From positions 2,480,001 through 2,544,000 of the forward strand of contig NZ_CP076853.1 of the NCBI RefSeq assembly GCF_018987265.1: 64,000 bases of DNA, given 5' to 3'. The notes beneath the pieces are model-generated. The model was not told the origin of the DNA. It saw only the letters and a program-made list of their open reading frames with translations, and did no database searches. The translations under genes were made by a program, and so were the position numbers. How positions within the stretch are numbered: the stretch's first letter is position 1; each line of letters starts with the position of its first letter. The stretch is from Rhizobium sp. WYJ-E13 (GTDB lineage: Bacteria; Pseudomonadota; Alphaproteobacteria; Rhizobiales; Rhizobiaceae). Positions 1-64,000 of this stretch are shown here, piece after piece.

Positions 1-163
1 GAAGCCCTCTGTTGTAGAAATAGGGTCCGATCTTCTCGGCGAAAAAATCGAGCAGGAATTCGGCCGGCAGCACGCCGATCGGGTCGAGCTCGCGATCGAA
101 ATATTGGCGGATGTGCGAAACGATCTCCGCCTTTTCTTCCTTCGTAAATTCGATCTTCTTCAT
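1..163 (-). CDS. DUF2164 family protein (partial, 3' end outside window)
   Basis: Reading leftward from an ATG at 161-163 gives an open frame of 54 codons that runs off the window start. The product begins MKKIEFTKEEKAEIV and continues with an amphipathic helix (HIRQYFDRELD) and the segment LLDFFAEKIGPYFYNRG. This matches the short uncharacterised DUF2164 family, typically 80-90 residues, where the L-x-x-F-F-x-x-x-I-G-P-x-x-Y-N core is the hallmark. The start is supported by GGGAGACA just upstream. The biochemical role is unknown. It is divergent from azlC with about 130 bp between them. Confidence 0.75.
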   Translation of the reverse strand, partial: MKKIEFTKEEKAEIVSHIRQYFDRELDPIGVLPAEFLLDFFAEKIGPYFYNRGL

Positions 164-296
164 TGTCTCCCTCACCTCGCCGGTGACGCAAACCGGTAAC
201 GCTTCAGCAAAATCGATTGGTGAATCAAGGAAATTCAATTGCCGCAGCGGGTGAGACACCATAGAGGGAAATTTCAATTCCAACAGGACCAATCCC

Positions 297-1028
297 ATGA
301 AACGCGCCGACTTTGTCGAAGGTTTGCGGGGCGGATTTGCCGTGGCGCTCGCTTCTGCTCCCTTTGGAGCGCTGTTTGGCGCCCTTGCTGCCGAGCAGGG
401 CATGTCTCTCTCCGAACTCACCTTCATGAGCGCCACCGTCTATGCAGGCGCCAGCCAGTTGGTCGGCATCGAGCTCTTCGGCCATAATGTCCAGGCTTGG
501 GTGATCGTTCTGTCCATCCTCGCCGTCAACTTCCGCCACGTGCTCTATTCGGCGGCGATCGCCCGCTACATCAGGCATTTCACGGCACTCCAGAAGTTCT
601 TCACCTTCTTCCTTCTAGTCGATCCGCAATTTGCCGAAACCGTCAAGCGCGGCGAGGCAGGTCAGCCCGTCACCTTCACCTGGTATCTCGGCTTCGGCAT
701 CATCATCTACATTCCCTGGGTTCTCATCAGCCTGATCGGCGGCATGCTCGGCGCCTTGATCGGCGATCCGAAAATGATCGGCCTCGATATCCTCCTGCCG
801 GCCTATTTCCTTGGCATCGTGCTCGGCTTCCGTAAACGCGACAATTTCCTGCCCGTGGCGCTGACGAGCGCTGTTGCCTCGGTCATCGCCTATCATTTCG
901 TCGGCTCCCCCTGGCATGTGAGCCTTGGCGCTGCGGCCGGCATCATTCTTGCCGCGTTGATGCCTCTGCCTGCCGAGGAGCCGGATCTCGAAGCCGACGC
1001 CCTCAACACCGAAAATCACGAGGTCTGA
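297..1028 (+). CDS. azlC: AzlC family branched-chain amino acid exporter, large subunit
   Basis: The 243-residue product has the AzlC family profile: an N-terminal GGFAVALASAPFGALFG helix, then 'ATVYAGASQLVGIELFGH' and 'LAVNFRHVLYSAAIARYI', and several further hydrophobic helices. AzlC with its small partner AzlD forms an inner-membrane exporter (LIV-E family), known from azaleucine resistance in Bacillus and from branched-chain amino acid export (BrnFE) in corynebacteria. AGGA lies 9 bases before the ATG. The stop is followed after one base by azlD, so the two subunits are almost certainly co-translated. The C-terminus ends in an acidic tail (EEPDLEADALNTENHE). Substrate specificity cannot be read from sequence. 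Confidence 0.9.
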   Translation: MKRADFVEGLRGGFAVALASAPFGALFGALAAEQGMSLSELTFMSATVYAGASQLVGIELFGHNVQAWVIVLSILAVNFRHVLYSAAIARYIRHFTALQKFFTFFLLVDPQFAETVKRGEAGQPVTFTWYLGFGIIIYIPWVLISLIGGMLGALIGDPKMIGLDILLPAYFLGIVLGFRKRDNFLPVALTSAVASVIAYHFVGSPWHVSLGAAAGIILAALMPLPAEEPDLEADALNTENHEV

Positions 1029-1029
1029 G

Positions 1030-1338
1030 ATGGAATTCGATCTCCACATGGCTCTCGTGATCCTGGCCGCCGCAGTCGCGACCTTCGCGACTCGCATCGG
1101 CGGCTACATCATGATTACCAAGATGAAACGCATCCCGCCCCGCATGGAAGCGGCGCTGAACGCCGTGCCGGCAGCGGTCCTCACGACGCTCGTCGCCCCC
1201 GCCTTCTTCATCGGCGGTTGGGATTCGAAACTGGCGCTCGCCGTCGCCCTCGTCATCGGCCTGCGCTTCTCGCACACCTGGATGCTCGTGGCCGCCTGGA
1301 TCATCGTGATGATCTGGCGGCACACGATCGGTCTTTAA
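1030..1338 (+). CDS. azlD: AzlD family branched-chain amino acid exporter, small subunit
   Basis: The 102-residue protein consists largely of hydrophobic segments with a short cytoplasmic loop (ITKMKRIPPRMEAALNAVPAAVLTTLVAP) typical of the AzlD family. It starts one base after the azlC stop, which supports a two-subunit membrane exporter. The length is normal for the family. It ends 24 bp from the convergent aminopeptidase gene, and no convincing hairpin terminator is visible in that gap. Confidence 0.88.
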   Translation: MEFDLHMALVILAAAVATFATRIGGYIMITKMKRIPPRMEAALNAVPAAVLTTLVAPAFFIGGWDSKLALAVALVIGLRFSHTWMLVAAWIIVMIWRHTIGL

Positions 1339-1361
1339 GTCAGACGCTCGATTCCAACCGC

Positions 1362-3197
1362 TCAGTATTCCAGCGGCAGCGTCGCATTCTCCAGCCATGC
1401 CTTGACGTCATGGTCGTGGATCAACGGCATCAGCGCCTCGCGCGTTTGACGGTGGTATTCGTTGAACCAGTGCAGCTCGTCATGCGTCAGCAATTCGGGA
1501 ATGACGATGCTGCGATCGATTGGGCAGAAGGTCAGCGTTTCAAAGCCGAGCATCGGCATATCGCCGCCTTCAATGGCTTCAGCCTCACGCACATAGATCA
1601 GGTTTTCGATGCGGATGCCGAAATGACCCGGCCGGTAATAACCCGGCTCGTTGGAGAGGATCATGCCCGGCAGCAGTTCCTGTGTCGAAAGCCGCGAGAT
1701 GCGCTGCGGCCCCTCGTGAACCGAGAGATAGGAGCCGACGCCATGACCCGTGCCATGTGCGAAATCGGCCCCTGCCCGCCACAACGCGATGCGCGCCAGC
1801 GGATCGAGGTCGCAGCCGCGCGTACCCTTGGGGAAGCGCGCCGTACTGATCTGGATCATACCCTTCAACACCAGCGTGAAGAAGCGCTTGTGCTCTTCAG
1901 TGACGACGCCGATACCCACCGTGCGGGTGATGTCGGTCGTGCCGTTGGTGTATTGCGCGCCGGAATCGATCAGGAAGAGCTCGCCCGGCTTGATATGCCG
2001 GTCGGTCGCCGTCGTCACCCGGTAGTGCATGATGGCCGCATGTTCGCCCGCACCCGAGATCGTGTCGAAGGAAATATCCTTCAGCGGGTTCTGCATGCTC
2101 TCGCCCATTTTCGCACGAGCCGCTTCCAGCCGCTGGGCAGCACCGATCTCGGTGATCGTGCCGGGCTTGCTCTGAGAGAGCCAATAGAGGAATTCGACCA
2201 TGGCAGCGCCATCCTGCAGATGCGCGGCCGCCGAACCGTTGATCTCGACGCTGTTTTTCACCGCCCGCGGCAGCTTTGCCGGATCGGCACCCTCGACCAC
2301 CTCGCCGCCCGCCTTGCGGACGATCTCGGCAAGGGCATAGGAGGCGATATCGGGATCGATGAGGATACGGCCGCCACCCCTGGCGACTTCAGTGAGCTTT
2401 TCGTCCAGCAGCGATGGCGCAAGCTGGCTGGCGATCTGCGCAAGATAAGCTTCCGGCTCGATGCCGGTCTTGCGCTTGTCGAGGAAAATCTCCGCCTTCC
2501 CGTCGGCATGGATGATGGCACGCGCCAGAGGATGCGGCGTATGCGGCACGTCGGCGCCGCGGATATTGAAGATCCAGGCGATGGAGGAGGGATCGGCAAT
2601 CAGCACCGCTTTGAGGTTCTTCTTGCCGAGATCGGCGGCGATCGTCGCGATCTTGTCCTTGGCGAGGATGCCGGCCTGCGCGACGTTCTGGATGACAACA
2701 GGCCCAAGCGGCTCTGCCGGGCGATCTGTCCACAGCTTGTCGAGCGGATTATGCGGCAGGAAGACGAGCGAACCGCCGATCTCGGAAAGCGCCTTTTCGA
2801 GCTTGCGCACCTCCGCACCCGAATGCAGCCAAGGATCGATGCCGAGTCGCAGCCCGTTCTTGCCATGCGCCGGCAGCCAGACATGCGGCGGCTCGTTGAC
2901 GAGATCCCCGCCGGTAAAGACTGCGCCGTCCACCTGTTCGGCGAGCTGAGTCACGTAACGTCCGTCGACATAGACGATCGCTTCCGTTCGGGTAATCAGC
3001 GCGATGCCCGCCGAGCCGGTGAAGCCCGTCAGCCAGGACAGCCGCTCGGCACAGGCCGGCACATATTCGCCGTTGAATTCATCGGCGCGCGGCACGAGAA
3101 ACGCATCGATGCCGAGCGCATCGAAACTGGCGCGCAGCACGGAAACCCGTTCCCTGCCGAACTGCGGCGTGGAGGTGACTTCGAAAGACTGGAACAT
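1362..3197 (-). CDS. Aminopeptidase P family (M24B) Xaa-Pro peptidase
   Basis: The 611-residue protein has the three-domain arrangement of eukaryote-like long aminopeptidase P: two creatinase-type N-terminal domains (about 1-310) and a C-terminal pita-bread M24 domain (about 330-545). The dinuclear metal ligands are visible as D411 (LIDSGAQYTNG), D422 (TTDITRT), H485 (HGTGHGVGSYL), E517 (SNEPGYY) and E531 (RIENLIY). It removes N-terminal residues preceding proline and is probably cytosolic, since no signal peptide is seen. I chose MFQSFEVTS (ATG at 3195-3197) as the start. The frame extends 17 codons further upstream, but that extension (MAAIPLTGF...) is unlike the family. A long antisense frame here is a shadow. 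Confidence 0.92.
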   Translation of the reverse strand: MFQSFEVTSTPQFGRERVSVLRASFDALGIDAFLVPRADEFNGEYVPACAERLSWLTGFTGSAGIALITRTEAIVYVDGRYVTQLAEQVDGAVFTGGDLVNEPPHVWLPAHGKNGLRLGIDPWLHSGAEVRKLEKALSEIGGSLVFLPHNPLDKLWTDRPAEPLGPVVIQNVAQAGILAKDKIATIAADLGKKNLKAVLIADPSSIAWIFNIRGADVPHTPHPLARAIIHADGKAEIFLDKRKTGIEPEAYLAQIASQLAPSLLDEKLTEVARGGGRILIDPDIASYALAEIVRKAGGEVVEGADPAKLPRAVKNSVEINGSAAAHLQDGAAMVEFLYWLSQSKPGTITEIGAAQRLEAARAKMGESMQNPLKDISFDTISGAGEHAAIMHYRVTTATDRHIKPGELFLIDSGAQYTNGTTDITRTVGIGVVTEEHKRFFTLVLKGMIQISTARFPKGTRGCDLDPLARIALWRAGADFAHGTGHGVGSYLSVHEGPQRISRLSTQELLPGMILSNEPGYYRPGHFGIRIENLIYVREAEAIEGGDMPMLGFETLTFCPIDRSIVIPELLTHDELHWFNEYHRQTREALMPLIHDHDVKAWLENATLPLEY

Positions 3198-3475
3198 GCT
3201 GAAAACCCGAATGAATGAGACGAATCCGGTTAATGGGATAGCGGCCATGTTAGCGAATTTTCAGTCATTGGGGAGAAAAAGCGACGCGAAGCGCCTGGAA
3301 GCTGCCAGCCGCCCATTAATTTGGCAGAAATGTGTCTCGATGTGGGAAACTGGCACGCTTCATGCATTGCGCGCATGGCTCCCATGAAACAAACCCTCTG
3401 CCACCGCATGACGGAATAGCTATATACAGCGCATCGAACGGTTCGCGACGAACCACCAACAAAGGATTTTTTGAA

Positions 3476-3649
3476 ATGACCGCCTCTCTCTCGCGCTTCG
3501 CTTACAGCAGCCCGGTACAGGCTGGCGAACGCCAGACTGTGCGTCATATCATCGGCGCCCGCCGCCCGCAGCATGAGGACAGCCTCAAGGTGCTTGCAGC
3601 CGGCCAGCGTTCCACGCGCCACAAGGGCGCACCGAGCTACGCATTCTGA
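3476..3649 (+). CDS. Small uncharacterised basic protein, 57 aa
   Basis: A 57-codon frame starts at ATG 3476 with AAAGGAT 9-14 bases upstream. The product (MTASLSRFAYSSPVQAGERQ ... STRHKGAPSYAF) is basic and soluble, with no signal or membrane segment and no domain I recognise. It is not a DUF1127 protein, the usual companion of anti-Shine-Dalgarno RNAs in Rhodobacter. Its stop is only 7 bases from the first of two CCUCCUCC-loop hairpins and a strong terminator, so coding region and structured RNA probably share one transcript. A TATATA at 3421-3426 could be a -10 element, but I see no matching -35. Coding status rests on the ribosome binding site, codon use and context. Confidence 0.7.
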   Translation: MTASLSRFAYSSPVQAGERQTVRHIIGARRPQHEDSLKVLAAGQRSTRHKGAPSYAF

Positions 3650-3656
3650 GCTTAAA

Positions 3657-3800
3657 GCCTTTCCGATCCTCCTCCCTCCACCGGAAAGGCCTATCGGAAT
3701 GCAGTAGAGCCCGCTCGAGCATCTCCTCCTCCTTCGAGCTCGCGGGCATGACCGGATTTAAACGCCGGTTTAAGGCGGTGTCACTGACACCGCCTTTTTT
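3657..3800 (+). ncRNA. Candidate small RNA with tandem anti-Shine-Dalgarno hairpins
   Basis: Two consecutive hairpins follow the 57-aa ORF. Hairpin 1 has a perfect 9-bp stem (3657-3665 with 3682-3690) and a 16-nt loop containing CCTCCTCCCTCC. Hairpin 2 pairs GCCCGC (3709-3714) with GCGGGC (3742-3747), plus an inner TCGA/TCGA stem and a loop containing CTCCTCCTCC (3723-3732). A rho-independent terminator closes the unit (3774-3800). Exposed CCUCCUCC loops resemble the alpha-proteobacterial anti-SD small RNAs (the 'cuckoo' RNAs such as Rhodobacter CcsR, and rhizobial alpha-r14/NfeR1), which can pair with mRNA ribosome binding sites. The family link is inferred from loop sequence and architecture only. 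The 5' end is unknown, and the RNA may be processed from the ORF transcript. Confidence 0.65.
3774..3800 (+). terminator. Rho-independent terminator after the 57-aa ORF and its small RNA
   Basis: GGCGGTGTCA (3774-3783) and TGACACCGCC (3785-3794) form a perfect inverted repeat followed by six T (3795-3800). It terminates rightward transcription just before the convergent prmA. Confidence 0.9.
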
Positions 3801-3836
3801 CTGCCTGTATTCCTGGGAAAACGCGCGTAGAAGAGA

Positions 3837-4715
3837 TCAGGGACGATCCAGATGGATCGTCACCCAGCCGTTGCGCCAGATGGTACGCACATGGCGAAGC
3901 TTGGCGCCATTATAGGCGGCCAGCACCTTCCAGCGCTGCGAGGCGAGAATGCCGGACAGGATTACCGATCCGCCCGGCGCCAGATTGGTGACGAGCTGCG
4001 GCGCCATCTTGATCAGCGGCCGCGCCAGGATATTGGCAATGATCAGGTCGAACGGCCCATGCTCGGAAAAAGCCGTCGAGTGAAAGCCCGGTGCCGTCAC
4101 AGTGCTGATGCCACTGGTGATGCCATTGCGGCGAACATTCTCGGCCGCGACGCGCACAGCGATCGGGTCAATATCAGTCGCGAGTACAGGAATATTGCGG
4201 AGCTTGCGAACGGCAATCGCCAATACGCCGCTGCCGGTTCCGAGGTCCAGCGCATTGCGCACCGTGCGGGCACGAAGCACCCGATCGATCACCTCCAGAC
4301 AGCCAGCGGTCGTGCCGTGATGGCCGGTGCCGAAAGCCTGGCCGGCATCGATCTCGATGGCGATATCTCCTGATCGCACCTTGTCGCGGTCATGCGAGCC
4401 ATGCACGAGGAAGCGCCCCGCCCTGACGGGCTTCAGCCCCTCCAGCGACTTGACCACCCAGTCCACATCAGGAATGACCTCGCGCAACAACGCAGCATCC
4501 GGAAATGTCTCCTTCAGCGCCTCCTCGATGCGAGGGCGCACCTCCGTCTCGTCCGCCGTCATCATGTAGACGGAGGCTTCCCAGATATCCTTCTTTTCGT
4601 CGACCTCGGTGGTGCCGATGGCAAAATCTTCTTCGCCGAAGACCTCGCTCAAGAGGTCGAGGATTTCCTCGGCCTGCTTTTCAGTCGTCGACACGTAAAG
4701 GCGGATTTCACTCAC
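3837..4715 (-). CDS. prmA: Ribosomal protein L11 methyltransferase
   Basis: The 292-residue protein has the PrmA layout: an N-terminal substrate-recognition domain (MSEIRLYVSTTEKQAEEILDL) and a C-terminal class I SAM methyltransferase domain. The SAM loop is NALDLGTGSGVLAIAVRKL, preceded by the family-typical 'IEIDAGQAFGTGHHGTTAGCLEVIDR' segment, with NILARPL as the motif IV equivalent. It trimethylates lysines and the N-terminus of ribosomal protein L11 in the cytosol. The length is normal for the family. It lies about 60 bp downstream of the Sco/SenC gene on the same strand, so co-transcription is possible. Confidence 0.95.
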   Translation of the reverse strand: MSEIRLYVSTTEKQAEEILDLLSEVFGEEDFAIGTTEVDEKKDIWEASVYMMTADETEVRPRIEEALKETFPDAALLREVIPDVDWVVKSLEGLKPVRAGRFLVHGSHDRDKVRSGDIAIEIDAGQAFGTGHHGTTAGCLEVIDRVLRARTVRNALDLGTGSGVLAIAVRKLRNIPVLATDIDPIAVRVAAENVRRNGITSGISTVTAPGFHSTAFSEHGPFDLIIANILARPLIKMAPQLVTNLAPGGSVILSGILASQRWKVLAAYNGAKLRHVRTIWRNGWVTIHLDRP

Positions 4716-4774
4716 GATAGGCGATCTTTCAGGTTGCGTCGCCCGCTGCCGGTGTATGTGCTTTCAGCGGCCGG

Positions 4775-5377
4775 TCATCCCTTGGCGACGAGATTCTCAA
4801 GCTTCTTTATCGCCGTATCCGGATTTTCGCCATAGGAGATCGTTCCCGCAAAACGCCCGGCAGAATCAAGCAGGAAGACCGAGGCCGTGTGATCCATCGT
4901 ATAGTCGCCGTTGGGATTGTTCTCGTCGACCGGCACCTTCTTGGCATAGACGCGGAAGCCCTTGATCACGTCGGCGATCTTGTCCGGCGGGCCGGAAATG
5001 CCGGTGATGCGCTTGGAAACGTTGGAGACATATTGGTTCATGATCTCGGGCGTATCGCGCTCGGGATCGACGGTCACGAAATAGGCCTGCAGCTTGTTGC
5101 CCGAGGGATCGACCTTCTCCATCCAGCCGTTGAGCTCGAACAGCGTCGTGGGGCACACTTCGGGGCAATGCGTGAAGCCGAAGAACAAGGCAGTGGGCTT
5201 GCCCCGCAAAGCCTGCTCCGTGATCGGCTGGCCACTCTGCGATACCAGCGTGAACGGCACGCCGAACGGGCCTTCGGCCACCACATTCCGCGTCCGGCTC
5301 TGATCCAGAGTGAACCAGCCGAGAACGCCGGCAAGCGCGAGCACGGCGACCCAGACGGCGATACGGAAATTCTTCAT
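4775..5377 (-). CDS. senC: SCO1/SenC family copper chaperone for cytochrome oxidase
   Basis: The product has 200 residues from the ATG at 5375-5377. An N-terminal membrane anchor (about 5-23) is followed by a periplasmic thioredoxin-like domain. The copper ligands are visible: C71 and C75 in FTHCPEVCPTT and H163 in YTMDHTASVFLL. Sco proteins deliver copper to the CuA centre of cytochrome c oxidase or act as thiol reductants in its assembly. No oxidase genes are nearby, so it is encoded apart from its client. The frame continues 32 codons further upstream, but that extension is hydrophilic and would bury the signal anchor, so the shorter start is preferred. Confidence 0.93.
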   Translation of the reverse strand: MKNFRIAVWVAVLALAGVLGWFTLDQSRTRNVVAEGPFGVPFTLVSQSGQPITEQALRGKPTALFFGFTHCPEVCPTTLFELNGWMEKVDPSGNKLQAYFVTVDPERDTPEIMNQYVSNVSKRITGISGPPDKIADVIKGFRVYAKKVPVDENNPNGDYTMDHTASVFLLDSAGRFAGTISYGENPDTAIKKLENLVAKG

Positions 5378-5754
5378 GGTATAATCCTTAATGGCTCGGG
5401 TGCCCCCACCCGTCTCGTCCGCGTGATTATAGCCGCGATCGTGAGCACGCAATTCAAGAATGCGTTTTCTCACCCGTGATTAATTGTCCCAGCTTGATGA
5501 ATGCCAAATGTGGGCAAACGTGCTGAGAAAAACACGTACAAAACGAATTATCGCGCCTTTCTAACGGCTTGCGGCAACCATCCCGAAGCAGTCCCATGAA
5601 ATACATCGTTAGGGAAGGCTTAATTGCGGATATCTATATTTAGTAATGCATACAGTGCTTCGGCACTGTTCCGACATGATGTCGGCCGGGGCATGAACCG
5701 GATCAGCATAAAAATTGAGGGAACTGAAAACCGCCTGGGGCGGAGGGTGGCTTT
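5378..5754. promoter_or_regulatory. Divergent intergenic region with structured leader of the chemotaxis operon
   Basis: This 377-bp gap separates the Sco gene (left) from the chemoreceptor (right). Near the receptor end there are two adjacent perfect hairpins on the + strand: ACAGTGC-TTCG-GCACTGT (5652-5669, a UUCG tetraloop) and CCGAC-ATGAT-GTCGG (5671-5685). Neither has a following T run. TTAG-N7-TTAA at 5609-5623 matches 7 of 8 bases of the CtrA consensus TTAA-N7-TTAA. A GGAGG ribosome binding site lies just before the receptor ATG. I see no gene here. Confidence 0.4.
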
Positions 5755-7722
5755 ATGACAAATTCGACGGTTCGCAGAAACCTTTCGGTCGGCCAGCGGC
5801 TCTGGACGCTCGGCGGCGCTGCCTTCATCGGCTTCGGCTCGATGCTCGGTATCGGCTGGTACGAGAACATGCAGGTCGATATCAGCTTGCGCCGCGCCAG
5901 CGAAATCCAGCAGAGCATCGACAGCATCAACGACATGCGCGTCGCCGGCCTGACGCTGGTTCTCGCCGCAATGGACACGATCGTCGACAAGGACGAGAAG
6001 ACCATCCAGCCCGAGCGCCTGAAAGTCATTGCCGACTCGCTCGCAACCCTTTCCGGCGGCTCGAAGGAAATGGGCATGATCGCTGAGGAGTTGAAGGCCG
6101 GCGACCTGCTGAAAAGCTACGATTCCGACGTCGGCGCGCTTCGCCAGGCCATCCAGGTGGACCTCAAGGCGCTTGTCGAACAGGGCGCGTCCGATGCCGA
6201 ATTCGACAAGATCGACGATCGTATCGACTCTGAAGGCGAAAAGCTCGCCGCCACCCTCGACAAGTTCGCCAGTGACGGCACCGTCGTTGCCCGCGAGCGC
6301 ATCGAAAGCGCCAACGAGACCTCCCACAGCTCGCTGGTCATCCAGATCGCGCTTGGCGTCATCGCCATCCTCACCATGGCTGCGCTGCAATATATCCATG
6401 GTGGCTCTATCCGCCGCGGCATCGTCACCGTGCGCGAAAGCATGCTGCGCATTCTGAATGGCGACCTGACGAGCAACGTCGCCGGCAAGGAACGCGGCGA
6501 CGAGATCGGCGAAATGGCCCGCGCTGCCGAAAGCTTCCGTCTTGCCGCCATCGAAAAGATCGATCTGGAAACACGCACCGAGACCGACCGCCAGCGCAGC
6601 GATGCCGAGCGTCGCGAGCGCGAATCTGCCAAGCTTGCAGATGCGGAGGCGCTGAGCGCCGCCGTCACGGCTCTTGGACAGGGCCTCACCCGCCTTGCCA
6701 ACGGCGATCTGACCGCAAGCATCGACCAGCCCTTCCGCGACGAATTGGAACGGCTGCGTCAGGACTTCAACCAGACGGCTCTGCGCTTGCGTCAGGCAAT
6801 GGGCGATATCGCCCTGAACAGCACGTCCATCCAGGCAAACAGCAGCCAGATGCGCGCCGCCGCCGATGACCTCGCCAAGCGCACCGAGCAGCAGGCAGCC
6901 TCGCTGGAAGAGACCTCAGCGGCTCTGGACGAGATCACCTCCACCGTGCGTAACGCCACCAGCCGTGCCGAGGAAGTCGGCCAGATGGTCGCTCACACCC
7001 GCCAGAACACGGAGAAATCCGACGCCATCGTCGGCGATGCCATGGCCGCGATGGAGCGAATCGAAAACGCCTCGCGCGAAATCGGCACGATCATCAACGT
7101 CATCGACGAGATCGCGTTCCAGACGAATCTGCTGGCTCTGAACGCCGGTGTCGAAGCAGCGCGTGCCGGCGAAGCCGGCAAGGGTTTTGCGGTCGTCGCC
7201 CAGGAAGTGCGCGAACTGGCCGGCCGCGCAGCCGGAGCAGCCAAGGATATCAAGGCCTTGATCAGCAAATCCGGCACCGAAGTCAAAATCGGCGGCGAGT
7301 TGGTGACCGCTGCCGGCGAGGCTTTGCGCCAGATCGGCGAAGATGTTCTGCGCATCGACGGTCATGTTAAATCAATCGTAACCTCTGCGCGCGAACAATC
7401 GGTTGGACTGAACGAGATCAATACAGCCATCAGCCAGATGGATCAGGTGACGCAGAAGAATGCGGCCATGGTGGAAGAAACGAACGCCGCCAGCCACACT
7501 CTCGCAACCGATGCGGAAAACCTGACGCAGCTGGTACGGCAGTTCAATATCGGCGAGGGCATGAGCGCCCGTCAAACGCCGCGAGAAGCCTCCGCAGCCT
7601 CGCATCCGAAACCCTCACCCGCACGGAGCCTCATCGGCAAGGTCGCGGGCGCATTCACGGGCGGCGCAGCCGCCAGGACACTCTCCTCCTCTCCGGCCGG
7701 GGACAACTGGGAAGAATTCTGA
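5755..7722 (+). CDS. Methyl-accepting chemotaxis protein with C-terminal NWEEF tether
   Basis: The product has 655 residues. TM1 is at about 19-38 and TM2 at about 194-216, enclosing a roughly 155-residue helical periplasmic sensor. HAMP follows TM2, and a second HAMP-like segment lies around 300-345. The cytoplasmic coiled coil carries the conserved signalling hairpin DEIAFQTNLLALNAGVEAAR (about 452-471). After the methylation helices a Pro/Ala-rich linker ends in NWEEF at the extreme C-terminus. This fits the aromatic pentapeptide that tethers CheR/CheB in receptors such as Tar (NWETF). The ligand is unknown. cheW starts 2 bases after the stop, so the two form an operon. A GGAGG ribosome binding site supports the start. 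Confidence 0.93.
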   Translation: MTNSTVRRNLSVGQRLWTLGGAAFIGFGSMLGIGWYENMQVDISLRRASEIQQSIDSINDMRVAGLTLVLAAMDTIVDKDEKTIQPERLKVIADSLATLSGGSKEMGMIAEELKAGDLLKSYDSDVGALRQAIQVDLKALVEQGASDAEFDKIDDRIDSEGEKLAATLDKFASDGTVVARERIESANETSHSSLVIQIALGVIAILTMAALQYIHGGSIRRGIVTVRESMLRILNGDLTSNVAGKERGDEIGEMARAAESFRLAAIEKIDLETRTETDRQRSDAERRERESAKLADAEALSAAVTALGQGLTRLANGDLTASIDQPFRDELERLRQDFNQTALRLRQAMGDIALNSTSIQANSSQMRAAADDLAKRTEQQAASLEETSAALDEITSTVRNATSRAEEVGQMVAHTRQNTEKSDAIVGDAMAAMERIENASREIGTIINVIDEIAFQTNLLALNAGVEAARAGEAGKGFAVVAQEVRELAGRAAGAAKDIKALISKSGTEVKIGGELVTAAGEALRQIGEDVLRIDGHVKSIVTSAREQSVGLNEINTAISQMDQVTQKNAAMVEETNAASHTLATDAENLTQLVRQFNIGEGMSARQTPREASAASHPKPSPARSLIGKVAGAFTGGAAARTLSSSPAGDNWEEF

Positions 7723-7724
7723 TC

Positions 7725-8198
7725 ATGAACAACAACAACGCCATCAAGCAGTCGGGTGCCTATCTCGAAATCGTTTCGTTCCATCTGGGCGATCAGGAAT
7801 TCTGCATCGATATCATGGCCATCCGCGAAATCCGCGGCTGGGCACCGGTGACGCCGATGCCGCATACCCCGCCCTACGTCCTCGGCCTCATCAACCTGCG
7901 CGGTGCGGTGATCCCGGTCATCGACATGGCCTGCCGCCTCGGCATGAAGATGACGGAACCGTCGGAGCGTTCCGCCATCATCGTCACCGACATCGCCGGC
8001 AAGCTGGTCGGCCTGCTGGTCGAACAGGTCTCCGACATGATGACCATCAAGAGCGAAGACCTTCAGCCGGCGCCGGAAATCATCCCGGAAGCCCAGCGCG
8101 CCTTCTGCCGCGGCATTGTCGCGCTCGAAAAGACCATGGTCTGCTTCCTCAACCTCGATACGGTCATTGCCGACGAGCTGGCCCGCGAAGCTGCCTGA
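7725..8198 (+). CDS. cheW: Chemotaxis coupling protein CheW
   Basis: The 157-residue single-domain CheW includes the opening EIVSFHLGDQEFCIDIMAIREI, the 'MPHTPPYVLGLINLRGAVIPVIDM' core and 'VGLLVEQVSDMMTIKSEDLQP'. It couples chemoreceptor arrays to the histidine kinase CheA at the inner face of the membrane. Its gene follows the receptor gene by 2 bp, while no cheA, cheY or flagellar gene is present. The pair therefore probably plugs into a chemotaxis system encoded elsewhere. A strong terminator lies 23 bp after the stop. Confidence 0.95.
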   Translation: MNNNNAIKQSGAYLEIVSFHLGDQEFCIDIMAIREIRGWAPVTPMPHTPPYVLGLINLRGAVIPVIDMACRLGMKMTEPSERSAIIVTDIAGKLVGLLVEQVSDMMTIKSEDLQPAPEIIPEAQRAFCRGIVALEKTMVCFLNLDTVIADELAREAA

Positions 8199-8220
8199 TC
8201 TCTTGGTTATCTGGAATTCG

Positions 8221-8245
8221 AAGGCCCGGCTCGTCCGGGCCTTTT
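8221..8245 (+). terminator. Rho-independent terminator of the mcp-cheW operon
   Basis: AAGGCCCGG (8221-8229), loop CTCGT and CCGGGCCTT (8235-8243) make a perfect 9-bp stem that ends in TTTT. It overlaps the end of the convergent CreA-family gene by one base. Confidence 0.88.
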
Positions 8246-8736
8246 CATTGCGGCTTCCCATTCTTCCAAACCACATCCTGCCCATAGAGCGGAATGGTCG
8301 AAATCGACATCTTCGCCGAACCATCCGTCACCTGTCGCGAATGAGCGAGATAAATCAGCGTATTGTTGGCCTTGTCGTAAATGCGATTGACCGCGAGCAC
8401 CTTCCAGATGAGCGACATGCCCTGGCGGAAAACCTCGCTGCCATCCTTGGACAAATCGATATTGCCGATTTCGATCGGCCCCGTCTGACGGCAGGCGATG
8501 GAATTGTTGGACGGATCTTCGAACCAGTTGCCGTTCTTGAACCGGTCGATCAGGCTGCGGTCGAAATAGGTGACATGGCAGGTGATGCCTTTCACCTCGG
8601 GGTCGGAGACCGCCTCGACGATGATGTCATTGCCGATCCAGTCGACCCCGACCTTGCCGACGACTTCAGCTGAGGTCGCGCCCGCGGAAGCCGCGAGGAA
8701 TATTGAGCCAAGGAAAAGATTGCGAAACGTGGACAT
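8245..8736 (-). CDS. CreA family periplasmic protein
   Basis: The 163-residue protein has a cleavable signal peptide (about 1-23, ending TSA before EVVGKVG). The family signature follows: VGVDWIGNDIIVEAVSDPEV, then GITCHVTYFDRS, 'EDPSNNSIACRQTGPIEI' and 'IWKVLAVNRIYDKANNTLIYLAHS'. CreA proteins are small exported proteins of unknown biochemical function found across Proteobacteria. The name comes from an E. coli locus beside creBCD, but no such genes are nearby. Two cysteines (ITC, IAC) are placed to form a disulfide in the mature protein. Confidence 0.88.
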   Translation of the reverse strand: MSTFRNLFLGSIFLAASAGATSAEVVGKVGVDWIGNDIIVEAVSDPEVKGITCHVTYFDRSLIDRFKNGNWFEDPSNNSIACRQTGPIEIGNIDLSKDGSEVFRQGMSLIWKVLAVNRIYDKANNTLIYLAHSRQVTDGSAKMSISTIPLYGQDVVWKNGKPQ

Positions 8737-8802
8737 GGCAACTCCCGTGTTGATCCCGCTAAGATAAGAATGGCCGGAATCTTTGCAAGAAAACGTGGGG
8801 GC

Positions 8803-9399
8803 TCAGGCCTTACGGCAGGTGCAGGGCTCGTAGCCCGCTGCCGTCAGCCTGCCGGGCTTCATGCCGATGACGGCGGGAATGGCAGCAACCGTCGAAGCCT
8901 TGACGGCCCTCGCCATCTCGAGCGCGGCTGCCGCACAGACGGCCGCATCTTCAGCCGCATTATGGTGGACGAAGCGCAGGCCGAGATGATCAGCAATCAG
9001 GTTCAGCCGGTGCGACAGGAAATGCGGCCAGATGCGCTGCGCCATCTTCAGGCTACAGAGATAGGTCAACTCCGGATAGGACTGCCGGTAGAGATCGAGG
9101 CTCGCCCGCCAGACACTGAAATCGAAAGCGGCATTATGGGCGATCATCGTCGCCCCTCGGAAATCGTCATGGAACTCGTCCATGACTTCAGGGAATTCCG
9201 GTGCATCCTCCACATGCTCAGGGCGGATGCCGTGAATGGCGATATTCATACCCGAAAAGCGCATGTCATGCGGTCGGATCAGCCGTTCCTCAACCCGCGT
9301 CACCTGTCCGTCCTCGATCCAGGCAAGGCCGACCGAGCAGGCACTGCCGCGCTGTTCGTTGGCTGTCTCGAAATCGATGGCGATGGTTTTCAAGGTCAA
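8803..9399 (-). CDS. DnaQ-like 3'-5' exonuclease
   Basis: This is a DEDD-family exonuclease domain. ExoI is AIDFETAN, ExoII lies around MIAHNAAFDFSVW and ExoIII is HNAAEDAAVCAAAAL, supplying the acidic metal-binding residues. With H preceding the final Asp by five residues it is DEDDh-like. After the domain a short Cys-containing tail ends EPCTCRKA. I chose the TTG at 9397-9399 (reading MTLKTIAIDF) because homology to the domain begins there. The frame runs 32 codons further upstream to 9495, but that part is Arg/Cys-rich and unlike the family, and the ribosome binding site is weak. The likely role is proofreading or repair nuclease activity on an unknown substrate. Confidence 0.85.
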   Translation of the reverse strand: MTLKTIAIDFETANEQRGSACSVGLAWIEDGQVTRVEERLIRPHDMRFSGMNIAIHGIRPEHVEDAPEFPEVMDEFHDDFRGATMIAHNAAFDFSVWRASLDLYRQSYPELTYLCSLKMAQRIWPHFLSHRLNLIADHLGLRFVHHNAAEDAAVCAAAALEMARAVKASTVAAIPAVIGMKPGRLTAAGYEPCTCRKA

Positions 9400-9539
9400 A
9401 CATCCGAATCGTCTGCTCTTCCGGAATACCCATAGCCGCATCCGAAGGCAAATTCCGGCCTGTTGACATCTGCACGCAAATGGAGAAACCTCCACGCATG
9501 ATCAACCCTGTGACCCACAATATGCATCTTATTTCCACG

Positions 9540-9658
9540 ACCCTTGTAGGGTGCGCGGGAGCGATGGTGCGTCACTAGCAGTCCGATCATCCCGAGAACC
9601 CTGCCGAGGAAGCAGGGTTTCTGAAACTCCGCTCTCCTCTTTTAAACCCAAGGAGAGC
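9540..9658 (+). promoter_or_regulatory. Structured leader that sequesters the GNAT gene ribosome binding site
   Basis: Three hairpins sit between the exonuclease and GNAT genes. The first is ACCCT-TGT-AGGGT (9540-9552). The second is AACCCTGC-CGAGGAA-GCAGGGTT (9597-9619). The third is GCTCTCCT (9631-9638) pairing perfectly with AGGAGAGC (9651-9658) across a 12-nt loop. The AGGAG in the last stem is the Shine-Dalgarno of the gene, whose ATG is at 9662. In the folded form the ribosome binding site is occluded, which suggests translational control by a ligand, a protein, temperature or an antisense RNA. It matches no riboswitch family I recognise. Confidence 0.55.
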
Positions 9659-9661
9659 ATG

Positions 9662-10192
9662 ATGTCAGCCAATCAGGACACCCCACCCGAAAAGCCTTAT
9701 CTGAAGGGCCTCAGCGTTCGCGCGTTGCGGGTGAGCGATGCCGAAGCCGTCACCGAACTGATGAACCTGCCGGGCTACCGCGCCGGCACGCTGCGCCCAC
9801 CCTTTCAAAGCATCGATGCGGTGCGCAAGCGCATGGAAAACCCCACGCCCGGTGCGCTCAATCTCGTCGTCGAACTCGATGGCAAGGTCGTCGCCAATGG
9901 CGGCATGACCCGCTTCGAAGGGCGGCGACAGCACGCCGCAAGTCTCGGCATGGGTGTGCATGACGATTTCACCGGCCGCGGCATCGGCACCGTTCTGATG
10001 GCCACCATGCTCGACGCCGCTGACAATTGGCACGACATCAAGCGGATGGAACTGACCGTCTACACGGATAACACAACGGCCATCCGCCTCTATGAAAAAT
10101 TCGGCTTCGAGAAGGAAGGCCTCTTCAGGTCATATGGCTATCGCGATGGGCAATATGTCGATGCCTATACGATGGCGCGGCTGAGGGCTTGA
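9662..10192 (+). CDS. GNAT family N-acetyltransferase
   Basis: The 176-residue GNAT has the acetyl-CoA-binding motif A at GMGVHDDFTGRGIGTVLMATML (R/Q-x-x-G-x-G as GRGIGT) and motif B at LTVYTDNTTAIRLYEKFGFEKEGLFR. This is the RimI/YhhY-like layout. The second of two adjacent ATGs (9662) gives the better 6-7 base spacing to AGGAG, which lies in a hairpin. The substrate is unknown; relatives acetylate amino acids, protein N-termini or small toxic amines. It converges on ligA. Confidence 0.88.
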   Translation: MSANQDTPPEKPYLKGLSVRALRVSDAEAVTELMNLPGYRAGTLRPPFQSIDAVRKRMENPTPGALNLVVELDGKVVANGGMTRFEGRRQHAASLGMGVHDDFTGRGIGTVLMATMLDAADNWHDIKRMELTVYTDNTTAIRLYEKFGFEKEGLFRSYGYRDGQYVDAYTMARLRA

Positions 10193-10221
10193 AACAAAGA
10201 GGCCGGCGTTTGCCGCCGGCC
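10191..10221 (-). terminator. Probable terminator of ligA
   Basis: GGCCGGCG (10201-10208), loop TTTGC and CGCCGGCC (10214-10221) form a perfect 8-bp stem. Read leftward it is followed by TCTTTGTTTC, a U-rich but interrupted tract, 6 bp after the ligA stop. Confidence 0.65.
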
Positions 10222-10226
10222 CGCTC

Positions 10227-12389
<2,163 letters not shown>

Positions 12390-12458
12390 TCACTCCAGAG
12401 AATCTGCAATGGTTTTAGAGCAAAATCCCGCGATTGAAATAGTACCAACGTTCGGAAA

Positions 12459-12977
12459 TCATGGCTGCGCGTTGCGTAGCCTTATGGCGCTGACATGCAA
12501 CGTGGTGTCCCGTAGCGCCTTCAAAGGCATCAGGCTGTCAACGACCCTAAGCTCGATACCGCGCGGAGCAAATTCGCAATCGAGCCTGGAAACAACCGTG
12601 AGCGCCAGCGGCACGACGGCCTTGCGAGACACCCACATTCCCGCATCCTGCAAATCCTCGAAGCTCTCCGTCGGCATCTCGTAGCGATGGATGCACCCAG
12701 CCTCCAGGCGTGCCAGCCAGCCGCGTTCGATATAAGCCGCGCCGCGCCATCTGCCCAACAGCTGCCGGTCTTCTTCCGATGTCTCCGGCTTCGCCCATAT
12801 CAGGATGCGCGGGCAGTCACGCGGAAAGAGATACATGAAGTCATTGACATCATCGATCGCCCAGACAAGCGGCCCATTCAGCCACTCCCTGCCCGGCGGG
12901 CGCTCGGAGGCGATACGCACCGGTCGAGGCTCGAAAATCGTAATGGCGGGATCGTTGCTGAAATGGAAAAGCCGCAT
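12459..12977 (-). CDS. DUF6886-like conserved protein
   Basis: The 172-residue protein starts MRLFHFSNDPAITIFEPRPV and continues with GPLVWAIDDVNDFMYLFPRDCPRILIW. This recalls a small uncharacterised family (DUF6886) that I associate mainly with Firmicutes. The N-terminal 'xFHFS ... F.PRP' pattern is reminiscent of RES/ADP-ribosyltransferase-like folds, but no catalytic motif is certain. The frame extends upstream into recN by 45 Arg-rich codons; I reject that extension and start at the ATG at 12975-12977. It lies between recN and ligA on the same strand, 73 bp from recN and 75 bp from ligA. Function unknown. Confidence 0.7.
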   Translation of the reverse strand: MRLFHFSNDPAITIFEPRPVRIASERPPGREWLNGPLVWAIDDVNDFMYLFPRDCPRILIWAKPETSEEDRQLLGRWRGAAYIERGWLARLEAGCIHRYEMPTESFEDLQDAGMWVSRKAVVPLALTVVSRLDCEFAPRGIELRVVDSLMPLKALRDTTLHVSAIRLRNAQP

Positions 12978-13050
12978 GGGATGCAGGACCTCGCCGTGAG
13001 AGTGAGGCCTGATAGCGCAGTGCCGAAGCCTTGTCACCAGCAGCGGATAT

Positions 13051-14724
13051 CTAGCCGTTGCCCGCCAGCAACCGTGCAGCCGCCGCCCTCGCCTCTTCCG
13101 TGACAGAGGCACCGGCGAGCATACGGGCGATCTCTTCCCTGCGGTCCTTCTCGGCCATGGTGGCGACGCGCGTGGCGATCTTGTCGGAGCCCTCGCCGGA
13201 CGGTCCCTTGGAGATCAGGAGATGCGTGGCAGCACGTGCTGCCACCTGCGGCGCATGGGTGACGGAGAGTACCTGTACGCGGTCAGAAAGCCGCTTCAGC
13301 CGCTGGCCGATCGCGTCCGCCACCGCGCCACCGACACCGGTGTCGATTTCGTCGAAGACGAGCGTCGGCGCCGAGCCGCGGTCTGCAAGCGCCACCTTGA
13401 GCGCTAGCAGGAAGCGTGAGAGTTCACCGCCGGAGGCGACCTTCATGATCGAGCCTGGCCGCGTACCCGGATTGGTCTGGACGTGAAATTCGACGACATC
13501 GATGCCTTCGGCGGTCGCCTCCTCCGCATCGGTGGTGATCTCCACCATGAAGCGGGCGCGCTCGAGTTTCAGCGCCGGCAGCTCCGCCATGACGGCCTGC
13601 GCCAGCGCATCGCCGGCATGGTGACGCTTTTCGGACAGCGAGCGAGCCGCCGCATCGAAACTCGCCTTGGCGGCGGCCACTTCTGCATCGAGCTTGGTAA
13701 GCCGCTCCTCGCCGGCATCGAGATCGGCGAGATCGCTGATCATGCGTACGGCGAGCGCCGGAAGCTCGGTGACGGGAACCGAATATTTGCGGGAGGCGGC
13801 GCGCAATGCAAACAGCCGCTCCTCGACGCGCTCCAGTTCCTTCGGATCATATTCCGTCTTGCGCAGTGCCGCCTCCACTTCCATCTGCGCGTTCGAAAGC
13901 TGATCCAGCGCCGCGTCGAGCAGCGCGACGGTGTCTTCGAGCAGGCCGGGCGCCTCATGGCTCTTGCGCTCCAAGCGGCGTACCAGCGAGGCGATATGCG
14001 GCACGGGAGAGGCATTGCCGTTCAGGAACTCGGAAGCCTCGGCAATATCGCCGGCAATGCGCTCGGCCTTCATCATCTTCTGGCGGCGGTCGGCAAGCTC
14101 GTCTTCCTCGCCATCGCGCGGCGAGAGCTTTTCCAGCTCTTCGACGGAAGAGCGCAGATAATCCGCCTCGCGGGCCGCGGCCTCGACCTTCTCGCGGTGC
14201 TTCTTCAGCGTGCGCTCGCTATCGCGCCACTGGCGGTAAAGCGCGCCGACGGTCTGCACATCCTCGCTGATGCCCGCAAAGGCGTCGAGCAGCGTTCTGT
14301 GGGCATTGGTATCGACCAGCGCGCGGTCGTCGTGCTGGCCGTGGATCTCGACCAGCATCTGGCCGGCCTGACGCATGAGCTGCACGCTCACCGGCTGGTC
14401 GTTCACATAGGCCTTGGTGCGGCCGTCTGAGGATTGCTGGCGGCGGAAGATCAGGTCGCCTTCGTCGTCGATGCCGTTTTCGCGCAAAAGCTTCCGCGCG
14501 CCGTGATCCATGCCGACATCGAAGACGGCCGTGACCTGACCCTTGTCCTCTCCATGGCGCACGAGGCCGCCATCACCCCGCCCGCCAAGGGCCAGCGACA
14601 GACTGTCAAGCAGGATGGATTTGCCGGCACCGGTCTCACCCGTCAACACGGAAAGGCCGGTCTCGAAGGCAAGGTCCAGCCGCTCGATCAGGACGATATC
14701 GCGGATCGAAAGCTGGATCAGCAT
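13051..14724 (-). CDS. recN: DNA repair protein RecN
   Basis: The 557-residue SMC-like ATPase has an N-terminal Walker A (LTGETGAGKS) near residue 30, long coiled-coil arms around a central hinge, and C-terminal signature/Walker B elements (ASGGELSRFLLALKVAL, TLVFDEIDTGVGG). RecN acts in the cytosol on DNA double-strand breaks with RecA. The start MLIQLSIRDIVLIERLDLAF (ATG 14722-14724) matches the conserved family N-terminus. The 16-codon upstream extension overlaps bamD and is rejected. It follows bamD by 5 bp, so the two are probably co-transcribed, an arrangement common in Rhizobiales. Confidence 0.96.
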   Translation of the reverse strand: MLIQLSIRDIVLIERLDLAFETGLSVLTGETGAGKSILLDSLSLALGGRGDGGLVRHGEDKGQVTAVFDVGMDHGARKLLRENGIDDEGDLIFRRQQSSDGRTKAYVNDQPVSVQLMRQAGQMLVEIHGQHDDRALVDTNAHRTLLDAFAGISEDVQTVGALYRQWRDSERTLKKHREKVEAAAREADYLRSSVEELEKLSPRDGEEDELADRRQKMMKAERIAGDIAEASEFLNGNASPVPHIASLVRRLERKSHEAPGLLEDTVALLDAALDQLSNAQMEVEAALRKTEYDPKELERVEERLFALRAASRKYSVPVTELPALAVRMISDLADLDAGEERLTKLDAEVAAAKASFDAAARSLSEKRHHAGDALAQAVMAELPALKLERARFMVEITTDAEEATAEGIDVVEFHVQTNPGTRPGSIMKVASGGELSRFLLALKVALADRGSAPTLVFDEIDTGVGGAVADAIGQRLKRLSDRVQVLSVTHAPQVAARAATHLLISKGPSGEGSDKIATRVATMAEKDRREEIARMLAGASVTEEARAAAARLLAGNG

Positions 14725-14729
14725 TGGCC

Positions 14730-15578
14730 TCAGGAACCGAGAAGGAGTTTCTTGCCCGCTGCAGCGATCCACGAACCCTTGTTTTCACGCGGCTCCGCCC
14801 CACCCGACTGCAGCAGCTTGTAAGAATCAGCATACCACTGACTGTCTGGATAATTGTGACCGAGAACGGCAGCCGCCGTCTGCGCTTCGTCGACGATACC
14901 CATTGCATAATAGGCTTCGACAAGACGGGCGAGCGCCTCTTCGATCTGATTCGTGTTCGGATATTTCTCGACGACGATGCGGAAGCGCGAGATCGCGGCG
15001 AGATATTCCTTACGCTCCATGTAATAGCGGCCGACCTGCATTTCCTTGCCGGCGAGCTGGTCGCGCGCAAAGCGCATCTTGGCCTGCGCGTCATCGACAT
15101 ATTCGGAATCAGGATAATTGTCGACGACGGCCTGCATGGCGTCGATGGTCTTCTGTGCCGCGCGCTGGTCCTGCGTCACGTCGACGATCTGCTTGGAATA
15201 GGTAAGACCGACGAGATACTGCACGTAGGCGGCATCCTTGGACTTCGGATACTGCGCCATATAACGGTTGCCCGATGCGAGCGCGTCATCGAAGCGGCCC
15301 TGGCGGTATTTGACGAAGGTGCTCATCACGAGCGCCTTGCGTGCCCATTCCGAGAAGGGATTCTGCGCATCGATCGCATCGAACTTGCGTGCCGCCTCAG
15401 CCATGTTACCGGCCTTCATGTTGGCGAGGCCCTGCGTGTAGAGCACATCAGGCGGATCGGTTTCGAGGCCGAGCTTGGTGATGTCGATATCCGGGTCCGA
15501 CTGGCAGCCGGAAATCAAGGCGCCTGCGCTCAGCACCATCACGGATGCGAGCAAAGCGCGCGCTGTCTTCATCATCAT
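14730..15578 (-). CDS. bamD: Outer membrane assembly lipoprotein BamD (ComL)
   Basis: The roughly 282-residue lipoprotein has a signal peptide ending in the lipobox LISGC, then five TPR-like helical repeats (for example LYTQGLANMKAGNMAEAARKF, 'NPFSEWARKALVMSTFVKYRQGRFDDAL', 'YYMERKEYLAAISRFRIVVEKYP'). BamD anchors to the inner leaflet of the outer membrane and recruits BAM substrates. I chose the first ATG of the MMMKTAR cluster (15576-15578), which has AAGG about 7 bases upstream. An ATG at 15597-15599 would add seven residues and remains possible. It is followed after 5 bp by recN. Confidence 0.93.
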   Translation of the reverse strand: MMMKTARALLASVMVLSAGALISGCQSDPDIDITKLGLETDPPDVLYTQGLANMKAGNMAEAARKFDAIDAQNPFSEWARKALVMSTFVKYRQGRFDDALASGNRYMAQYPKSKDAAYVQYLVGLTYSKQIVDVTQDQRAAQKTIDAMQAVVDNYPDSEYVDDAQAKMRFARDQLAGKEMQVGRYYMERKEYLAAISRFRIVVEKYPNTNQIEEALARLVEAYYAMGIVDEAQTAAAVLGHNYPDSQWYADSYKLLQSGGAEPRENKGSWIAAAGKKLLLGS

Positions 15579-15815
15579 GTCAGACCTTGCATAAGCCATT
15601 CGAAAGAATCCCACCGCCGCCGTCCACTCCACAGCAGCCACGCCTAGCTGGCGTTTCTAGCCACAAATGTGCATCGAGAGCAACGCAATGATCACGCATT
15701 AACGCATTTTTGTGGCAGCACTGCCGAGAATGTCAGGCTTTTCACGGCATTCAAAGCGGTGATAGCTAAATATATGCCGCAAACATCTATCGCGCGCGAT
15801 CCGCCCCTTCCCCAC

Positions 15816-15842
15816 AAAAAAACCGCCCCCGTTGGGAGGCGG
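15816..15842 (-). terminator. Rho-independent terminator of lpxC
   Basis: Read leftward, CCGCCTCCC-AAC-GGGGGCGG (15842 to 15823, with G-U pairs) is followed by seven T (15822-15816). It lies 28 bp after the lpxC stop. The rest of the 291-bp gap up to bamD (to 15579) holds the bamD promoter region, in which I see no clear element. Confidence 0.88.
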
Positions 15843-15869
15843 CCCTGGCCTTAATTGGTATACTGGAGG

Positions 15870-16826
15870 TCATGCCGACCAGGGGGCGAATTCCGGAGCG
15901 CTGACCGCAATGAACTCGCGAACGGTAACGCGCTGGCGCGGTATCGACGTCTCGACCACTTCATAGGCCGTGGGATCGCTGAGCAATGCCTTGAGAGCGT
16001 TGGCGTTCATCTTGTGGCCACCGCGATAAGAACGGTAGCAGCCGATGAACTGTGCGCCGGCAAGCGCCAGATCTCCGACAGCATCGAGCGTCTTGTGACG
16101 CACGAACTCGTCCTTGGCGTAGCGCAGACCTTCGACATTGATGACAGTGTTGTCATCGGAGATGACGACGGAGTTTTCGAGCGAAGAGCCGAGAGCATGG
16201 CCCGAAGCCCAGAGGCGCTCGACATCGCGCATGAAGCCGAAGGTGCGCGCACGCGACAGCTCGGTCTTGAAGACGGTGGCGGTGAGATCGCCTTCCCATT
16301 TCTGGCGGCCGATCAGCGGGCATTCGAAATCGATCTCGACTTCAAAGCGCGTGCCGTCATAGGGGCGGAACTCGCTCCAGGAGCCACCATGCTCGATACG
16401 AACCGGCTTGGTGATGCGGATGTAGCGGCGCTTGACGCCGAGGGAAACGAGACCGACTTGTTCGATAGCTTCGACGAAGGAAACCGAGCTGCCATCCATG
16501 ATCGGCATTTCGGCGCCGGTGACTTCGATGACGACATTGTCGAGGCCGAGCGCATAAACGGCTGCCATGACATGTTCGATCGTCGCGACGGAATGGGCCG
16601 GCGAGAAGCCGAGAACGGTGCAGAGATCGGTATTGCCGACCTGCGAGGAAACGGCCTTCAGTTCGGTGACGTCGCCGTTGTCATGCACGCGCTGGAAAAT
16701 AACGCCGGTACCGGCTTCGGCCGGATTGAAGGTGATCGAAACGTCGGCACCAGAATGAACGCCGATACCCGAAAGAGTTACCGGACGCGATACCGTCGTC
16801 TGAAAGCCCAACAAGCCAAGTCCCAT
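15870..16826 (-). CDS. lpxC: UDP-3-O-acyl-N-acetylglucosamine deacetylase LpxC
   Basis: The 318-residue enzyme performs the committed step of lipid A synthesis. Zinc ligands are visible: a histidine in SVATIEHVMAAVYAL and the H/D pair in HKTLDAVGDLALAGAQFIG, followed by the catalytic-region histidine in YRGGHKMN. The start MGLGLLGFQTTVSRPVTLSG carries the conserved 'Q-T-x-x-x-x-V-x-x-x-G-I-G-V-H-S-G' entry. It sits at the end of the ftsQ-ftsA-ftsZ cluster, the usual alphaproteobacterial order, but its own 260-bp upstream region and the ftsZ terminator suggest independent transcription. Confidence 0.97.
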   Translation of the reverse strand: MGLGLLGFQTTVSRPVTLSGIGVHSGADVSITFNPAEAGTGVIFQRVHDNGDVTELKAVSSQVGNTDLCTVLGFSPAHSVATIEHVMAAVYALGLDNVVIEVTGAEMPIMDGSSVSFVEAIEQVGLVSLGVKRRYIRITKPVRIEHGGSWSEFRPYDGTRFEVEIDFECPLIGRQKWEGDLTATVFKTELSRARTFGFMRDVERLWASGHALGSSLENSVVISDDNTVINVEGLRYAKDEFVRHKTLDAVGDLALAGAQFIGCYRSYRGGHKMNANALKALLSDPTAYEVVETSIPRQRVTVREFIAVSAPEFAPWSA

Positions 16827-17037
16827 AAAATTCTGCCTTTATTCTTCCGCACCCGTCGCTGCCAGCCGGTCCGGTGTTCTTCTACACTGCCCGGTGCCGC
16901 TTAAAGCAGACTCTTGGAGCAGTTCGCTTGCTTCATACTTACGTGGAGGCACGCCGCAATCCAAATCACTGTTCGTTTCGGTTTGTTACGAAAATCTCGG
17001 TGCCAAAAACATCTAGAATTCAAGCACCTAGAAATGC

Positions 17038-17068
17038 AAACGCCCAGGATTTCGGCCCCGGGCGTTTT
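17038..17068 (-). terminator. Probable terminator of ftsZ
   Basis: AAACGCCC (17038-17045) pairs with GGGCGTTT (17060-17067) around a GC-rich loop, 20 bp after the ftsZ stop. The downstream U tract on the minus strand is short (TTTGC), so termination may be partial. The rest of 16827-17087 is the lpxC upstream region and shows no gene. Confidence 0.6.
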
Positions 17069-17087
17069 CTGTGGAGAAGTGTTCTTC

Positions 17088-18797
17088 TCAGTTCGACTGA
17101 CGGCGCAGGAATGCTGGGATTTCCAGCTGGTCGTCTTCCTGCATCATGCGGGCCTGCGGGACGGCACGACCCTGGTCGTCGAGGTTGCCGCGACGCGGTG
17201 CGTAGAGGCTTGCCTCCGGCGACAACGGACGGCGCTGCTGCGAGGAGGCAGCCGGCGCAGACGTCATTTCCGGAGCGACTTCCTCTTCGCGGCGGCCGAG
17301 CGAATTGGTGATTCGCTTCAAGAGACCCATCGGGCCGCGCTCTTCCTGGACATGCGAAGCAGCAGGCTGCGAGCGATGATCGATCTCGGCCTGGACGACC
17401 GGCGGGAAATCCTCGACCTTCGGCATGCGGACCTGTTCGGGCGCCTGGCGGATGACAGGCTCATGACGGACCGGCTGCTGCATGACCGGCTGCGGAGCCG
17501 GCTGGTGCATGACGGGAGCCGGATGTAGCGGGGCCTGACGCATGACCGGAGCTGCTTCCGGTGCAGGAGCGAAGATCTTGCTCTGCGGACGGAAGGTTTC
17601 CTGCATCACCGGCTGCTGCTGGACAGGAGCAGCGGCACGCGGGGCCGGAATTTCCAGTTCACGTTCCATCTCGACTTCAGCCTGGCGGATGGTCTGTGCA
17701 ATCTGGTCGGCCTTCGGTGCCTGCATGACTGGAGCAGGCTGAACTGCGGCCGGTGCCGGAGCAACGGCCGCGGAGGGACGGATAGCGGGCTTTGCGGCCG
17801 GCTGGAACCCACGGTCGGCAGCCTGGTTCATCGCACGGTCGATGCCGGTGGCGACGACCGAGACGCGGATGATGCCTTCGAGCGATTCGTCGAAGGTTGC
17901 CCCGAGGATGATGTTGGCGTCCGGATCGACTTCTTCGCGGATGCGGGTTGCAGCTTCGTCGACTTCGAACAGCGTCAGGTCGCGACCGCCGGTGATGGAG
18001 ATCAGCAGGCCCTGTGCGCCCTTCATCGAAGTTTCGTCGAGCAGCGGGTTGGCGATCGCCGCTTCGGCGGCCTGCATGGCGCGGCCCGAACCGGAAGCTT
18101 CGCCCGTACCCATCATTGCGCGGCCCATTTCGCGCATGACCGAGCGGACGTCGGCGAAGTCGAGGTTGATGAGACCTTCCTTCACCATCAGGTCGGTGAT
18201 GCAGGCAACGCCCGAGTAGAGAACCTGGTCGGCCATGGCGAAGGCGTCGGCGAAGGTCGTCTTGTCGTTGGCAATCCGGAAAAGATTCTGGTTCGGAATG
18301 ACGATCAGCGTGTCGACCGACTTCTGCAGTTCCTGGATACCGGATTCGGCCAGACGCATGCGGCGTCCGCCTTCGAAGTGGAATGGCTTGGTGACCACAC
18401 CGACCGTCAGGATGCCCTTGTTGCGGGCGGCCTGCGCGACGACAGGAGCAGCGCCAGTGCCGGTGCCACCGCCCATGCCGGCGGTAACGAAGCACATATG
18501 CGTACCGTTCAGGTGGTCGATGATCTCGTCGATGCACTCTTCGGCAGCCGCGCGGCCGACTTCCGGCTGCGAGCCGGCGCCGAGGCCTTCGGTGACGTTG
18601 GCGCCGAGCTGGATGATCCGCTCGGCCTTCGTCATGGTCAGCGCCTGGGCGTCCGTATTGGCAACGACGAAGTCGACGCCCTGGAGACCGGCGGAGATCA
18701 TGTTGTTGACAGCATTGCCGCCGCCGCCGCCAACGCCGAACACGGTGATGCGCGGCTTCAGCTCGGTGATGTCAGGCTTCTGCAGCTTGATAGTCAT
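17088..18797 (-). CDS. ftsZ: Cell division GTPase FtsZ (long-linker form)
   Basis: The product has 569 residues from the ATG at 18795-18797. The tubulin-like GTPase domain (about 1-320) has [13 protein letters not shown], the signature [14 protein letters not shown] and the T7-loop '[11 protein letters not shown]' region. A roughly 200-residue disordered linker follows, rich in Pro, Gln, Met and Val with repeated PVM/PVI units. The C-terminal tail [12 protein letters not shown] is the conserved peptide that binds FtsA and other partners. FtsZ polymerises into the cytokinetic ring. The long linker is typical of Rhizobiales. The gene follows ftsA after 56 bp. The 26-codon upstream extension overlaps ftsA and is rejected. 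Confidence 0.97.
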
Positions 18798-18853
18798 GGT
18801 ACCTGTTCCTTCTCTCTCTGGCCGCATCGCCACGCCGGCCAATTCACTCAATT

Positions 18854-20185
18854 TCAAAAGCTTTCCTTCAGCCACTGGCCCATGCGGGCGATGCGGCTGT
18901 TATTACCCCCAAGCGACAGGAGCAGGCTGCTCTGTGACGCATGTGTTTCCATGTCCGCGACCTGCGGATAGATCATCAACCCGACGGCCGTCGAAAAGGC
19001 CGGACCCTTGGCCGCCGTCGGAAGACCCGATACACCCATCGGACGGCCGATACGAACGTTGCGGGCCAGGATGCGCCGCGCCACTTCGGCAAGGCCGGTC
19101 AGCTGGCTGGCGCCGCCCGTCAGCACGACGCGCTTGCCGACGATCGGGCTGAAGCCCGAGCGCTGGATGCGGTCGCGGATGAGTTCCATCGTCTCCTCGA
19201 TACGCGCCGAAACGATGCGCGAGACGAGAGCCCGCGGCACCTGGCTCGGCTGATCCCGGTCATCCTCGCCGATCGGCGGAATGGAGATCAGTTCACGCTC
19301 ATCGGAAGAATTGGTCAGCGCCGAAGCATGAACCACCTTCAAACGTTCAGCATCCTCGATCCGGGTGGAAAGGCCGCGTGCGAGGTCGGTCGTCACATGA
19401 TGACCGCCGAGGCCGACAGCATCGGTATGAACAAGCTTGCCTTCGGCAAAGACCGAGATCGTCGTCGTGCCGCCGCCCATGTCGATGGCCGCACAACCAA
19501 GTTCGACTTCATCGTCGACGAGTGCGGCAAGACCGGATGCATAAGGCGTTGCAACGATTCCTTCCACCGAAAGATGCGCTCTGTTGACGCTGAGCTCGAG
19601 ATTTTTGAGTGCCGAGCGTTCCGCCGTCACGACATGCATGTCGACGCCGAGCGCATCGCCATACATCGCCAGCGGATCGCGGATGCCGCGTTCGCCATCG
19701 AGCGAGAAGCCGGTCGCCAGCGAATGCAGAACCGCGCGGTCCTGGCGCAGCGACTGCTGGCAGGCGGCCGAAAGCACCTTTTTCAGGTCGTTCAGCTCGA
19801 CTTCCTGACCACCGAGATCGATGGTCGCCGTGTAGATGTCGCTGCCGAGACGGCCGGCCGTCAAGTTGACGATCAGGCTTTCGACGGTGAGGCCCGCCAT
19901 GCGCTCGGCCGCATCGACAGCAAGACGGATGACGCTTTCCAGTGCGTCAAGATCGGCGATTACGCCGGTCTTGATGCCGCGCGAACGCTGATGGCCGATG
20001 CCGATGATCTCGATATTGTGCGTGCGGCCCGGCAGGATCTGGCTTTCCTCACGCGGCGTCAGCCGGCCGATCATGCAGACGACCTTGGTCGAGCCGATAT
20101 CGAGCACCGAAACGATATGCGACCGCTTCGACGAAAGCGGCTTCAGGCGCGGCAATCCAAAATGGGATGAACCGAACAAGCTCAT
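18854..20185 (-). CDS. ftsA: Cell division protein FtsA
   Basis: The 443-residue actin-like ATPase has phosphate-1 motif [14 protein letters not shown], 'VDIxGGTT'-type phosphate-2 ([15 protein letters not shown]) and adenosine motif [12 protein letters not shown]. The C-terminal amphipathic membrane-targeting helix is [13 protein letters not shown]. FtsA tethers FtsZ filaments to the inner membrane and recruits late division proteins. An N-terminal extension of about 20 basic residues precedes the actin fold. Its ATG overlaps the ftsQ stop by 4 bases, indicating translational coupling. Confidence 0.97.
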
Positions 20186-21114
20186 ATATTCTGCCCCGCC
20201 TTCTTCAATTCCTTGGTGCGCATCGTGACCGCGGCCTGTCGGCGGGCTGCCGCCTCGGGCGTCAACTGGATCGTCGTGCGATCCGGCAGCCTGAGATCGA
20301 CTGCAGCGATATCACGCTCCAGGAGCTGCTGTTCCCTGTCGAATTTCGAAAGCGTCGCGAGCGCCTGGTCGAGATCATCTTCCGGCAGCTTGACGACGAC
20401 GCCATTATCCATGTGCAGGTCCCAGCGACGGCCGGAAACCCAGACATAAGCCTTCACGCGAGCCTTGACATCCGGCCACTTGGCGAAGGCGTCCTCGATG
20501 GAGGCAGCAGCCGTTTCGGCATCACGGCCGACGACGAGCGGCAGGGTCGAAAACTTGTTGTCGCGAAGCGGCGCGATCACGCTGCCGCTCTTCTCGATCA
20601 GCGAAAGCTCCTGACCGTGCTGCCAGATGGCATAGGCATTGCGTTCAGAGAGCCTCACCTCGATGGTCTTCGGATAGACCTTGCGGACTTCGACATTCTC
20701 GACCCAGGGGAGGCGTGCGATCTTCTGGCGCGCGGCATCGATGTCGAGAGCAACAAGCGACGTCGCGCCATCGAGGCCGAGAAGCTGCAGGATCTCGATT
20801 TCGGAAGTCTGGTTGTTGCCGGAAACCTTCACGTCCTCGATGGCAAAGCCGACAGCGCTTGTGGTCGCCTGGGCGACGGCTTCCGTATGACCGCCGAGCG
20901 ACATACCGTAGAGACCGGTCGCAGCCAGGAAGCCGAGCGCCGAAACCGTGCCCGTATGGGCCGGAATGTGAATGCGGCCGGTACCGAGGCTGACGAGGAA
21001 ACGCACGACGCGGCGCAGCGGACGCGGCAGCACGCGACGTTCGTCGGCTTCCACGATGGGAAGCGCGGCATAACGGCTGGGGCGCCCTATCCTTTTGACT
21101 GTCAACGCAAACAA
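20182..21114 (-). CDS. ftsQ: Cell division protein FtsQ (TTG start inside ddlB)
   Basis: The product has 310 residues: a cytoplasmic basic N-terminus, one transmembrane segment (around '[18 protein letters not shown]'), a POTRA domain ([24 protein letters not shown]) and the beta domain with [28 protein letters not shown]. FtsQ links early and late divisome proteins across the inner membrane. No ATG suits. A TTG at 21112-21114 has a perfect GGAGG 7 bases upstream (21122-21126 on the complement), inside the last codons of ddlB. The frame stays open to 21297, but that part is out of frame with and fully within ddlB, so I reject it. Confidence 0.9.
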
Positions 21115-22028
21115 GACGCGTCCTCCACCATCCACCGGAGAAATGCACCAAAGGAATATCCGGCATGGCCGGCCATTTCGGGCACAAGGGAGGTTGGAGT
21201 CATGCCCGGCTGGGTATTGACCTCCAGCCAGATAAGCTCGCCGTCTTCGGAGAAACGATCGTCGTAACGAAAGTCGGACCGACTGACGCCGCGACAACCG
21301 ATTGCTTGATGCGCCCTTAACGCCAATGTTTGTATTTTTTGGTAAATTTTCGGTGAAATTTTAGCCGGCAAGACGTGTTTTGAGCCACCCGAAGCATACT
21401 TGGAGTCGTAATCATAGAAATTGTGGCCCTGAGGCACCACCTCGATGACATCCATGGGTTGATCACCCATGACGCCGCAGGTCAGTTCGCGACCATGGAT
21501 ATAGCGCTCCACAATGACTTCCTCGCCGTAGCGCCATTCGGCCGAACCGATGACCTGCGGCGGGTGCGCCTGATCCTCCCCGACGATGACGACACCGAAG
21601 CTGGAACCCTCGCGCACCGGCTTCACCACATAAGGCGCCCTCATCGGATGCTCCGATGGAAACGAGAAGCGGTTCAGCACCTGCGATTCGGCAACCGGAA
21701 CGCCGGCAGCGGCAGCCACACGCTTCGCCCGGCCCTTATCCATGGCAAGCGCGGAGGCAAGCACGCCCGAATGCGTATAGGGGATCTGCAGATATTCGAG
21801 GATGCCCTGAATGGTGCCGTCCTCGCCGAAAGGCCCGTGCAAGGCATTGAAGACAACATCGGGCTTCAGAGCGGAGAGCTTTTCGGAAATGTCGCGCTCG
21901 ACATCGATACGCGTCACCTTGAAGCCTTCATTTTCGAGGGCATCGGCACACGCCTTTCCCGAGGAAAGGCTGACAGGCCTCTCCGAGGAAAACCCGCCCA
22001 TCAGGACAGCTACGTGCTCGCGACTCAT
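21102..22028 (-). CDS. ddlB: D-alanine--D-alanine ligase
   Basis: The 308-residue ATP-grasp enzyme has N-terminal [15 protein letters not shown], the '[37 protein letters not shown]' block, '[13 protein letters not shown]' and the magnesium-binding '[18 protein letters not shown]'. It makes the D-Ala-D-Ala dipeptide for murein precursor synthesis in the cytosol. [12 protein letters not shown] starts at ATG 22028 behind GGGGGTG. Its 3' end overlaps the ftsQ start by 13 bases. It heads the ddlB-ftsQ-ftsA-ftsZ unit and is separated from murB by three unrelated genes. Confidence 0.96.
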
Positions 22029-22136
22029 CAACACCCCCAAAAATAACTTTCACCCTTCAGTATCGAGGCTTGCGCGAAGCTGGTCTGCGCGCTTCGTGGC
22101 CTTTGTCTGACTTGGGTGCATTAGAGCATCATTATG

Positions 22137-22163
22137 GTTAACGAACCGTTTACTTTCGTTAAC
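22137..22163. promoter_or_regulatory. Inverted repeat upstream of ddlB-ftsQAZ
   Basis: GTTAACGAA (22137-22145) and TTCGTTAAC (22155-22163) form a perfect 9-bp inverted repeat with a 9-bp spacer, about 110 bp upstream of the ddlB start. It includes TTAA-N7-TTTA (22138-22152), 7 of 8 bases of the CtrA consensus. It could be an operator for the division operon. Inference only. Confidence 0.4.
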
Positions 22164-22191
22164 TCCGCCTTGTCGAATACTTCATTTTTCT

Positions 22192-22276
22192 GCCCTTGCG
22201 GCCGTGCGAATATCGCAGCGAACAAGCCGCAAGGGCGATTAAAACGAAAAACCCGCGCGGAAAAACCACGCGGGTT
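22192..22276 (-). terminator. aqpZ terminator followed by a second long hairpin
   Basis: Read leftward from aqpZ, AACCCGCG (22276-22269) pairs with CGCGGGTT (22258-22250 region) around an A/U loop and is followed by TTTTTCGTTTT, a good intrinsic terminator (22246-22276). Just beyond it lies an 11-bp perfect stem, GCCCTTGCGGC (22192-22202) with GCCGCAAGGGC (22226-22236), without a U tract. Its role is unclear. Confidence 0.75.
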
Positions 22277-22302
22277 CAATGGCATGCCTCACTGTCTTGC
22301 AG

Positions 22303-22989
22303 TCAGTCTTTATCGCCGAAGAATTTCCAGACGAGGCCGCCGATCGCACCGCCCGCAAGCGGCGCGATCCAGAACAGCCAGAGTTGCTGCAGCGCCCAGC
22401 CGCCGACGAAAAGCGCCTGCCCGGTCGAACGCGCCGGATTGACGGAGGTATTCGTCACGGGGATCGAGACGAGGTGAATCAGCGTCAGCCCGAAGCCGAT
22501 CGCAAGCGGCGCAAATCCGGCGGGTACCCGGCTGCTTGTCGATCCCAGGATGATGATCAGGAAGAACATGGTCAGCAGAACTTCGATCAACAGTGCCGAA
22601 AGCAGCGAATAACCGCCCGGAGAATGTTCGCCATATCCGTTGGCCGCAAACCCGCCGAGCTCGAAACCCGCCTTGCCGCTGGCGATGAGATAGAGCGCTG
22701 CGGCAGCGACGATGGCACCAACCACCTGTGCGAAGACATAAGGAACGAGGTTAGCCGCGGGAAAACGTCCAGCAGCCACAAGGCCGAGAGAGACGGCGGG
22801 ATTGAAATGGCCGCCGGAAATACCGCCCACGGCATAGGCCATGGTGAGGACAGTCAAGCCGAACGCCAGCGCCACGCCGGCAAAACCGATGCCAAGTTCA
22901 GGATAGGCGGCCGCGAACACAGCACTGCCGCATCCGCCGAAGACCAGCCAGAATGTGCCGAAAAACTCGGCAGCAAGACTTTTTTGCAT
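22303..22989 (-). CDS. aqpZ: Aquaporin Z (MIP family)
   Basis: The 228-residue channel has six predicted helices and both NPA boxes: [11 protein letters not shown] in the first half and [10 protein letters not shown] in the second. It starts [27 protein letters not shown], the typical AqpZ opening. The selectivity-filter arginine follows the second NPA (NPAR), consistent with a water channel in the inner membrane. It lies on the same strand as the dcw genes but has its own terminator and interrupts the murB-ddlB junction. Confidence 0.96.
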
Positions 22990-23254
22990 GTGCCCCTCTA
23001 TTCCCTCAACCAGAGATTTCTTATCAATCGATTACAATTTGATTCCGGTCAAGTTGGCGGCCAGCCTATGACAAGCTTGGCGCAAGAGTGAAAAAACGCC
23101 GAGCCTGGGAGACGGAGCCTCCGTCGAGGCAAACCGGTCACACCGGCGGATAATGTCGTTCGCGTCATATTCTTGCGTATCCGGGCATTTTCTCAGCCTT
23201 AAAATTGCGTTAAGAGCGGCGGCTCCCAAGCAAATCGATAAAATACTGATTGGA

Positions 23255-24556
23255 ATGAACATGACAGAAGCGATCTCCGTATCGCCGAGCCCTTCGACCA
23301 GCGCGCAGGTCAATTCTCCGGCACGCGTCCTGATTGCCAGCCTCATCGGCACCACCATCGAATTCTTCGACTTCTACGTATACGCGACGGCAGCCGTCAT
23401 CGTTTTCCCGCACCTCTTCTTCCCCTCAAGCGATCCGACCTCCGCACTCCTGCAGTCGCTCGTGACCTTCTCGATCGCCTTCTTCGCCCGCCCCTTCGGC
23501 GCCGTGGTCTTCGGCCACTTCGGCGACAAGGTTGGCCGCAAGGCGACGCTCGTGGCCGCCCTCATGACCATGGGCCTGTCGACCGTCGTGATCGGCATCC
23601 TGCCGGGTTATGATGCGATCGGCATCGCCGCTCCGTTGCTGCTCGCGCTGTGCCGCTTCGGCCAGGGCCTCGGCCTCGGCGGCGAATGGGGCGGCGCCGT
23701 GCTGCTCGCGACGGAAAACGCACCTCCCGGCAAGCGCAGCTGGTACGCCATGTTCCCGCAGCTCGGCGCGCCGATCGGCTTCATCCTCTCCTCCGGCTTC
23801 TTCTTGATCCTGGCGGAGACCATGAGCAACGAGGACTTCCTGGCCTATGGCTGGCGCATTCCCTTCATCGCCAGTCTCGCGCTCGTCGCCGTCGGTCTCT
23901 ATGTCCGCCTGAAGATCGCCGAAACGCCGGAATTCCAGAAGGCTGTCGAAAAGCACGAGCGCGTCGCCGTTCCCATCGCGACCGTCTTCCGCGGCCACCT
24001 GCGCAGCCTTATCCTCGGCACGTTCATCGCAGTCGCCACCTTCGTGCTCTTCTACCTGATGACGGTCTTCACGCTGTCCTGGGGCACGACGAAACTCGGC
24101 TATTCGCGCGAGCAGTTCCTGGTCATCCAACTCGTCGGCGTCGTGTTCTTCGGCCTGACGATCCCGCTCTCCGGCTGGCTGTCGGATCGCTACTCGCGTC
24201 GCCTGATCCTGATCCTGACGACGATCGCCATCGCCGTCTTCGGCTTCTTCTATGCGAGCCTGCTGACGGCAGGCCTGACCGGCGCGGTTCTATGCTCGAT
24301 CATCGGCCTCGGCCTGATGGGCTTCACCTATGGTCCGATCGGCGCGGCCCTGGCAGCTCCCTTCCCGACCATGGTGCGCTACACCGGCGCCTCGATGACC
24401 TTCAACCTCGGCGGCATCTTCGGGGCTTCGCTTGCTCCCTATATCGCCACCTGGCTCGCAACCAATTACAGCCTCAACTATGTCGGCTACTACCTCGCCG
24501 CCTCGGCTGCGATCTCGCTGATCTGCATCCTGCTGTCGGGCCGCGAAGAAGTCTGA
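23255..24556 (+). CDS. MFS transporter, metabolite:H+ symporter (MHS/ShiA-like) family
   Basis: The 433-residue protein has 12 predicted helices and the MHS-family signature: IGTTIEFFDFYVYATAAVIVFPHLFFP near the N-terminus, 'FGHFGDKVGRKATLVAALMTMGLSTVVIGILPGYD' (motif A loop) and 'RFGQGLGLGGEWGGAVLLATE'. Relatives (ProP, ShiA, KgtP-like) import compatible solutes, shikimate or dicarboxylates with protons, but the substrate here is unknown. The start MNMTEAIS has TTGGA upstream. The frame opens 34 codons earlier but is not family-like there. It runs opposite to the surrounding dcw genes and ends in a strong terminator. Confidence 0.9.
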   Translation: MNMTEAISVSPSPSTSAQVNSPARVLIASLIGTTIEFFDFYVYATAAVIVFPHLFFPSSDPTSALLQSLVTFSIAFFARPFGAVVFGHFGDKVGRKATLVAALMTMGLSTVVIGILPGYDAIGIAAPLLLALCRFGQGLGLGGEWGGAVLLATENAPPGKRSWYAMFPQLGAPIGFILSSGFFLILAETMSNEDFLAYGWRIPFIASLALVAVGLYVRLKIAETPEFQKAVEKHERVAVPIATVFRGHLRSLILGTFIAVATFVLFYLMTVFTLSWGTTKLGYSREQFLVIQLVGVVFFGLTIPLSGWLSDRYSRRLILILTTIAIAVFGFFYASLLTAGLTGAVLCSIIGLGLMGFTYGPIGAALAAPFPTMVRYTGASMTFNLGGIFGASLAPYIATWLATNYSLNYVGYYLAASAAISLICILLSGREEV

Positions 24557-24574
24557 GCCACTTACCATCTGAAC

Positions 24575-24609
24575 AAAAAGCCGCGCCGCCCGCCGTCGCG
24601 GCTTTTTTT
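24575..24609 (+). terminator. Rho-independent terminator of the MFS gene
   Basis: AAAAAGCCGCG (24575-24585) pairs with CGCGGCTTTTT (24597-24607) and continues into a run of seven T. It lies 19 bp after the stop. Confidence 0.9.
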
Positions 24610-24669
24610 ATTGATGCAGCCAGCGCTTCCGGTTAGCCAAGTCCTCTGCGGGCGAACAGGGAGAAGATC

Positions 24670-25599
24670 ATGCGATGCCTCGTCACCGGCGCAGCCGGCT
24701 TCGTCGGCGGTCCGCTTGTCGAACGGCTGCACAGAGAGCGGATTTGCGACGTAACGGTCACGACACGTTCCGCGACATCAGCCTTCCCGTCCGATATCAG
24801 GCATTTCCCGGTCGATATCACCGAGAAGACCGACTGGACGGCAGCTCTGGACGCCGTCGACGTCGTCGTCCATCTCGCCGCCCGCGTTCACATCATGAAC
24901 GATCGTTCGGCCGATCCGCTGGCGGACTTCCGCCGCGCCAACACCGCTTCCACCCTGAACCTTGCCGAACAGGCCGCTCGCGCGGGCGTGAAACGGTTCG
25001 TCTTCATTAGCACCATCAAGGTCAACGGCGAAGAGAACGACCGGCCGTTCAGGCACGACGACACGCCGAAGCCCCTCGATCCCTACGGCATCTCCAAGAT
25101 GGAAAGCGAAATCGGCCTGCGCGAGATCGCCGCCCGCACCGGCATGGAGGTTGTCATCGTCCGCCCGCCGCTGGTCTACGGTCCCGGCGCGCGCGGCAAC
25201 TTCGCGCTGCTTGTCGGGCTTGTCCGCAAGAAACTGCCGCTGCCCTTTGCCTCGCTGAAAAACCGCCGCACGCTGGTCGCAGTGCAGAACCTCGTCGACC
25301 TGATCATCACCTGCATGCGCCATCCCGCCGCCGCCGGCGAAACCTTCCTTGCCGGAGATGGCGAGGATCTTTCGACGCCCGCGCTGATCGAAGGCATTGC
25401 CGCAGGTCTCTCCGTCAAACCGATGCTGCTGCCCTTCCCGCCGTCCCTGATGCACATGGCAGCCAGGATCACCGGAAAGGAAGCCGTCTATCAGCGTCTC
25501 TGCGGCTCTCTGCAGGTCGATATATCCCACGCCCGCGACGTGCTGGGCTGGTCGCCCGTTGTCACGCCGGGCGAAGGCCTGAGGCTTGCGGTGAACTAA
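24670..25599 (+). CDS. NAD-dependent epimerase/dehydratase (extended SDR)
   Basis: The 309-residue protein has a Rossmann NAD(P) motif GAAGFVG near the N-terminus and the catalytic YxxxK as YGISK, with upstream FISTIKVNGE supplying the Ser/Thr. The chain resembles UDP-hexose epimerases/4-reductases of polysaccharide pathways, for example the UDP-QuiNAc reductase type (WreQ) of rhizobial O-antigen. Substrate assignment by eye is tentative. It lies between the MFS gene and murB on the strand opposite to murB, with no other polysaccharide genes beside it. Confidence 0.8.
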   Translation: MRCLVTGAAGFVGGPLVERLHRERICDVTVTTRSATSAFPSDIRHFPVDITEKTDWTAALDAVDVVVHLAARVHIMNDRSADPLADFRRANTASTLNLAEQAARAGVKRFVFISTIKVNGEENDRPFRHDDTPKPLDPYGISKMESEIGLREIAARTGMEVVIVRPPLVYGPGARGNFALLVGLVRKKLPLPFASLKNRRTLVAVQNLVDLIITCMRHPAAAGETFLAGDGEDLSTPALIEGIAAGLSVKPMLLPFPPSLMHMAARITGKEAVYQRLCGSLQVDISHARDVLGWSPVVTPGEGLRLAVN

Positions 25600-25600
25600 A

Positions 25601-25699
25601 GCATGTCGCGCAAAAGTGTGCAGCGGTTTTGCGACAACGACATGCGTCAAACAAGGAGTTAAAGCGTGCCAAGCGGATCTGAAAGATCGCACACGCTTT
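25601..25699. repeat. Palindromic intergenic repeat, copy 1, with adjoining hairpin
   Basis: The core 25601-25645 is a nested palindrome: GCATGTCG...CGACATGC outside and CGCAAAA...TTTTGCG inside. A tail follows (gtcaaacaaggagttaaagcg). It matches the copy at 44355-44399 at most positions. It starts right after the epimerase stop. A second inverted repeat, AAAGCGTG (25661-25668) with CACGCTTT (25692-25699), lies between the core and the murB stop and may end leftward transcription of the murB operon. Confidence 0.8.
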
Positions 25700-25704
25700 G
25701 AAGC

Positions 25705-26679
25705 TTACTCTGACGTCACGCCCTGAAAGGGGCGAACCTCACGGTCGGGCATGAAAAGGCCGAGACGCTTGATTTCCCATTCGAGCTTGATGCCTGACAT
25801 TTCGAAAACCTTGCGGCGCACTTCCTCGCCCAGATATTCGAGATCGTAGCCCGTCGCCTGCCCCATGTTGATCATGAAGTTGCAGTGAAGCGACGACATC
25901 TGCGCGCTGCCGATGACCAGACCGCGGCAATCCGCTTCATCGATCAGCTTCCAGGCCGAATGACCCTCGGGGTTCTTGAAAGTCGAGCCGCCGGTCTTTT
26001 CGCGAATTGGCTGTACCGTCTCGCGGTGATTGCGCACGGCATCCATTTCGGCGCGGATCTTGGCACGGTCGTCGGCATAGCCCTCGAACAGCACCGAGGT
26101 GAAGATCAGATCATCCGCAGCATCAGAGTGGCGATAGGAATAGCCCATCTGGGCATTCGTCAGGACATGCTTGTTGCCCTTCCGGTCGATTGCGCGGACC
26201 TCGACGACGCGATCCTTCGTCTCGGAGCCATTGGCGCCGGCATTCATGCGAGCAGCACCGCCGATACCGCCGGGAATACCGTAATAGAATGCGAAACCGC
26301 CAATGCCGTTGTCCATCGCCATGGCCGCCACATGCTTGTCCGGGCAGATGGCGCCGGCAAGAATGCGGTTTTCGCCGGCGAGTTCGACAAAGCCGAAGCC
26401 CTTGGCCGACAGGCGCAGCACGACGCCCGGAATGCCGCCATCGCGCACCAGGATATTCGAGCCGACGCCGACCACCGTCAGCGGCACTTCATCCGGCAAT
26501 ATCTTCAGGAAGGCGATCAGGTCTTCCTCGTCATGTGGCTGGAACATCAGCTCGGCCAGACCGCCGGCGCGGAACCAGGTGACGCGATCCATGGGGGCAT
26601 CCGGCGTCAGTCGGCCGCGAATGTCCTTTACGCCTTCTCCGAGAGAGGCAAGAAGCTTTTCCCCGTTAACCTGTTTCAT
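25705..26679 (-). CDS. murB: UDP-N-acetylenolpyruvoylglucosamine reductase MurB
   Basis: The 324-residue type II-like MurB has an FAD-binding domain with '[26 protein letters not shown]', '[22 protein letters not shown]', '[20 protein letters not shown]', and the C-terminal catalytic-domain motifs GYSYRHSD and [12 protein letters not shown]. It reduces UDP-GlcNAc-enolpyruvate to UDP-MurNAc in the cytosol. The ATG at 26677-26679 overlaps the murC stop (ATGA), so the longer frame beginning MGSSAAEAV is rejected. It is the last gene of the upstream half of the dcw cluster. Confidence 0.97.
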
Positions 26680-28091
26680 GCGGACTTTCCTGAAAGGTCT
26701 TGCAACTGCTTCGGCAGCGCTGCTGCCCAATATGTAATGCTACCAGCCCCCAACAGAACCACAAAGTCCCCGGGCTTTGCAATCTCTGATACCATCTGAG
26801 GTAGAGCCTCCGCCGAAGGAAGGAAACGTGCATCACGATGGCCACCCGATTTGATGCGGGAAACGAGCGATTCCGAATCCGCTCCCTCGATCGCATCCTC
26901 ACCCGCGGCATAGACCGGCGCGATGAAAATGCTATCGGCATCGTTGAAGCAGGCCGCGAATTCCTCGAAGAGGCTCGACAGGCGTGTGTAGCGGTGCGGC
27001 TGGTGCACCGCGATGATCCGGCCCTTGCAGGCTTCGCGGGCGGCGCGCAGCACCGCCTTGATCTCGACCGGGTGATGGCCGTAATCGTCGAAGATCTGCA
27101 CGCCGTTCCATTCGCCCGTCAGCGTGAAGCGACGCTTCACACCACCGAAGGAGGCAAGCCCTTTGGCGATATCCTCGCGGGAGATGCCAAGCCGGTTGGC
27201 CACGGCTACGGCCGCAGTCGCATTCGAAATATTGTGACGGCCAGGCATCGGCATGATGAGATCGTCGAGACGAATGACCTGCCCCGTGCGGCGGCGGCGG
27301 ATTTCGACATCGAAGATCGAGCGCGTGCCGTCGATGCGCACATTCATGAAGCGCACATCGGCCTGCGGGTTTTCACCGTAGGTGATGACCTTGCGGTCCT
27401 CTATACGGCCGACCAGCGACTGAACCTCGGGATGATCGAGGCACATGACGCCGAAGCCGTAGAAAGGCACATTCTCGACGAACTGCCGGAAGGCGGCGCG
27501 AACGGCATCGAAATTGCCGTAGTGGTCGAGATGTTCGGGGTCGATATTGGTGACGACGGCCACATCGGCCGGCAGCTTCAGGAAGGTACCGTCGGATTCG
27601 TCCGCCTCGACCACCATCCACTCGCCCTCGCCCATGCGCGCATTCGTGCCGTAGGCATTGATGATGCCGCCATTGATGACGGTTGGGTCCAGCCCGCCGG
27701 CCTCGAGCAGTGTGGCGACAAGCGAGGTGGTCGTCGTCTTGCCGTGCGTGCCGCCGATGGCGATCGCATTGCGGAAGCGCATCAGCTCGGCCAGCATTTC
27801 GGCGCGGCGCACGACCGGCAAGAGCTTTTCGCGCGCGGCAATGAGTTCCGGATTGCTCTTCTTGATCGCGGTAGAAACGACGACGACTTCGGCATCGCCG
27901 AGGTTTTCCGCCCTGTGGCCGACGAAAACCTCGATGCCTTTGTCGCGCAGGCGCTGGACATTGGCACTGTCGGATTGATCCGATCCCTGCACCCTATGGC
28001 CGAGATTATGCAGCACCTCGGCGATACCGCTCATACCGATACCGCCGATGCCGATGAAATGGACAAGGCCTATCGCCTTTGGCAGCTTCAT
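26676..28091 (-). CDS. murC: UDP-N-acetylmuramate--L-alanine ligase MurC
   Basis: The 471-residue Mur ligase has N-terminal [25 protein letters not shown] loop [11 protein letters not shown], and later motifs '[14 protein letters not shown]' and '[18 protein letters not shown]'. It adds the first residue, L-Ala, of the stem peptide. It overlaps murG at its start and murB at its end by 4 bases each, consistent with tight translational coupling. Confidence 0.98.
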
Positions 28092-29212
28092 GCGCGTGCC
28101 CCCTTGAATTCTGTAACTGTCTTGCCGGCGGCAATAGCCTCAACCATGTCGGCAAGCAAGTTCGCCGCGTCAGGTTTTCCCGCACGCTTGGCGGCAACAG
28201 CCATGCCGGCAAGCTTTTCCGGATCGTTCATCACATGCGTCAGGATGGAGGCGATATGCTCCGGCGAAAGCTCCGACTGGGCGATCACCTTGGCTCCGCC
28301 GGTCGCCGCAAGCGCTGCGGCATTGGCCGCCTGATCATGGTCGAGCGCATGCGGATAAGGCACCAGCACGGCCGGACGGCCAATGACCGAGATTTCCGAA
28401 ACCGTCGAGGCGCCCGAACGGCAGATGACCAGATGCGCCTTGGCAAGACGCTCCGCCATGTCGTTGAAAAACGGGGCAATATCCGCAGCCATCTGCAGTT
28501 GCACCACGCACCCGCGCACCGTCTCCATATCCTCAGGGCGAACCTGCTGGGTTACCCTCAGCCGCGCGCGCAGCGCATCGTCGAGCAGGCTGATCGCCGT
28601 CGGCATCGCCTTGGAGAAATATTGCGCGCCCTGGCTGCCGCCGAAGACGACGAGATTGAACGGCTCACCGGGATGCGAAGGCACATAGGGCTGCTCGGCC
28701 GCGGCAAGGATCGCCGGGCGCACGGGATTGCCGGTCGCGACCGTCTTGTCGGAAAATGGTCCGCCGCTCTCAGGCAGGAAACCGCCGGCAATCGCCCTGA
28801 CGCGCGGCGCCAGCGCCTTGTTGGCGCGGCCCATGACGGCATTCTGCTCATGCAGCATCGAGGGAACGCCGAGGCGCGTGGCGGCGAGCAACGGCGGCAC
28901 GGTCGGATAACCGCCGAAGCCCACGACGATCACAGGCTTCAGCCGCTGAATCAACCGCTTTGCGGCGCGCATACCGGTCCAGAGCTTCCAGAGCGAGCGG
29001 GCAACGGCGACCGGGTTCTTCGAACCGATCGTCGCCGACGGCACAACATGGATTTCATCGGCCGGGAACTTGCCGGCATAGCGCTCCGCACGGCTGTCGG
29101 TGACGAGATGCACGGAATAACCGCGCTCCCTAAGCTTGAAGGCCAGCGCTTCTGCCGGAAAGACGTGGCCGCCGGTTCCCCCGGCGGCAAGAAGGACGAT
29201 GCCCTTGCTCAT
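28088..29212 (-). CDS. murG: Lipid II synthase MurG (GlcNAc transferase)
   Basis: The 374-residue GT28 glycosyltransferase has N-terminal [18 protein letters not shown] and the C-terminal UDP-GlcNAc site with '[17 protein letters not shown]' and '[35 protein letters not shown]'. It converts lipid I to lipid II at the inner face of the cytoplasmic membrane. ATG 29210-29212 matches the family start. The upstream in-frame extension of 20 residues is Arg-rich and overlaps ftsW. It follows ftsW by 7 bp. Confidence 0.97.
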
Positions 29213-29219
29213 AATTCCC

Positions 29220-30374
29220 TTACTCCGCCGGCATTCCGTGCGGCACGCGGAAGAGGCTCCGGTCCTGCGCACGTTTTTCCGGTCGATGGCGCGTCAGCGC
29301 CAGAATGAAGCCGGCCGTCACGCAGATCGCCACCATCGACGACCCGCCATAGGAAATCAGCGGCAGCGTCATGCCCTTGGCCGGCAGCAATTCGAGATTA
29401 ACGCCGATATTGATGATCGACTGGATACCCATCTGCAGCACGAGCCCGGCGACGGCAAAGCGGTTGAAGTCGTTGCGTTCGCGGTAAGCATGCGACAGGC
29501 CGCGCAGCACCAGCACAGTGAAGATGGCAACGAGTGCGATACAGAAGACGATGCCGAATTCCTCGGCCGCAACCGAAAAGATGAAGTCCGTATGGGCGTC
29601 CGGAATGATGCGCTTGACGATGCCTTCGCCCGGCCCCTGGCCGAACCAGTCGCCACGGATGATCGCTTCACGGGCAGTATCGATCTGGAACGTATCACCT
29701 TCGCCGGTCAGGAACTTGTCTATTCGGCCTGCCACGTGGGGGAAGACATAATAGGCGGTCACCAGGCCTCCCGCACCGCCCGCACCCAGCACGATGATCC
29801 AGAGCCACGGCATGCCCGCCATGAAGAACATGCCGCCCCACACCGCCGTCGTCAGGATCGTCTGACCAAGGTCAGGCTGCGCGACGAGAAGGGCTGCTAC
29901 GATGCCGAACAGGATGATGGCGAAGAGATTGCCCGGAATTTCCGGCTGGCGGGCATGCTCGGCAAAGAGCCAGGCGCAGACCACGACGAAGGCCGGCTTC
30001 ATGAATTCCGACGGCTGGATCGAAACACCCGCAAGCGTGACCCAGCGGCGGGACCCCTTGACCTCGATGCCGAAGAACAACGCCAGAAGCATCATGGCGA
30101 GTGCCACGATCAGCAGGATGATCGCTGTGCGCCGCACCTGGCGCGGCGTCAGGAAGGAAAGGCCGAGCATCACGCTGATCGACGGGATCATGAAGGCCGC
30201 GTGGCGCTTGACGAAGTGGAAAGGCTCCAGGCCGATACGCTCGGCAACCGCCGGCGAAGCGGCAAATGAAAGCATGAAGCCGATGCCCATCAGGAACAGG
30301 AACAAGGCCAGAAAAAAGCGGTCGATGGTCCAGAACCAATCGGCCAATGCTCCACGTTCCGCGCGGCTCACCAT
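29220..30374 (-). CDS. ftsW: Septal peptidoglycan polymerase FtsW
   Basis: The 384-residue SEDS-family protein has about ten transmembrane helices. Conserved blocks are '[25 protein letters not shown]', '[11 protein letters not shown]' and '[20 protein letters not shown]'. SEDS proteins polymerise lipid II glycan strands together with a class b PBP, here FtsI in the same cluster. An AGGAGG ribosome binding site precedes the ATG. It abuts murD by one base and murG by 7. Confidence 0.96.
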
Positions 30375-30375
30375 G

Positions 30376-31788
30376 TCATTTGCCTCCTGTTGCCGAATTG
30401 ATCAGCATCGTCACGCCGTCAAGGGCGGCCACATGGCCGACAAAGGCATCGCCCCTGACTTCAAAGTTCTTATATTGATCGAAGCTTGCGCAAGCCGGGG
30501 ATAACATCACAGCCAAAGGGTCGGCCTCATCCCTTTCGGCATCCGCCGCCGCATGCACGACTGCCCTCTCCAGCGTGCCTGAAATTTCGTAAGGCACCGC
30601 CTCGCCAAGCGTCGCGGCAAATTCCGCCGCCGCCTCGCCGATCAGATAGGCCTTGGCGATGCGCGGGAAATAGGGTGCAAGCGTGGTGATGCCGCCGGCC
30701 TTCGGCAATCCGCCGGCAATCCAGTAGATGCGATCGTAGCTCGAAAGCGCCGGTGCTGCAGCATCCGCATTGGTCGCTTTGGAATCATTGACGAAGACGA
30801 CATTGCCGCGCCGGCCGACCGGCTGCATGCGGTGCTTGAGGCCGGGAAAGGATGCCAAACCCGCACGGATCTCCTCGGCGGAGACGCCGACGGCAAGGCA
30901 GGCAGCGACCGCAGCAGCGGCATTCTGCGCATTGTGGCTGCCGCGCAACGTCTGTATGCCGTCGAGATCGACGAAGGGCAGCATCGCCCCACTTGCTGCC
31001 TGGATGAGCTTGGTGCCTTCGGCGTAGATACCGTCAGCCAGCACATTGCGGCGGGAAATCCTCACCACCTTCACCCCTGCCCGCTCGACGCGGTCGGCAA
31101 TCAGCACCGAAAAGCTGTCATCGACGCCAACGATGGCGACATCGCTGCCGGCGACAAGCCGTTCCTTGACATCGGCATAGTGCTGCATCGTGCCGTGGCG
31201 ATCGAGGTGATCGGGCGTCAGGTTGAGCAGGATGCCGGCGGACGGATTGAGCGTCGGCGCAAGGTCGATCTGATAGGATGAGCATTCGACGACGAAATAG
31301 CGCTCGGCCTTCGGCGGATCGAGCGTCAGCACGGCCGTGCCGATATTGCCGCCAAGCTGTGTATCGCGGCCGCTCGATTTCAGGATATGGGCGATCAGCG
31401 CCGTCGTCGTCGACTTGCCATTGGTGCCGGTGATGGCGATGAACGGGCAATCGGGAGCATGCGCGCGGCGCTCGCGCACGAAGAGCTCGACGTCGCCGAC
31501 GATATTGAGACCCGCGGCACGCGCGAGATCGACGGTCCAGTGCGGTTTCGGATGGGTGAGCGGCACGCCAGGCGAAAGCACGAAAAGCGTCTGCGCGCTC
31601 CAGTCGATCGTACGCAGATCGGCAGTAGCGATACCGTCTGCCGCAGCCTTCGCGACACTGTCAGGATTGTCGTCCCAGCCCGTGACATCGGCGCCACCGG
31701 CAACCAGCGCCTTGGCCGTCGCGAGGCCCGAGCCGCCGAGACCGAAGAGAGCGACCTTTTTTCCTGCAAGCGTCGTGACGGGGATCAT
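30376..31788 (-). CDS. murD: UDP-N-acetylmuramoyl-L-alanine--D-glutamate ligase MurD
   Basis: The 470-residue Mur ligase has N-terminal '[29 protein letters not shown]', ATP loop [16 protein letters not shown], '[13 protein letters not shown]' and '[16 protein letters not shown]'. It adds D-glutamate to UDP-MurNAc-L-Ala. It lies in the usual position between mraY (7 bp upstream) and ftsW. Confidence 0.98.
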
Positions 31789-31795
31789 GACCGCC

Positions 31796-32896
31796 TCACC
31801 GCAGCTTCAGCGTGGAAAGACCGATCATGGCAAGGCCGACCGCAATGATCCAGAAACGGATGACCACCTGGCTTTCCGTCCAGCCCTTCTTTTCGAAGTG
31901 ATGGTGGATCGGCGCCATCAGGAAGACGCGCCGGCCGGTCATCTTGAAGAAGCCGACCTGGATGATGACCGACAGCGTCTCGATGACGAACAGACCGCCG
32001 ACAATCGCCATGACGATCTCATGCTTGGTGGCAACGGCAACCGTGCCGATCGTGCCGCCGAGCGCGAGCGATCCGGTGTCGCCCATGAAGATTGCGGCCG
32101 GCGGAGCGTTGAACCACAGGAAGCCGAGGCCCGCGCCGATAACCGCCCCGAGCACCACGGCCAACTCGCCGGTGCCGGGCACGAAATTGATCTGCAGGTA
32201 ATTCGCAAAGACCGCATTGCCGGCGAGGTAGGCGATGATGCCGAACGCGGCAGCGGCAATCATCACCGGCACGATGGCGAGGCCGTCGAGACCATCGGTG
32301 AGATTCACGGCATTGCCGGCGCCGACGATGACGAAGCCGCCGAAGACAACGAACATGATGCCGATATTGATCATGAAGTCCTTGAAGAACGGGAATGCGA
32401 TCGAGGAGCCGAAAGTCGAGCCGGCAGGGCCGGAGGCCAATGCCGTGCGCATCATGAAATAGACGGCGATGCCGGCGATGATGAATTCGATGCCGAGGCG
32501 CGCCTTGCCGGAAAAGCCCTTATGGCTCTGCTTCGTAACCTTGAGATAGTCGTCATAGAAGCCGATAGCGCCAAAACCGAGCGTCACGAGCAGGGTGGCG
32601 ACAACATAGACGTTGGAAAGATCGGCCCAGAGCAGCGATGCCCCGACAATGCCGGCGAGAATCATCAAGCCACCCATGGTCGGGGTGCCGGCCTTCTTGA
32701 AATGCGTCTGCGGCCCGTCTGCGCGGATCGGCTGACCCTTGCCCTGCCGGATGCGCAGCGAATTGATGATAGCAGGCCCGAAGAGGAAAACGGTGAGAGC
32801 GGAGGTGAAAAGCGCGGCACCCGCACGGAAGGTAATGTACCTGAACAGATTCAGAAATTTGAAATATTCCGACAGTTCAACCAGCCAAATCAGCAT
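31796..32896 (-). CDS. mraY: Phospho-MurNAc-pentapeptide transferase MraY
   Basis: The 366-residue polytopic enzyme makes lipid I. Family motifs include '[12 protein letters not shown]', '[24 protein letters not shown]', '[12 protein letters not shown]' with the catalytic aspartates, '[12 protein letters not shown]' and the final '[22 protein letters not shown]'. It is embedded in the inner membrane. It lies 20 bp after murF and 7 bp before murD. Confidence 0.98.
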
Positions 32897-32916
32897 TCAA
32901 AGCCCCTTTTCCCCGA

Positions 32917-34350
32917 TCATAGATCGCGTTGCGTGTCTGAAACTGGCGGGTACTTGTCAAGGAGCGCGGCAACAATCTTGCCGAAACCGATCCCCAAAGA
33001 CGACTTCACCATCAACACGTCGCCAGGTGCGACCGAGTTCAAAACGAATTCCAACAATTCTTCCGTCTTCTCGCGATGCTCGACCGCGACGCTCTCCGGA
33101 AGCGAGCCCTTCAGCGCCACCATCTCGGGCCCCGCGAGCCAGACATGTTCCAGACCGGCAGCGAGCAGCGGACCTGCGAGATCCGTATGGACCTGCTCGG
33201 CAAACTCGCCCATCTCCAGCATGTCGCCGAGAACGGCGATGCGGCGGCCCCGGCCGGTCGGCTCGGCCGATGCCAGCAGCGCGATCGCCGCGCGCATGGA
33301 GGCCGGATTGGCGTTATAGCTTTCATCGATCAGCGTGAAGCTGCCATTGCCGATCGGCAGCCTGTAGCGCTTGCCCCTGCCCTTCTCCGGCTTCAGCGTC
33401 GCGAGCGCGTCGATTGCCTTGTCGAGGCTGGCGCCGACGATCGTTACAACGCCCAACGCTGCCAGCGCATTTTCAGCAATGTGGCGGCCCGGTGCGCCGA
33501 TGCGCACTTCCTTGGTCTCGCCACCGACAGTCATCCAGAGCGTCGAGCTTTCGTCCGAGCCGTTGAACTCGGCAAGGCGGAATTCCGCCTTGGCATGCTG
33601 GCCAAAGGAATGGATCTTCTGGATGCCGAGCGCCTGGGCGGTCTGCTCCAGGAAACTGAACTGCTCATTGTCACGGTTGAGAACGACGTCACCGCCCGGC
33701 TCCAGGCCTTCGAAGATCTCTGCCTTGGCGGCAGCGATTTCCTGGACGTTCTGGAAATTGCCGAGATGGGCCGGCGCGATCGTCGTGATGACGGCGACAT
33801 GCGGGCGGATCATCTTCACCAGCGGCCGGATCTCGTCCGGATGGTTCATGCCGACTTCGAAGACACCGAAATAGGTGTCGATCGGCATGCGCGCCAAGGT
33901 CAGCGGCACACCCCAGTGATTGTTGAAGGAGGCGACCGACGCATGCACCTTCCCCGAGGGAGACAGCACATGGCGCAGCATCTCCTTGGTCGTCGTCTTG
34001 CCGACCGAACCGGTAACGGCAATAATCTTTGCCCGCGAGCGCTCGCGCGACGCCTGCCCCAGCTTGCCGAGGGCAGCAAGCACGTCCTCGACCACGATCA
34101 TCGGCACAGTCAGGCGCCCCATGGCCGGCAGACGGCCTTCGCTGACGACGAGCAGAGCCGCACCATTGGCAACGGCCATCGAGGCAAAGTCATGCCCGTC
34201 GACACGGTCGCCCTTGATCGCGAAGAAAGCCTCACCCGGCGCGATCGAGCGGCTGTCGATGGAAATGCCGGTAATGCCCTGCGGCAGCGAACCGAAGGGA
34301 CGGCCCGCCATCGCGGCGATCATGTCTTCGGTGGTCCAGAGCCAGTTCAT
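32917..34350 (-). CDS. murF: UDP-MurNAc-tripeptide--D-Ala-D-Ala ligase MurF
   Basis: The 477-residue Mur ligase has ATP loop [12 protein letters not shown], '[15 protein letters not shown]', '[23 protein letters not shown]' and '[19 protein letters not shown]'. It attaches D-Ala-D-Ala, the DdlB product, to complete the pentapeptide precursor. Its ATG overlaps the murE stop by 4 bases. Confidence 0.97.
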
Positions 34351-35807
34351 GGTACCCGCTCCTCCAAAGCCTTGCGCACTTCGGCATGATCGGAAAACGG
34401 CAGCGTGACGCTGCCGACCGTCTGCCCCTCTTCATGTCCCTTGCCGGCAACGATCAGCGTATCGCCGGATTTCAGCTGCAGGACCGCCTCGCGGATCGCC
34501 TTTGCACGGTCGCCGATCTCGGAAGCGCATTTCGCCGCCGCCATGATCTCGGCACGGATCGCCGCCGGCTCTTCCGAGCGCGGATTGTCATCGGTGACGA
34601 TCACGACATCGGCAAGCCGGCAGGCGATCTCGCCCATGATCGGTCGTTTGCCGCGGTCACGGTCGCCGCCGCAGCCGAACACGACGATGACGCGGCCCGT
34701 CGTGAACGGACGCACCGAGTTTAACACATTTTCCAGCGCGTCCGGCTTGTGGGCGTAATCGACATAGGCAAGCGCGCCATCCTTGGTATGGCCGACCAGC
34801 TGCAGGCGGCCGGACGCGCCCTGCAGCTTTTCGAGCGCGGCCATCGCGAGCTTCGCCGGAACGCCCGTGGACATGGCAAGGGCCGCGGCAACCAGCACAT
34901 TGGCGATCTGGAAATCGCCGGCAAGCGGAATATCGACCTCGAAGATCTCGCCTTCGGCATGGATTTCCGCAACCTGCTTATGGCGGAAATGCTCGACGCG
35001 CTTCAGCGTCAGATAGCTGCCCTTGCGCCCGACCGTGCGAACGTCATGGCCAGCAGCCGTCGCCACCTTGATCGCCTGCTCAGACCATGGATCATCGGCG
35101 AAGATGATGGCGGGCGAACCCTTCGGCAGCACCCGGTCGAAGAGGTGCATCTTGGCGGCCATATAGTCTTCGACCGTCGGATGGTAATCCATATGGTCGC
35201 GGCCGAGATTGGTGAATGCGGCGGCGGCAAGTTTCACGCCGTCGAGGCGATACTGGTCGAGCCCGTGGCTGGAGGCCTCCATAGAAGCATGCGTGACGCC
35301 CTCGTCGGCGAGTTCGGCAAGCAGCTGGTGCAGCGATACGGTATCGGGCGTCGTCAGCGAGCCATATTCGTTGCGCGTCGGCGAAACGACGCCGGTCGTG
35401 CCGATCATGGCGGCAGCGTGGCCGGCATGCGCCCAGATCTGCCTGACGAAGGAGGCAACCGAGGTCTTGCCGGCGGTACCCGTCACCGCGACCATCGTCG
35501 CCGGCTGGCGGCCGTAGAAACGCGAGGCGGCAACGGAGAGGAATCGACGCGGTTCGGCAACGACCAGAACCGGCGCGCGGGTTTCGACTGCGTGCGATGC
35601 GATGACGACGGCAGCACCCTTGGCAACAGCATCGGCAATGAAGCCTGCCCCATCGGCCTTGGAGCCGGCAATCGCCACGAAAGCCATGCCGGGCGCGATC
35701 TTGCGGCTATCGGAAGACAGACCGGAAATCTCCAGCACGCCGGCCGGCCCATCGAGTTCAGCTTTGAGTTCCGGAAACGCATTTCCGGCGAGGTCCCGCA
35801 ATTTCAT
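34347..35807 (-). CDS. murE: UDP-MurNAc-L-Ala-D-Glu--meso-DAP ligase MurE
   Basis: The 486-residue Mur ligase has ATP loop [11 protein letters not shown], '[20 protein letters not shown]' and the DNPR motif ([10 protein letters not shown]), the marker for meso-diaminopimelate rather than lysine as third residue. I start at the ATG encoding MKLRDLAG, with AGAGAAG upstream. A GTG three codons earlier would add MHS and is less likely. It is separated from ftsI by 64 bp and coupled to murF by overlap. Confidence 0.97.
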
Positions 35808-35871
35808 CGAATGCACTTCTCTGGTTCAGGTCGACCGCCCCTTACGAATCGACACCGATATTGATTCACAC

Positions 35872-37620
35872 TCAATAAGACACCAACAAGGCCGAGCCGT
35901 CTTCGCCGAATTCCGGTTCGACACCGAGGATGGGGGCTGCACGGCGCACGATGTTCTTGACCATGGGTGCCGCCGTATAGGCGGCGATACGCTGATGCTG
36001 TTCGCCATCGAGCGGTTCATCGCAGAAGGTCAGCACCACATATCTTGGATTGTCGATCGGGAAAGCCGCCAGAAAGGCGTTGAAATTCAGATTGCTGGCG
36101 TAGCGTCCGTTGACCACCTTGTCGGCCGTACCGGTCTTGCCGCCGACATTGAAACCCGGCACGTCGGCGTTGCGGCCGGAGCCCTTTTTGCCGTTGAGCT
36201 TGAACAGATAGCGGATATCGTCGCTCGTGCTCTTCTTGACGACGACCTCGGCCACTTCATCGGCCTGCTCGCGGCTGCGCGGCAGGAAAGTCGGCTCGAT
36301 CAACTTGCCGCCGTTGATGAGGGCGGCACCGGCAACCGCCGTCTGCAGCGGCGTGGTTGCCACACCATGGCCGAAGGAGATCGTGATGGAGTTGATCTTC
36401 TTCCAGACACGCGGCTGGCTCGGCATCTTCACTTCCGGCAACTCGGTCTGCATCTTGGTCAACAGCCCAAAACGCGTCAGATAATCCTTCTGCATTTCCA
36501 TGCCGACGATATCGATCATTCTCGCCGTGCCGATATTGGAAGAATACTCGAAGATTTCCGGAACCGTCAGCCAGCGGCGCTGGCCATGAAAATCGCGAAT
36601 CGTGAAGCCGCCGATGCGGATCGGGTTGGTGGCGTCGAAACTGTCTTTCAGGGAAACCTTGCCGCTGTCGATCGCCATGGCGGTCGAGAAGGTCTTGAAA
36701 GTCGAGCCCATCTCGAACGTTCCGTTCGACATGCGGTTCAGCCAGCCGTCCTTGGAACCTTCCTGCGGATTGTTCGGATCAAAATCCGGTGCAGACGCCA
36801 TGGCGAGCACCTCGCCCGTATGGGCATCAAGCACAACGGCGCCGGCGCCCTTGGCCTTGTAGTTGACCACGGCATCGGCAACGACATCGCGCACGATCGC
36901 CTGCACACGCACATCGATCGAAAGGCGCACCGGCTCCAGCGACTGGTTGCTCGTCATGCCGACCGAGGCAAGATCGGCAAGCCCCTGGTCGTCTATATAT
37001 TTCTCCATGCCGGCAACGCCGCGGTTGTCGATGTTGACATAACCGAGGATATGCGCAGCCGTCGCGCCACCCGGATAGAAACGGCGTTTCTCCGGCCTGA
37101 AACCGATGCCGGGAATGCCGAGCGCCAGGATCTGGCTCTGCTGCTTCGGCGTCAGTTGGCGACGCAGCCAGGCAAAATGCGAGGTGCGGTTCGAGAGCTT
37201 CTTATAGGTGTCCTTGGCGTCGAGATCGGCAAGCACCGTCTGCAGCTTCTCGACGGCCTCGTCCGTATCGACGATCTTGTTCGGTTCGGCAAACAGCGAA
37301 ACGGTCCGGATATCGGTTGCCAGCACTTCGCCGTTGCGGTCGATAATATCGGGGCGCGATGCCATCAGCCGATCGGGCGGCAGGATGGACGAGACCGATT
37401 CCGGCTCCTTCATCGCATATTCGACCATACGGGCGCCGATGACGGCATAAAGGGCGGTAAAGCCGACGATGAGCAGGCCGACGCGGCTCTTGGCCTGCCC
37501 GGCCTTGCGCTTGCGCGAGCCTTCGATTGCCATGCCGGAGGGGGCGCCGAAACGATTGTAGACGCCGGCGGAAAAATGCGCCTGACTCTTCAGTACCATG
37601 ATGCGGGAAAGAAAGGACAT
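35872..37620 (-). CDS. ftsI: Peptidoglycan transpeptidase FtsI (PBP3)
   Basis: The 582-residue class b penicillin-binding protein has a basic cytoplasmic N-terminus, a single membrane anchor (about 45-65: VGLLIVGFTALYAVIGARMV), a pedestal domain, and the transpeptidase domain with SxxK in GSTFKTFS, SxN in YSSNIG and KTG in VGGKTGTADK. It crosslinks septal murein with FtsW. Its ATG overlaps the ftsL stop by one base (TAATG). The length is normal for the family. Confidence 0.97.
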   Translation of the reverse strand: MSFLSRIMVLKSQAHFSAGVYNRFGAPSGMAIEGSRKRKAGQAKSRVGLLIVGFTALYAVIGARMVEYAMKEPESVSSILPPDRLMASRPDIIDRNGEVLATDIRTVSLFAEPNKIVDTDEAVEKLQTVLADLDAKDTYKKLSNRTSHFAWLRRQLTPKQQSQILALGIPGIGFRPEKRRFYPGGATAAHILGYVNIDNRGVAGMEKYIDDQGLADLASVGMTSNQSLEPVRLSIDVRVQAIVRDVVADAVVNYKAKGAGAVVLDAHTGEVLAMASAPDFDPNNPQEGSKDGWLNRMSNGTFEMGSTFKTFSTAMAIDSGKVSLKDSFDATNPIRIGGFTIRDFHGQRRWLTVPEIFEYSSNIGTARMIDIVGMEMQKDYLTRFGLLTKMQTELPEVKMPSQPRVWKKINSITISFGHGVATTPLQTAVAGAALINGGKLIEPTFLPRSREQADEVAEVVVKKSTSDDIRYLFKLNGKKGSGRNADVPGFNVGGKTGTADKVVNGRYASNLNFNAFLAAFPIDNPRYVVLTFCDEPLDGEQHQRIAAYTAAPMVKNIVRRAAPILGVEPEFGEDGSALLVSY

Positions 37621-38060
37621 TATTCCACCGCTCCCGTTTCGATCTGGTCCGCGTCTTCGGCCTCTCGCGGCGCCGGCATCGGGATCGGCTGAGACTTGGC
37701 AGCAACACCCAGCTTGGCGCCTGCCTTGGCGTCTCCAGCCTTGGCTTCAGTAACGTCAGGCGGAGGAACCTGCGACTTCAGCATCGGCAGCTCGCGCGCG
37801 TGGGCAAGTGCGGTCGAATCCGTCGGTTGCAACTGCAGCTCGCCGTTATAGGCATTGACGAGGCGCTCCAGCCGGTTCGGCTGCGACTGCAGCGCCCAAT
37901 CGGCCTTCAGGAGATCGATCGTATCCTTCTCCAGCTTGATCTCCGCTTCGAGGCGCTGAACCTCCTCGAGCTTCAGCTCGGCGCGGTGCTTGATCGTGTA
38001 GGTAACGGCGGCTGCCGCCGTCATGACGCCGATGAGCACAAGATCGAACGTTCTCAGCAT
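37620..38060 (-). CDS. ftsL: Cell division protein FtsL (bitopic, Pro/Ala-rich tail)
   Basis: The 146-residue protein has an N-terminal transmembrane segment (MLRTFDLVLIGVMTAAAAVTY), then a heptad-rich coiled coil (ELKLEEVQRLEAEIKLEKDTIDLLKADWALQSQPNRLE) ending in the conserved W-x-x-x-x-x-P-x-R-L-E pattern. A disordered Ala/Pro/Lys tail follows. FtsL joins FtsB and FtsQ in the divisome. The start at ATG 38058-38060 is one base after rsmH. The upstream in-frame extension overlaps rsmH and is rejected. Sequence identity in this family is low, so position in the cluster is the main support. Confidence 0.9.
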   Translation of the reverse strand: MLRTFDLVLIGVMTAAAAVTYTIKHRAELKLEEVQRLEAEIKLEKDTIDLLKADWALQSQPNRLERLVNAYNGELQLQPTDSTALAHARELPMLKSQVPPPDVTEAKAGDAKAGAKLGVAAKSQPIPMPAPREAEDADQIETGAVE

Positions 38061-38061
38061 A

Positions 38062-39087
38062 TCAACCTCCAAGCTTTCCGAGGCTGGCAAGATTCGGGAA
38101 TCCGAAGAGCGACATGTCCTCGGCCTCGGCGGGTGCAATGGTACGCTGGCCGGCGCGCAGCTTGGCGGAACGGGCGCGCGGATTGGTCTCGGCTTCTTCC
38201 TCACTGGCCGAAACCATCGACTTGCCGACCGGCTCGAAGGTCGCGACCCGCTCATGCGCTATCGGCAGGTGGCGGGAGCCGGATGCCTTGCCGGCCCGGT
38301 CGGAGAAGAACTTCTTGACGATACGGTCCTCCAACGAATGGAAGGTGACGACAACGAGGCGACCGCCGGGTTTCAGCGCCCGCTCGGCAGCAAACAGCGC
38401 CTGCGCCAGCTCGCCAAGCTCGTCATTGACGAAGATGCGCAACGCCTGAAAGACCCGCGTTGCGGGATGGATCTTGTCTTTCATCTTGCGCGGCGTCACC
38501 AGCTCGATGAGGCCGGCAAGATCACGCGTCGTCTCGAAAGGCTTTTCGACGCGGCGCTTTTCGATGGCATGCGCAATGCGCGGCGCCTGGCTCTCTTCGC
38601 CGAGATAATGGAAGATGCGAATGAGATCGGCCACCTTGGCACGATTGACGACATCGGCTGCAGAAACGCCGGCGGCCGACATACGCATGTCGAGCGGGCC
38701 GCTCTTCTGGAAAGAGAAGCCGCGCTCGGCCTCATCGATCTGCATCGAGGAAACGCCGATATCCAGCACGACACCATCAAGCCCGCTATCGGGCGCATGA
38801 TCGGCGAGCTGCGAGAATTGCGAATGGATGAGCTTGAGATGACCGCCATGCGCGGCGACGAGCGCCTGGCCGGCTGCAATCGCCGTCGGATCACGATCAA
38901 GCGCGATCACATCGGCGCCGGCATCGAGAATGGCGGACGTATAGCCGCCGGCACCAAAAGTGCCGTCGAGAATGACCTTGCCTGAAGAAGGCTCCAGCGC
39001 CGCAAGCACTTCCTTGAGAAGAACCGGAATGTGGCGAACCGGTCCGCCACCGGCTTCAGTTGAACCTCCGCCAGGATTCGCCACCAT
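38062..39087 (-). CDS. rsmH: 16S rRNA (cytosine1402-N4)-methyltransferase RsmH (MraW)
   Basis: The 341-residue methyltransferase has '[14 protein letters not shown]', SAM motif '[14 protein letters not shown]', '[29 protein letters not shown]' and '[17 protein letters not shown]'. It modifies C1402 in the decoding centre of 16S rRNA. The start MVANPGGG (ATG 39085-39087) follows GAGGGA and lies 17 bp after mraZ. The frame is open for another 214 codons across mraZ, but that is out-of-frame shadow sequence. Confidence 0.97.
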
Positions 39088-39104
39088 TCCGTTCCCTCGT
39101 TCAT

Positions 39105-39542
39105 TCAGGAACGCTTGCCCGCCAGCTTGCGCTCCCCTCGTGCCTGCGCCTGCGCGGCCGCAAATGCTTGCGGCTGCCAGAGCTGAAAGTGGTCTGCCCG
39201 ACCGACAAAGGTCACTTCGTCCGAAATACCGGTGAAGTCGCGAATGAAATCCGTGACCATCAACCGCCCCTCGGCGTCGAGCTTCATGAAGACCCCGCCC
39301 CCATGAATGAGAAGCGACATCTCGTTTGCCTCCGGCGAAAACGGATCCTCCGCCGCAATCTGCCGCTCGAATCTTTCCAGAAGATCCGAACCGCCGACGC
39401 TGATCGCCGGAAACACAAAATCCTGGAAGCAGTAAACTTCCTGAATATTGCGCTGCGCCAGCACGGAACGAAACGCCGCCGGCACGGAAACCCGGCCCTT
39501 GGCATCGATCCTGTTGGTCGCATTCGAAAGGAAGCGGCTCAT
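39105..39542 (-). CDS. mraZ: Transcriptional regulator MraZ
   Basis: The 145-residue protein has two SpoVT/AbrB-type swapped-hairpin repeats. The first is [28 protein letters not shown] and the second contains '[22 protein letters not shown]', both with the D-x-x-G-R pattern. MraZ forms a ring-shaped oligomer, binds TGGGN repeats upstream of itself and represses the dcw operon. Such repeats are present at 39719-39753. I chose the ATG at 39540-39542. An in-frame ATG four codons upstream (MFRVMSRF) has a slightly better GGAAA site and cannot be excluded. It is first in the dcw cluster. Confidence 0.95.
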
Positions 39543-39718
39543 GACACGAAACATCCGTTTCCGAAAGAGCCCGGAAAGCTCTTTGCCGCCCGAAACCCTC
39601 AAAGTCAGGCACAGCTTCGCAAGCCGAAAGAACCAAGGTCCTCCCGACGCTTCCGATCCGGAAGGCGCCTTTGCTTTGCGATGAATGGGCAGATGATTGC
39701 CCTGATGCAGTGCGCATT

Positions 39719-39753
39719 TGGGATAGCATGGGACCATATGGGCGTCAATGGGA
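39719..39753. promoter_or_regulatory. MraZ-binding repeats (four TGGGN at 10-bp spacing)
   Basis: On the + strand, TGGGA (39719), TGGGA (39729), TGGGC (39739) and TGGGA (39749) are spaced exactly 10 bp apart, each TGGGN plus 5 spacer bases. An isolated TGGGC lies at 39770 and another at 39686. This is the spacing reported for MraZ operators in E. coli and other bacteria. The array lies about 180 bp upstream of mraZ and reads on the strand opposite to the gene. Confidence 0.8.
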
Positions 39754-39972
39754 TGAGCCCATTTTGAGGTGGGCGCAGTATCAAACATTTATAAGCTGTT
39801 AAGTTTAACAAAGGGTTAGGAAAGCGATTCTCTAACGCCACCCAAAGCTCCCCGGGTGAACAGGAGATCCGGCCGGGCAAGATCCGTGAGACCTCGCCTC
39901 TATTTCAGACATTTCAATGGCTTGATAGGAAGGAAATCGGATTTTGCGGCAAAGCGGACGCCGGAAAAGGTA
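39754..39972. promoter_or_regulatory. Promoter region of the dcw cluster, between mraZ leader and rnpB
   Basis: This AT-rich stretch probably holds the leftward dcw promoter (for example TTATAA/GATACT around 39774-39793 on the complement), but no clear -35/-10 pair can be fixed by eye. TTAA-N7-TTAG at 39805-39819 matches 7 of 8 bases of the CtrA consensus. No gene is visible between 39754 and the rnpB 3' end. The leader from 39543 to 39718 also carries no gene. Confidence 0.35.
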
Positions 39973-40370
39973 ATCGCCAGTTGGCCTGTAAGCCGGGTTC
40001 TGTATGGCTCCGGCGAACCGGAACGTGGCAGCCATTCATCTGGGACAGCGCTTGCACGCTGCCTCACGCAACCCACCCGGATGACTGACCCAGAAACAGG
40101 CCGGAAGGCTTTCGCCAACCGCGTCATCCCTATTCGGTTTTGCTCCCGGTGGGGTTTACCGTGCCATATCCGTTGCCGGAGATGCGGTGGGCTCTTACCC
40201 CACCCTTTCACCCTTACCTGTCATGACAGGCGGTTTGCTTTCTGTGGCACTTTCCCTGAGGTCGCCCTCGCCGGACGTTATCCGGCACCGTGTTTCCGTG
40301 GAGCCCGGACTTTCCTCACCTTACCGCCTTTCGGCATTGGTAAAGCGCGGCTGCCCGGCCAACTGGCAGG
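39973..40370 (-). ncRNA. rnpB: RNase P RNA (bacterial class A)
   Basis: Read leftward, the RNA opens with GCCAGTTGGCC (40367-40357), which pairs with GGCCAACTGGC (39986-39976) at the 3' end to form helix P1. Conserved core elements are present: GAGGAAAGTCCGGGCTCCAC (CR-I), ACAGAAA in the CR-IV region, and the 3' 'AACCCGGCTTACAGGCC' (CR-V region). It is the catalytic subunit that matures tRNA 5' ends. The ends are estimated to within a few bases. Its position next to mraZ is usual in Rhizobiaceae. Protein frames called in this stretch are artefacts. Confidence 0.95.
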
Positions 40371-40423
40371 GGCTCCCTTAAACGAGGAAGCCCGCAAATG
40401 CCAACGAAATATGGGGGACAGGC

Positions 40424-41599
40424 TTAACGGAAATAAGGTGCGAAATCCGTGGCGTAGCCCTGGTCCTTGATTCTGCCTGCAAGAAGCAGTTCGGCTCCGA
40501 GCCTGCCGATTTCATCCGAGCTCTTGGCTGAGGTCCCCGCACAGCCCGTCAGCACCCCAATATGCGGCGAGGACGTATAGCCGATCATCGGATAGCGGCT
40601 CTTCGTATAGGAGACGACGCAGGATGCGGAGGAAATGGACTGCGCCTCAAGCTCCGGCACAATACGATCAACGATATCAGTCAGATGCTCGCGCGCAACC
40701 TCGCGTCCCTCCGTGCGGAACCAGGCGCGCATGTCCGTATCGTTGCTCAGCACCAGATTGTCGGGATCCCCGCCGATCTTCAGATAGAGCTTGCCGTCGG
40801 GATAGCGGATCGGCGGCAATAGATAGATGTCGATGCCGGGCGCCTCAAGAATAAGTGACGGCATGCTGGCAAGGCGCGGAGCATCCTCGTCCGCCACCTC
40901 GAACAGGGTCACGGTGCGTCCGTAAACGGTCATGTCAACGGATTGCGGCAAGAGATTCTGCGAAATGGAAAAACCACCGGCCGCCAGCAGCACCTTCTCG
41001 GCGCGATAAACCTTGCCGCTCGCCGTGGTGACGACGGCCACCCCACCCTCCTCGCGGATGGAGGCGGCACGATCGCGGATCACGGTCGCACCCGCCTTTT
41101 CGGCAAGCAGCGACTGCGCCTTCACGAGCTTTCGCGGGCTGATATGCCCTGCTCCCTTCGCTTCGAAGATGCCGGCACTGCCGGCGGGAAAAGCGAAATA
41201 GGGAAACCGTCGTTTCAGCCCAGCCTCATCGAAAGATGTCGTTTCGACGCCGAGCGAAACCGCGGCCTGCCTTGTGCCGGCAAGGTAGGCACTCTCGACA
41301 GGCGCTACAACGACGCAGCCCGCTTCCGTATAGAAGTCGATGCCGCTTTCGCTTGCGATCTCGCCATAGCGTGCGATCGAGCGATTGGCGAGCAAGGCCC
41401 AGTCGCAATCGGGATCGATGGTCCGCGTGATGCGGCCTTCGTCGTAATGGCTGGCGAAAACGCCCTCATGCGCCCTGCGATCAGCCGGCTCGTCCGGACC
41501 GATGACGGCAACGCCGTCCGTCTGGCGTGCCAGGTATTTAGCGGCCGCGGCACCCATCATGCCGCGACCGATGACGATGAACCTGAAATCGACTGCCAT
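40424..41599 (-). CDS. FAD-dependent oxidoreductase (DAO / monomeric sarcosine oxidase-like)
   Basis: The 391-residue protein has an N-terminal dinucleotide-binding motif FIVIGRGMMGAAAAKYLA. The DAO-family layout follows: 'FASHYDEGRITRTIDPDCDWALLANRSIARYGEI' and the C-terminal 'GVLTGCAGTSAKSSDEIGRLGAELLL' where the GxxG/K flavin contacts lie. Monomeric sarcosine or N-methyltryptophan oxidases share this form. The substrate is presumably an N-methyl or secondary amine, inferred only from family likeness. The first FAD glycine context is GRGMMG rather than the usual GAGxxG. No signal peptide is visible. It is monocistronic between rnpB and a transglycosylase gene. Confidence 0.82.
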   Translation of the reverse strand: MAVDFRFIVIGRGMMGAAAAKYLARQTDGVAVIGPDEPADRRAHEGVFASHYDEGRITRTIDPDCDWALLANRSIARYGEIASESGIDFYTEAGCVVVAPVESAYLAGTRQAAVSLGVETTSFDEAGLKRRFPYFAFPAGSAGIFEAKGAGHISPRKLVKAQSLLAEKAGATVIRDRAASIREEGGVAVVTTASGKVYRAEKVLLAAGGFSISQNLLPQSVDMTVYGRTVTLFEVADEDAPRLASMPSLILEAPGIDIYLLPPIRYPDGKLYLKIGGDPDNLVLSNDTDMRAWFRTEGREVAREHLTDIVDRIVPELEAQSISSASCVVSYTKSRYPMIGYTSSPHIGVLTGCAGTSAKSSDEIGRLGAELLLAGRIKDQGYATDFAPYFR

Positions 41600-41680
41600 A
41601 TCGCACCTCGCTAAAGGCTAGCGATAACACGGCAATTGCGCTGAATCATCCGACGCTTGTCAGAGAAAAGCGCTTCCGGT

Positions 41681-42298
41681 TCAGAGCATCGCAAGAACCT
41701 TGCCGCAATAGGACTTGGAGACCGGGTTCATGCGCGTCGCGCCATGGCCGGCATTGTATTTGAGGATGGTATTGCAGGTCTGCCCGCCACCGAGATCGTG
41801 GGCAGTTGCCAGGTACTTCATGCCGTATTTGATGTTGGTTTCCGGATCGAACAGGCCCTTGGCACTGCCGGAATAGCCCATCATGCGGGCCGTCGCCGGC
41901 TTGATCTGCATCAGGCCGACTTCGCCATGGCTGCCGCGCGCCATCGGATTGAAATTGCTTTCGATGCGGATGACAGCAGTCGCAAGAGCCACCGGCACAT
42001 CATATTGATTGGCATATTTGCTGATCAGTGCGGAATAGGAATTGCCGGAAACATCGGCGACGGGATAGCCACTCTGGCGCTCGACCGTCTTCAGCGGACG
42101 CTCCGTTTTCTTCTGCACACGCTGCGCCGTCCTCTGCGGGCGTTCCTTCTTATGCACCCGCTCCGCAGTCTTCTGCCGACGCTCCACTTTCTTCACCGGC
42201 GCATCGGCCCGCACACCCCAGTCATTCGCAAAGGCAAAGCTATTTCCTGCCAGCATCATGCCAACGCATGCTGCAGCAACAACAATCATTTTTCTCAT
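41681..42298 (-). CDS. Secreted lytic transglycosylase, SLT domain, with basic linker
   Basis: The 205-residue protein has a signal peptide (about 1-24, ending SFAFA before NDWGV), then a Lys/Arg-rich linker with repeated T-A-x-R-V-x-K-K units, and a C-terminal SLT domain from about 95. The catalytic glutamate lies in AVIRIESNFNPMARG, followed by VGLMQIKPATARMMGYSG and YNAGHGATRM. It cleaves murein glycan strands in the periplasm with anhydro-muramyl ends. The basic linker may bind murein or membrane lipids. The SLT segment is strikingly like that of the lipoprotein at 46476-47444 (GSAxGLFDxETNIKYxxKYL), so the two look like paralogues. Confidence 0.9.
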   Translation of the reverse strand: MRKMIVVAAACVGMMLAGNSFAFANDWGVRADAPVKKVERRQKTAERVHKKERPQRTAQRVQKKTERPLKTVERQSGYPVADVSGNSYSALISKYANQYDVPVALATAVIRIESNFNPMARGSHGEVGLMQIKPATARMMGYSGSAKGLFDPETNIKYGMKYLATAHDLGGGQTCNTILKYNAGHGATRMNPVSKSYCGKVLAML

Positions 42299-42561
42299 GT
42301 AGTCTTGATCACTCCGACCCAAAGAATTACCGGACCGCGCGCCTCGCCGTCATGATGTATTCCCGACCAAGAACCGATCAGGTTACGCAGCAATTCTTAT
42401 CGTTTCACATGACGCCTTCGATTTAGCTTGGGAACAACCATCGGCGCCGCTTAGCGGAAGTTCTTAGACCATCGCAATGAGGAGATAATAGGGAAATGAT
42501 GTGGCAGTCCGAATTTCGCATTCAGACATGGAAAATCGGTAATGTCAGAAACCATTAGAGA

Positions 42562-43323
42562 TCAGGAATATCGCGGCAGCGCCGAAAGCAGGCGGTGCAG
42601 CGTGTCGATCGTCGAGAAATCGGCGATCCCGTCCACTCGCTCGGTACGAAAATGCCGCTGGAAGGCTTCGACGTCACCGGCCGTTTTATCGGTGAATTCG
42701 CCTGTGATCTCAGTGCTGTATCCATAAAGCGACAGCATGGATTGCAGCGCCTCTATCGGCTGTCCACGGTCACCGCGCTGGAAGAAGCGCCCGCCCGTGA
42801 TAGCGGCCGGTTCCACCCAGTGGCCGACGCCGGCCCGGTACAGCGCGCCCCAGGGGAATTTTTCGCCCGGATCGACCTTGCGCACAGGGGCCACATCAGA
42901 GTGGCCGAGCACCCTTTCAGGCGCGATTGACCAGCGATTGCCGCAATCGCGACATAATTCGATCACCGCCGCGATCTGCTCTTTCGGATAGTCCGGAAGC
43001 CCGCCCGGATGGCCAGCATTGGCGATCTCGATGCCGATTGACAGCGAGTTGATATCCGTCTCGCCGTGCCAGTAGCTCTTGCCCGCATGCCATGCGCGGC
43101 GGCTCTCCGGCACGAGCTGCACGACTTCGCCGTCTGGATGCACGAAATAATGGCTGGAGACCTGGCTTTCGTCCCGACAGAGCCAGTCGAGAGCCCCTTC
43201 CGGGCTCGGCATGCCGGTATAATGTAGCAGGATCATATCAGGCTTGCGTCCGTCAGCGCGTTCGCCATGGTTCGGCGAGGGCTGGACGCGCGCCTTGCTG
43301 TAGTCGGCCTCTAATGAGGTCAT
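42562..43323 (-). CDS. N-acetylmuramoyl-L-alanine amidase (AmpD/AmiD type) with peptidoglycan-binding domain
   Basis: The 253-residue protein has an amidase_2 zinc domain (about 25-170) and a C-terminal PG_binding_1 domain (about 185-245: GQPIEALQSMLSLYGYSTEITGEFTDKTAG). Likely zinc ligands are H in LLHYTGM, H in RRAWHAGKSYW and the H/D region GHSDVAPVRKVDPGEKFPW. It cleaves the bond between MurNAc and L-Ala. No signal peptide is evident, so a cytosolic AmpD-like recycling role is as plausible as a periplasmic one. The ATG overlaps the stop of the upstream J-domain gene by 4 bases. Confidence 0.92.
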   Translation of the reverse strand: MTSLEADYSKARVQPSPNHGERADGRKPDMILLHYTGMPSPEGALDWLCRDESQVSSHYFVHPDGEVVQLVPESRRAWHAGKSYWHGETDINSLSIGIEIANAGHPGGLPDYPKEQIAAVIELCRDCGNRWSIAPERVLGHSDVAPVRKVDPGEKFPWGALYRAGVGHWVEPAAITGGRFFQRGDRGQPIEALQSMLSLYGYSTEITGEFTDKTAGDVEAFQRHFRTERVDGIADFSTIDTLHRLLSALPRYS

Positions 43324-44027
43324 GCGGCGCGGCGTTCCTTTTCAATCGCCGCATAGGCGTCGTTCAGGGCTGCCATGCGTTCATTGGCGATCACATAGAA
43401 CTCTTCCGGCACGCCGCGCGAGATCAGCCTATCCGGATGATGCTCGCTGACGAGCACATGATAATGGCGGCGGATCGTCGGGAAGTCATCTGCCGGCGAA
43501 ACCCCGAGAACCTTGTAAGGGTCGCGTCCATCGGAGACGTGGCGTGCAGCGATCTGATCGAAGCGGACCTCGCTCATCTGGAAAATCTCGGCGATATGGT
43601 GCAGGAAATTCATTTCCTTCTCGTGGATCAGCTCATCTGCCTTGGCAATATGGAACAGGCCGTCGAGCACATCTTCCAGGATCGGGCAATTGGCAGCACA
43701 AGTCGAGCAGAGCGTGGAGAGCTTCGCGGCATAGGCTTCGTAACCGGCAACGTCCTGGCGAGCGAGATTATAGAGACGCGCGACATTCTTCGCCTCGCTC
43801 GGAGGAAAGTCGAATATATCGCGGAAGGCCTGCACTTCCTTCTCGCTGACGATGCCGTCCGCTTTTGCCATCTTGGCAGACAGCGCAATGACGGCCACCG
43901 AGAAAGCAACCTTGCGGCGCGTCTCCGGATCGCCTTCGAAAACCGTGCGAATAGCCTCGACCACCGCGGAGAGCGCATTGCCCGCGGTATTGCCAATGGC
44001 ATTCACCAGTTTTTCCCAGAAAGACAT
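43320..44027 (-). CDS. TerB / DnaJ-domain protein (DjlA-like)
   Basis: The 235-residue protein has a TerB-like helical domain (about 45-150: FSVAVIALSAKMAKADGIVSEKEVQAFRDIFD) containing acidic metal-binding-type residues, and a C-terminal J domain (DPYKVLGVSPADDFPTIRRHYHVLVSEHHPDRL) with the HPD motif that stimulates DnaK. DjlA of E. coli shares this order but has an N-terminal membrane span. Here the N-terminus is only amphipathic, so it may be cytosolic. Start: of two ATGs in MTMSFWEK, the second (44025-44027) has GAGAAG at proper spacing. It is translationally coupled to the amidase. Confidence 0.88.
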   Translation of the reverse strand: MSFWEKLVNAIGNTAGNALSAVVEAIRTVFEGDPETRRKVAFSVAVIALSAKMAKADGIVSEKEVQAFRDIFDFPPSEAKNVARLYNLARQDVAGYEAYAAKLSTLCSTCAANCPILEDVLDGLFHIAKADELIHEKEMNFLHHIAEIFQMSEVRFDQIAARHVSDGRDPYKVLGVSPADDFPTIRRHYHVLVSEHHPDRLISRGVPEEFYVIANERMAALNDAYAAIEKERRAA

Positions 44028-44455
44028 CGTCATCTTCTCGCAATGCAGCAAGTTTTGGAAGAAACACCTTGACCAAATAATCGCCCGCATTGCAAGGCGG
44101 CTATTGGTCGTAGGTTTGAAAACAGTTTTCACAATTTGGTAATGGTCGCAGGCGCCGCTACCATCCGCTGTGTCCGCCATTTCGTGCATTATTCGCACAA
44201 CGGCCGGCGATTTCCACAACACTTATGGATAGGTGGACCGGCATTGAACCGATTATATCGCCGCTTCCGGCACTTGCTCTGCAGAAAGGGGCGTTTTTCG
44301 TAAATTCTTTACTTTACAGGCCACTTTCCCTGCCGCATCCATGCGTTACCTGAAGCATGTCGCGCAAAAGTACGCAGCGGTTTTGCGATAACGACATGCG
44401 TAAAACAAAGCCTTGAGCTGCACGCAGTCGCGCATCGGGCGCCAAAGGAGGGACT
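44028..44455. other. 428-bp divergent intergenic region between the J-domain gene and pfp
   Basis: This stretch holds the promoters for the two divergent genes and a copy of the palindromic repeat at 44355-44420 close to the pfp start. Outside the repeat I find no hairpin with a U tract, no tRNA-like fold and no coding frame with a ribosome binding site. The region around 44280-44330 is AT-rich and may hold the pfp promoter. Confidence 0.4.
44355..44420. repeat. Palindromic intergenic repeat, copy 2
   Basis: The core 44355-44399 has the same nested palindrome as copy 1: GCATGTCG...CGACATGC outside and CGCAAAA...TTTTGCG inside, with a similar tail (taaaacaaagccttgag). The two copies differ at a few positions, mainly in the loop (AGTACGCAGCGG against AGTGTGCAGCGG). 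It ends about 35 bp before the pfp start, so it is probably in the pfp leader. Confidence 0.85.
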
Positions 44456-45667
44456 ATGGCCAAACAGAAAGTCGCAATGCTGACCGCCGGAGGCCTGGCG
44501 CCCTGCCTCTCATCCGCCGTCGGCGGCCTCATCGAGCGCTATAGCGATGTTGCACCCGATATCGAACTCATCGCTTACAAGTCCGGCTATCAGGGCGTGC
44601 TGCTCGGCGACAGCGTTCAGATCAATGCGCAAATGCGCGAGAAGGCGCCGCTCTTGCACCGTTATGGCGGCTCGCCGATCGGCAACAGCCGCGTGAAGCT
44701 TACCAATGCCGCCGATTGCGTGAAGCGCGGCCTCGTCAAGGAAGGCGAAAATCCGCTGCGGGTTGCCGCCGAACGTCTTGCCAATGACGGCGTCACCATT
44801 CTCCACACGATCGGCGGCGACGACACGAATACGACGGCCGCGGATCTCGCCGCCTATCTCGCGGCAAACGGCTATGACCTCACCGTCGTCGGCCTGCCGA
44901 AGACTGTTGATAACGACGTCGTGCCGATCCGCCAGTCGCTCGGCGCCTGGACGGCTGCCGAGGTCGGCGCGCATTTCTTCGACAATGTCAGCAACGAACA
45001 GACCGCCGCCCCGCGCACACTCGTCATCCATGAGGTCATGGGTCGCCACTGCGGCTGGCTGACGGCTGCCACCGCCCACGCCTATCTCCAGCGCACCAAA
45101 GGCAATGAATATGTCGATGGCCTGATGATGAACGCGCATATGAAGAGCATCGACGCCGTCTACCTGCCGGAAATGGCTTTTGACCTCGATGCCGAAGCCG
45201 CGCGCCTGAAGGAGATCATGGACCGCACCGGCCATGCCACGGTCTTCGTGTCGGAAGGTGCCTGCCTCGACGCCATCGTCGCCGAGCGCGAAGCCGCGGG
45301 CGAGACGGTCAAGCGCGACGCCTTCGGCCATGTGAAGATCGACACGATCAATGTCGGCGCCTGGTTCCAGAAGCAGTTCGCAAGCCTGCTCGATGCAGAG
45401 CGCTCGCTCGTCCAGAAATCCGGCTATTTTGCCCGCTCTGCACCGGCAAACGGCGAAGATCTGCGCCTGATCCAGAGCATGGTCGATCTCGCCGTCGAGA
45501 GTGCCCTCAACAAGGTTTCGGGCGTAACCGGCCATGACGAAGCGCAGAATGGCAAATTGCGCACAATAGAATTTCCCCGCATCAAGGGTGGCAAGCCGTT
45601 TGATCTATCAACCGGATGGTTTGGCGAAGTAATGAACCAGATCGGGCAAAAATACAGGGCGGCATGA
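44456..45667 (+). CDS. pfp: Pyrophosphate--fructose-6-phosphate 1-phosphotransferase
   Basis: The 403-residue phosphofructokinase has active-site blocks 'HTIGGDDTNTTA', 'GLPKTVDNDVVPI' (catalytic TVDND) and 'VMGRHCGWLTA'. The Asp in GGDD and the Lys in PKTVDND are the residues that mark PPi-dependent rather than ATP-dependent enzymes. It interconverts fructose 6-phosphate and fructose 1,6-bisphosphate using PPi/Pi in the cytosol, reversibly. An AAAGGAGGG ribosome binding site lies just before the ATG. The LysE gene follows after 57 bp on the same strand. Confidence 0.94.
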   Translation: MAKQKVAMLTAGGLAPCLSSAVGGLIERYSDVAPDIELIAYKSGYQGVLLGDSVQINAQMREKAPLLHRYGGSPIGNSRVKLTNAADCVKRGLVKEGENPLRVAAERLANDGVTILHTIGGDDTNTTAADLAAYLAANGYDLTVVGLPKTVDNDVVPIRQSLGAWTAAEVGAHFFDNVSNEQTAAPRTLVIHEVMGRHCGWLTAATAHAYLQRTKGNEYVDGLMMNAHMKSIDAVYLPEMAFDLDAEAARLKEIMDRTGHATVFVSEGACLDAIVAEREAAGETVKRDAFGHVKIDTINVGAWFQKQFASLLDAERSLVQKSGYFARSAPANGEDLRLIQSMVDLAVESALNKVSGVTGHDEAQNGKLRTIEFPRIKGGKPFDLSTGWFGEVMNQIGQKYRAA

Positions 45668-45724
45668 TTGACGGATGGCTAATATGGTGTCTTTGCTTGT
45701 TCTCTGGGAATAGGAGGAGATTCC

Positions 45725-46360
45725 ATGTCGCTTGAAGCTTGGCTCGCTTTTGCGGCCGCATCCGCCATCATGCTCGCCATACCGGGACCGACCATTCTTC
45801 TGGTTGTCTCCTATGCGCTTGGGCATGGCCGGAAGACGGCGCTTGCGACCGTTTCGGGCGTGGCACTCGGCGATTTCACTGCCATGACCGCCTCGCTTTT
45901 CGGCCTTGGCGCCCTGCTCGCCACATCGGCAACGCTGTTCACCGTGCTGAAGTGGATCGGCGGCGCCTATCTGATCTGGCTTGGAATCAAGCTCTGGCGA
46001 GCCCCGATCGTCGGCGAACACATCGCCGACAACGATAATCTGCCCGAAGAAAAGTCGCTGCGAATCTTCCTGCATGCCTATGTCGTGACGGCGCTGAACC
46101 CGAAGAGCATCGTCTTCTTCGTCGCCTTCGTGCCGCAGTTTTTGAACCCTGCCCTTCCCTTCTTCGATCAGATGCTGATCATGGAGGCGACCTTCCTCGT
46201 GCTCGCCACCATCAATGCCTCCTGCTACGCGCTCGCCGCCCACGCCGCCCGCGGCCTGATTCGCAAGGCGAGCGTGCAGCGCGCGGTCAACCGCACCGGG
46301 GGCACTCTGCTCATCGCAGCAGGCGCCGTAACAGCCGGGTATCGCCGTATTGCAGCTTAG
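45725..46360 (+). CDS. LysE/RhtB family amino acid exporter
   Basis: The 211-residue protein has six predicted helices. The family opening is present: 'FAAASAIMLAIPGPTILLVVSYALGHGRKTALATVSGVALGDFTAM' with the PGP motif, and 'TALNPKSIVFFVAFVPQFLNP' mid-chain. LysE-type carriers export amino acids such as homoserine, threonine or lysine from the cytosol; the substrate is unknown here. AGGAGG is placed well before the ATG. Confidence 0.92.
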   Translation: MSLEAWLAFAAASAIMLAIPGPTILLVVSYALGHGRKTALATVSGVALGDFTAMTASLFGLGALLATSATLFTVLKWIGGAYLIWLGIKLWRAPIVGEHIADNDNLPEEKSLRIFLHAYVVTALNPKSIVFFVAFVPQFLNPALPFFDQMLIMEATFLVLATINASCYALAAHAARGLIRKASVQRAVNRTGGTLLIAAGAVTAGYRRIAA

Positions 46361-46475
46361 TAATATTCCGTGGTTGCCGGAAAGCCACGAATAAGTTAAT
46401 GGCTATCCTCGGGCTTAAGGTATTTGATAACTTTTAAGACGCTGCCGGGGCGGCGCGATTCACGAAAGTGAGAGA

Positions 46476-47444
46476 ATGGTAGCGATCGGATTTTCCGGCC
46501 TGAAACGCAGTCTCGTGGCCTCTACCATGCTCTGCGGTGTCATTTCCGGATGCGCGAGCGTCGAATATACCTCTCAGGCAGAACTGACCGCCGTACAGAC
46601 CGTGATTCCGATGCCGAAGCCGGGTGAAGACGCAACGCTGGCTGCTGTCCCGACCGCTGAAGGCGCGAACGGCCCGACCATCGCCACTCTCAATCCCCAG
46701 GCAGCAACCGCTGCACCCGTTCTCACCGCAGCCGCCATGCCGAATGTCGTCTCTCCCGTGCAGCAGCAGGCCGGTGATTTCGCCATGCAGGGCGGTGTCC
46801 AGCAGGTTGCCGTCAATGGCTATGCCCCCATTCCGCTGACGCCTGAGATGACGGCGATACAATCCGTCATTCCCACGCCGCGGCCGGGCTCGCCCGCCAG
46901 CCCCTCGACGCAGCTCGCCTTCGCAGCCACGACGCCGCAGAACGGGGCGCTCGCAGCGCTCGCCGCCGTCGATACCACGCCGCGCTTCACGATGGATTAC
47001 GGCTTCGATGAATCCGGTCCGATCGATCCACCGGCAGCCCCGCCGATGTTCAGCGATAACGACAACGACGATGCGCCGACCGTCGAAAAGAGCCTCGTCA
47101 GCAAGCTCATCAGCAAATATTCCAAGCTTTACGAAATCCCGGAATCGCTGCTCCACCGCGTCGTTCATCGCGAGAGCCGTTATAATTCCAAGGCCTACAA
47201 CAAGCGCGGCTACTTCGGCCTCATGCAGATCAAGTACAACACTGCAAAATCGATGGGTTATGACGGCAGTGCCGCCGGCCTCTTCGACGCTGAAACCAAT
47301 ATCAAATATGCCGGCAAATACCTGCAGGGCGCCTGGCAGGTTGCCGACAAGAAGGAAGACGACGCCGTTCGTCTCTATGCCCGCGGCTACTATTACGACG
47401 CCAAGCGCAAGGGCATGACCGATATCGCCCAGGGCAACTACTGA
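46476..47444 (+). CDS. Lytic transglycosylase lipoprotein (SLT domain) with internal repeat
   Basis: The 322-residue protein has a lipobox at GVISGC (C26), then a long Ala/Pro-rich linker (about 27-200), and a C-terminal SLT domain with catalytic E233 (VVHRESRYNSKAY), YFGLMQIKYNTAKSMGYDG and the closing ALYARGYYYDAK-like helix. The linker contains a duplicated motif, TAVQTVIPMPKPG (38-50) and TAIQSVIPTPRPG (126-138). It is predicted to be anchored to a periplasmic membrane leaflet and to cut murein strands. The GTG/ATG region near 46476 has GAGAGA upstream. The C-terminal domain is paralogous to that of the gene at 41681-42298. Confidence 0.9.
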   Translation: MVAIGFSGLKRSLVASTMLCGVISGCASVEYTSQAELTAVQTVIPMPKPGEDATLAAVPTAEGANGPTIATLNPQAATAAPVLTAAAMPNVVSPVQQQAGDFAMQGGVQQVAVNGYAPIPLTPEMTAIQSVIPTPRPGSPASPSTQLAFAATTPQNGALAALAAVDTTPRFTMDYGFDESGPIDPPAAPPMFSDNDNDDAPTVEKSLVSKLISKYSKLYEIPESLLHRVVHRESRYNSKAYNKRGYFGLMQIKYNTAKSMGYDGSAAGLFDAETNIKYAGKYLQGAWQVADKKEDDAVRLYARGYYYDAKRKGMTDIAQGNY

Positions 47445-47470
47445 TACCAAGACATCGTCGCTGACAAACG

Positions 47471-48862
47471 TCAGCCGGCCTTTGCCGATTGAAGCGTATT
47501 GAGAATTTCCTTCAGCATTACCTGCGGCCTGTAGCGCAACCAACTCGGCGTCAGTCCCATGCGGACGAAGACGAGATTGGCCGAAGGAACGATCGCGATC
47601 GACTGTCCGTCGTGGCCCTGCAGCCAGAACGTATCCTGCGGCAGCCCGAACTCCGCGCTCGCCCCGCCGCCCGGCCCTGCAAGCCAGGCCTGGCCTTGCG
47701 TATAGCTGCCGCCCGAACTCGCCGTTGGCGTGCGCATCATCGCAACAAAGCCTTCCGGCAGAAGCCTCTGACCGTTCCATACCCCATCCTGCAACAGGAA
47801 CTGGCCGAAGCGCGCCCAGTCATGCGCCGTGGCATAGAGATAGGAACTGCCGACAAATGTGCCGCGCTCGTCCGCTTCGAAGACCGCACTTGTCATGCCG
47901 AGCGGACCGAAGAGCGCATCGCGGGGGTAATCGAAGGCGGCCCGCGGATCGCCGGCCCTGTTCATCCAGATGCGCGAGAGAAGCAGGGCGGTTCCGCTGG
48001 AATAATGGAAATCGCTGCCCGGCGCGGCCACGAGAGGCGCGCTCGCCGGCAGGGAAACCATATCGGGGTCGAGATAGAGCATCCGCGTCACATCGGCGAC
48101 AGCGCCATAGTCTTCGTTGAAAGCAAGCCCGCTTTCCATGCCCATCAGATCGGAGAGTTTGATGTCGCCGCGCGGATCGTTCCCCCATTGCGGCAAGAGA
48201 TGTGTGTCATCATAGGAAATCTTGCCTGACAGCATCAGCCTGCCGATCAGCGCCGCATTGACCGTCTTCGTCATCGACCAGCCCACCAGCGGTGTGCTGG
48301 CGCTGAATCCCGGCCCATAGTTCTCGGCAATGATGCGGCCGTCCTGCACGACCACCATCGCCCGCATCGCCGGCCCGGCAAGCTTGGCGTCCGAAAGAAG
48401 GGCAGAGACCCTGCTATTGACCGCCGCCGGATCGATGCTCTCGCCGTCCGGCCAGACTGCGTCGTTTTCGCCCACCCGCGATGCCGGCAAGAGCGGCGTG
48501 GCCTTGGCACCGGCATCGAAATCGCCATCCGGTACGCTCGTGCACCCAAGCGCGCCGCGATAAAGCGCGTAGTTCGGCGCAAACAGACCCATGAAGCGCG
48601 AGGTCACCCGCCCGCTTTCATGATCGACCTCGACGCGCATCAGACGCAGCAGCGGGTTTCCAGGCGCCTGAACATCGTCGTAAAGCACGGCATCTGGATC
48701 GCGGCCGGCAATGAAGACGTTGGAGCAGACGATCTTGGCGGCATAGCCGTTGCCCACCTTCAGGAGCTCCGGCGGGCTTACGGAGAGCCACGCGCCTCCA
48801 CTGATGACAACGAGAATGACGAGCAGGGCCAAGCCCTTGACGATACGCAGGACAACTCGCAT
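47471..48862 (-). CDS. Serine hydrolase, beta-lactamase/transpeptidase fold (class C-like)
   Basis: The 463-residue protein has an N-terminal membrane anchor (about 6-26), an extension of about 130 residues, and a beta-lactamase-like domain. The nucleophile motif SxxK is SMTK (LVGWSMTKTVNAALIG) and the YxN-like element is HYSSGTALLL. The 'GSSYLYATAHDWARFGQFLLQDG' block is typical of class C-like esterases. A role as carboxypeptidase, esterase or amidase in the envelope is likely; true beta-lactamase activity should not be assumed. MRVVLRIVK (ATG 48860-48862) follows GGAGG, so I reject the 4-codon upstream start. Confidence 0.88.
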   Translation of the reverse strand: MRVVLRIVKGLALLVILVVISGGAWLSVSPPELLKVGNGYAAKIVCSNVFIAGRDPDAVLYDDVQAPGNPLLRLMRVEVDHESGRVTSRFMGLFAPNYALYRGALGCTSVPDGDFDAGAKATPLLPASRVGENDAVWPDGESIDPAAVNSRVSALLSDAKLAGPAMRAMVVVQDGRIIAENYGPGFSASTPLVGWSMTKTVNAALIGRLMLSGKISYDDTHLLPQWGNDPRGDIKLSDLMGMESGLAFNEDYGAVADVTRMLYLDPDMVSLPASAPLVAAPGSDFHYSSGTALLLSRIWMNRAGDPRAAFDYPRDALFGPLGMTSAVFEADERGTFVGSSYLYATAHDWARFGQFLLQDGVWNGQRLLPEGFVAMMRTPTASSGGSYTQGQAWLAGPGGGASAEFGLPQDTFWLQGHDGQSIAIVPSANLVFVRMGLTPSWLRYRPQVMLKEILNTLQSAKAG

Positions 48863-48996
48863 GCAATCCTCCATGGAGTGGAGACAAGCAGGAAACTTGG
48901 CTCACGAAAAGAGAGAAGCGAAAAGAAGCCCTTCAATCGGCTTCAATTTTCGCTGAAGTCCTCGCCTGCTTACGCGGAAGCTCTGGCCCACAGGGC

Positions 48997-49015
48997 TCGT
49001 CATCAAACTGTAGCA
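48997..49015 (+). promoter_or_regulatory. Pho-box-like PhoB site upstream of btaA
   Basis: TCGTCAT-CAAA-CTGTAGC-A matches 14 of 19 positions of the Pho box form CTGTCAT-AAAA-CTGTCAC-A used by PhoB. GTTACA at 49023-49028 is placed as a possible -10, with the Pho box covering the -35. btaA starts 44 bp downstream of the site. Function inferred from position and from the known phosphate-starvation control of betaine-lipid genes in Sinorhizobium. Confidence 0.6.
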
Positions 49016-49058
49016 GAGGCGCGTTACACGCCCTGAACGCTAAAAAGGTGACAGACTC

Positions 49059-50303
49059 ATGTCGGAATTTGCACCGGATACCGGCTTCCGCAAGAACCGG
49101 AAACTCAAGGCAGCGCTTCTCCGCCACAAGGCTTTTTCAAAGGACGGCTTCTCCGAGCGTCTCTTCGGCCTTCTCTTCTCCGGCCTCGTCTATCCGCAGA
49201 TCTGGGAAGACCCGGATCTCGATATGCAAGCGATGGAGCTGAAGCCCAATCACCGCATCGTCACGATCGGCTCCGGCGGCTGCAATATGCTCGCCTACCT
49301 TTCCAAGGCGCCTGCTTCGATCGACGTGGTCGACCTCAACCCGCACCACATCGCGCTGAACAGGCTGAAGCTTGCCGCTTTCAAGAACCTGCCAAGCCAT
49401 TCCGATCTCGTGCGCTTCCTGGCGATGCCGAACGAGAAGTCGAACAGCCGGGTTTTCGACAGTGTGCTGTCGTCCAACCTCGACGAGACCACTCGCGCCT
49501 ACTGGAACACCCGCAAGTTCGGCCGTCGTCGCGTCACCGTCTTCAACCGTAACATCTATGAAACCGGCCTGCTCGGCCGCTTCATCGGTGCCGCCCACCT
49601 GCTCGCCCGCCTGCATGGCGTGAAGCTGCAGGAAATGACCAAGACCCGGTCGATCCGCGAACAGCGCCAGTTTTTCGACGATCAGATCGCTCCCCTGTTC
49701 GAAAAGCCCGTCGTTCGCTGGATCACCAACCGCAAGAGCTCGCTCTTCGGTCTCGGCATCCCGCCGCAGCAATATGACGAGCTGGCAAGCCTTGCCGCCG
49801 ACAATTCCATCGCGCCGGTTCTGAAACACCGCCTGGAAAAGCTCGCCTGTCATTTCCCGATGCGCGACAACTACTTCGCCTGGCAGGCTTTCGCACGCCG
49901 TTATGCCGATGGCGAGGAAGGCCCGCTGCCGACCTATCTGAAGCCGGAGCACTACGACGTGATCCGCGCCAATGTCGACCGCGTCAACGTCCACCATGCG
50001 AGCTTCACCGAGCTTCTGGCTGGCGAGCCCGCCGCCTCGCGCGATCGCTACATTCTACTCGACGCACAGGACTGGATGACCGACCAGCAACTCAACGATG
50101 TCTGGCGCGAAATCACCCGCACGGCGCGCGAAGACGCCCGCGTGATCTTCCGCACGGCAGCCGAAAAGAGCATCATCGAGGGCCGCCTTGCCCCTGAAAT
50201 TCGCGACCAGTGGCACTATTTCGAAGAACAGTCGCGTGAAATGACCACCCAGGACCGCTCGGCGATTTACGGCGGCTTCCACATCTACGGGAAGAAGGCG
50301 TGA
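49059..50303 (+). CDS. btaA: S-adenosylmethionine:diacylglycerol 3-amino-3-carboxypropyltransferase BtaA
   Basis: The 414-residue protein has the BtaA profile: an N-terminal 'AFSKDGFSERLFGLLFSGLVYPQIWEDPDLDMQAMEL' entry, SAM-binding 'HRIVTIGSGGCNMLAYLSKAP' with 'VDLNPHHIALNRLKLAA', and the C-terminal 'DAQDWMTDQQLNDVWREITRTA'. It transfers the aminocarboxypropyl group of SAM to diacylglycerol, giving diacylglycerylhomoserine, the first step to the betaine lipid DGTS at the inner membrane. Its stop overlaps the btaB GTG start (GTGA). A Pho-box-like site precedes it. Confidence 0.95.
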   Translation: MSEFAPDTGFRKNRKLKAALLRHKAFSKDGFSERLFGLLFSGLVYPQIWEDPDLDMQAMELKPNHRIVTIGSGGCNMLAYLSKAPASIDVVDLNPHHIALNRLKLAAFKNLPSHSDLVRFLAMPNEKSNSRVFDSVLSSNLDETTRAYWNTRKFGRRRVTVFNRNIYETGLLGRFIGAAHLLARLHGVKLQEMTKTRSIREQRQFFDDQIAPLFEKPVVRWITNRKSSLFGLGIPPQQYDELASLAADNSIAPVLKHRLEKLACHFPMRDNYFAWQAFARRYADGEEGPLPTYLKPEHYDVIRANVDRVNVHHASFTELLAGEPAASRDRYILLDAQDWMTDQQLNDVWREITRTAREDARVIFRTAAEKSIIEGRLAPEIRDQWHYFEEQSREMTTQDRSAIYGGFHIYGKKA

Positions 50304-50971
50304 GCGAAGCCAGCGAGATGACCGTCAAGAGCGAAGAACATGCCGACCTGATGGACGGCATGTACCGCTACCAGCGCCATTTCTACGACCTGACCCGCAA
50401 ATATTATCTTCTCGGCCGCGACCACACGATCCGCAATCTCGACGTCCCCCATGGCGGCACGCTGCTCGAAGTCGGCTGCGGCACGGGCCGTAACATGGCG
50501 CTCGCGCACAAGCACTTCCCGACCGCCAAGCTCTACGGCCTCGACATTTCCCAGGAAATGCTGATTTCCGCCCACAAGACCTTTGCCACCAAGGCGACTG
50601 TCCCGGATTTCCGGGTGGCGGACGCCACCGCCTATACGCCGCGCGAATTTGGCGTCACCGGATTCGACCGCATCCTCATTTCGTACGCACTGTCGATGAT
50701 CCCGGATTGGGAACGCGCGGTGGATGCATCGATTGCCGCACTCAATCCCGACGGCCAGCTCCACATCGTCGATTTCGGCCAGCAGGAAGGCCTGCCCGCC
50801 TGGTTCCGTAAACTTCTGCAGGCCTGGCTCGCCAAATTCCACGTCACGCCCCGCGCCAATCTGCGCGAGGTTCTGGAAGCGCAAGCCATTGAAAACAATG
50901 CGCGATTGTCGTTTGATCCGATCGGCGGCGGTTACGCCTGGCGGGCGGCGATCATCAGCAAGCGCTCATAA
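50300..50971 (+). CDS. btaB: Diacylglycerylhomoserine N-methyltransferase BtaB
   Basis: The 223-residue class I SAM methyltransferase has motif I LLEVGCGTGRNMALA, then 'YGLDISQEMLISA' and 'RILISYALSMIPDWERAVD'. It performs the three N-methylations that complete diacylglyceryl-N,N,N-trimethylhomoserine. The GTG at 50300 overlaps the btaA stop. A downstream ATG (MTVKSEEHADLMDGMY) is a possible alternative start. btaAB form a compact operon. A U-rich stretch (seven T from 50990) follows the stop, but the hairpin before it is weak. Confidence 0.94.
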   Translation: MSEASEMTVKSEEHADLMDGMYRYQRHFYDLTRKYYLLGRDHTIRNLDVPHGGTLLEVGCGTGRNMALAHKHFPTAKLYGLDISQEMLISAHKTFATKATVPDFRVADATAYTPREFGVTGFDRILISYALSMIPDWERAVDASIAALNPDGQLHIVDFGQQEGLPAWFRKLLQAWLAKFHVTPRANLREVLEAQAIENNARLSFDPIGGGYAWRAAIISKRS

Positions 50972-51091
50972 TTCGCTTGAAAATAACGCTTTTTTTACGT
51001 TGATATCAGAAAAGAGGGGCATTCCCTCTGCAGGGCACGTGTTTTCGAAGGTCAGGCTGTGGGGCAGATCCATCATCACGACGGAATATTT

Positions 51092-51889
51092 ATGCGTCGG
51101 CTTCTGTTTTGCGTCCTGCCGCTTGCCCTGATGCTCGCCGGTTGCAGTTCCACGGGTTACGATTATCTCGAAACGGCTTCCATAAAACCGAAGACCCGCT
51201 TCAAGGATACCGATCCCCAGGATTTCGGCCCCAAGCATCCGCAGCAAAACGCGGTCCATGGCATCGATATCTCCAAATGGCAGGGTGATATTGACTGGCA
51301 AACGGTGCGCAAATCCGGCGTCGCCTTCGCCTTCATCAAGGCGACCGAAGGCAAGGATAGGGTCGATTCGCGCTTTGACGAATATTGGCGCGAGGCAGCC
51401 GCGTCAGGCATTCCGCATGCGCCCTATCACTTCTATTATTTCTGCTCCTCCGCCGACGACCAGGCCGACTGGTTCATCCGCAACGTTCCCAGGGAATCCA
51501 TGCGTCTGCCGCCGGTGCTGGATGTCGAGTGGAATGCCGAATCGAAAACCTGTCGCTTCCGCCCCGACCCGGCCACGGTGCGTTCTGAAATGCAGCGCTT
51601 CATGGATCGCCTGGAGGCCTATTACGGCAAGCGGCCGATCATCTACACCTCTGTCGATTTCCACCGCGAAAACCTCGAGGGCTATTTCCAGGATTATCAC
51701 TTCTGGGTCCGCTCGACTGCCAAACACCCCGAAGTGACATATGCCGACCGCCGCTGGGCCTTCTGGCAATATACGTCGACAGGCGTCATTCCGGGCATCA
51801 AGGGGCCGACCGACATCAATGTCTTCGCCGGCTCCGCGAAAAACTGGAACAACTGGGTGGCTGACGTTTCCAAGGATAGAAATTCTTAG
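51092..51889 (+). CDS. GH25 family lysozyme-like lipoprotein
   Basis: The 265-residue protein has a lipoprotein signal (MRRLLFCVLPLALMLAGC, lipobox LAGC at C18), a short spacer, and a full glycoside hydrolase 25 domain. Catalytic acids are visible in HGIDISKWQGDIDW and PPVLDVEWN, with 'FAFIKATEGKDRVDSRFDEYWREA', 'HAPYHFYYF', 'PIIYTS' and the closing 'RWAFWQYTSTG'. GH25 enzymes hydrolyse the MurNAc-GlcNAc bond of murein. The start at ATG 51092 gives the complete signal peptide. The longer frame from 51059 (GTG) would destroy it. Confidence 0.92.
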   Translation: MRRLLFCVLPLALMLAGCSSTGYDYLETASIKPKTRFKDTDPQDFGPKHPQQNAVHGIDISKWQGDIDWQTVRKSGVAFAFIKATEGKDRVDSRFDEYWREAAASGIPHAPYHFYYFCSSADDQADWFIRNVPRESMRLPPVLDVEWNAESKTCRFRPDPATVRSEMQRFMDRLEAYYGKRPIIYTSVDFHRENLEGYFQDYHFWVRSTAKHPEVTYADRRWAFWQYTSTGVIPGIKGPTDINVFAGSAKNWNNWVADVSKDRNS

Positions 51890-51972
51890 TAACGTGCTCC
51901 AATCTTTCTTGCTTCCGTCACATTCATCTGTGAAATCGGCGGCATTCTATGTCATTTTACGAGGATCGTTTC

Positions 51973-53199
51973 ATGCACCGCTCGCTCAAAAGCTGCTCTG
52001 CACTTGCTCTTCTGTTTGCCTGCGTCCTAGCAACAGGCGCTGCTGCGCAGCAGGCTCCGGATGCGGCAGCTTCGGCCCCGGCAGCACCCTGCGGCGGCGA
52101 TCTCTTCACCTTCCTTGAGGGCGTCAAGAAAGAGGCGATCGCAGCAGGCGCCAGCGCCGAAGCAGCAGACCAGGCCTTGGCCGGCGCTGAGATCGATCCC
52201 AAGGTCCTGAGCCGCGACCGCGCCCAGGGCGTCTTCCGCCAGACCTTTTTGGAATTCTCGCAGCGCACCGTCAGCCAGGCCCGCCTTGATATCGGCCGCC
52301 AAAAGATGAAGCAATATGCCGATGTCTTCGCCCGCGCCGAGCAGGAATTCGGCGTTCCCGCCGGCGTCATCACCGCCTTCTGGGCGATGGAAACGGATTT
52401 CGGCGCCGTACAGGGCGATTTCAACACGCGCAACGCGCTGGTGACGCTGTCGCACGACTGCCGCCGCCCGGAACTCTTCCGCCCGCAGCTGATCGCCCTC
52501 ATCGAAATGGTGCAGCATGGCGACCTCGACCCGCAGACCAATACCGGCGCCTGGGCCGGCGAAATCGGCCAGGTGCAGATGCTGCCGCGCGATATCATCG
52601 CCTATGGCATGGACGGCGACGGCGACGGCCATGTGCGCCTCAAGCAGAGCAGCCCGGATGCGATCCTGACGGCCGCCAAGTTCATCCAGCATCTCGGCTT
52701 CGAGCGCGGCCAGCCCTGGCTGCAGGAAGTCACCGTGCCAGATAACCTGCCCTGGGAAAAGTCGGGTCTCGGCGGCACGATGACGGCAGGCGAATGGTTC
52801 AACCTCGGCGTCAAGCCGCGCGACGGCAACATGGCCTTCGCCAATCTCGAAGGCGATCTCGTCCTGCCGCAGGGCCGCCTGGGACCGGCCTTCATCGCCT
52901 ATCCCAACTTCAAGATCTATCTGGAATGGAACAAGTCGTTCATCTACACGACCTCGGCGGCCTATTTCGCGACCCGCCTCTCCGGTGCCCCGACCTACCA
53001 GAAGGGCACGCCTGAACAGGGCCTTTCCAACGACCAGATGAAACAGCTGCAGACGAAGCTCGATTCGCTCGGCCACGATGTCGGCGAGATCGACGGCATC
53101 CTCGGCTCCGGCACCCGCGTCGCGATTCAGAAAGAACAGCTCCGCCTCGGCATACCGGCTGACGGCTGGGCAACGCCTGCGCTGCTGAACGCTCTCTGA
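51973..53199 (+). CDS. Lytic murein transglycosylase, MltB family, with peptidoglycan-binding domain
   Basis: The 408-residue protein has a signal peptide (to about residue 24, GAAAQQ), an SLT_2 catalytic domain (about 40-340) with 'GVPAGVITAFWAMETDFGAVQGDFNTRNAL' around the catalytic glutamate (METDFG) and 'GEIGQVQMLPRDIIAYGMDGDGDGHV', and a C-terminal PG_binding_1 domain (QMKQLQTKLDSLGHDVGEIDGILGSGTRVAIQKEQ). No lipobox is present, so it is a soluble periplasmic form. I start at the ATG at 51973, with GAGGAT at good spacing. An ATG eight codons upstream (MSFYEDRF) is less likely. Confidence 0.93.
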   Translation: MHRSLKSCSALALLFACVLATGAAAQQAPDAAASAPAAPCGGDLFTFLEGVKKEAIAAGASAEAADQALAGAEIDPKVLSRDRAQGVFRQTFLEFSQRTVSQARLDIGRQKMKQYADVFARAEQEFGVPAGVITAFWAMETDFGAVQGDFNTRNALVTLSHDCRRPELFRPQLIALIEMVQHGDLDPQTNTGAWAGEIGQVQMLPRDIIAYGMDGDGDGHVRLKQSSPDAILTAAKFIQHLGFERGQPWLQEVTVPDNLPWEKSGLGGTMTAGEWFNLGVKPRDGNMAFANLEGDLVLPQGRLGPAFIAYPNFKIYLEWNKSFIYTTSAAYFATRLSGAPTYQKGTPEQGLSNDQMKQLQTKLDSLGHDVGEIDGILGSGTRVAIQKEQLRLGIPADGWATPALLNAL

Positions 53200-53292
53200 T
53201 CCCTCACAATTGCCCTTTCACCACCCGGCCGCATGAATCGGGTGGCGCCTCCCCGCCGATCGGTTAAGCCTGCCAGCAAATGGAGGATCGGC

Positions 53293-54198
53293 ATGGAACA
53301 GAGAATAAGCGCATTGACCTGGGGGCTTCTCGCCCTGCTCGGTCTGATCTGGGGTGGCTCCTTCTTCTTCGCGCGTATCGCCGTTGCCGAGGTGCCGCCG
53401 CTTACCCTCGTCTTCCTGCGCCTCTCCATTGCGGCCCTTGCGCTGCATATCTACATCGGCGGGCGCTTCGGCATCTATCCGCTGCTGAAGAGCCGCTGGC
53501 GCGAATTCCTCATTCTCGGCATCCTCAACAATGCCCTGCCCCATGCGCTGATCTTCTTCGGCCAGACGCGCATCGGCGCCGGCCTTGCATCCATCCTCAA
53601 CGCCACAACGCCGATCTGGACGGTGCTGATCGCCAATTCCCTGACATCGGACGAAAAACTCTCCTCGGCCAAGATCATCGGCTGTCTCACCGGCCTTCTC
53701 GGCACAGTCGTTCTCATCGGGCCGAGTCTCAATAGTAGTCGCGACCTGCCCCTCTGGGCGCTCCTCCTACCCGTCATCGCCGCAGGCTGCTACGGATTTG
53801 CGGCCACCTACGGCAAGCGCTTCAAGGGCGTGGCGCCGCCCGTTATCGCTGCCGGCCAAATGACGGCGTCCTCGCTCGTGGCCCTGCCGCTGTCGCTCGC
53901 CATGGATCACCCCTGGGCACTTGCCATGCCGTCAATCAACGCCATCGCGGCCGTTCTGGCGATTGCGTTGCTGTCCACCGCCGTCGGCTATATCATCTAC
54001 TTCCGCATCATGGCCGCGGCGGGCGCGACCAACACCTCTCTGGTGACGCTGCTCGTGCCGCCGAGCGCGATCCTGCTTGGCTTCCTGTTCCTGGATGAGC
54101 GTCTGGAGATGACCGAGATGGCCGGCATGGCGCTGATCGGCGCGGGACTTGTCATACTGGATGGCCGGATCTACCGCCGCTCTGACGCCATAGCCTGA
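53293..54198 (+). CDS. DMT superfamily transporter (EamA domains)
   Basis: The 301-residue protein has ten predicted helices in two EamA repeats: 'WGLLALLGLIWGGSFFFARIAV' opens the first and 'AAGCYGFAATYGKRFKGVAPPVIAAGQM' the second. Such proteins are often metabolite exporters; the substrate is unknown. The ATG at 53293 follows GGAGG, so the 20-residue upstream extension is rejected. Confidence 0.9.
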   Translation: MEQRISALTWGLLALLGLIWGGSFFFARIAVAEVPPLTLVFLRLSIAALALHIYIGGRFGIYPLLKSRWREFLILGILNNALPHALIFFGQTRIGAGLASILNATTPIWTVLIANSLTSDEKLSSAKIIGCLTGLLGTVVLIGPSLNSSRDLPLWALLLPVIAAGCYGFAATYGKRFKGVAPPVIAAGQMTASSLVALPLSLAMDHPWALAMPSINAIAAVLAIALLSTAVGYIIYFRIMAAAGATNTSLVTLLVPPSAILLGFLFLDERLEMTEMAGMALIGAGLVILDGRIYRRSDAIA

Positions 54199-54427
54199 AA
54201 TGATTATGCTGCAGTGCGCCATTCTTCCGCCAAAAGCATGAATCGTGACTACCGGATTGTAACGGATCGTTAAATTTTGAGAGCGGATTTTTCTGATTAT
54301 ATTTCAGTGGCTTATAGGATTGCTGTTAGACTTATCCACTATCCTCTTCGGCAGCGCAGCACAAGAAGCGCTTCCCAACCAACACATTTCCGACATATTA
54401 TGAGCCGGTTAGCGCGAGGAGGCAGAC

Positions 54428-54505
54428 ATGGGACTTACGCAATCCTTGAATGTCCTGTTGGTCAGTGCAGCGTTCGCATTCGTCGTGTCCATGCTCTTCA
54501 TTTGA
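54428..54505 (+). CDS. Small hydrophobic membrane protein, 25 aa
   Basis: A 25-codon frame starts at ATG 54428 behind a strong GAGGAGG (7 bases upstream). The product is mostly one hydrophobic helix: MGLTQSLNVLLVSAAFAFVV then SMLFI. It is far below the size found by standard gene callers. A bidirectional terminator follows about 65 bp after the stop. The 229-bp upstream gap is AT-rich and may hold a promoter (TTGAGA-N17-TATTTC near 54278-54306). No function known. Support: ribosome binding site, composition and self-contained position. Confidence 0.6.
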   Translation: MGLTQSLNVLLVSAAFAFVVSMLFI

Positions 54506-54570
54506 GCCGATGCGAGGCGTCAAAAACTGAGATACCTACACTCCTGAATAACAAATAACCCCGAAAACTG

Positions 54571-54603
54571 AAAAGCGCATGCCCCGCCCGGCCATGCGCT
54601 TTT
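54571..54603. terminator. Bidirectional terminator between the 25-aa gene and metF
   Basis: AAAAGCGCATG (54571-54581) pairs perfectly with CATGCGCTTTT (54593-54603) around CCCCGCCCGGC. It gives a U tract in both directions and serves both the rightward small gene and the leftward metF (stop 31 bp away). Confidence 0.85.
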
Positions 54604-54633
54604 ACTTTGCCCGCAGCAACAGTGTGTATCGGT

Positions 54634-55536
54634 TTAAGCTGCCGCGCCGGCGCTTCTGGCCGTCTGGCGCGAGAGGCCGAGATTGTCGAGGACGGCAGAA
54701 ACCAGCGGCGCACGGTTCATCGTATAAAGATGGAACTCGTGCAGGCCTCGGCGAATAAGATCCTCGATCTGCTCGGCTGCAACCTCGGCTGCGACCTTGG
54801 CGCGCTCTTCCGGCTTGTCGTCATATCCGGCGAAACGCGCGTCGAGGAAGGTCGGGATGACCGTGCCGCAGGCGCCGGCAAAGCGCTTCAGCTGCGTCAG
54901 GTTCTGGATCGGCATGATACCAGGCACGACAGGGATTTTGACGCCGGCAGCACGCACCTTCTCGAGATAACGCTCGAAATTGTCGTTATCGAAGAAGAAC
55001 TGCGTCAGCGCGCGGTTGGCGCCGTTCTCGGCCTTCTGCTTCAGCATGTCGATATCAGCCGCCTGATCGCGGCTTTCCGGATGCTTTTCCGGATAGGCCG
55101 AGACGGAGATCTCGAAATCACCGATCTGCTTGAGGCCGGCCACCAGTTCCGCCGCATTGGCATAACCGCCCGGATGGGGCTGGTAGGCCGCACCGACGCC
55201 ACCCGGCGCATCGCCGCGCAACGCCACGAAATGCGTAACACCCGCCTTGCGGAAACTGTCGACCACCTGATGCGTCTCTTCCTTCGTGGCGCTGACACAG
55301 GTGAGATGCGAGGCGGTCGCAAGCGGCGTGTCGGTGAGGAAGCGCGTGACCGTGGAGAGCGTCGGCGCCTTGGTGGTGCCACCGGCACCGTAGGTCACGG
55401 AGACGAATTCCGGGTTCCAATCCTGCAGGTCGCGGACGGTGTTCCAGAGCTGGCCCTCCATCTCCTCGGACTTCGGCGGGAAGAACTCGAAGGAGATCGC
55501 AATATCGCGGCGGCGGGCGTCGTTTTTCTGGGTCAT
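54634..55536 (-). CDS. metF: Methylenetetrahydrofolate reductase MetF
   Basis: The 300-residue flavoenzyme has 'ISFEFFPPKSEEMEGQLW', 'FVSVTYGAGGTTK', 'HLTCVSATKEETHQVVDSFRKAGVTHFVALRGDAPGG' and 'GANRALTQFFFDNDNFERYLEKV'. It reduces methylene-THF to methyl-THF, the methyl donor for methionine synthesis, in the cytosol. It starts directly after the stop of the ArsR-methyltransferase gene with no gap, so the pair is one operon. This ties the regulator to methionine/SAM metabolism. Confidence 0.97.
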   Translation of the reverse strand: MTQKNDARRRDIAISFEFFPPKSEEMEGQLWNTVRDLQDWNPEFVSVTYGAGGTTKAPTLSTVTRFLTDTPLATASHLTCVSATKEETHQVVDSFRKAGVTHFVALRGDAPGGVGAAYQPHPGGYANAAELVAGLKQIGDFEISVSAYPEKHPESRDQAADIDMLKQKAENGANRALTQFFFDNDNFERYLEKVRAAGVKIPVVPGIMPIQNLTQLKRFAGACGTVIPTFLDARFAGYDDKPEERAKVAAEVAAEQIEDLIRRGLHEFHLYTMNRAPLVSAVLDNLGLSRQTARSAGAAA

Positions 55537-56562
55537 TTATTCTCTCCCGGCAAATGTAAGTACCGCGCCTTCGCTCTCCAGCGAGGCCATAAGGCGCCTC
55601 GGGTCGCGCGCGAGCCAGATCGTGACCGTAAGGCCCTTCTCCCCCTGCTGACCCGGATGAAGATCGACGACCTGCTCGACATCCAGCCCCGCCTTGCGCA
55701 CCCAGTCCGACATGGCCTGATGCGAGAAGCCGAGACGGACGTGGGCATGTTCGTCGCGAAGATATTCGAGGTTATGCGGCGCGAGATCGATGATGACGAG
55801 GCGCCCGCCCGGCCGCAGCATGCGCGCGGCTTCCGCGATTGCGATATCGGGCTGATCAAAGAAGTGCAGCACCTGATGGATCGTTACCAGATCGAAATCC
55901 TGCCCCTCGAACGGCAGGTTCAGGATATCGGCGTGGCGCACCGAAGCCGTCGTGATCCGCGACTTGTCGAGATTGGCGCGCGCCACGCTCAGCATGTCGC
56001 GGCTGGCGTCGACGCCGATTGCACGGCGATAGCGACCGGCCAGAAGCTCCAGCATGCGACCAGTGCCGGTGCCGAGGTCGAGCAGGGAATCGATCGGGTT
56101 GGCGCCGAGCAGCTTGATGACGGCTGCATCCACCTCTTCGTCAGCGGCGTGCAGACGACGAAGTTCGTCCCATTCGGCGGCGTTGCGGCTGAAATAGGCC
56201 TGTGCCCGCTCGGCGCGCTGCCGCTTGACGGTGGCAAGGCGCTCGCCGTCACGCTGGACGACGGGGTCGTTTTCGGAGACATGCTTCAGCAGCGCTCGCA
56301 CCAGCGCGGCTGCCTTGCCTTCGTGCGCCAGGCGGAAGTAGGCCCAGGCGCCTTCCTGATAGCGGTCGATCAGTTCCGCCTCGCCAAGCAGCTTCAGGTG
56401 CCGGGAGATGCGGGGTTGGGATTGACCGAGAATTTCCGTAAGATCTGTGACGGTGAGATCCCCCGCCGCCAGTAGCGCGAGGAGCCGCAGGCGCGTCGGT
56501 TCGCCGGCCGCCTTCAAGACGTCCACCAGCGCATCCAGTCCAAGCCTTAAGGGTTCGCTCAT
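55537..56562 (-). CDS. ArsR-type HTH regulator fused to a SAM methyltransferase domain (SahR-like)
   Basis: The 341-residue protein has an N-terminal ArsR winged helix (about 10-90: ALVDVLKAAGEPTRLRLLALLAAGDLTVTDLTEILGQSQPRISRHLKLLGEAELI), and a class I methyltransferase domain (about 145-310) with motif I SLLDLGTGTGRMLELLAG, 'GVDASRDMLSVARANLD' and 'HQVLHFFDQPDIAIAEAARMLRPGGRLVI'. The first domain has no CxC metal site. Combined with immediate coupling to metF, this fits the SahR type of regulator, which senses S-adenosylhomocysteine through its methyltransferase-like domain. Enzyme activity may be lost; ligand sensing is inferred. A perfect palindrome lies at its promoter. Confidence 0.88.
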   Translation of the reverse strand: MSEPLRLGLDALVDVLKAAGEPTRLRLLALLAAGDLTVTDLTEILGQSQPRISRHLKLLGEAELIDRYQEGAWAYFRLAHEGKAAALVRALLKHVSENDPVVQRDGERLATVKRQRAERAQAYFSRNAAEWDELRRLHAADEEVDAAVIKLLGANPIDSLLDLGTGTGRMLELLAGRYRRAIGVDASRDMLSVARANLDKSRITTASVRHADILNLPFEGQDFDLVTIHQVLHFFDQPDIAIAEAARMLRPGGRLVIIDLAPHNLEYLRDEHAHVRLGFSHQAMSDWVRKAGLDVEQVVDLHPGQQGEKGLTVTIWLARDPRRLMASLESEGAVLTFAGRE

Positions 56563-56580
56563 ATCCTACCCAATCAAGAT

Positions 56581-56596
56581 ATAAAGATATCTTTAT
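56581..56596. promoter_or_regulatory. Perfect 16-bp palindrome, probable operator of the regulator-metF operon
   Basis: ATAAAGATATCTTTAT (56581-56596) is a perfect palindrome centred about 27 bp upstream of the regulator's ATG, with AAGAT repeated just beside it. ArsR-family dimers bind such dyads over promoters, so autorepression and control of metF are likely. Inference from sequence and position. Confidence 0.7.
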
Positions 56597-56672
56597 GTGA
56601 CTTGGATAGCGGAGGCAAGCGGCATTTCACCGATTTGCGAAATTGCCTGTATCGATAACGACAGCAGACATT

Positions 56673-56699
56673 AAAAAAGCCCCGGACCAGCCGGGGCTT
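56673..56699 (-). terminator. Rho-independent terminator of ettA
   Basis: Read leftward, AAGCCCCGG-CTGGT-CCGGGGCTT is followed by TTTTAA. It has a perfect 9-bp stem and lies 21 bp after the ettA stop. Confidence 0.88.
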
Positions 56700-56719
56700 C
56701 GAAATGCACGAAAAACCGA

Positions 56720-58369
56720 TTAGCGGGTCAGACGCTTGTGAGCCTGGCTGCCGGGATTGAGGGCGTCGGGGCCAAGGCGGCGGATCTTGTCCTGTTCATA
56801 ATCCTCGAAGTTGCCTTCGAACCACTCGACATGGCCGTCGCCTTCAAACGCGAGAATATGCGTGGCCAGACGGTCGAGGAACATGCGATCGTGGCTGATG
56901 ATAATGGCGCAGCCGGCAAATGCTTCCAGCGCGCTTTCCAGAGCACCAAGCGTTTCCGTATCGAGGTCGTTGGTCGGTTCGTCGAGCAGCAGAACGTTGC
57001 CGCCGGCCTTCAGCATCTTGGCAAGGTGAACGCGGTTGCGCTGACCACCCGAGAGATTGCCGACCTTCTGCTGCTGATCGCCGCCCTTGAAGTTGAAGGC
57101 GCCGCAATAGGCGCGCGAGTTCATGTCGAACTTGCCAAGCTTGATGACTTCGGCGCCGCCGGAGATTTCTTCCCAGACGGTCTTGTTGCCATCAAGCGCA
57201 TCGCGGCTCTGGTCGACATAACCGAGATGCACGGTCTCGCCGATGCGGATCGAACCACTGTCGGGCTTTTCCTGGCCGGTGATCATCTTGAACAGCGTCG
57301 TCTTGCCGGCGCCGTTCGGGCCGATAATGCCGACGATGCCGCCCGGCGGCAGCTTGATCGACAGATCGTTGATCAGCGTGCGGCCCTCGAAGCCCTTGGT
57401 GATACCGTCCATCTCGATGACCACCTGACCGAGGCGCTCGCTGACCGGGATAATGATCTGCGCGTCGCCGGGACGCTGCTTCTCGGCGGCCTCGACCAGT
57501 TGCTCGTAAGACTTGATACGCGCCTTGGACTTGGCCTGACGGGCCTTCGGGCTGGAGGCGATCCATTCCTGTTCGCGGCTGATGGCCTTCTGGCGACCTG
57601 CCTCTTCGCGGTTTTCCTGCAGCATGCGCTTTGCCTTCGCCTGCAGGTAGGCCGAGTAGTTGCCTTCGTAAGGAATGCCGCGGCCGCGGTCGAGTTCGAG
57701 GATCCAGCCGGTGACGTTATCCAGGAAGTAGCGATCGTGGGTGATCATCATTACGGCGCCCGGATAGTCGCGCAGATGCTTTTCGAGCCAGGCGATGGTT
57801 TCGGCGTCAAGATGGTTGGTCGGTTCGTCGAGCAGCAGCAGGTCCGGCTGCGACAGAAGCAGGCGGCAGAGCGCGATACGGCGGCGCTCACCGCCCGACA
57901 GCGTCGTGACATCGGCGTCGCGCGGCGGGCAGCGCAGGGCTTCCATCGCCATCTCGACCTGGCTTTCCAGATCCCAGAGGTTCTGGCTGTCGATGATATC
58001 CTGGAGCTTCGCACCCTCTTCCGCCGTCTCGTCGGAATAGTTCATCATCAGTTCGTTGTAGCGATCGACGATCGCCGTCTTGGAGGCGACACCTTCCATG
58101 ACGTTCTCGAACACCGTCTTGCTGGGGTCGAGTTTCGGTTCCTGCTCCAGATAGCCGACGGTCGCGCCTTCGGCGAGCCAGGCTTCCCCGGTATATTCCT
58201 TGTCCTGGCCGGCAATGATGCGCAGCACGGTGGACTTACCGGCACCGTTCGGACCCAGGATACCGATCTTGGCATCGGGATAAAAGGAAAGATGGATATT
58301 CTCGAGGATCTTCTTATTGCCATAGGCCTTGTTGAGGCCGGACATATGATAGATGAACTGGCGTGCCAT
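56720..58369 (-). CDS. ettA: Energy-dependent translational throttle protein EttA (ABC-F)
   Basis: The 549-residue ABC-F ATPase has two nucleotide-binding domains. Walker A GPNGAGKST and signature LSGGERRRIAL are in the first, GPNGAGKTT and LSGGQRNRVHL in the second. Walker B/Glu motifs are LLLLDEPTNHLD and VLLLDEPTNDLD. No membrane domain is present. An arm insertion and the long interdomain linker (KAKRMLQENREEAGRQKAISREQEW) are visible. EttA binds the ribosomal E site and gates the first elongation step according to the ATP/ADP ratio. The N-terminus MARQFIYHMSGLNKAYGNKKILENI is EttA-typical, and the length matches E. coli (555). Confidence 0.96.
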   Translation of the reverse strand: MARQFIYHMSGLNKAYGNKKILENIHLSFYPDAKIGILGPNGAGKSTVLRIIAGQDKEYTGEAWLAEGATVGYLEQEPKLDPSKTVFENVMEGVASKTAIVDRYNELMMNYSDETAEEGAKLQDIIDSQNLWDLESQVEMAMEALRCPPRDADVTTLSGGERRRIALCRLLLSQPDLLLLDEPTNHLDAETIAWLEKHLRDYPGAVMMITHDRYFLDNVTGWILELDRGRGIPYEGNYSAYLQAKAKRMLQENREEAGRQKAISREQEWIASSPKARQAKSKARIKSYEQLVEAAEKQRPGDAQIIIPVSERLGQVVIEMDGITKGFEGRTLINDLSIKLPPGGIVGIIGPNGAGKTTLFKMITGQEKPDSGSIRIGETVHLGYVDQSRDALDGNKTVWEEISGGAEVIKLGKFDMNSRAYCGAFNFKGGDQQQKVGNLSGGQRNRVHLAKMLKAGGNVLLLDEPTNDLDTETLGALESALEAFAGCAIIISHDRMFLDRLATHILAFEGDGHVEWFEGNFEDYEQDKIRRLGPDALNPGSQAHKRLTR

Positions 58370-58477
58370 GCTGGGATGCTCCGGGCGGAAACTTGAAATC
58401 GTGGCCGCTATGTAGGCGAAACCACGCCCGCGGGCAACGCCGAAACCCTGTTTCGTCAGGATTTCGGCATGTTTCCA

Positions 58478-59215
58478 TCAGAAGCCGGCGGCATCCACAA
58501 GGCCTTCATCGCAGCCGAAGGACGTCTGCCCTGCCCCTTGGATGAGGCCGCCGAGGCCCTTCTCCTTCGCTTGCGCCGAAACTGCATCCTGCGAAAGCCC
58601 GATCGTCAGCTCGCTGATCACTCTGATATTGCCGACGCGGCGGCAGCTCATTTTCACGCGGTCGCTGGCACCGGCCCCAAAGCTCTTGTCGAAAGCCGCC
58701 TTGATCGCATCGGATTTCAGCGTCTTGCCGACGTTGGCGGCGAAGAGATCGCGCACGGCCGAAGCATTGAGATCGCCCATCAGGTGAATGGCGGTGGCGA
58801 AATATTCGTCGGCGCTCATCTTCGTGCAAGTGCCGTGCTTGATCCACTCATGCCGCTCGAGCCCCGATTGCGTGCCGGGCATCGCCTTGTCGAGCGCGCT
58901 CTTCGTCTCGGCCGAAAGGCTCACTGTCGGCAGGTTCGTCCACTGGCCGTCCTTGTCGGCGGCTCTCTGGTCGGCGGGTACGCCGCAATAGTCCTGCCGC
59001 ATCGGCCATAGACCGTGGAGAGAAAAGTTGGTGGCGTCATAACGCTCGCCGCCCTGGCTGGCGCATTCGGCCTTCTTCTGGTTGGTCTGGCAGAATGCCG
59101 GTTGCCAGCTTGCCGCAAGGATGAAACGCGTGCGCCCGCTTTCTTGCGCGGATACGGGTCCGACTGACGACAGCGAAAGGAAGAGAATGGAAACCGAAAG
59201 GAGAAACTTACCCAT
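58478..59215 (-). CDS. Secreted ribonuclease T2 family protein
   Basis: The 245-residue protein has a signal peptide (about 1-25, ending PVSA before QESG), then a T2 domain with both catalytic segments: CAS1 NFSLHGLWP and CAS2 HEWIKHGTC, each with its histidine. Cysteines are arranged for the family disulfides. It cleaves single-stranded RNA without strong base preference through a 2',3'-cyclic intermediate, in the periplasm or outside the cell. The start MGKFLLSVS (ATG 59213-59215) gives an intact signal peptide; the 53-residue upstream extension is rejected. It is divergent from the hydrolase gene. Confidence 0.92.
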   Translation of the reverse strand: MGKFLLSVSILFLSLSSVGPVSAQESGRTRFILAASWQPAFCQTNQKKAECASQGGERYDATNFSLHGLWPMRQDYCGVPADQRAADKDGQWTNLPTVSLSAETKSALDKAMPGTQSGLERHEWIKHGTCTKMSADEYFATAIHLMGDLNASAVRDLFAANVGKTLKSDAIKAAFDKSFGAGASDRVKMSCRRVGNIRVISELTIGLSQDAVSAQAKEKGLGGLIQGAGQTSFGCDEGLVDAAGF

Positions 59216-59372
59216 TGATAGCCCCGACAAAGAACAATACAGGAACAAACAAGCATGAAGCCGAAAATTGCGCAACCCTGAATCGCAGCAAAATCGCGCT
59301 TTCTCATGTATGAGGAGAACCGCAATATTGCATTTGTCCTGCGATCTGGTCTTTTGGGCGCGGGAGGAATGC

Positions 59373-60317
59373 ATGTTTTCCGAGACATTGCGGCTTCAGA
59401 ATGCCGGGGCTTCGCTTGCGTGCCATCACCAGCCTGCAGAGGGCCAGGCGCACGCTATCCTGATGATTTCACACGGGCTCGCCGAACATTCTCGCCGTTA
59501 CCGGCGCTTTGCCGAGGCCATGGCGGCAAGAGGTTATCATGTCTATGCGCATGACCATCGCGGCCACGGCGAGACAAGCGCGCCCGATGCACCGCTCGGT
59601 CGCTTCGCGAGACAGGGCGGCATAGAGCGCGTCATCAACGATATCGCCGCCGTGCATGACTTTGCCACGACCCGCCACCCCGGCCTGCCCGTCATCCTCC
59701 TCGGCCATTCGATGGGCGGCCTGATCGCCCTTAATGCCGCCGCCGATCTCCCCGGCCGTTTCGCAGCCCTTGCCGTCTGGAATTCAAATTTCTCGGTTGG
59801 ACTTTCCGGCCGCGTTGCGCAGGCGATCCTGCTTGCCGAACGCATGCTCAAAGGCTCGGATGTGCCAAGCGACATGCTGCCGAGGCTGACATTTTCCGCC
59901 TGGGACAAATCCATTCCCAACCACCGGACGGAATTCGACTGGCTGTCGCACAATCCGGCCGAGGTCGATGCCTATATCGCCGATCCGCTATGCGGCTTCG
60001 GCCCCTCGGTATCGCTCTGGCTCGATATCTTCGCCCTCACCTTCCGCGGCATCGAGAAGGAGCGGCTCGAGAGGCTGCCGAAAGACCTGCCGATCCATCT
60101 GGTCGGCGGCGGTCAGGACCCGGCAACCATCAATGGAAAAGCCGTCCTCTGGCTGTCAAAGCGTTTGAGAAGTCAGGGCTTTTCCCGTATCAGCACGGAG
60201 ATATATCAGGACATGCGGCATGAAACGCTGAACGAGATCGGCGCGCAAACGGCAATTGCGGATTTCGCCGGCTGGTGCGACGCGGCGATCCGCGCGGTCC
60301 CGAGCGAAAGGATCTGA
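59373..60317 (+). CDS. Alpha/beta hydrolase (monoacylglycerol lipase / lysophospholipase-like)
   Basis: The 314-residue protein has a serine-aminopeptidase/hydrolase_4 fold. The oxyanion region is MISHGLAEHSRRYRRFAEAM, the 'AHDHRGHGETSAP' loop follows, nucleophile elbow GHSMGG, and the likely acid Asp is in LVGGGQDPATI with His in DMRHETLNE. This is the PldB/monoglyceride lipase type, acting on lysophospholipids or monoacylglycerols. The ATG at 59373 follows GGGAGGAA. It is followed one base after its stop by a DMT transporter gene, so the two are co-transcribed. Confidence 0.92.
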   Translation: MFSETLRLQNAGASLACHHQPAEGQAHAILMISHGLAEHSRRYRRFAEAMAARGYHVYAHDHRGHGETSAPDAPLGRFARQGGIERVINDIAAVHDFATTRHPGLPVILLGHSMGGLIALNAAADLPGRFAALAVWNSNFSVGLSGRVAQAILLAERMLKGSDVPSDMLPRLTFSAWDKSIPNHRTEFDWLSHNPAEVDAYIADPLCGFGPSVSLWLDIFALTFRGIEKERLERLPKDLPIHLVGGGQDPATINGKAVLWLSKRLRSQGFSRISTEIYQDMRHETLNEIGAQTAIADFAGWCDAAIRAVPSERI

Positions 60318-60318
60318 G

Positions 60319-61275
60319 ATGACAAGCACGAGTTCCATACGCCATCCCGCCGCCTCCGAGGTGACGTTTGGCCTGCTTTTTATGTTTTTGTCGGTGATGA
60401 TCTCGCCGCTGATCGACATCTTCTCGAAGCTCGCGACCGCGACGATCTCGTCCACCGAAGTCGCTGGCTTCCGCTTCGTCATCCAGTCGCTCACCATGCT
60501 GCCTTTCGTCTTCCTGCGCGGCGCGAAGATCCAGTTTTCGCTGAAGCAGAGCTGGTATCATGCCATCCGTGGCGCAATGGTCACTATCTCGATGATCTGC
60601 TTCGTCACCACGCTGAAGGTCATGGCGGTTGCCGATGCCATCGCCATCTTCTTCGTCGAGCCGATCATTCTTACGATCCTCGGCAGCATCTTCCTGAAAG
60701 AGACGATCGGCTGGCGGCGCTACAGCGCCTGCGCCGTCGGCTTCCTGGGGGCCCTGCTGATCATTCAGCCGAGCTTCGAACAGGTCGGCTATATCGCTCT
60801 GCTGCCCGTCGTCAGCGCCTTCTGCATCGCCGTCTTCGCGCTGATGACACGGGTACTATCGCACCGCGAAGATCCCTGGGCCATGCAGTTCCAGACCGGC
60901 CTCTGGGGCATTTTCTTCTGCGCCGTTGTCCTCTTCATCGGCTATGGCAGCGGCTCTGACATCATCGATACGGCCATACCCGATCTTCCCGCTTTCGGCT
61001 ACCTGCTGGGTACGGGCATTGCCGCGGCGATAACCGGCATTCTCGCGGCTTACGCCTATCGGGCCGCACCGGCCTCCACGCTGGCGCCGCTGCAATATCT
61101 GGAAATCGTCTCGGCCACCGTCTTTGCCTGGCTGGTCTTCGCCGATTTCCCCGACGCGTTGAAATGGCTCGGCATCCTCATCGTCATCGCGTCCGGCCTC
61201 TACATCATCTGGCGCGAGCAGCGCTTTGCTTCCAAACCCGTATCCGATACATCTGAGGTGACGCGGGCGCCCTGA
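60319..61275 (+). CDS. DMT superfamily transporter (EamA)
   Basis: The 318-residue protein has ten predicted helices in two EamA repeats: 'TFGLLFMFLSVMISPLIDIFSKLA' at the start, 'GLRxAVVTISMICFVTTLKVMAVADAIAIFFVEPIILTILGSIFL' mid-way, and 'ASTLAPLQYLEIVSATVFAWLVFADFPDALKWLGILIVIASGLYI' near the end. This subtype is common in alphaproteobacteria. The substrate is unknown. It starts one base after the hydrolase stop and is followed after 45 bp by the CoA-transferase gene. Confidence 0.9.
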   Translation: MTSTSSIRHPAASEVTFGLLFMFLSVMISPLIDIFSKLATATISSTEVAGFRFVIQSLTMLPFVFLRGAKIQFSLKQSWYHAIRGAMVTISMICFVTTLKVMAVADAIAIFFVEPIILTILGSIFLKETIGWRRYSACAVGFLGALLIIQPSFEQVGYIALLPVVSAFCIAVFALMTRVLSHREDPWAMQFQTGLWGIFFCAVVLFIGYGSGSDIIDTAIPDLPAFGYLLGTGIAAAITGILAAYAYRAAPASTLAPLQYLEIVSATVFAWLVFADFPDALKWLGILIVIASGLYIIWREQRFASKPVSDTSEVTRAP

Positions 61276-61320
61276 AATCCGCCGCTCATGAGAGGAGTTT
61301 GGGAGGAATTTGGGAGGAAC

Positions 61321-62520
61321 ATGACGCAAGACGTGAAGAAGAAACCGCCGCTTGCGGGCATCAGGGTCATCGAGCTTGCGCGCGTGCTGGCCGGACCCTG
61401 GGCGGGGCAGATGCTGGCCGATCTCGGCGCCGATGTCATCAAGGTGGAAAACCCCGATGGCGGCGACGACACGAGGCATTGGGGGCCGCCCTTCGTTGAA
61501 GGCGCGGACGGAGAAAACCTCTCGGCTGCCTATTACCATTCCGCCAATCGCGGCAAGCGCTCCATCACCGCAGACCTGAAGAGCGATGAAGGCCAGTCGC
61601 TGGTGCGCCGTCTCGTTGCGACAGCCGATGTGCTGATCGAGAATTTCAAGCTTGGAGGTCTCGTCAAATACGGGCTCGATTACGAGAGCCTGAAGGCGAT
61701 CAATCCGCGCCTCGTCTATTGCTCCATCACCGGCTTCGGCCAGACCGGCCCTTATGCAAACCTCGCTGGTTACGATTACATCGTCCAGGGCATGTCCGGC
61801 TTCATGTCGATCACAGGCGAACCTGAGGGACAGCCGATGAAGGCGGGTGTGGCGATCGCCGATGTCTTCACCGGCATCTACGCGGTCTCGGCCATCGAGG
61901 CCGCCCTCATCCATGCGCTGAAATCAGGCGAAGGCCAGTTCATCGACATGGCGCTGCTCGATGTGCAATCGGCCGTGCTCGCCAACCAGAATATGAACTA
62001 CCTGGTCTCCGGCAGAGCCCCGGTTCGCCTTGGCAATGCCCATCCGAACATCTCACCTTATGAAGTCGTGCCGACGGCTGACGGTTATCTCATCCTTGCC
62101 ATTGGCAACGATGGCCAGTTTCGCCGCCTTTGCACGATCCTCGCCCTTTCCATCGCCGATGACGAGCGTTTTGCGACCAACAAGGCGCGCGTCGCCAACC
62201 GCGGCGAGGTGCGCCGGCTTGTCTCGACCGAAACGCTGAAATGGCGGAAGGCCGATCTCCTGAAAGCCTGCGAGGACAATGCCGTGCCGGCGGGCGCCAT
62301 CAATACGATCGAGGAAATGTTTGCCGATCCGCAGATCAAGGCGCGTGGCCTGCGCGTCGACCTGCCGGATGCCGCGGGCACGATGATACCGGGCGTGCGC
62401 ACGCCGGTGGTCCTGTCGGAAACGCCGCTGCGCTACGAACGGCCGAGCCCGCGCCTGGGCGAACACAATGCCGAAGTTCTGGCCGAACTTGAGGAATGGG
62501 AGAGGAAAACGTCACCATGA
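61321..62520 (+). CDS. Class III CoA-transferase (CaiB/BaiF family)
   Basis: The 399-residue protein has the family opening GIRVIELARVLAGPWAGQMLADLGADVIKVENPDGGD and 'SANRGKRSITADLKSDEGQSLVRRLV'. The catalytic aspartate is likely that of DMALLDVQSAVLANQ, the equivalent of Asp169 in formyl-CoA transferase. It moves CoA between carboxylic acids; the acid pair is unknown. ATG 61321 follows GGGAGGAAC. The thiamine-diphosphate enzyme gene begins 13 bp after its stop, a pairing seen in oxalate (frc-oxc) and related pathways, but the partner here resembles acetolactate synthase more than oxalyl-CoA decarboxylase. Confidence 0.9.
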   Translation: MTQDVKKKPPLAGIRVIELARVLAGPWAGQMLADLGADVIKVENPDGGDDTRHWGPPFVEGADGENLSAAYYHSANRGKRSITADLKSDEGQSLVRRLVATADVLIENFKLGGLVKYGLDYESLKAINPRLVYCSITGFGQTGPYANLAGYDYIVQGMSGFMSITGEPEGQPMKAGVAIADVFTGIYAVSAIEAALIHALKSGEGQFIDMALLDVQSAVLANQNMNYLVSGRAPVRLGNAHPNISPYEVVPTADGYLILAIGNDGQFRRLCTILALSIADDERFATNKARVANRGEVRRLVSTETLKWRKADLLKACEDNAVPAGAINTIEEMFADPQIKARGLRVDLPDAAGTMIPGVRTPVVLSETPLRYERPSPRLGEHNAEVLAELEEWERKTSP

Positions 62521-62533
62521 GAAGGAAGGGGCC

Positions 62534-64000
62534 ATGAAAAGGACAGGCGGACAGTTGATCGTCGAAGCGCTGAAGGCGAACGGGGTGAAGCGCCTCTCCT
62601 GCGTGCCGGGAGAGAGCTTCCTTGCGGTGCTCGACGCCCTGTATGACAGCGATATCGATGTCATCGTCTGCCGTCAGGAAGGTGGCGCGGCGATGATGGC
62701 GGATTGCTGGGGCCGGCTGACCGGCGAGCCCGGTATCTGCATGGTCACCCGCGGCCCCGGCGCCACCAATGCCTCCGCCGGCCTGCATATCGCCAGGCAG
62801 GATTCGATCCCGATGATCCTCTTCATCGGCCAGGTGCAGCGGGAGGCGCGCGAGCGCGAAGCTTTCCAGGAGGTCGAATTCCGCCGCGCGTTCACCGAAT
62901 TCGCCAAATGGGTCGGCGAGATCGATGATGCCGCCCGCATCCCGGAATTCGTCACCCGCGCCTTCGCGATCGCCACATCGGGCCGTCCGGGTCCGGTCGT
63001 GCTGACGCTTCCTGAAGATATGTTGCGCGACGAGGTCGAGGCCCCGAAAGCAAGGCGCTACGCGCGCGTCGAAGCCCATCCCGGCCGCAGCCAGATCGAC
63101 GATCTCTATCTGCGCCTGCTGAAGGCCGAGCGGCCGATAGTCATCCTTGGCGGCACCCGCTGGGATGCTGATGCGGTCGCCGATTTCCAGACCTTTGCCG
63201 AGCGCTTCCGCCTGCCGGTCGGCTGTTCCTTCCGCCGGCAGATGTTGTTCGACCACCTGCATCCCTGCTACGCCGGCGACGTCGGTATCGGCATCAATCC
63301 GGCGCTCGCCAAAGAGATCAAGGAGAGCGACCTTCTGATCCTGCTCGGCAGCCGTATGTCAGAAATGCCTTCCTCGGGCTATACGCTGCTCGACATCCCC
63401 TACCCTGCCCAATCGCTCGTCCACATCCATCCAGACTCGTCCGAGCTCGGCCGCGTCTATCGCCCTGATCTCGCGATCTGCGCCAGTCCCATCGACTTCA
63501 TCGAAGCGCTCGCCGATCTGGAAGCCCCTGCCGAACCGCGCTGGGCCGAACGCACTGAGCGTATGCATCAGGCCTATCTCTCATGGTCGAAGCCGCCGGC
63601 CACGGGTCCGGGCGCCGTCCATATGGGGCCGATCTTGGAATGGCTGGAGGCAAACACGAAGCCGGATACGGTCTTCACCAATGGCGCCGGAAACTACGCC
63701 ACCTGGGTGCATCGCTTCCACCGCTTCCGCCGCTTCAACACGCAGGCGGCACCGACCTCAGGCTCCATGGGTTACGGCCTTCCGGCCGCCGTTGCCGCCA
63801 AGCGGCTCTTTCCCGATCAGGAAGTTATCTGCTTTGCCGGCGACGGCTGCTTCCTGATGCACGGACAGGAATTTGCGACCGCTGTGCGCTACGGCCTGCC
63901 GATCATCGCGGTCGTCGTCAACAACGGCATCTACGGCACGATCCGCATGCATCAGGAACGCGAATATCCAGGCCGCGTCAGCGCCACGGATCTCACCAAT
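62534..64000 (+). CDS. Thiamine-diphosphate-dependent enzyme, acetolactate synthase-like (3' end outside window)
   Basis: An open frame of 489 codons from ATG 62534 (GGAAGGGG upstream) reaches the window end without a stop. The N-terminal pyrimidine-binding domain has the cofactor-activating glutamate in CRQEGGAAMMAD and 'MVTRGPGATNASAGLHIARQDSIPMILFIGQV'. The central domain is around 200-320. The C-terminal domain has SGSMGYGLPAAVAAKRLFP and the thiamine-diphosphate motif GDGCFLMHGQE...NNG. Roughly 50-70 residues are probably missing. The family includes acetolactate synthases, sulfoacetaldehyde acetyltransferase and oxalyl-CoA decarboxylase, and the reaction cannot be fixed. It sits in an operon with the CoA-transferase. 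Confidence 0.88.
   Translation, partial: MKRTGGQLIVEALKANGVKRLSCVPGESFLAVLDALYDSDIDVIVCRQEGGAAMMADCWGRLTGEPGICMVTRGPGATNASAGLHIARQDSIPMILFIGQVQREAREREAFQEVEFRRAFTEFAKWVGEIDDAARIPEFVTRAFAIATSGRPGPVVLTLPEDMLRDEVEAPKARRYARVEAHPGRSQIDDLYLRLLKAERPIVILGGTRWDADAVADFQTFAERFRLPVGCSFRRQMLFDHLHPCYAGDVGIGINPALAKEIKESDLLILLGSRMSEMPSSGYTLLDIPYPAQSLVHIHPDSSELGRVYRPDLAICASPIDFIEALADLEAPAEPRWAERTERMHQAYLSWSKPPATGPGAVHMGPILEWLEANTKPDTVFTNGAGNYATWVHRFHRFRRFNTQAAPTSGSMGYGLPAAVAAKRLFPDQEVICFAGDGCFLMHGQEFATAVRYGLPIIAVVVNNGIYGTIRMHQEREYPGRVSATDLTN

Follow-up and report, generated by a model that had tools for sequence, protein, structure and literature searches.

A same-strand locus in Rhizobium sp. WYJ-E13 (within a 64,000-nt stretch of DNA, hereafter the window, to which coordinates refer) is likely, in our assessment, to produce a dual transcript under LsrB-type control, which would encode a diverged microprotein and carry an anti-Shine-Dalgarno (anti-SD) RNA that represses mRNAs in trans. 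What seems to endure at this locus as its functional part is the RNA: in many related soil bacteria it persists with its putative promoter box, the tiny gene having changed or gone. The open reading frame (ORF), the loop motifs and the terminator hairpin can all be read on the + strand of one short stretch, with a divergent M24 aminopeptidase P gene (pepP) on one side and a convergent prmA on the other. The features of the locus are as follows.

3363..3376, + strand: LysR-type box TGCATTGCGCGCAT (TGCR-N6-GCAT), running into GCATGGCTCCCATG; read from the sequence, of the type published for LsrB at PnfeR1
3420..3425, + strand: predicted -10 element CTATAT, from the box-to-hexamer spacing in the named loci (below)
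about 3432, + strand: inferred transcription start
3440..3454, + strand: candidate leader hairpin GGTTCGCGACGAACC, read from the sequence, with similar inverted repeats seen by eye in the aligned Rhizobium rows
3461..3466, + strand: ribosome binding site (RBS) AAAGGA of the small ORF, read from the sequence
3476..3649, + strand: 57-aa ORF of 57 codons, apparently a diverged relative of a DUF1127-like small protein; 33 homologues
3637..3649, + strand: 5' arm of the outer stem P1, CTACGCATTCTGA, made of the final codons and stop of the ORF; fold and folds of 30 loci
3657..3690, + strand: hairpin 1, with CCUCCUCCCUCC in the loop at 3666-3681; folds and covariation
3668-3679, + strand: loop 1 motif CCTCCTCCCTCC, read from the sequence
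3694..3707, + strand: 3' arm of P1; fold, and helix 1 of the covariation analysis
3709..3747, + strand: hairpin 2, with CUCCUCCUCC in its loop; folds and covariation
3723-3732, + strand: loop 2 motif CTCCTCCTCC, read from the sequence
3750..3770, + strand: hairpin 3, in which the anti-SD motif is absent; fold, and both-sided changes in 5 of 6 pairs
3772..3800, + strand: intrinsic terminator (hairpin 3772-3796, six-T run 3795-3800); sequence, fold and covariation

Elsewhere in the window, Rfam models mark an RNase P RNA (39973-40366, - strand, 328.7 bits) and the Rhizobiales sRNA Atu_C9 (54407-54602, + strand, 160.2 bits).

A conserved RNA structure begins within the coding region

A sequence-only reading of this locus had described a 57-codon ORF, two hairpins exposing CCTCCTCCCTCC and CTCCTCCTCC and a terminator on one strand, and all of these elements are present. 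The region 3650-3802 folds at -59.8 kcal/mol (z -5.04), and a fold lengthened by 21 nt into the ORF reaches -74.0 kcal/mol (z -6.35); in each case none of 200 shuffles was as good. The picture of tandem hairpins drawn in that reading holds for both hairpins but has to be amended around them. The fold already begins at 3637, within the coding region, where positions 3637-3649 pair with 3694-3707 to form a 13-bp stem around hairpin 1; an extra, motif-free hairpin occupies 3750-3770; and exact CCTCCTCCC is found in loop 1 only, loop 2 being CUCCUCCUCC, without an exact CCUCCUCCC. When 3650-3760 was shuffled 2000 times by mononucleotide, a simple control that takes no account of dinucleotides, no shuffle combined two CCTCC-bearing hairpin loops with two CTCCTCC.

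Both loops are kept in close relatives, a point on which the sequence-only reading had staked its proposal. Free folding, compared by eye, returned P1 with hairpin 1, hairpin 2, hairpin 3 and the terminator in 30 of 30 Rhizobium loci, and gave two CCTCC loops in 65 of the 74 listed named loci; at least one exact copy of CCUCCUCCC is present in 55 of these 74 rows, and two copies in one. The free folds of the 30 Rhizobium loci and the two-loop count in the named rows are more independent support for the structure than the covariation counts, which come from an alignment fitted to that structure. Across the 72 distinct named rows listed in this alignment, 92.6% of cells are paired and 37 of the 48 pairs have changed on both sides, with 513 cells of both-sided change against a mean of 143 when shuffled and 64-130 when slid. 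P1, whose 5' arm is partly made of codons, shows both-sided changes in 12 of 12 pairs, with 87.6% of its cells paired. The third base of the last-but-one codon of the ORF (Ala in most) is paired with the 3' arm in all 30 Rhizobium loci, as GC in 12, GU in 10 and AU in 8.

Spread of the RNA in Rhizobium and related genera

Using a covariance model built on 30 Rhizobium loci, we detected the RNA at E<=1e-5 in 148 of 148 Rhizobium genomes, those of the model included. Among 199 genomes drawn across the family, 37 carry it at 56 bits or more (4 of the 37 lie within the genus); matches at E<=0.01, weak and antisense-terminator matches among them, were obtained in 70, and the remaining 129 had no match at E<=0.01 in this search, in which the model is Rhizobium-based and the filters are strict. 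In an order-wide draw of 199 genomes the model matched 4; three of these belong to the genus, and the fourth, which is 58% complete, gave 31.8 bits. The model found no RNA in three genomes of one other genus of the family. One match set with antisense-terminator matches was left out of all counts. The source genome has one strong copy, after which the next matches are its own antisense terminator and then a 21-bit match (L071); the latter, considered as a second copy, was taken as chance, and the loop motifs are absent from it as printed.

A pattern scan of named genomes returned at least 117 stretches, and the 80 listed ones were given to the covariance model, which matched 74 of them (the named loci of this study); the other six are pattern matches from MAGs that belong to other phyla. 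Part of hairpin 2 and the TCCTCC of loop 2 were prescribed by the pattern, so the constancy of these parts in the named set is by selection. The RNA is present in S. meliloti 4H41. A synteny search in Rhizobiaceae, which had been proposed along with the original description, places the RNA usually between pepP and prmA: in the 74 listed named loci, convergent prmA lies no more than 600 nt away in 68 and pepP no more than 800 nt upstream in 59, some of the remaining loci being cut by contig or locus edges.

The RNA is retained where the ORF is shortened or missing

A homologous ORF was found in 40 of the 74 listed named loci and not found in the other 34. With L175 excluded because it has only 13 nt upstream, 33 of the 73 assessable listed named loci keep the RNA with no homologous ORF found, and these include loci of S. 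meliloti 4H41, Sinorhizobium/Ensifer, Shinella and Pararhizobium. The upstream box is found in 31 of the 34 listed ORF-less loci, and the median distance from box to RNA in listed named loci is 114 nt without the ORF (31 loci) versus 266 nt with it (35 loci). In a tree built from the PrmA proteins of 67 listed loci out of 74 (those with PrmA longer than 200 aa), the state of the ORF changes 4 times, 3-4 times in bootstraps and at least twice by well supported branches; since the ORFs are homologous, losses would be likelier than repeated gains.

In L026-L030, as read from the alignment, the ORF stops ahead of its usual end and the P1 arm AGCTACGCGTTC is still kept; one row of this type carries ATCTACGCGTTC at the arm, and the four listed named rows of this type have a 46-aa ORF that ends before P1. 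The C-terminal SYAF of the microprotein (window 3635-3649) is probably kept for the RNA stem and not for the protein, because, across L001-L030, the same bases persist in the loci where the ORF stops earlier.

These loci bear on an alternative explanation, in which the hairpins form a cis-acting 3'-UTR element that stabilises or terminates an mRNA and the small protein is the real product. The common strand, the overlap of the ORF with the stem and the purifying selection in the N-terminal half of the ORF (see below) are what such an element would lead one to expect, but the RNA is kept in the 33 loci above without a homologous ORF, and the loops remain C/U-rich while compensatory changes occur in the stems of hairpin 1. 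The RBS of the ORF itself is an unlikely target for these loops, since it is merely AAAGGA. We consider the 3'-UTR explanation improbable and favor an RNA that acts in trans.

The small protein is a diverged relative of a sister-genus family

The window protein has 33 homologues, assigned to Rhizobium wherever an organism is given, and the 57-aa protein of Rhizobium sp. BK316 (L159) is identical to it. A profile of the window family finds the ORF in 9 of 151 genomes and 5 of 109 genera, with six of the genomes outside Rhizobium. The sister-genus ORF, which occupies the same place as the window ORF, is homologous to it over all 57 residues. When used as a query, the sister protein retrieved 158 homologues, with Neorhizobium, Ciceribacter, Hoeflea, Pseudorhizobium and others among the 120 listed; 4 of these 120 are named DUF1127 and two are named DNA polymerase clamp, and because both names are used the source names are weak evidence.

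Pfam and NCBIfam searches with the window protein gave no match, and no DUF1127 signature is detectable in it. Alignment of the window and sister families with hhalign gave 97.5% over 57 columns with a score of 55.4, compared with at most 17.7 in 100 column shuffles. The sister family in turn scored 28.5 against the five DUF1127 proteins of the source genome (at most 19.05 in 100 shuffles), while the direct comparison of the window family with DUF1127 scored 10.6, within the shuffles. Pfam DUF1127 matched 1 of 28 sister proteins, with an E of 0.41, and the unrelated ARMC9_ARM matched 5 of 28 with a best E of 0.014. Judged by profile, the sister ORF moderately resembles DUF1127, at a level below the Pfam threshold; the DUF1127 link of the window protein would run via the sister family, and we place moderate confidence in this second step. 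The earlier statement that the companion protein is not DUF1127 is thus borne out for the protein itself, which lacks the signature, but less so for its lineage, given its full-length homology to a DUF1127-like sister ORF at the same place. The suggestion of a separate small-protein and RNA module fares less well, as the locus resembles a known pairing of protein and RNA that has diverged.

The ORF is under purifying selection, which is strong in its N-terminal half: among Rhizobium ORFs of exactly 57 codons (30 distinct of 34), codons 1-26 have a dN/dS of 0.083, and codons 27-50, where the sister proteins bear the DUF1127-like signature, one of 0.461. The predicted structure of the window protein, obtained with only 12 close rows, has a mean pLDDT of 54.8 and no secondary structure; that of the sister protein has three helices (pLDDT 82.3) and no PDB match at E<=0.001.

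A putative LysR-type promoter precedes the ORF and RNA

The predicted -10 element, CTATAT, begins 57 nt past the start of the TGCATTGCGCGCAT box. The motif TGCR-N6-GCAY occurs no more than 420 nt upstream in 66 of the 72 listed named loci with at least 300 nt available, versus a background of 3.9% in 1170 random windows. Of the 70 box matches from the listed named loci, 55 have their best -10-like hexamer at 57 or 58 nt past the start of the box, a count made without a shuffled control. LsrB is described as an activator of nfeR1, where its site is TGCA-N6-GCAT at -72 to -60 (PMC10746234); relative to the inferred start, TGCATTGCGCGCAT would be an LsrB-type box placed as upstream of nfeR1, about 60-72 nt before the start. 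VtlR is reported to activate abcR1 in Agrobacterium and Atu1667, a small A. tumefaciens gene of unclear nature that may or may not correspond to this locus (PMC7486931), as well as AbcR2 and three DUF1127 genes in Brucella (PMC12595884). GCATGGCTCCCATG is one base off the VtlR box GCAT-N3-TG-N3-T proposed in PMC7486931. At the position where the window has GCATGGCTCCCATG, the promoters of L002, L003 and L004 have GCATGGCTGCAATG, which fits that box. The two-loop RNA is absent from the 420 nt adjoining the other GCATGGCTCCCATG-like sites in the genome (L077, an exact match, and 14 with one mismatch), in a search where the control pattern also matched, 2+3 times.

The four ar14 sRNA genes of the source genome vary in this arrangement. 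In L219, the box is followed 58 nt on by CTATTT as the best -10-like site; in L218, a DUF1127 gene followed by ar14, TTATAT at 58 nt is equalled by the hexamers at 56, 60 and 61; and L216 and L217 have their best -10-like site at a distance other than 57-58 nt. Overlapping the LysR-type box of the window, at 3351-3365, is TGGCACG-N5-TGC (GG-N10-GC), an element that resembles the sigma-54 consensus. A degenerate sigma-54-like element accompanies 20 of the 27 strict boxes of the 30 Rhizobium loci and 13 of the 65 listed named loci with a box, and a second, sigma-54-like promoter at the locus is possible.

A model for the dual transcript

In the model that we favor, a LysR-type (LsrB/VtlR-like) promoter would drive a single transcript of some 365 nt, from about 3432 to 3800, which would encode a 57-aa microprotein of DUF1127-like descent. 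The 3' part of this transcript would be the structured anti-SD RNA, with the end of the coding region as its 5' arm, and the active RNA could be either the full transcript or a processed piece of about 160 nt. By analogy with the published NfeR1, whose loops are described as silencing ntrB (PMC10746234), the two C/U loops should base-pair in trans with other mRNAs at their ribosome binding sites and reduce translation of these mRNAs. Since the stop codon sits in stem P1, a terminating ribosome would have to open this stem, and translation of the ORF might in this way be linked to how the RNA folds or is processed.

One could also suppose that the RNA imitates the 16S rRNA 3' end and, instead of acting on selected mRNAs, broadly buffers ribosome binding sites or a CU-binding protein. 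The loops do resemble the 16S anti-SD sequence, and they carry little else for selectivity, but NfeR1, a related RNA, has defined mRNAs as its targets (PMC10746234), and we consider a mimic of this kind very improbable compared with an RNA that represses mRNAs in trans.

More speculatively, and as an idea that we entertain without favoring it, the locus may represent a small-protein gene in the course of becoming a gene for a regulatory RNA, seen at several stages, with the rewritten Rhizobium peptide as a new, stop-codon-coupled partner of the RNA. The stages would comprise a DUF1127-like ORF with the RNA (Neorhizobium, Agrobacterium and others), a rewritten ORF in which strong selection is confined to the N-terminal half (Rhizobium), an early-stopping ORF that, in R. 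lusitanum and relatives, has left its former end solely as an arm of the RNA, and, in Sinorhizobium and Shinella, the RNA by itself. Such a gradation among related loci, where the RNA persists and the protein changes or is missing, offers a direct test of what the protein adds to the RNA and bears on the role of DUF1127 microproteins beside anti-SD RNAs.

Comparison with known anti-SD RNAs

The Rfam models for ar14 (RF02344, gathering cut-off 58.8 bits) and CcsR1 (RF02791, 65.3 bits), which the sequence-only reading had nominated for a covariance search, gave no match in the window at gathering or at E<=10, although these models do recover four ar14 genes above the cut-off at other places in the source genome (L216, L217, L218 and L219; the four scores, in descending order, are 117.3, 111.1, 104.9 and 65.1 bits). 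No Rfam match was obtained for L001 or L167 at E<=0.1. One of the ar14 genes in the source genome lies behind a true DUF1127 gene, and another lies about 500 nt upstream of a different DUF1127 gene.

Cuckoo RNAs are described as having 2-4 adjacent hairpins with CCUCCUCCC in every loop; the window RNA has two adjacent hairpins and the exact motif in one loop. PMC3927594 (section 21), for the related models, and PMC10253847 support this definition. It could be argued that the locus is an ordinary member of the ar14/CcsR (cuckoo) family and nothing new, as it has the same loop core, the same type of promoter box and a DUF1127-linked ancestry, and with the ar14 model the sister locus L061 reaches 39.3 bits, short of the 58.8 needed. 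We regard ordinary membership as unlikely in view of the lack of a match at E<=10 where the ar14 genes of the source genome score 65-117 bits, the two motif hairpins instead of three, the exact motif in a single loop and the built-in end of the ORF. Because there is no Rfam match and the exact cuckoo motif is confined to one loop, the window RNA is, on sequence grounds, filed as a new variant that would work like ar14/CcsR (cuckoo kind), and not as a member. The broader proposal of an anti-SD RNA module of the cuckoo/NfeR1 kind is supported by the loops and their conservation. The result is a candidate sRNA gene that escapes every Rfam model, yet occurs in every one of the 148 Rhizobium genomes and in S. 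meliloti 4H41. We did not find the locus in the rhizobial sRNA literature, neither prmA nor the aminopeptidase being mentioned in the main texts of PMC2873474, PMC2881028 and PMC2245857, and an earlier listing under some sRNA number is quite possible.

Among described systems, AbcR1/AbcR2 (alpha-r15) are LsrB/VtlR-controlled anti-SD RNAs according to PMC7143759, PMC10746234 and PMC7486931; this family has no Rfam match in the window at gathering, and the likeness drawn here is one of description. The ar14/NfeR1 RNAs of Sinorhizobium and relatives likewise consist of anti-SD-loop hairpins and a terminator, and TGCR-N6-GCAT is found upstream of all four source-genome copies, as here. They are described as having three hairpins, each bearing CCUCCUCCC (PMC10746234), with T after the final one in L216 and L217, whereas the window RNA has two motif hairpins with the exact motif once, a plain hairpin and a plain terminator, with the end of an ORF inside the RNA and no Rfam match. 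The closest arrangement within the source genome is L218 (G000:C2:832400-833600), where a small ORF is followed by same-strand anti-SD hairpins and the box lies upstream of the ORF, as in the window. In L218, however, the ORF is a true DUF1127, the RNA scores as ar14 above the cut-off, and about 180 nt separate ORF and RNA, with a terminator-like inverted repeat and T run, so that two transcripts may be made.

The CcsR1-4 RNAs and CcaF1 of Rhodobacter (a CIN1-type locus) also comprise a small protein gene followed by anti-SD RNAs. Their promoter is described as RpoHI/HII-dependent in PMC10253847, whereas the window locus has a LysR-type box. A single transcript has been published for CcsR/CcaF1 and is predicted for the window locus. 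The window protein does not score as DUF1127 and its stop codon lies inside the RNA stem, in contrast to CcsR/CcaF1, while an apparent DUF1127 ancestry of the protein is common to both loci.
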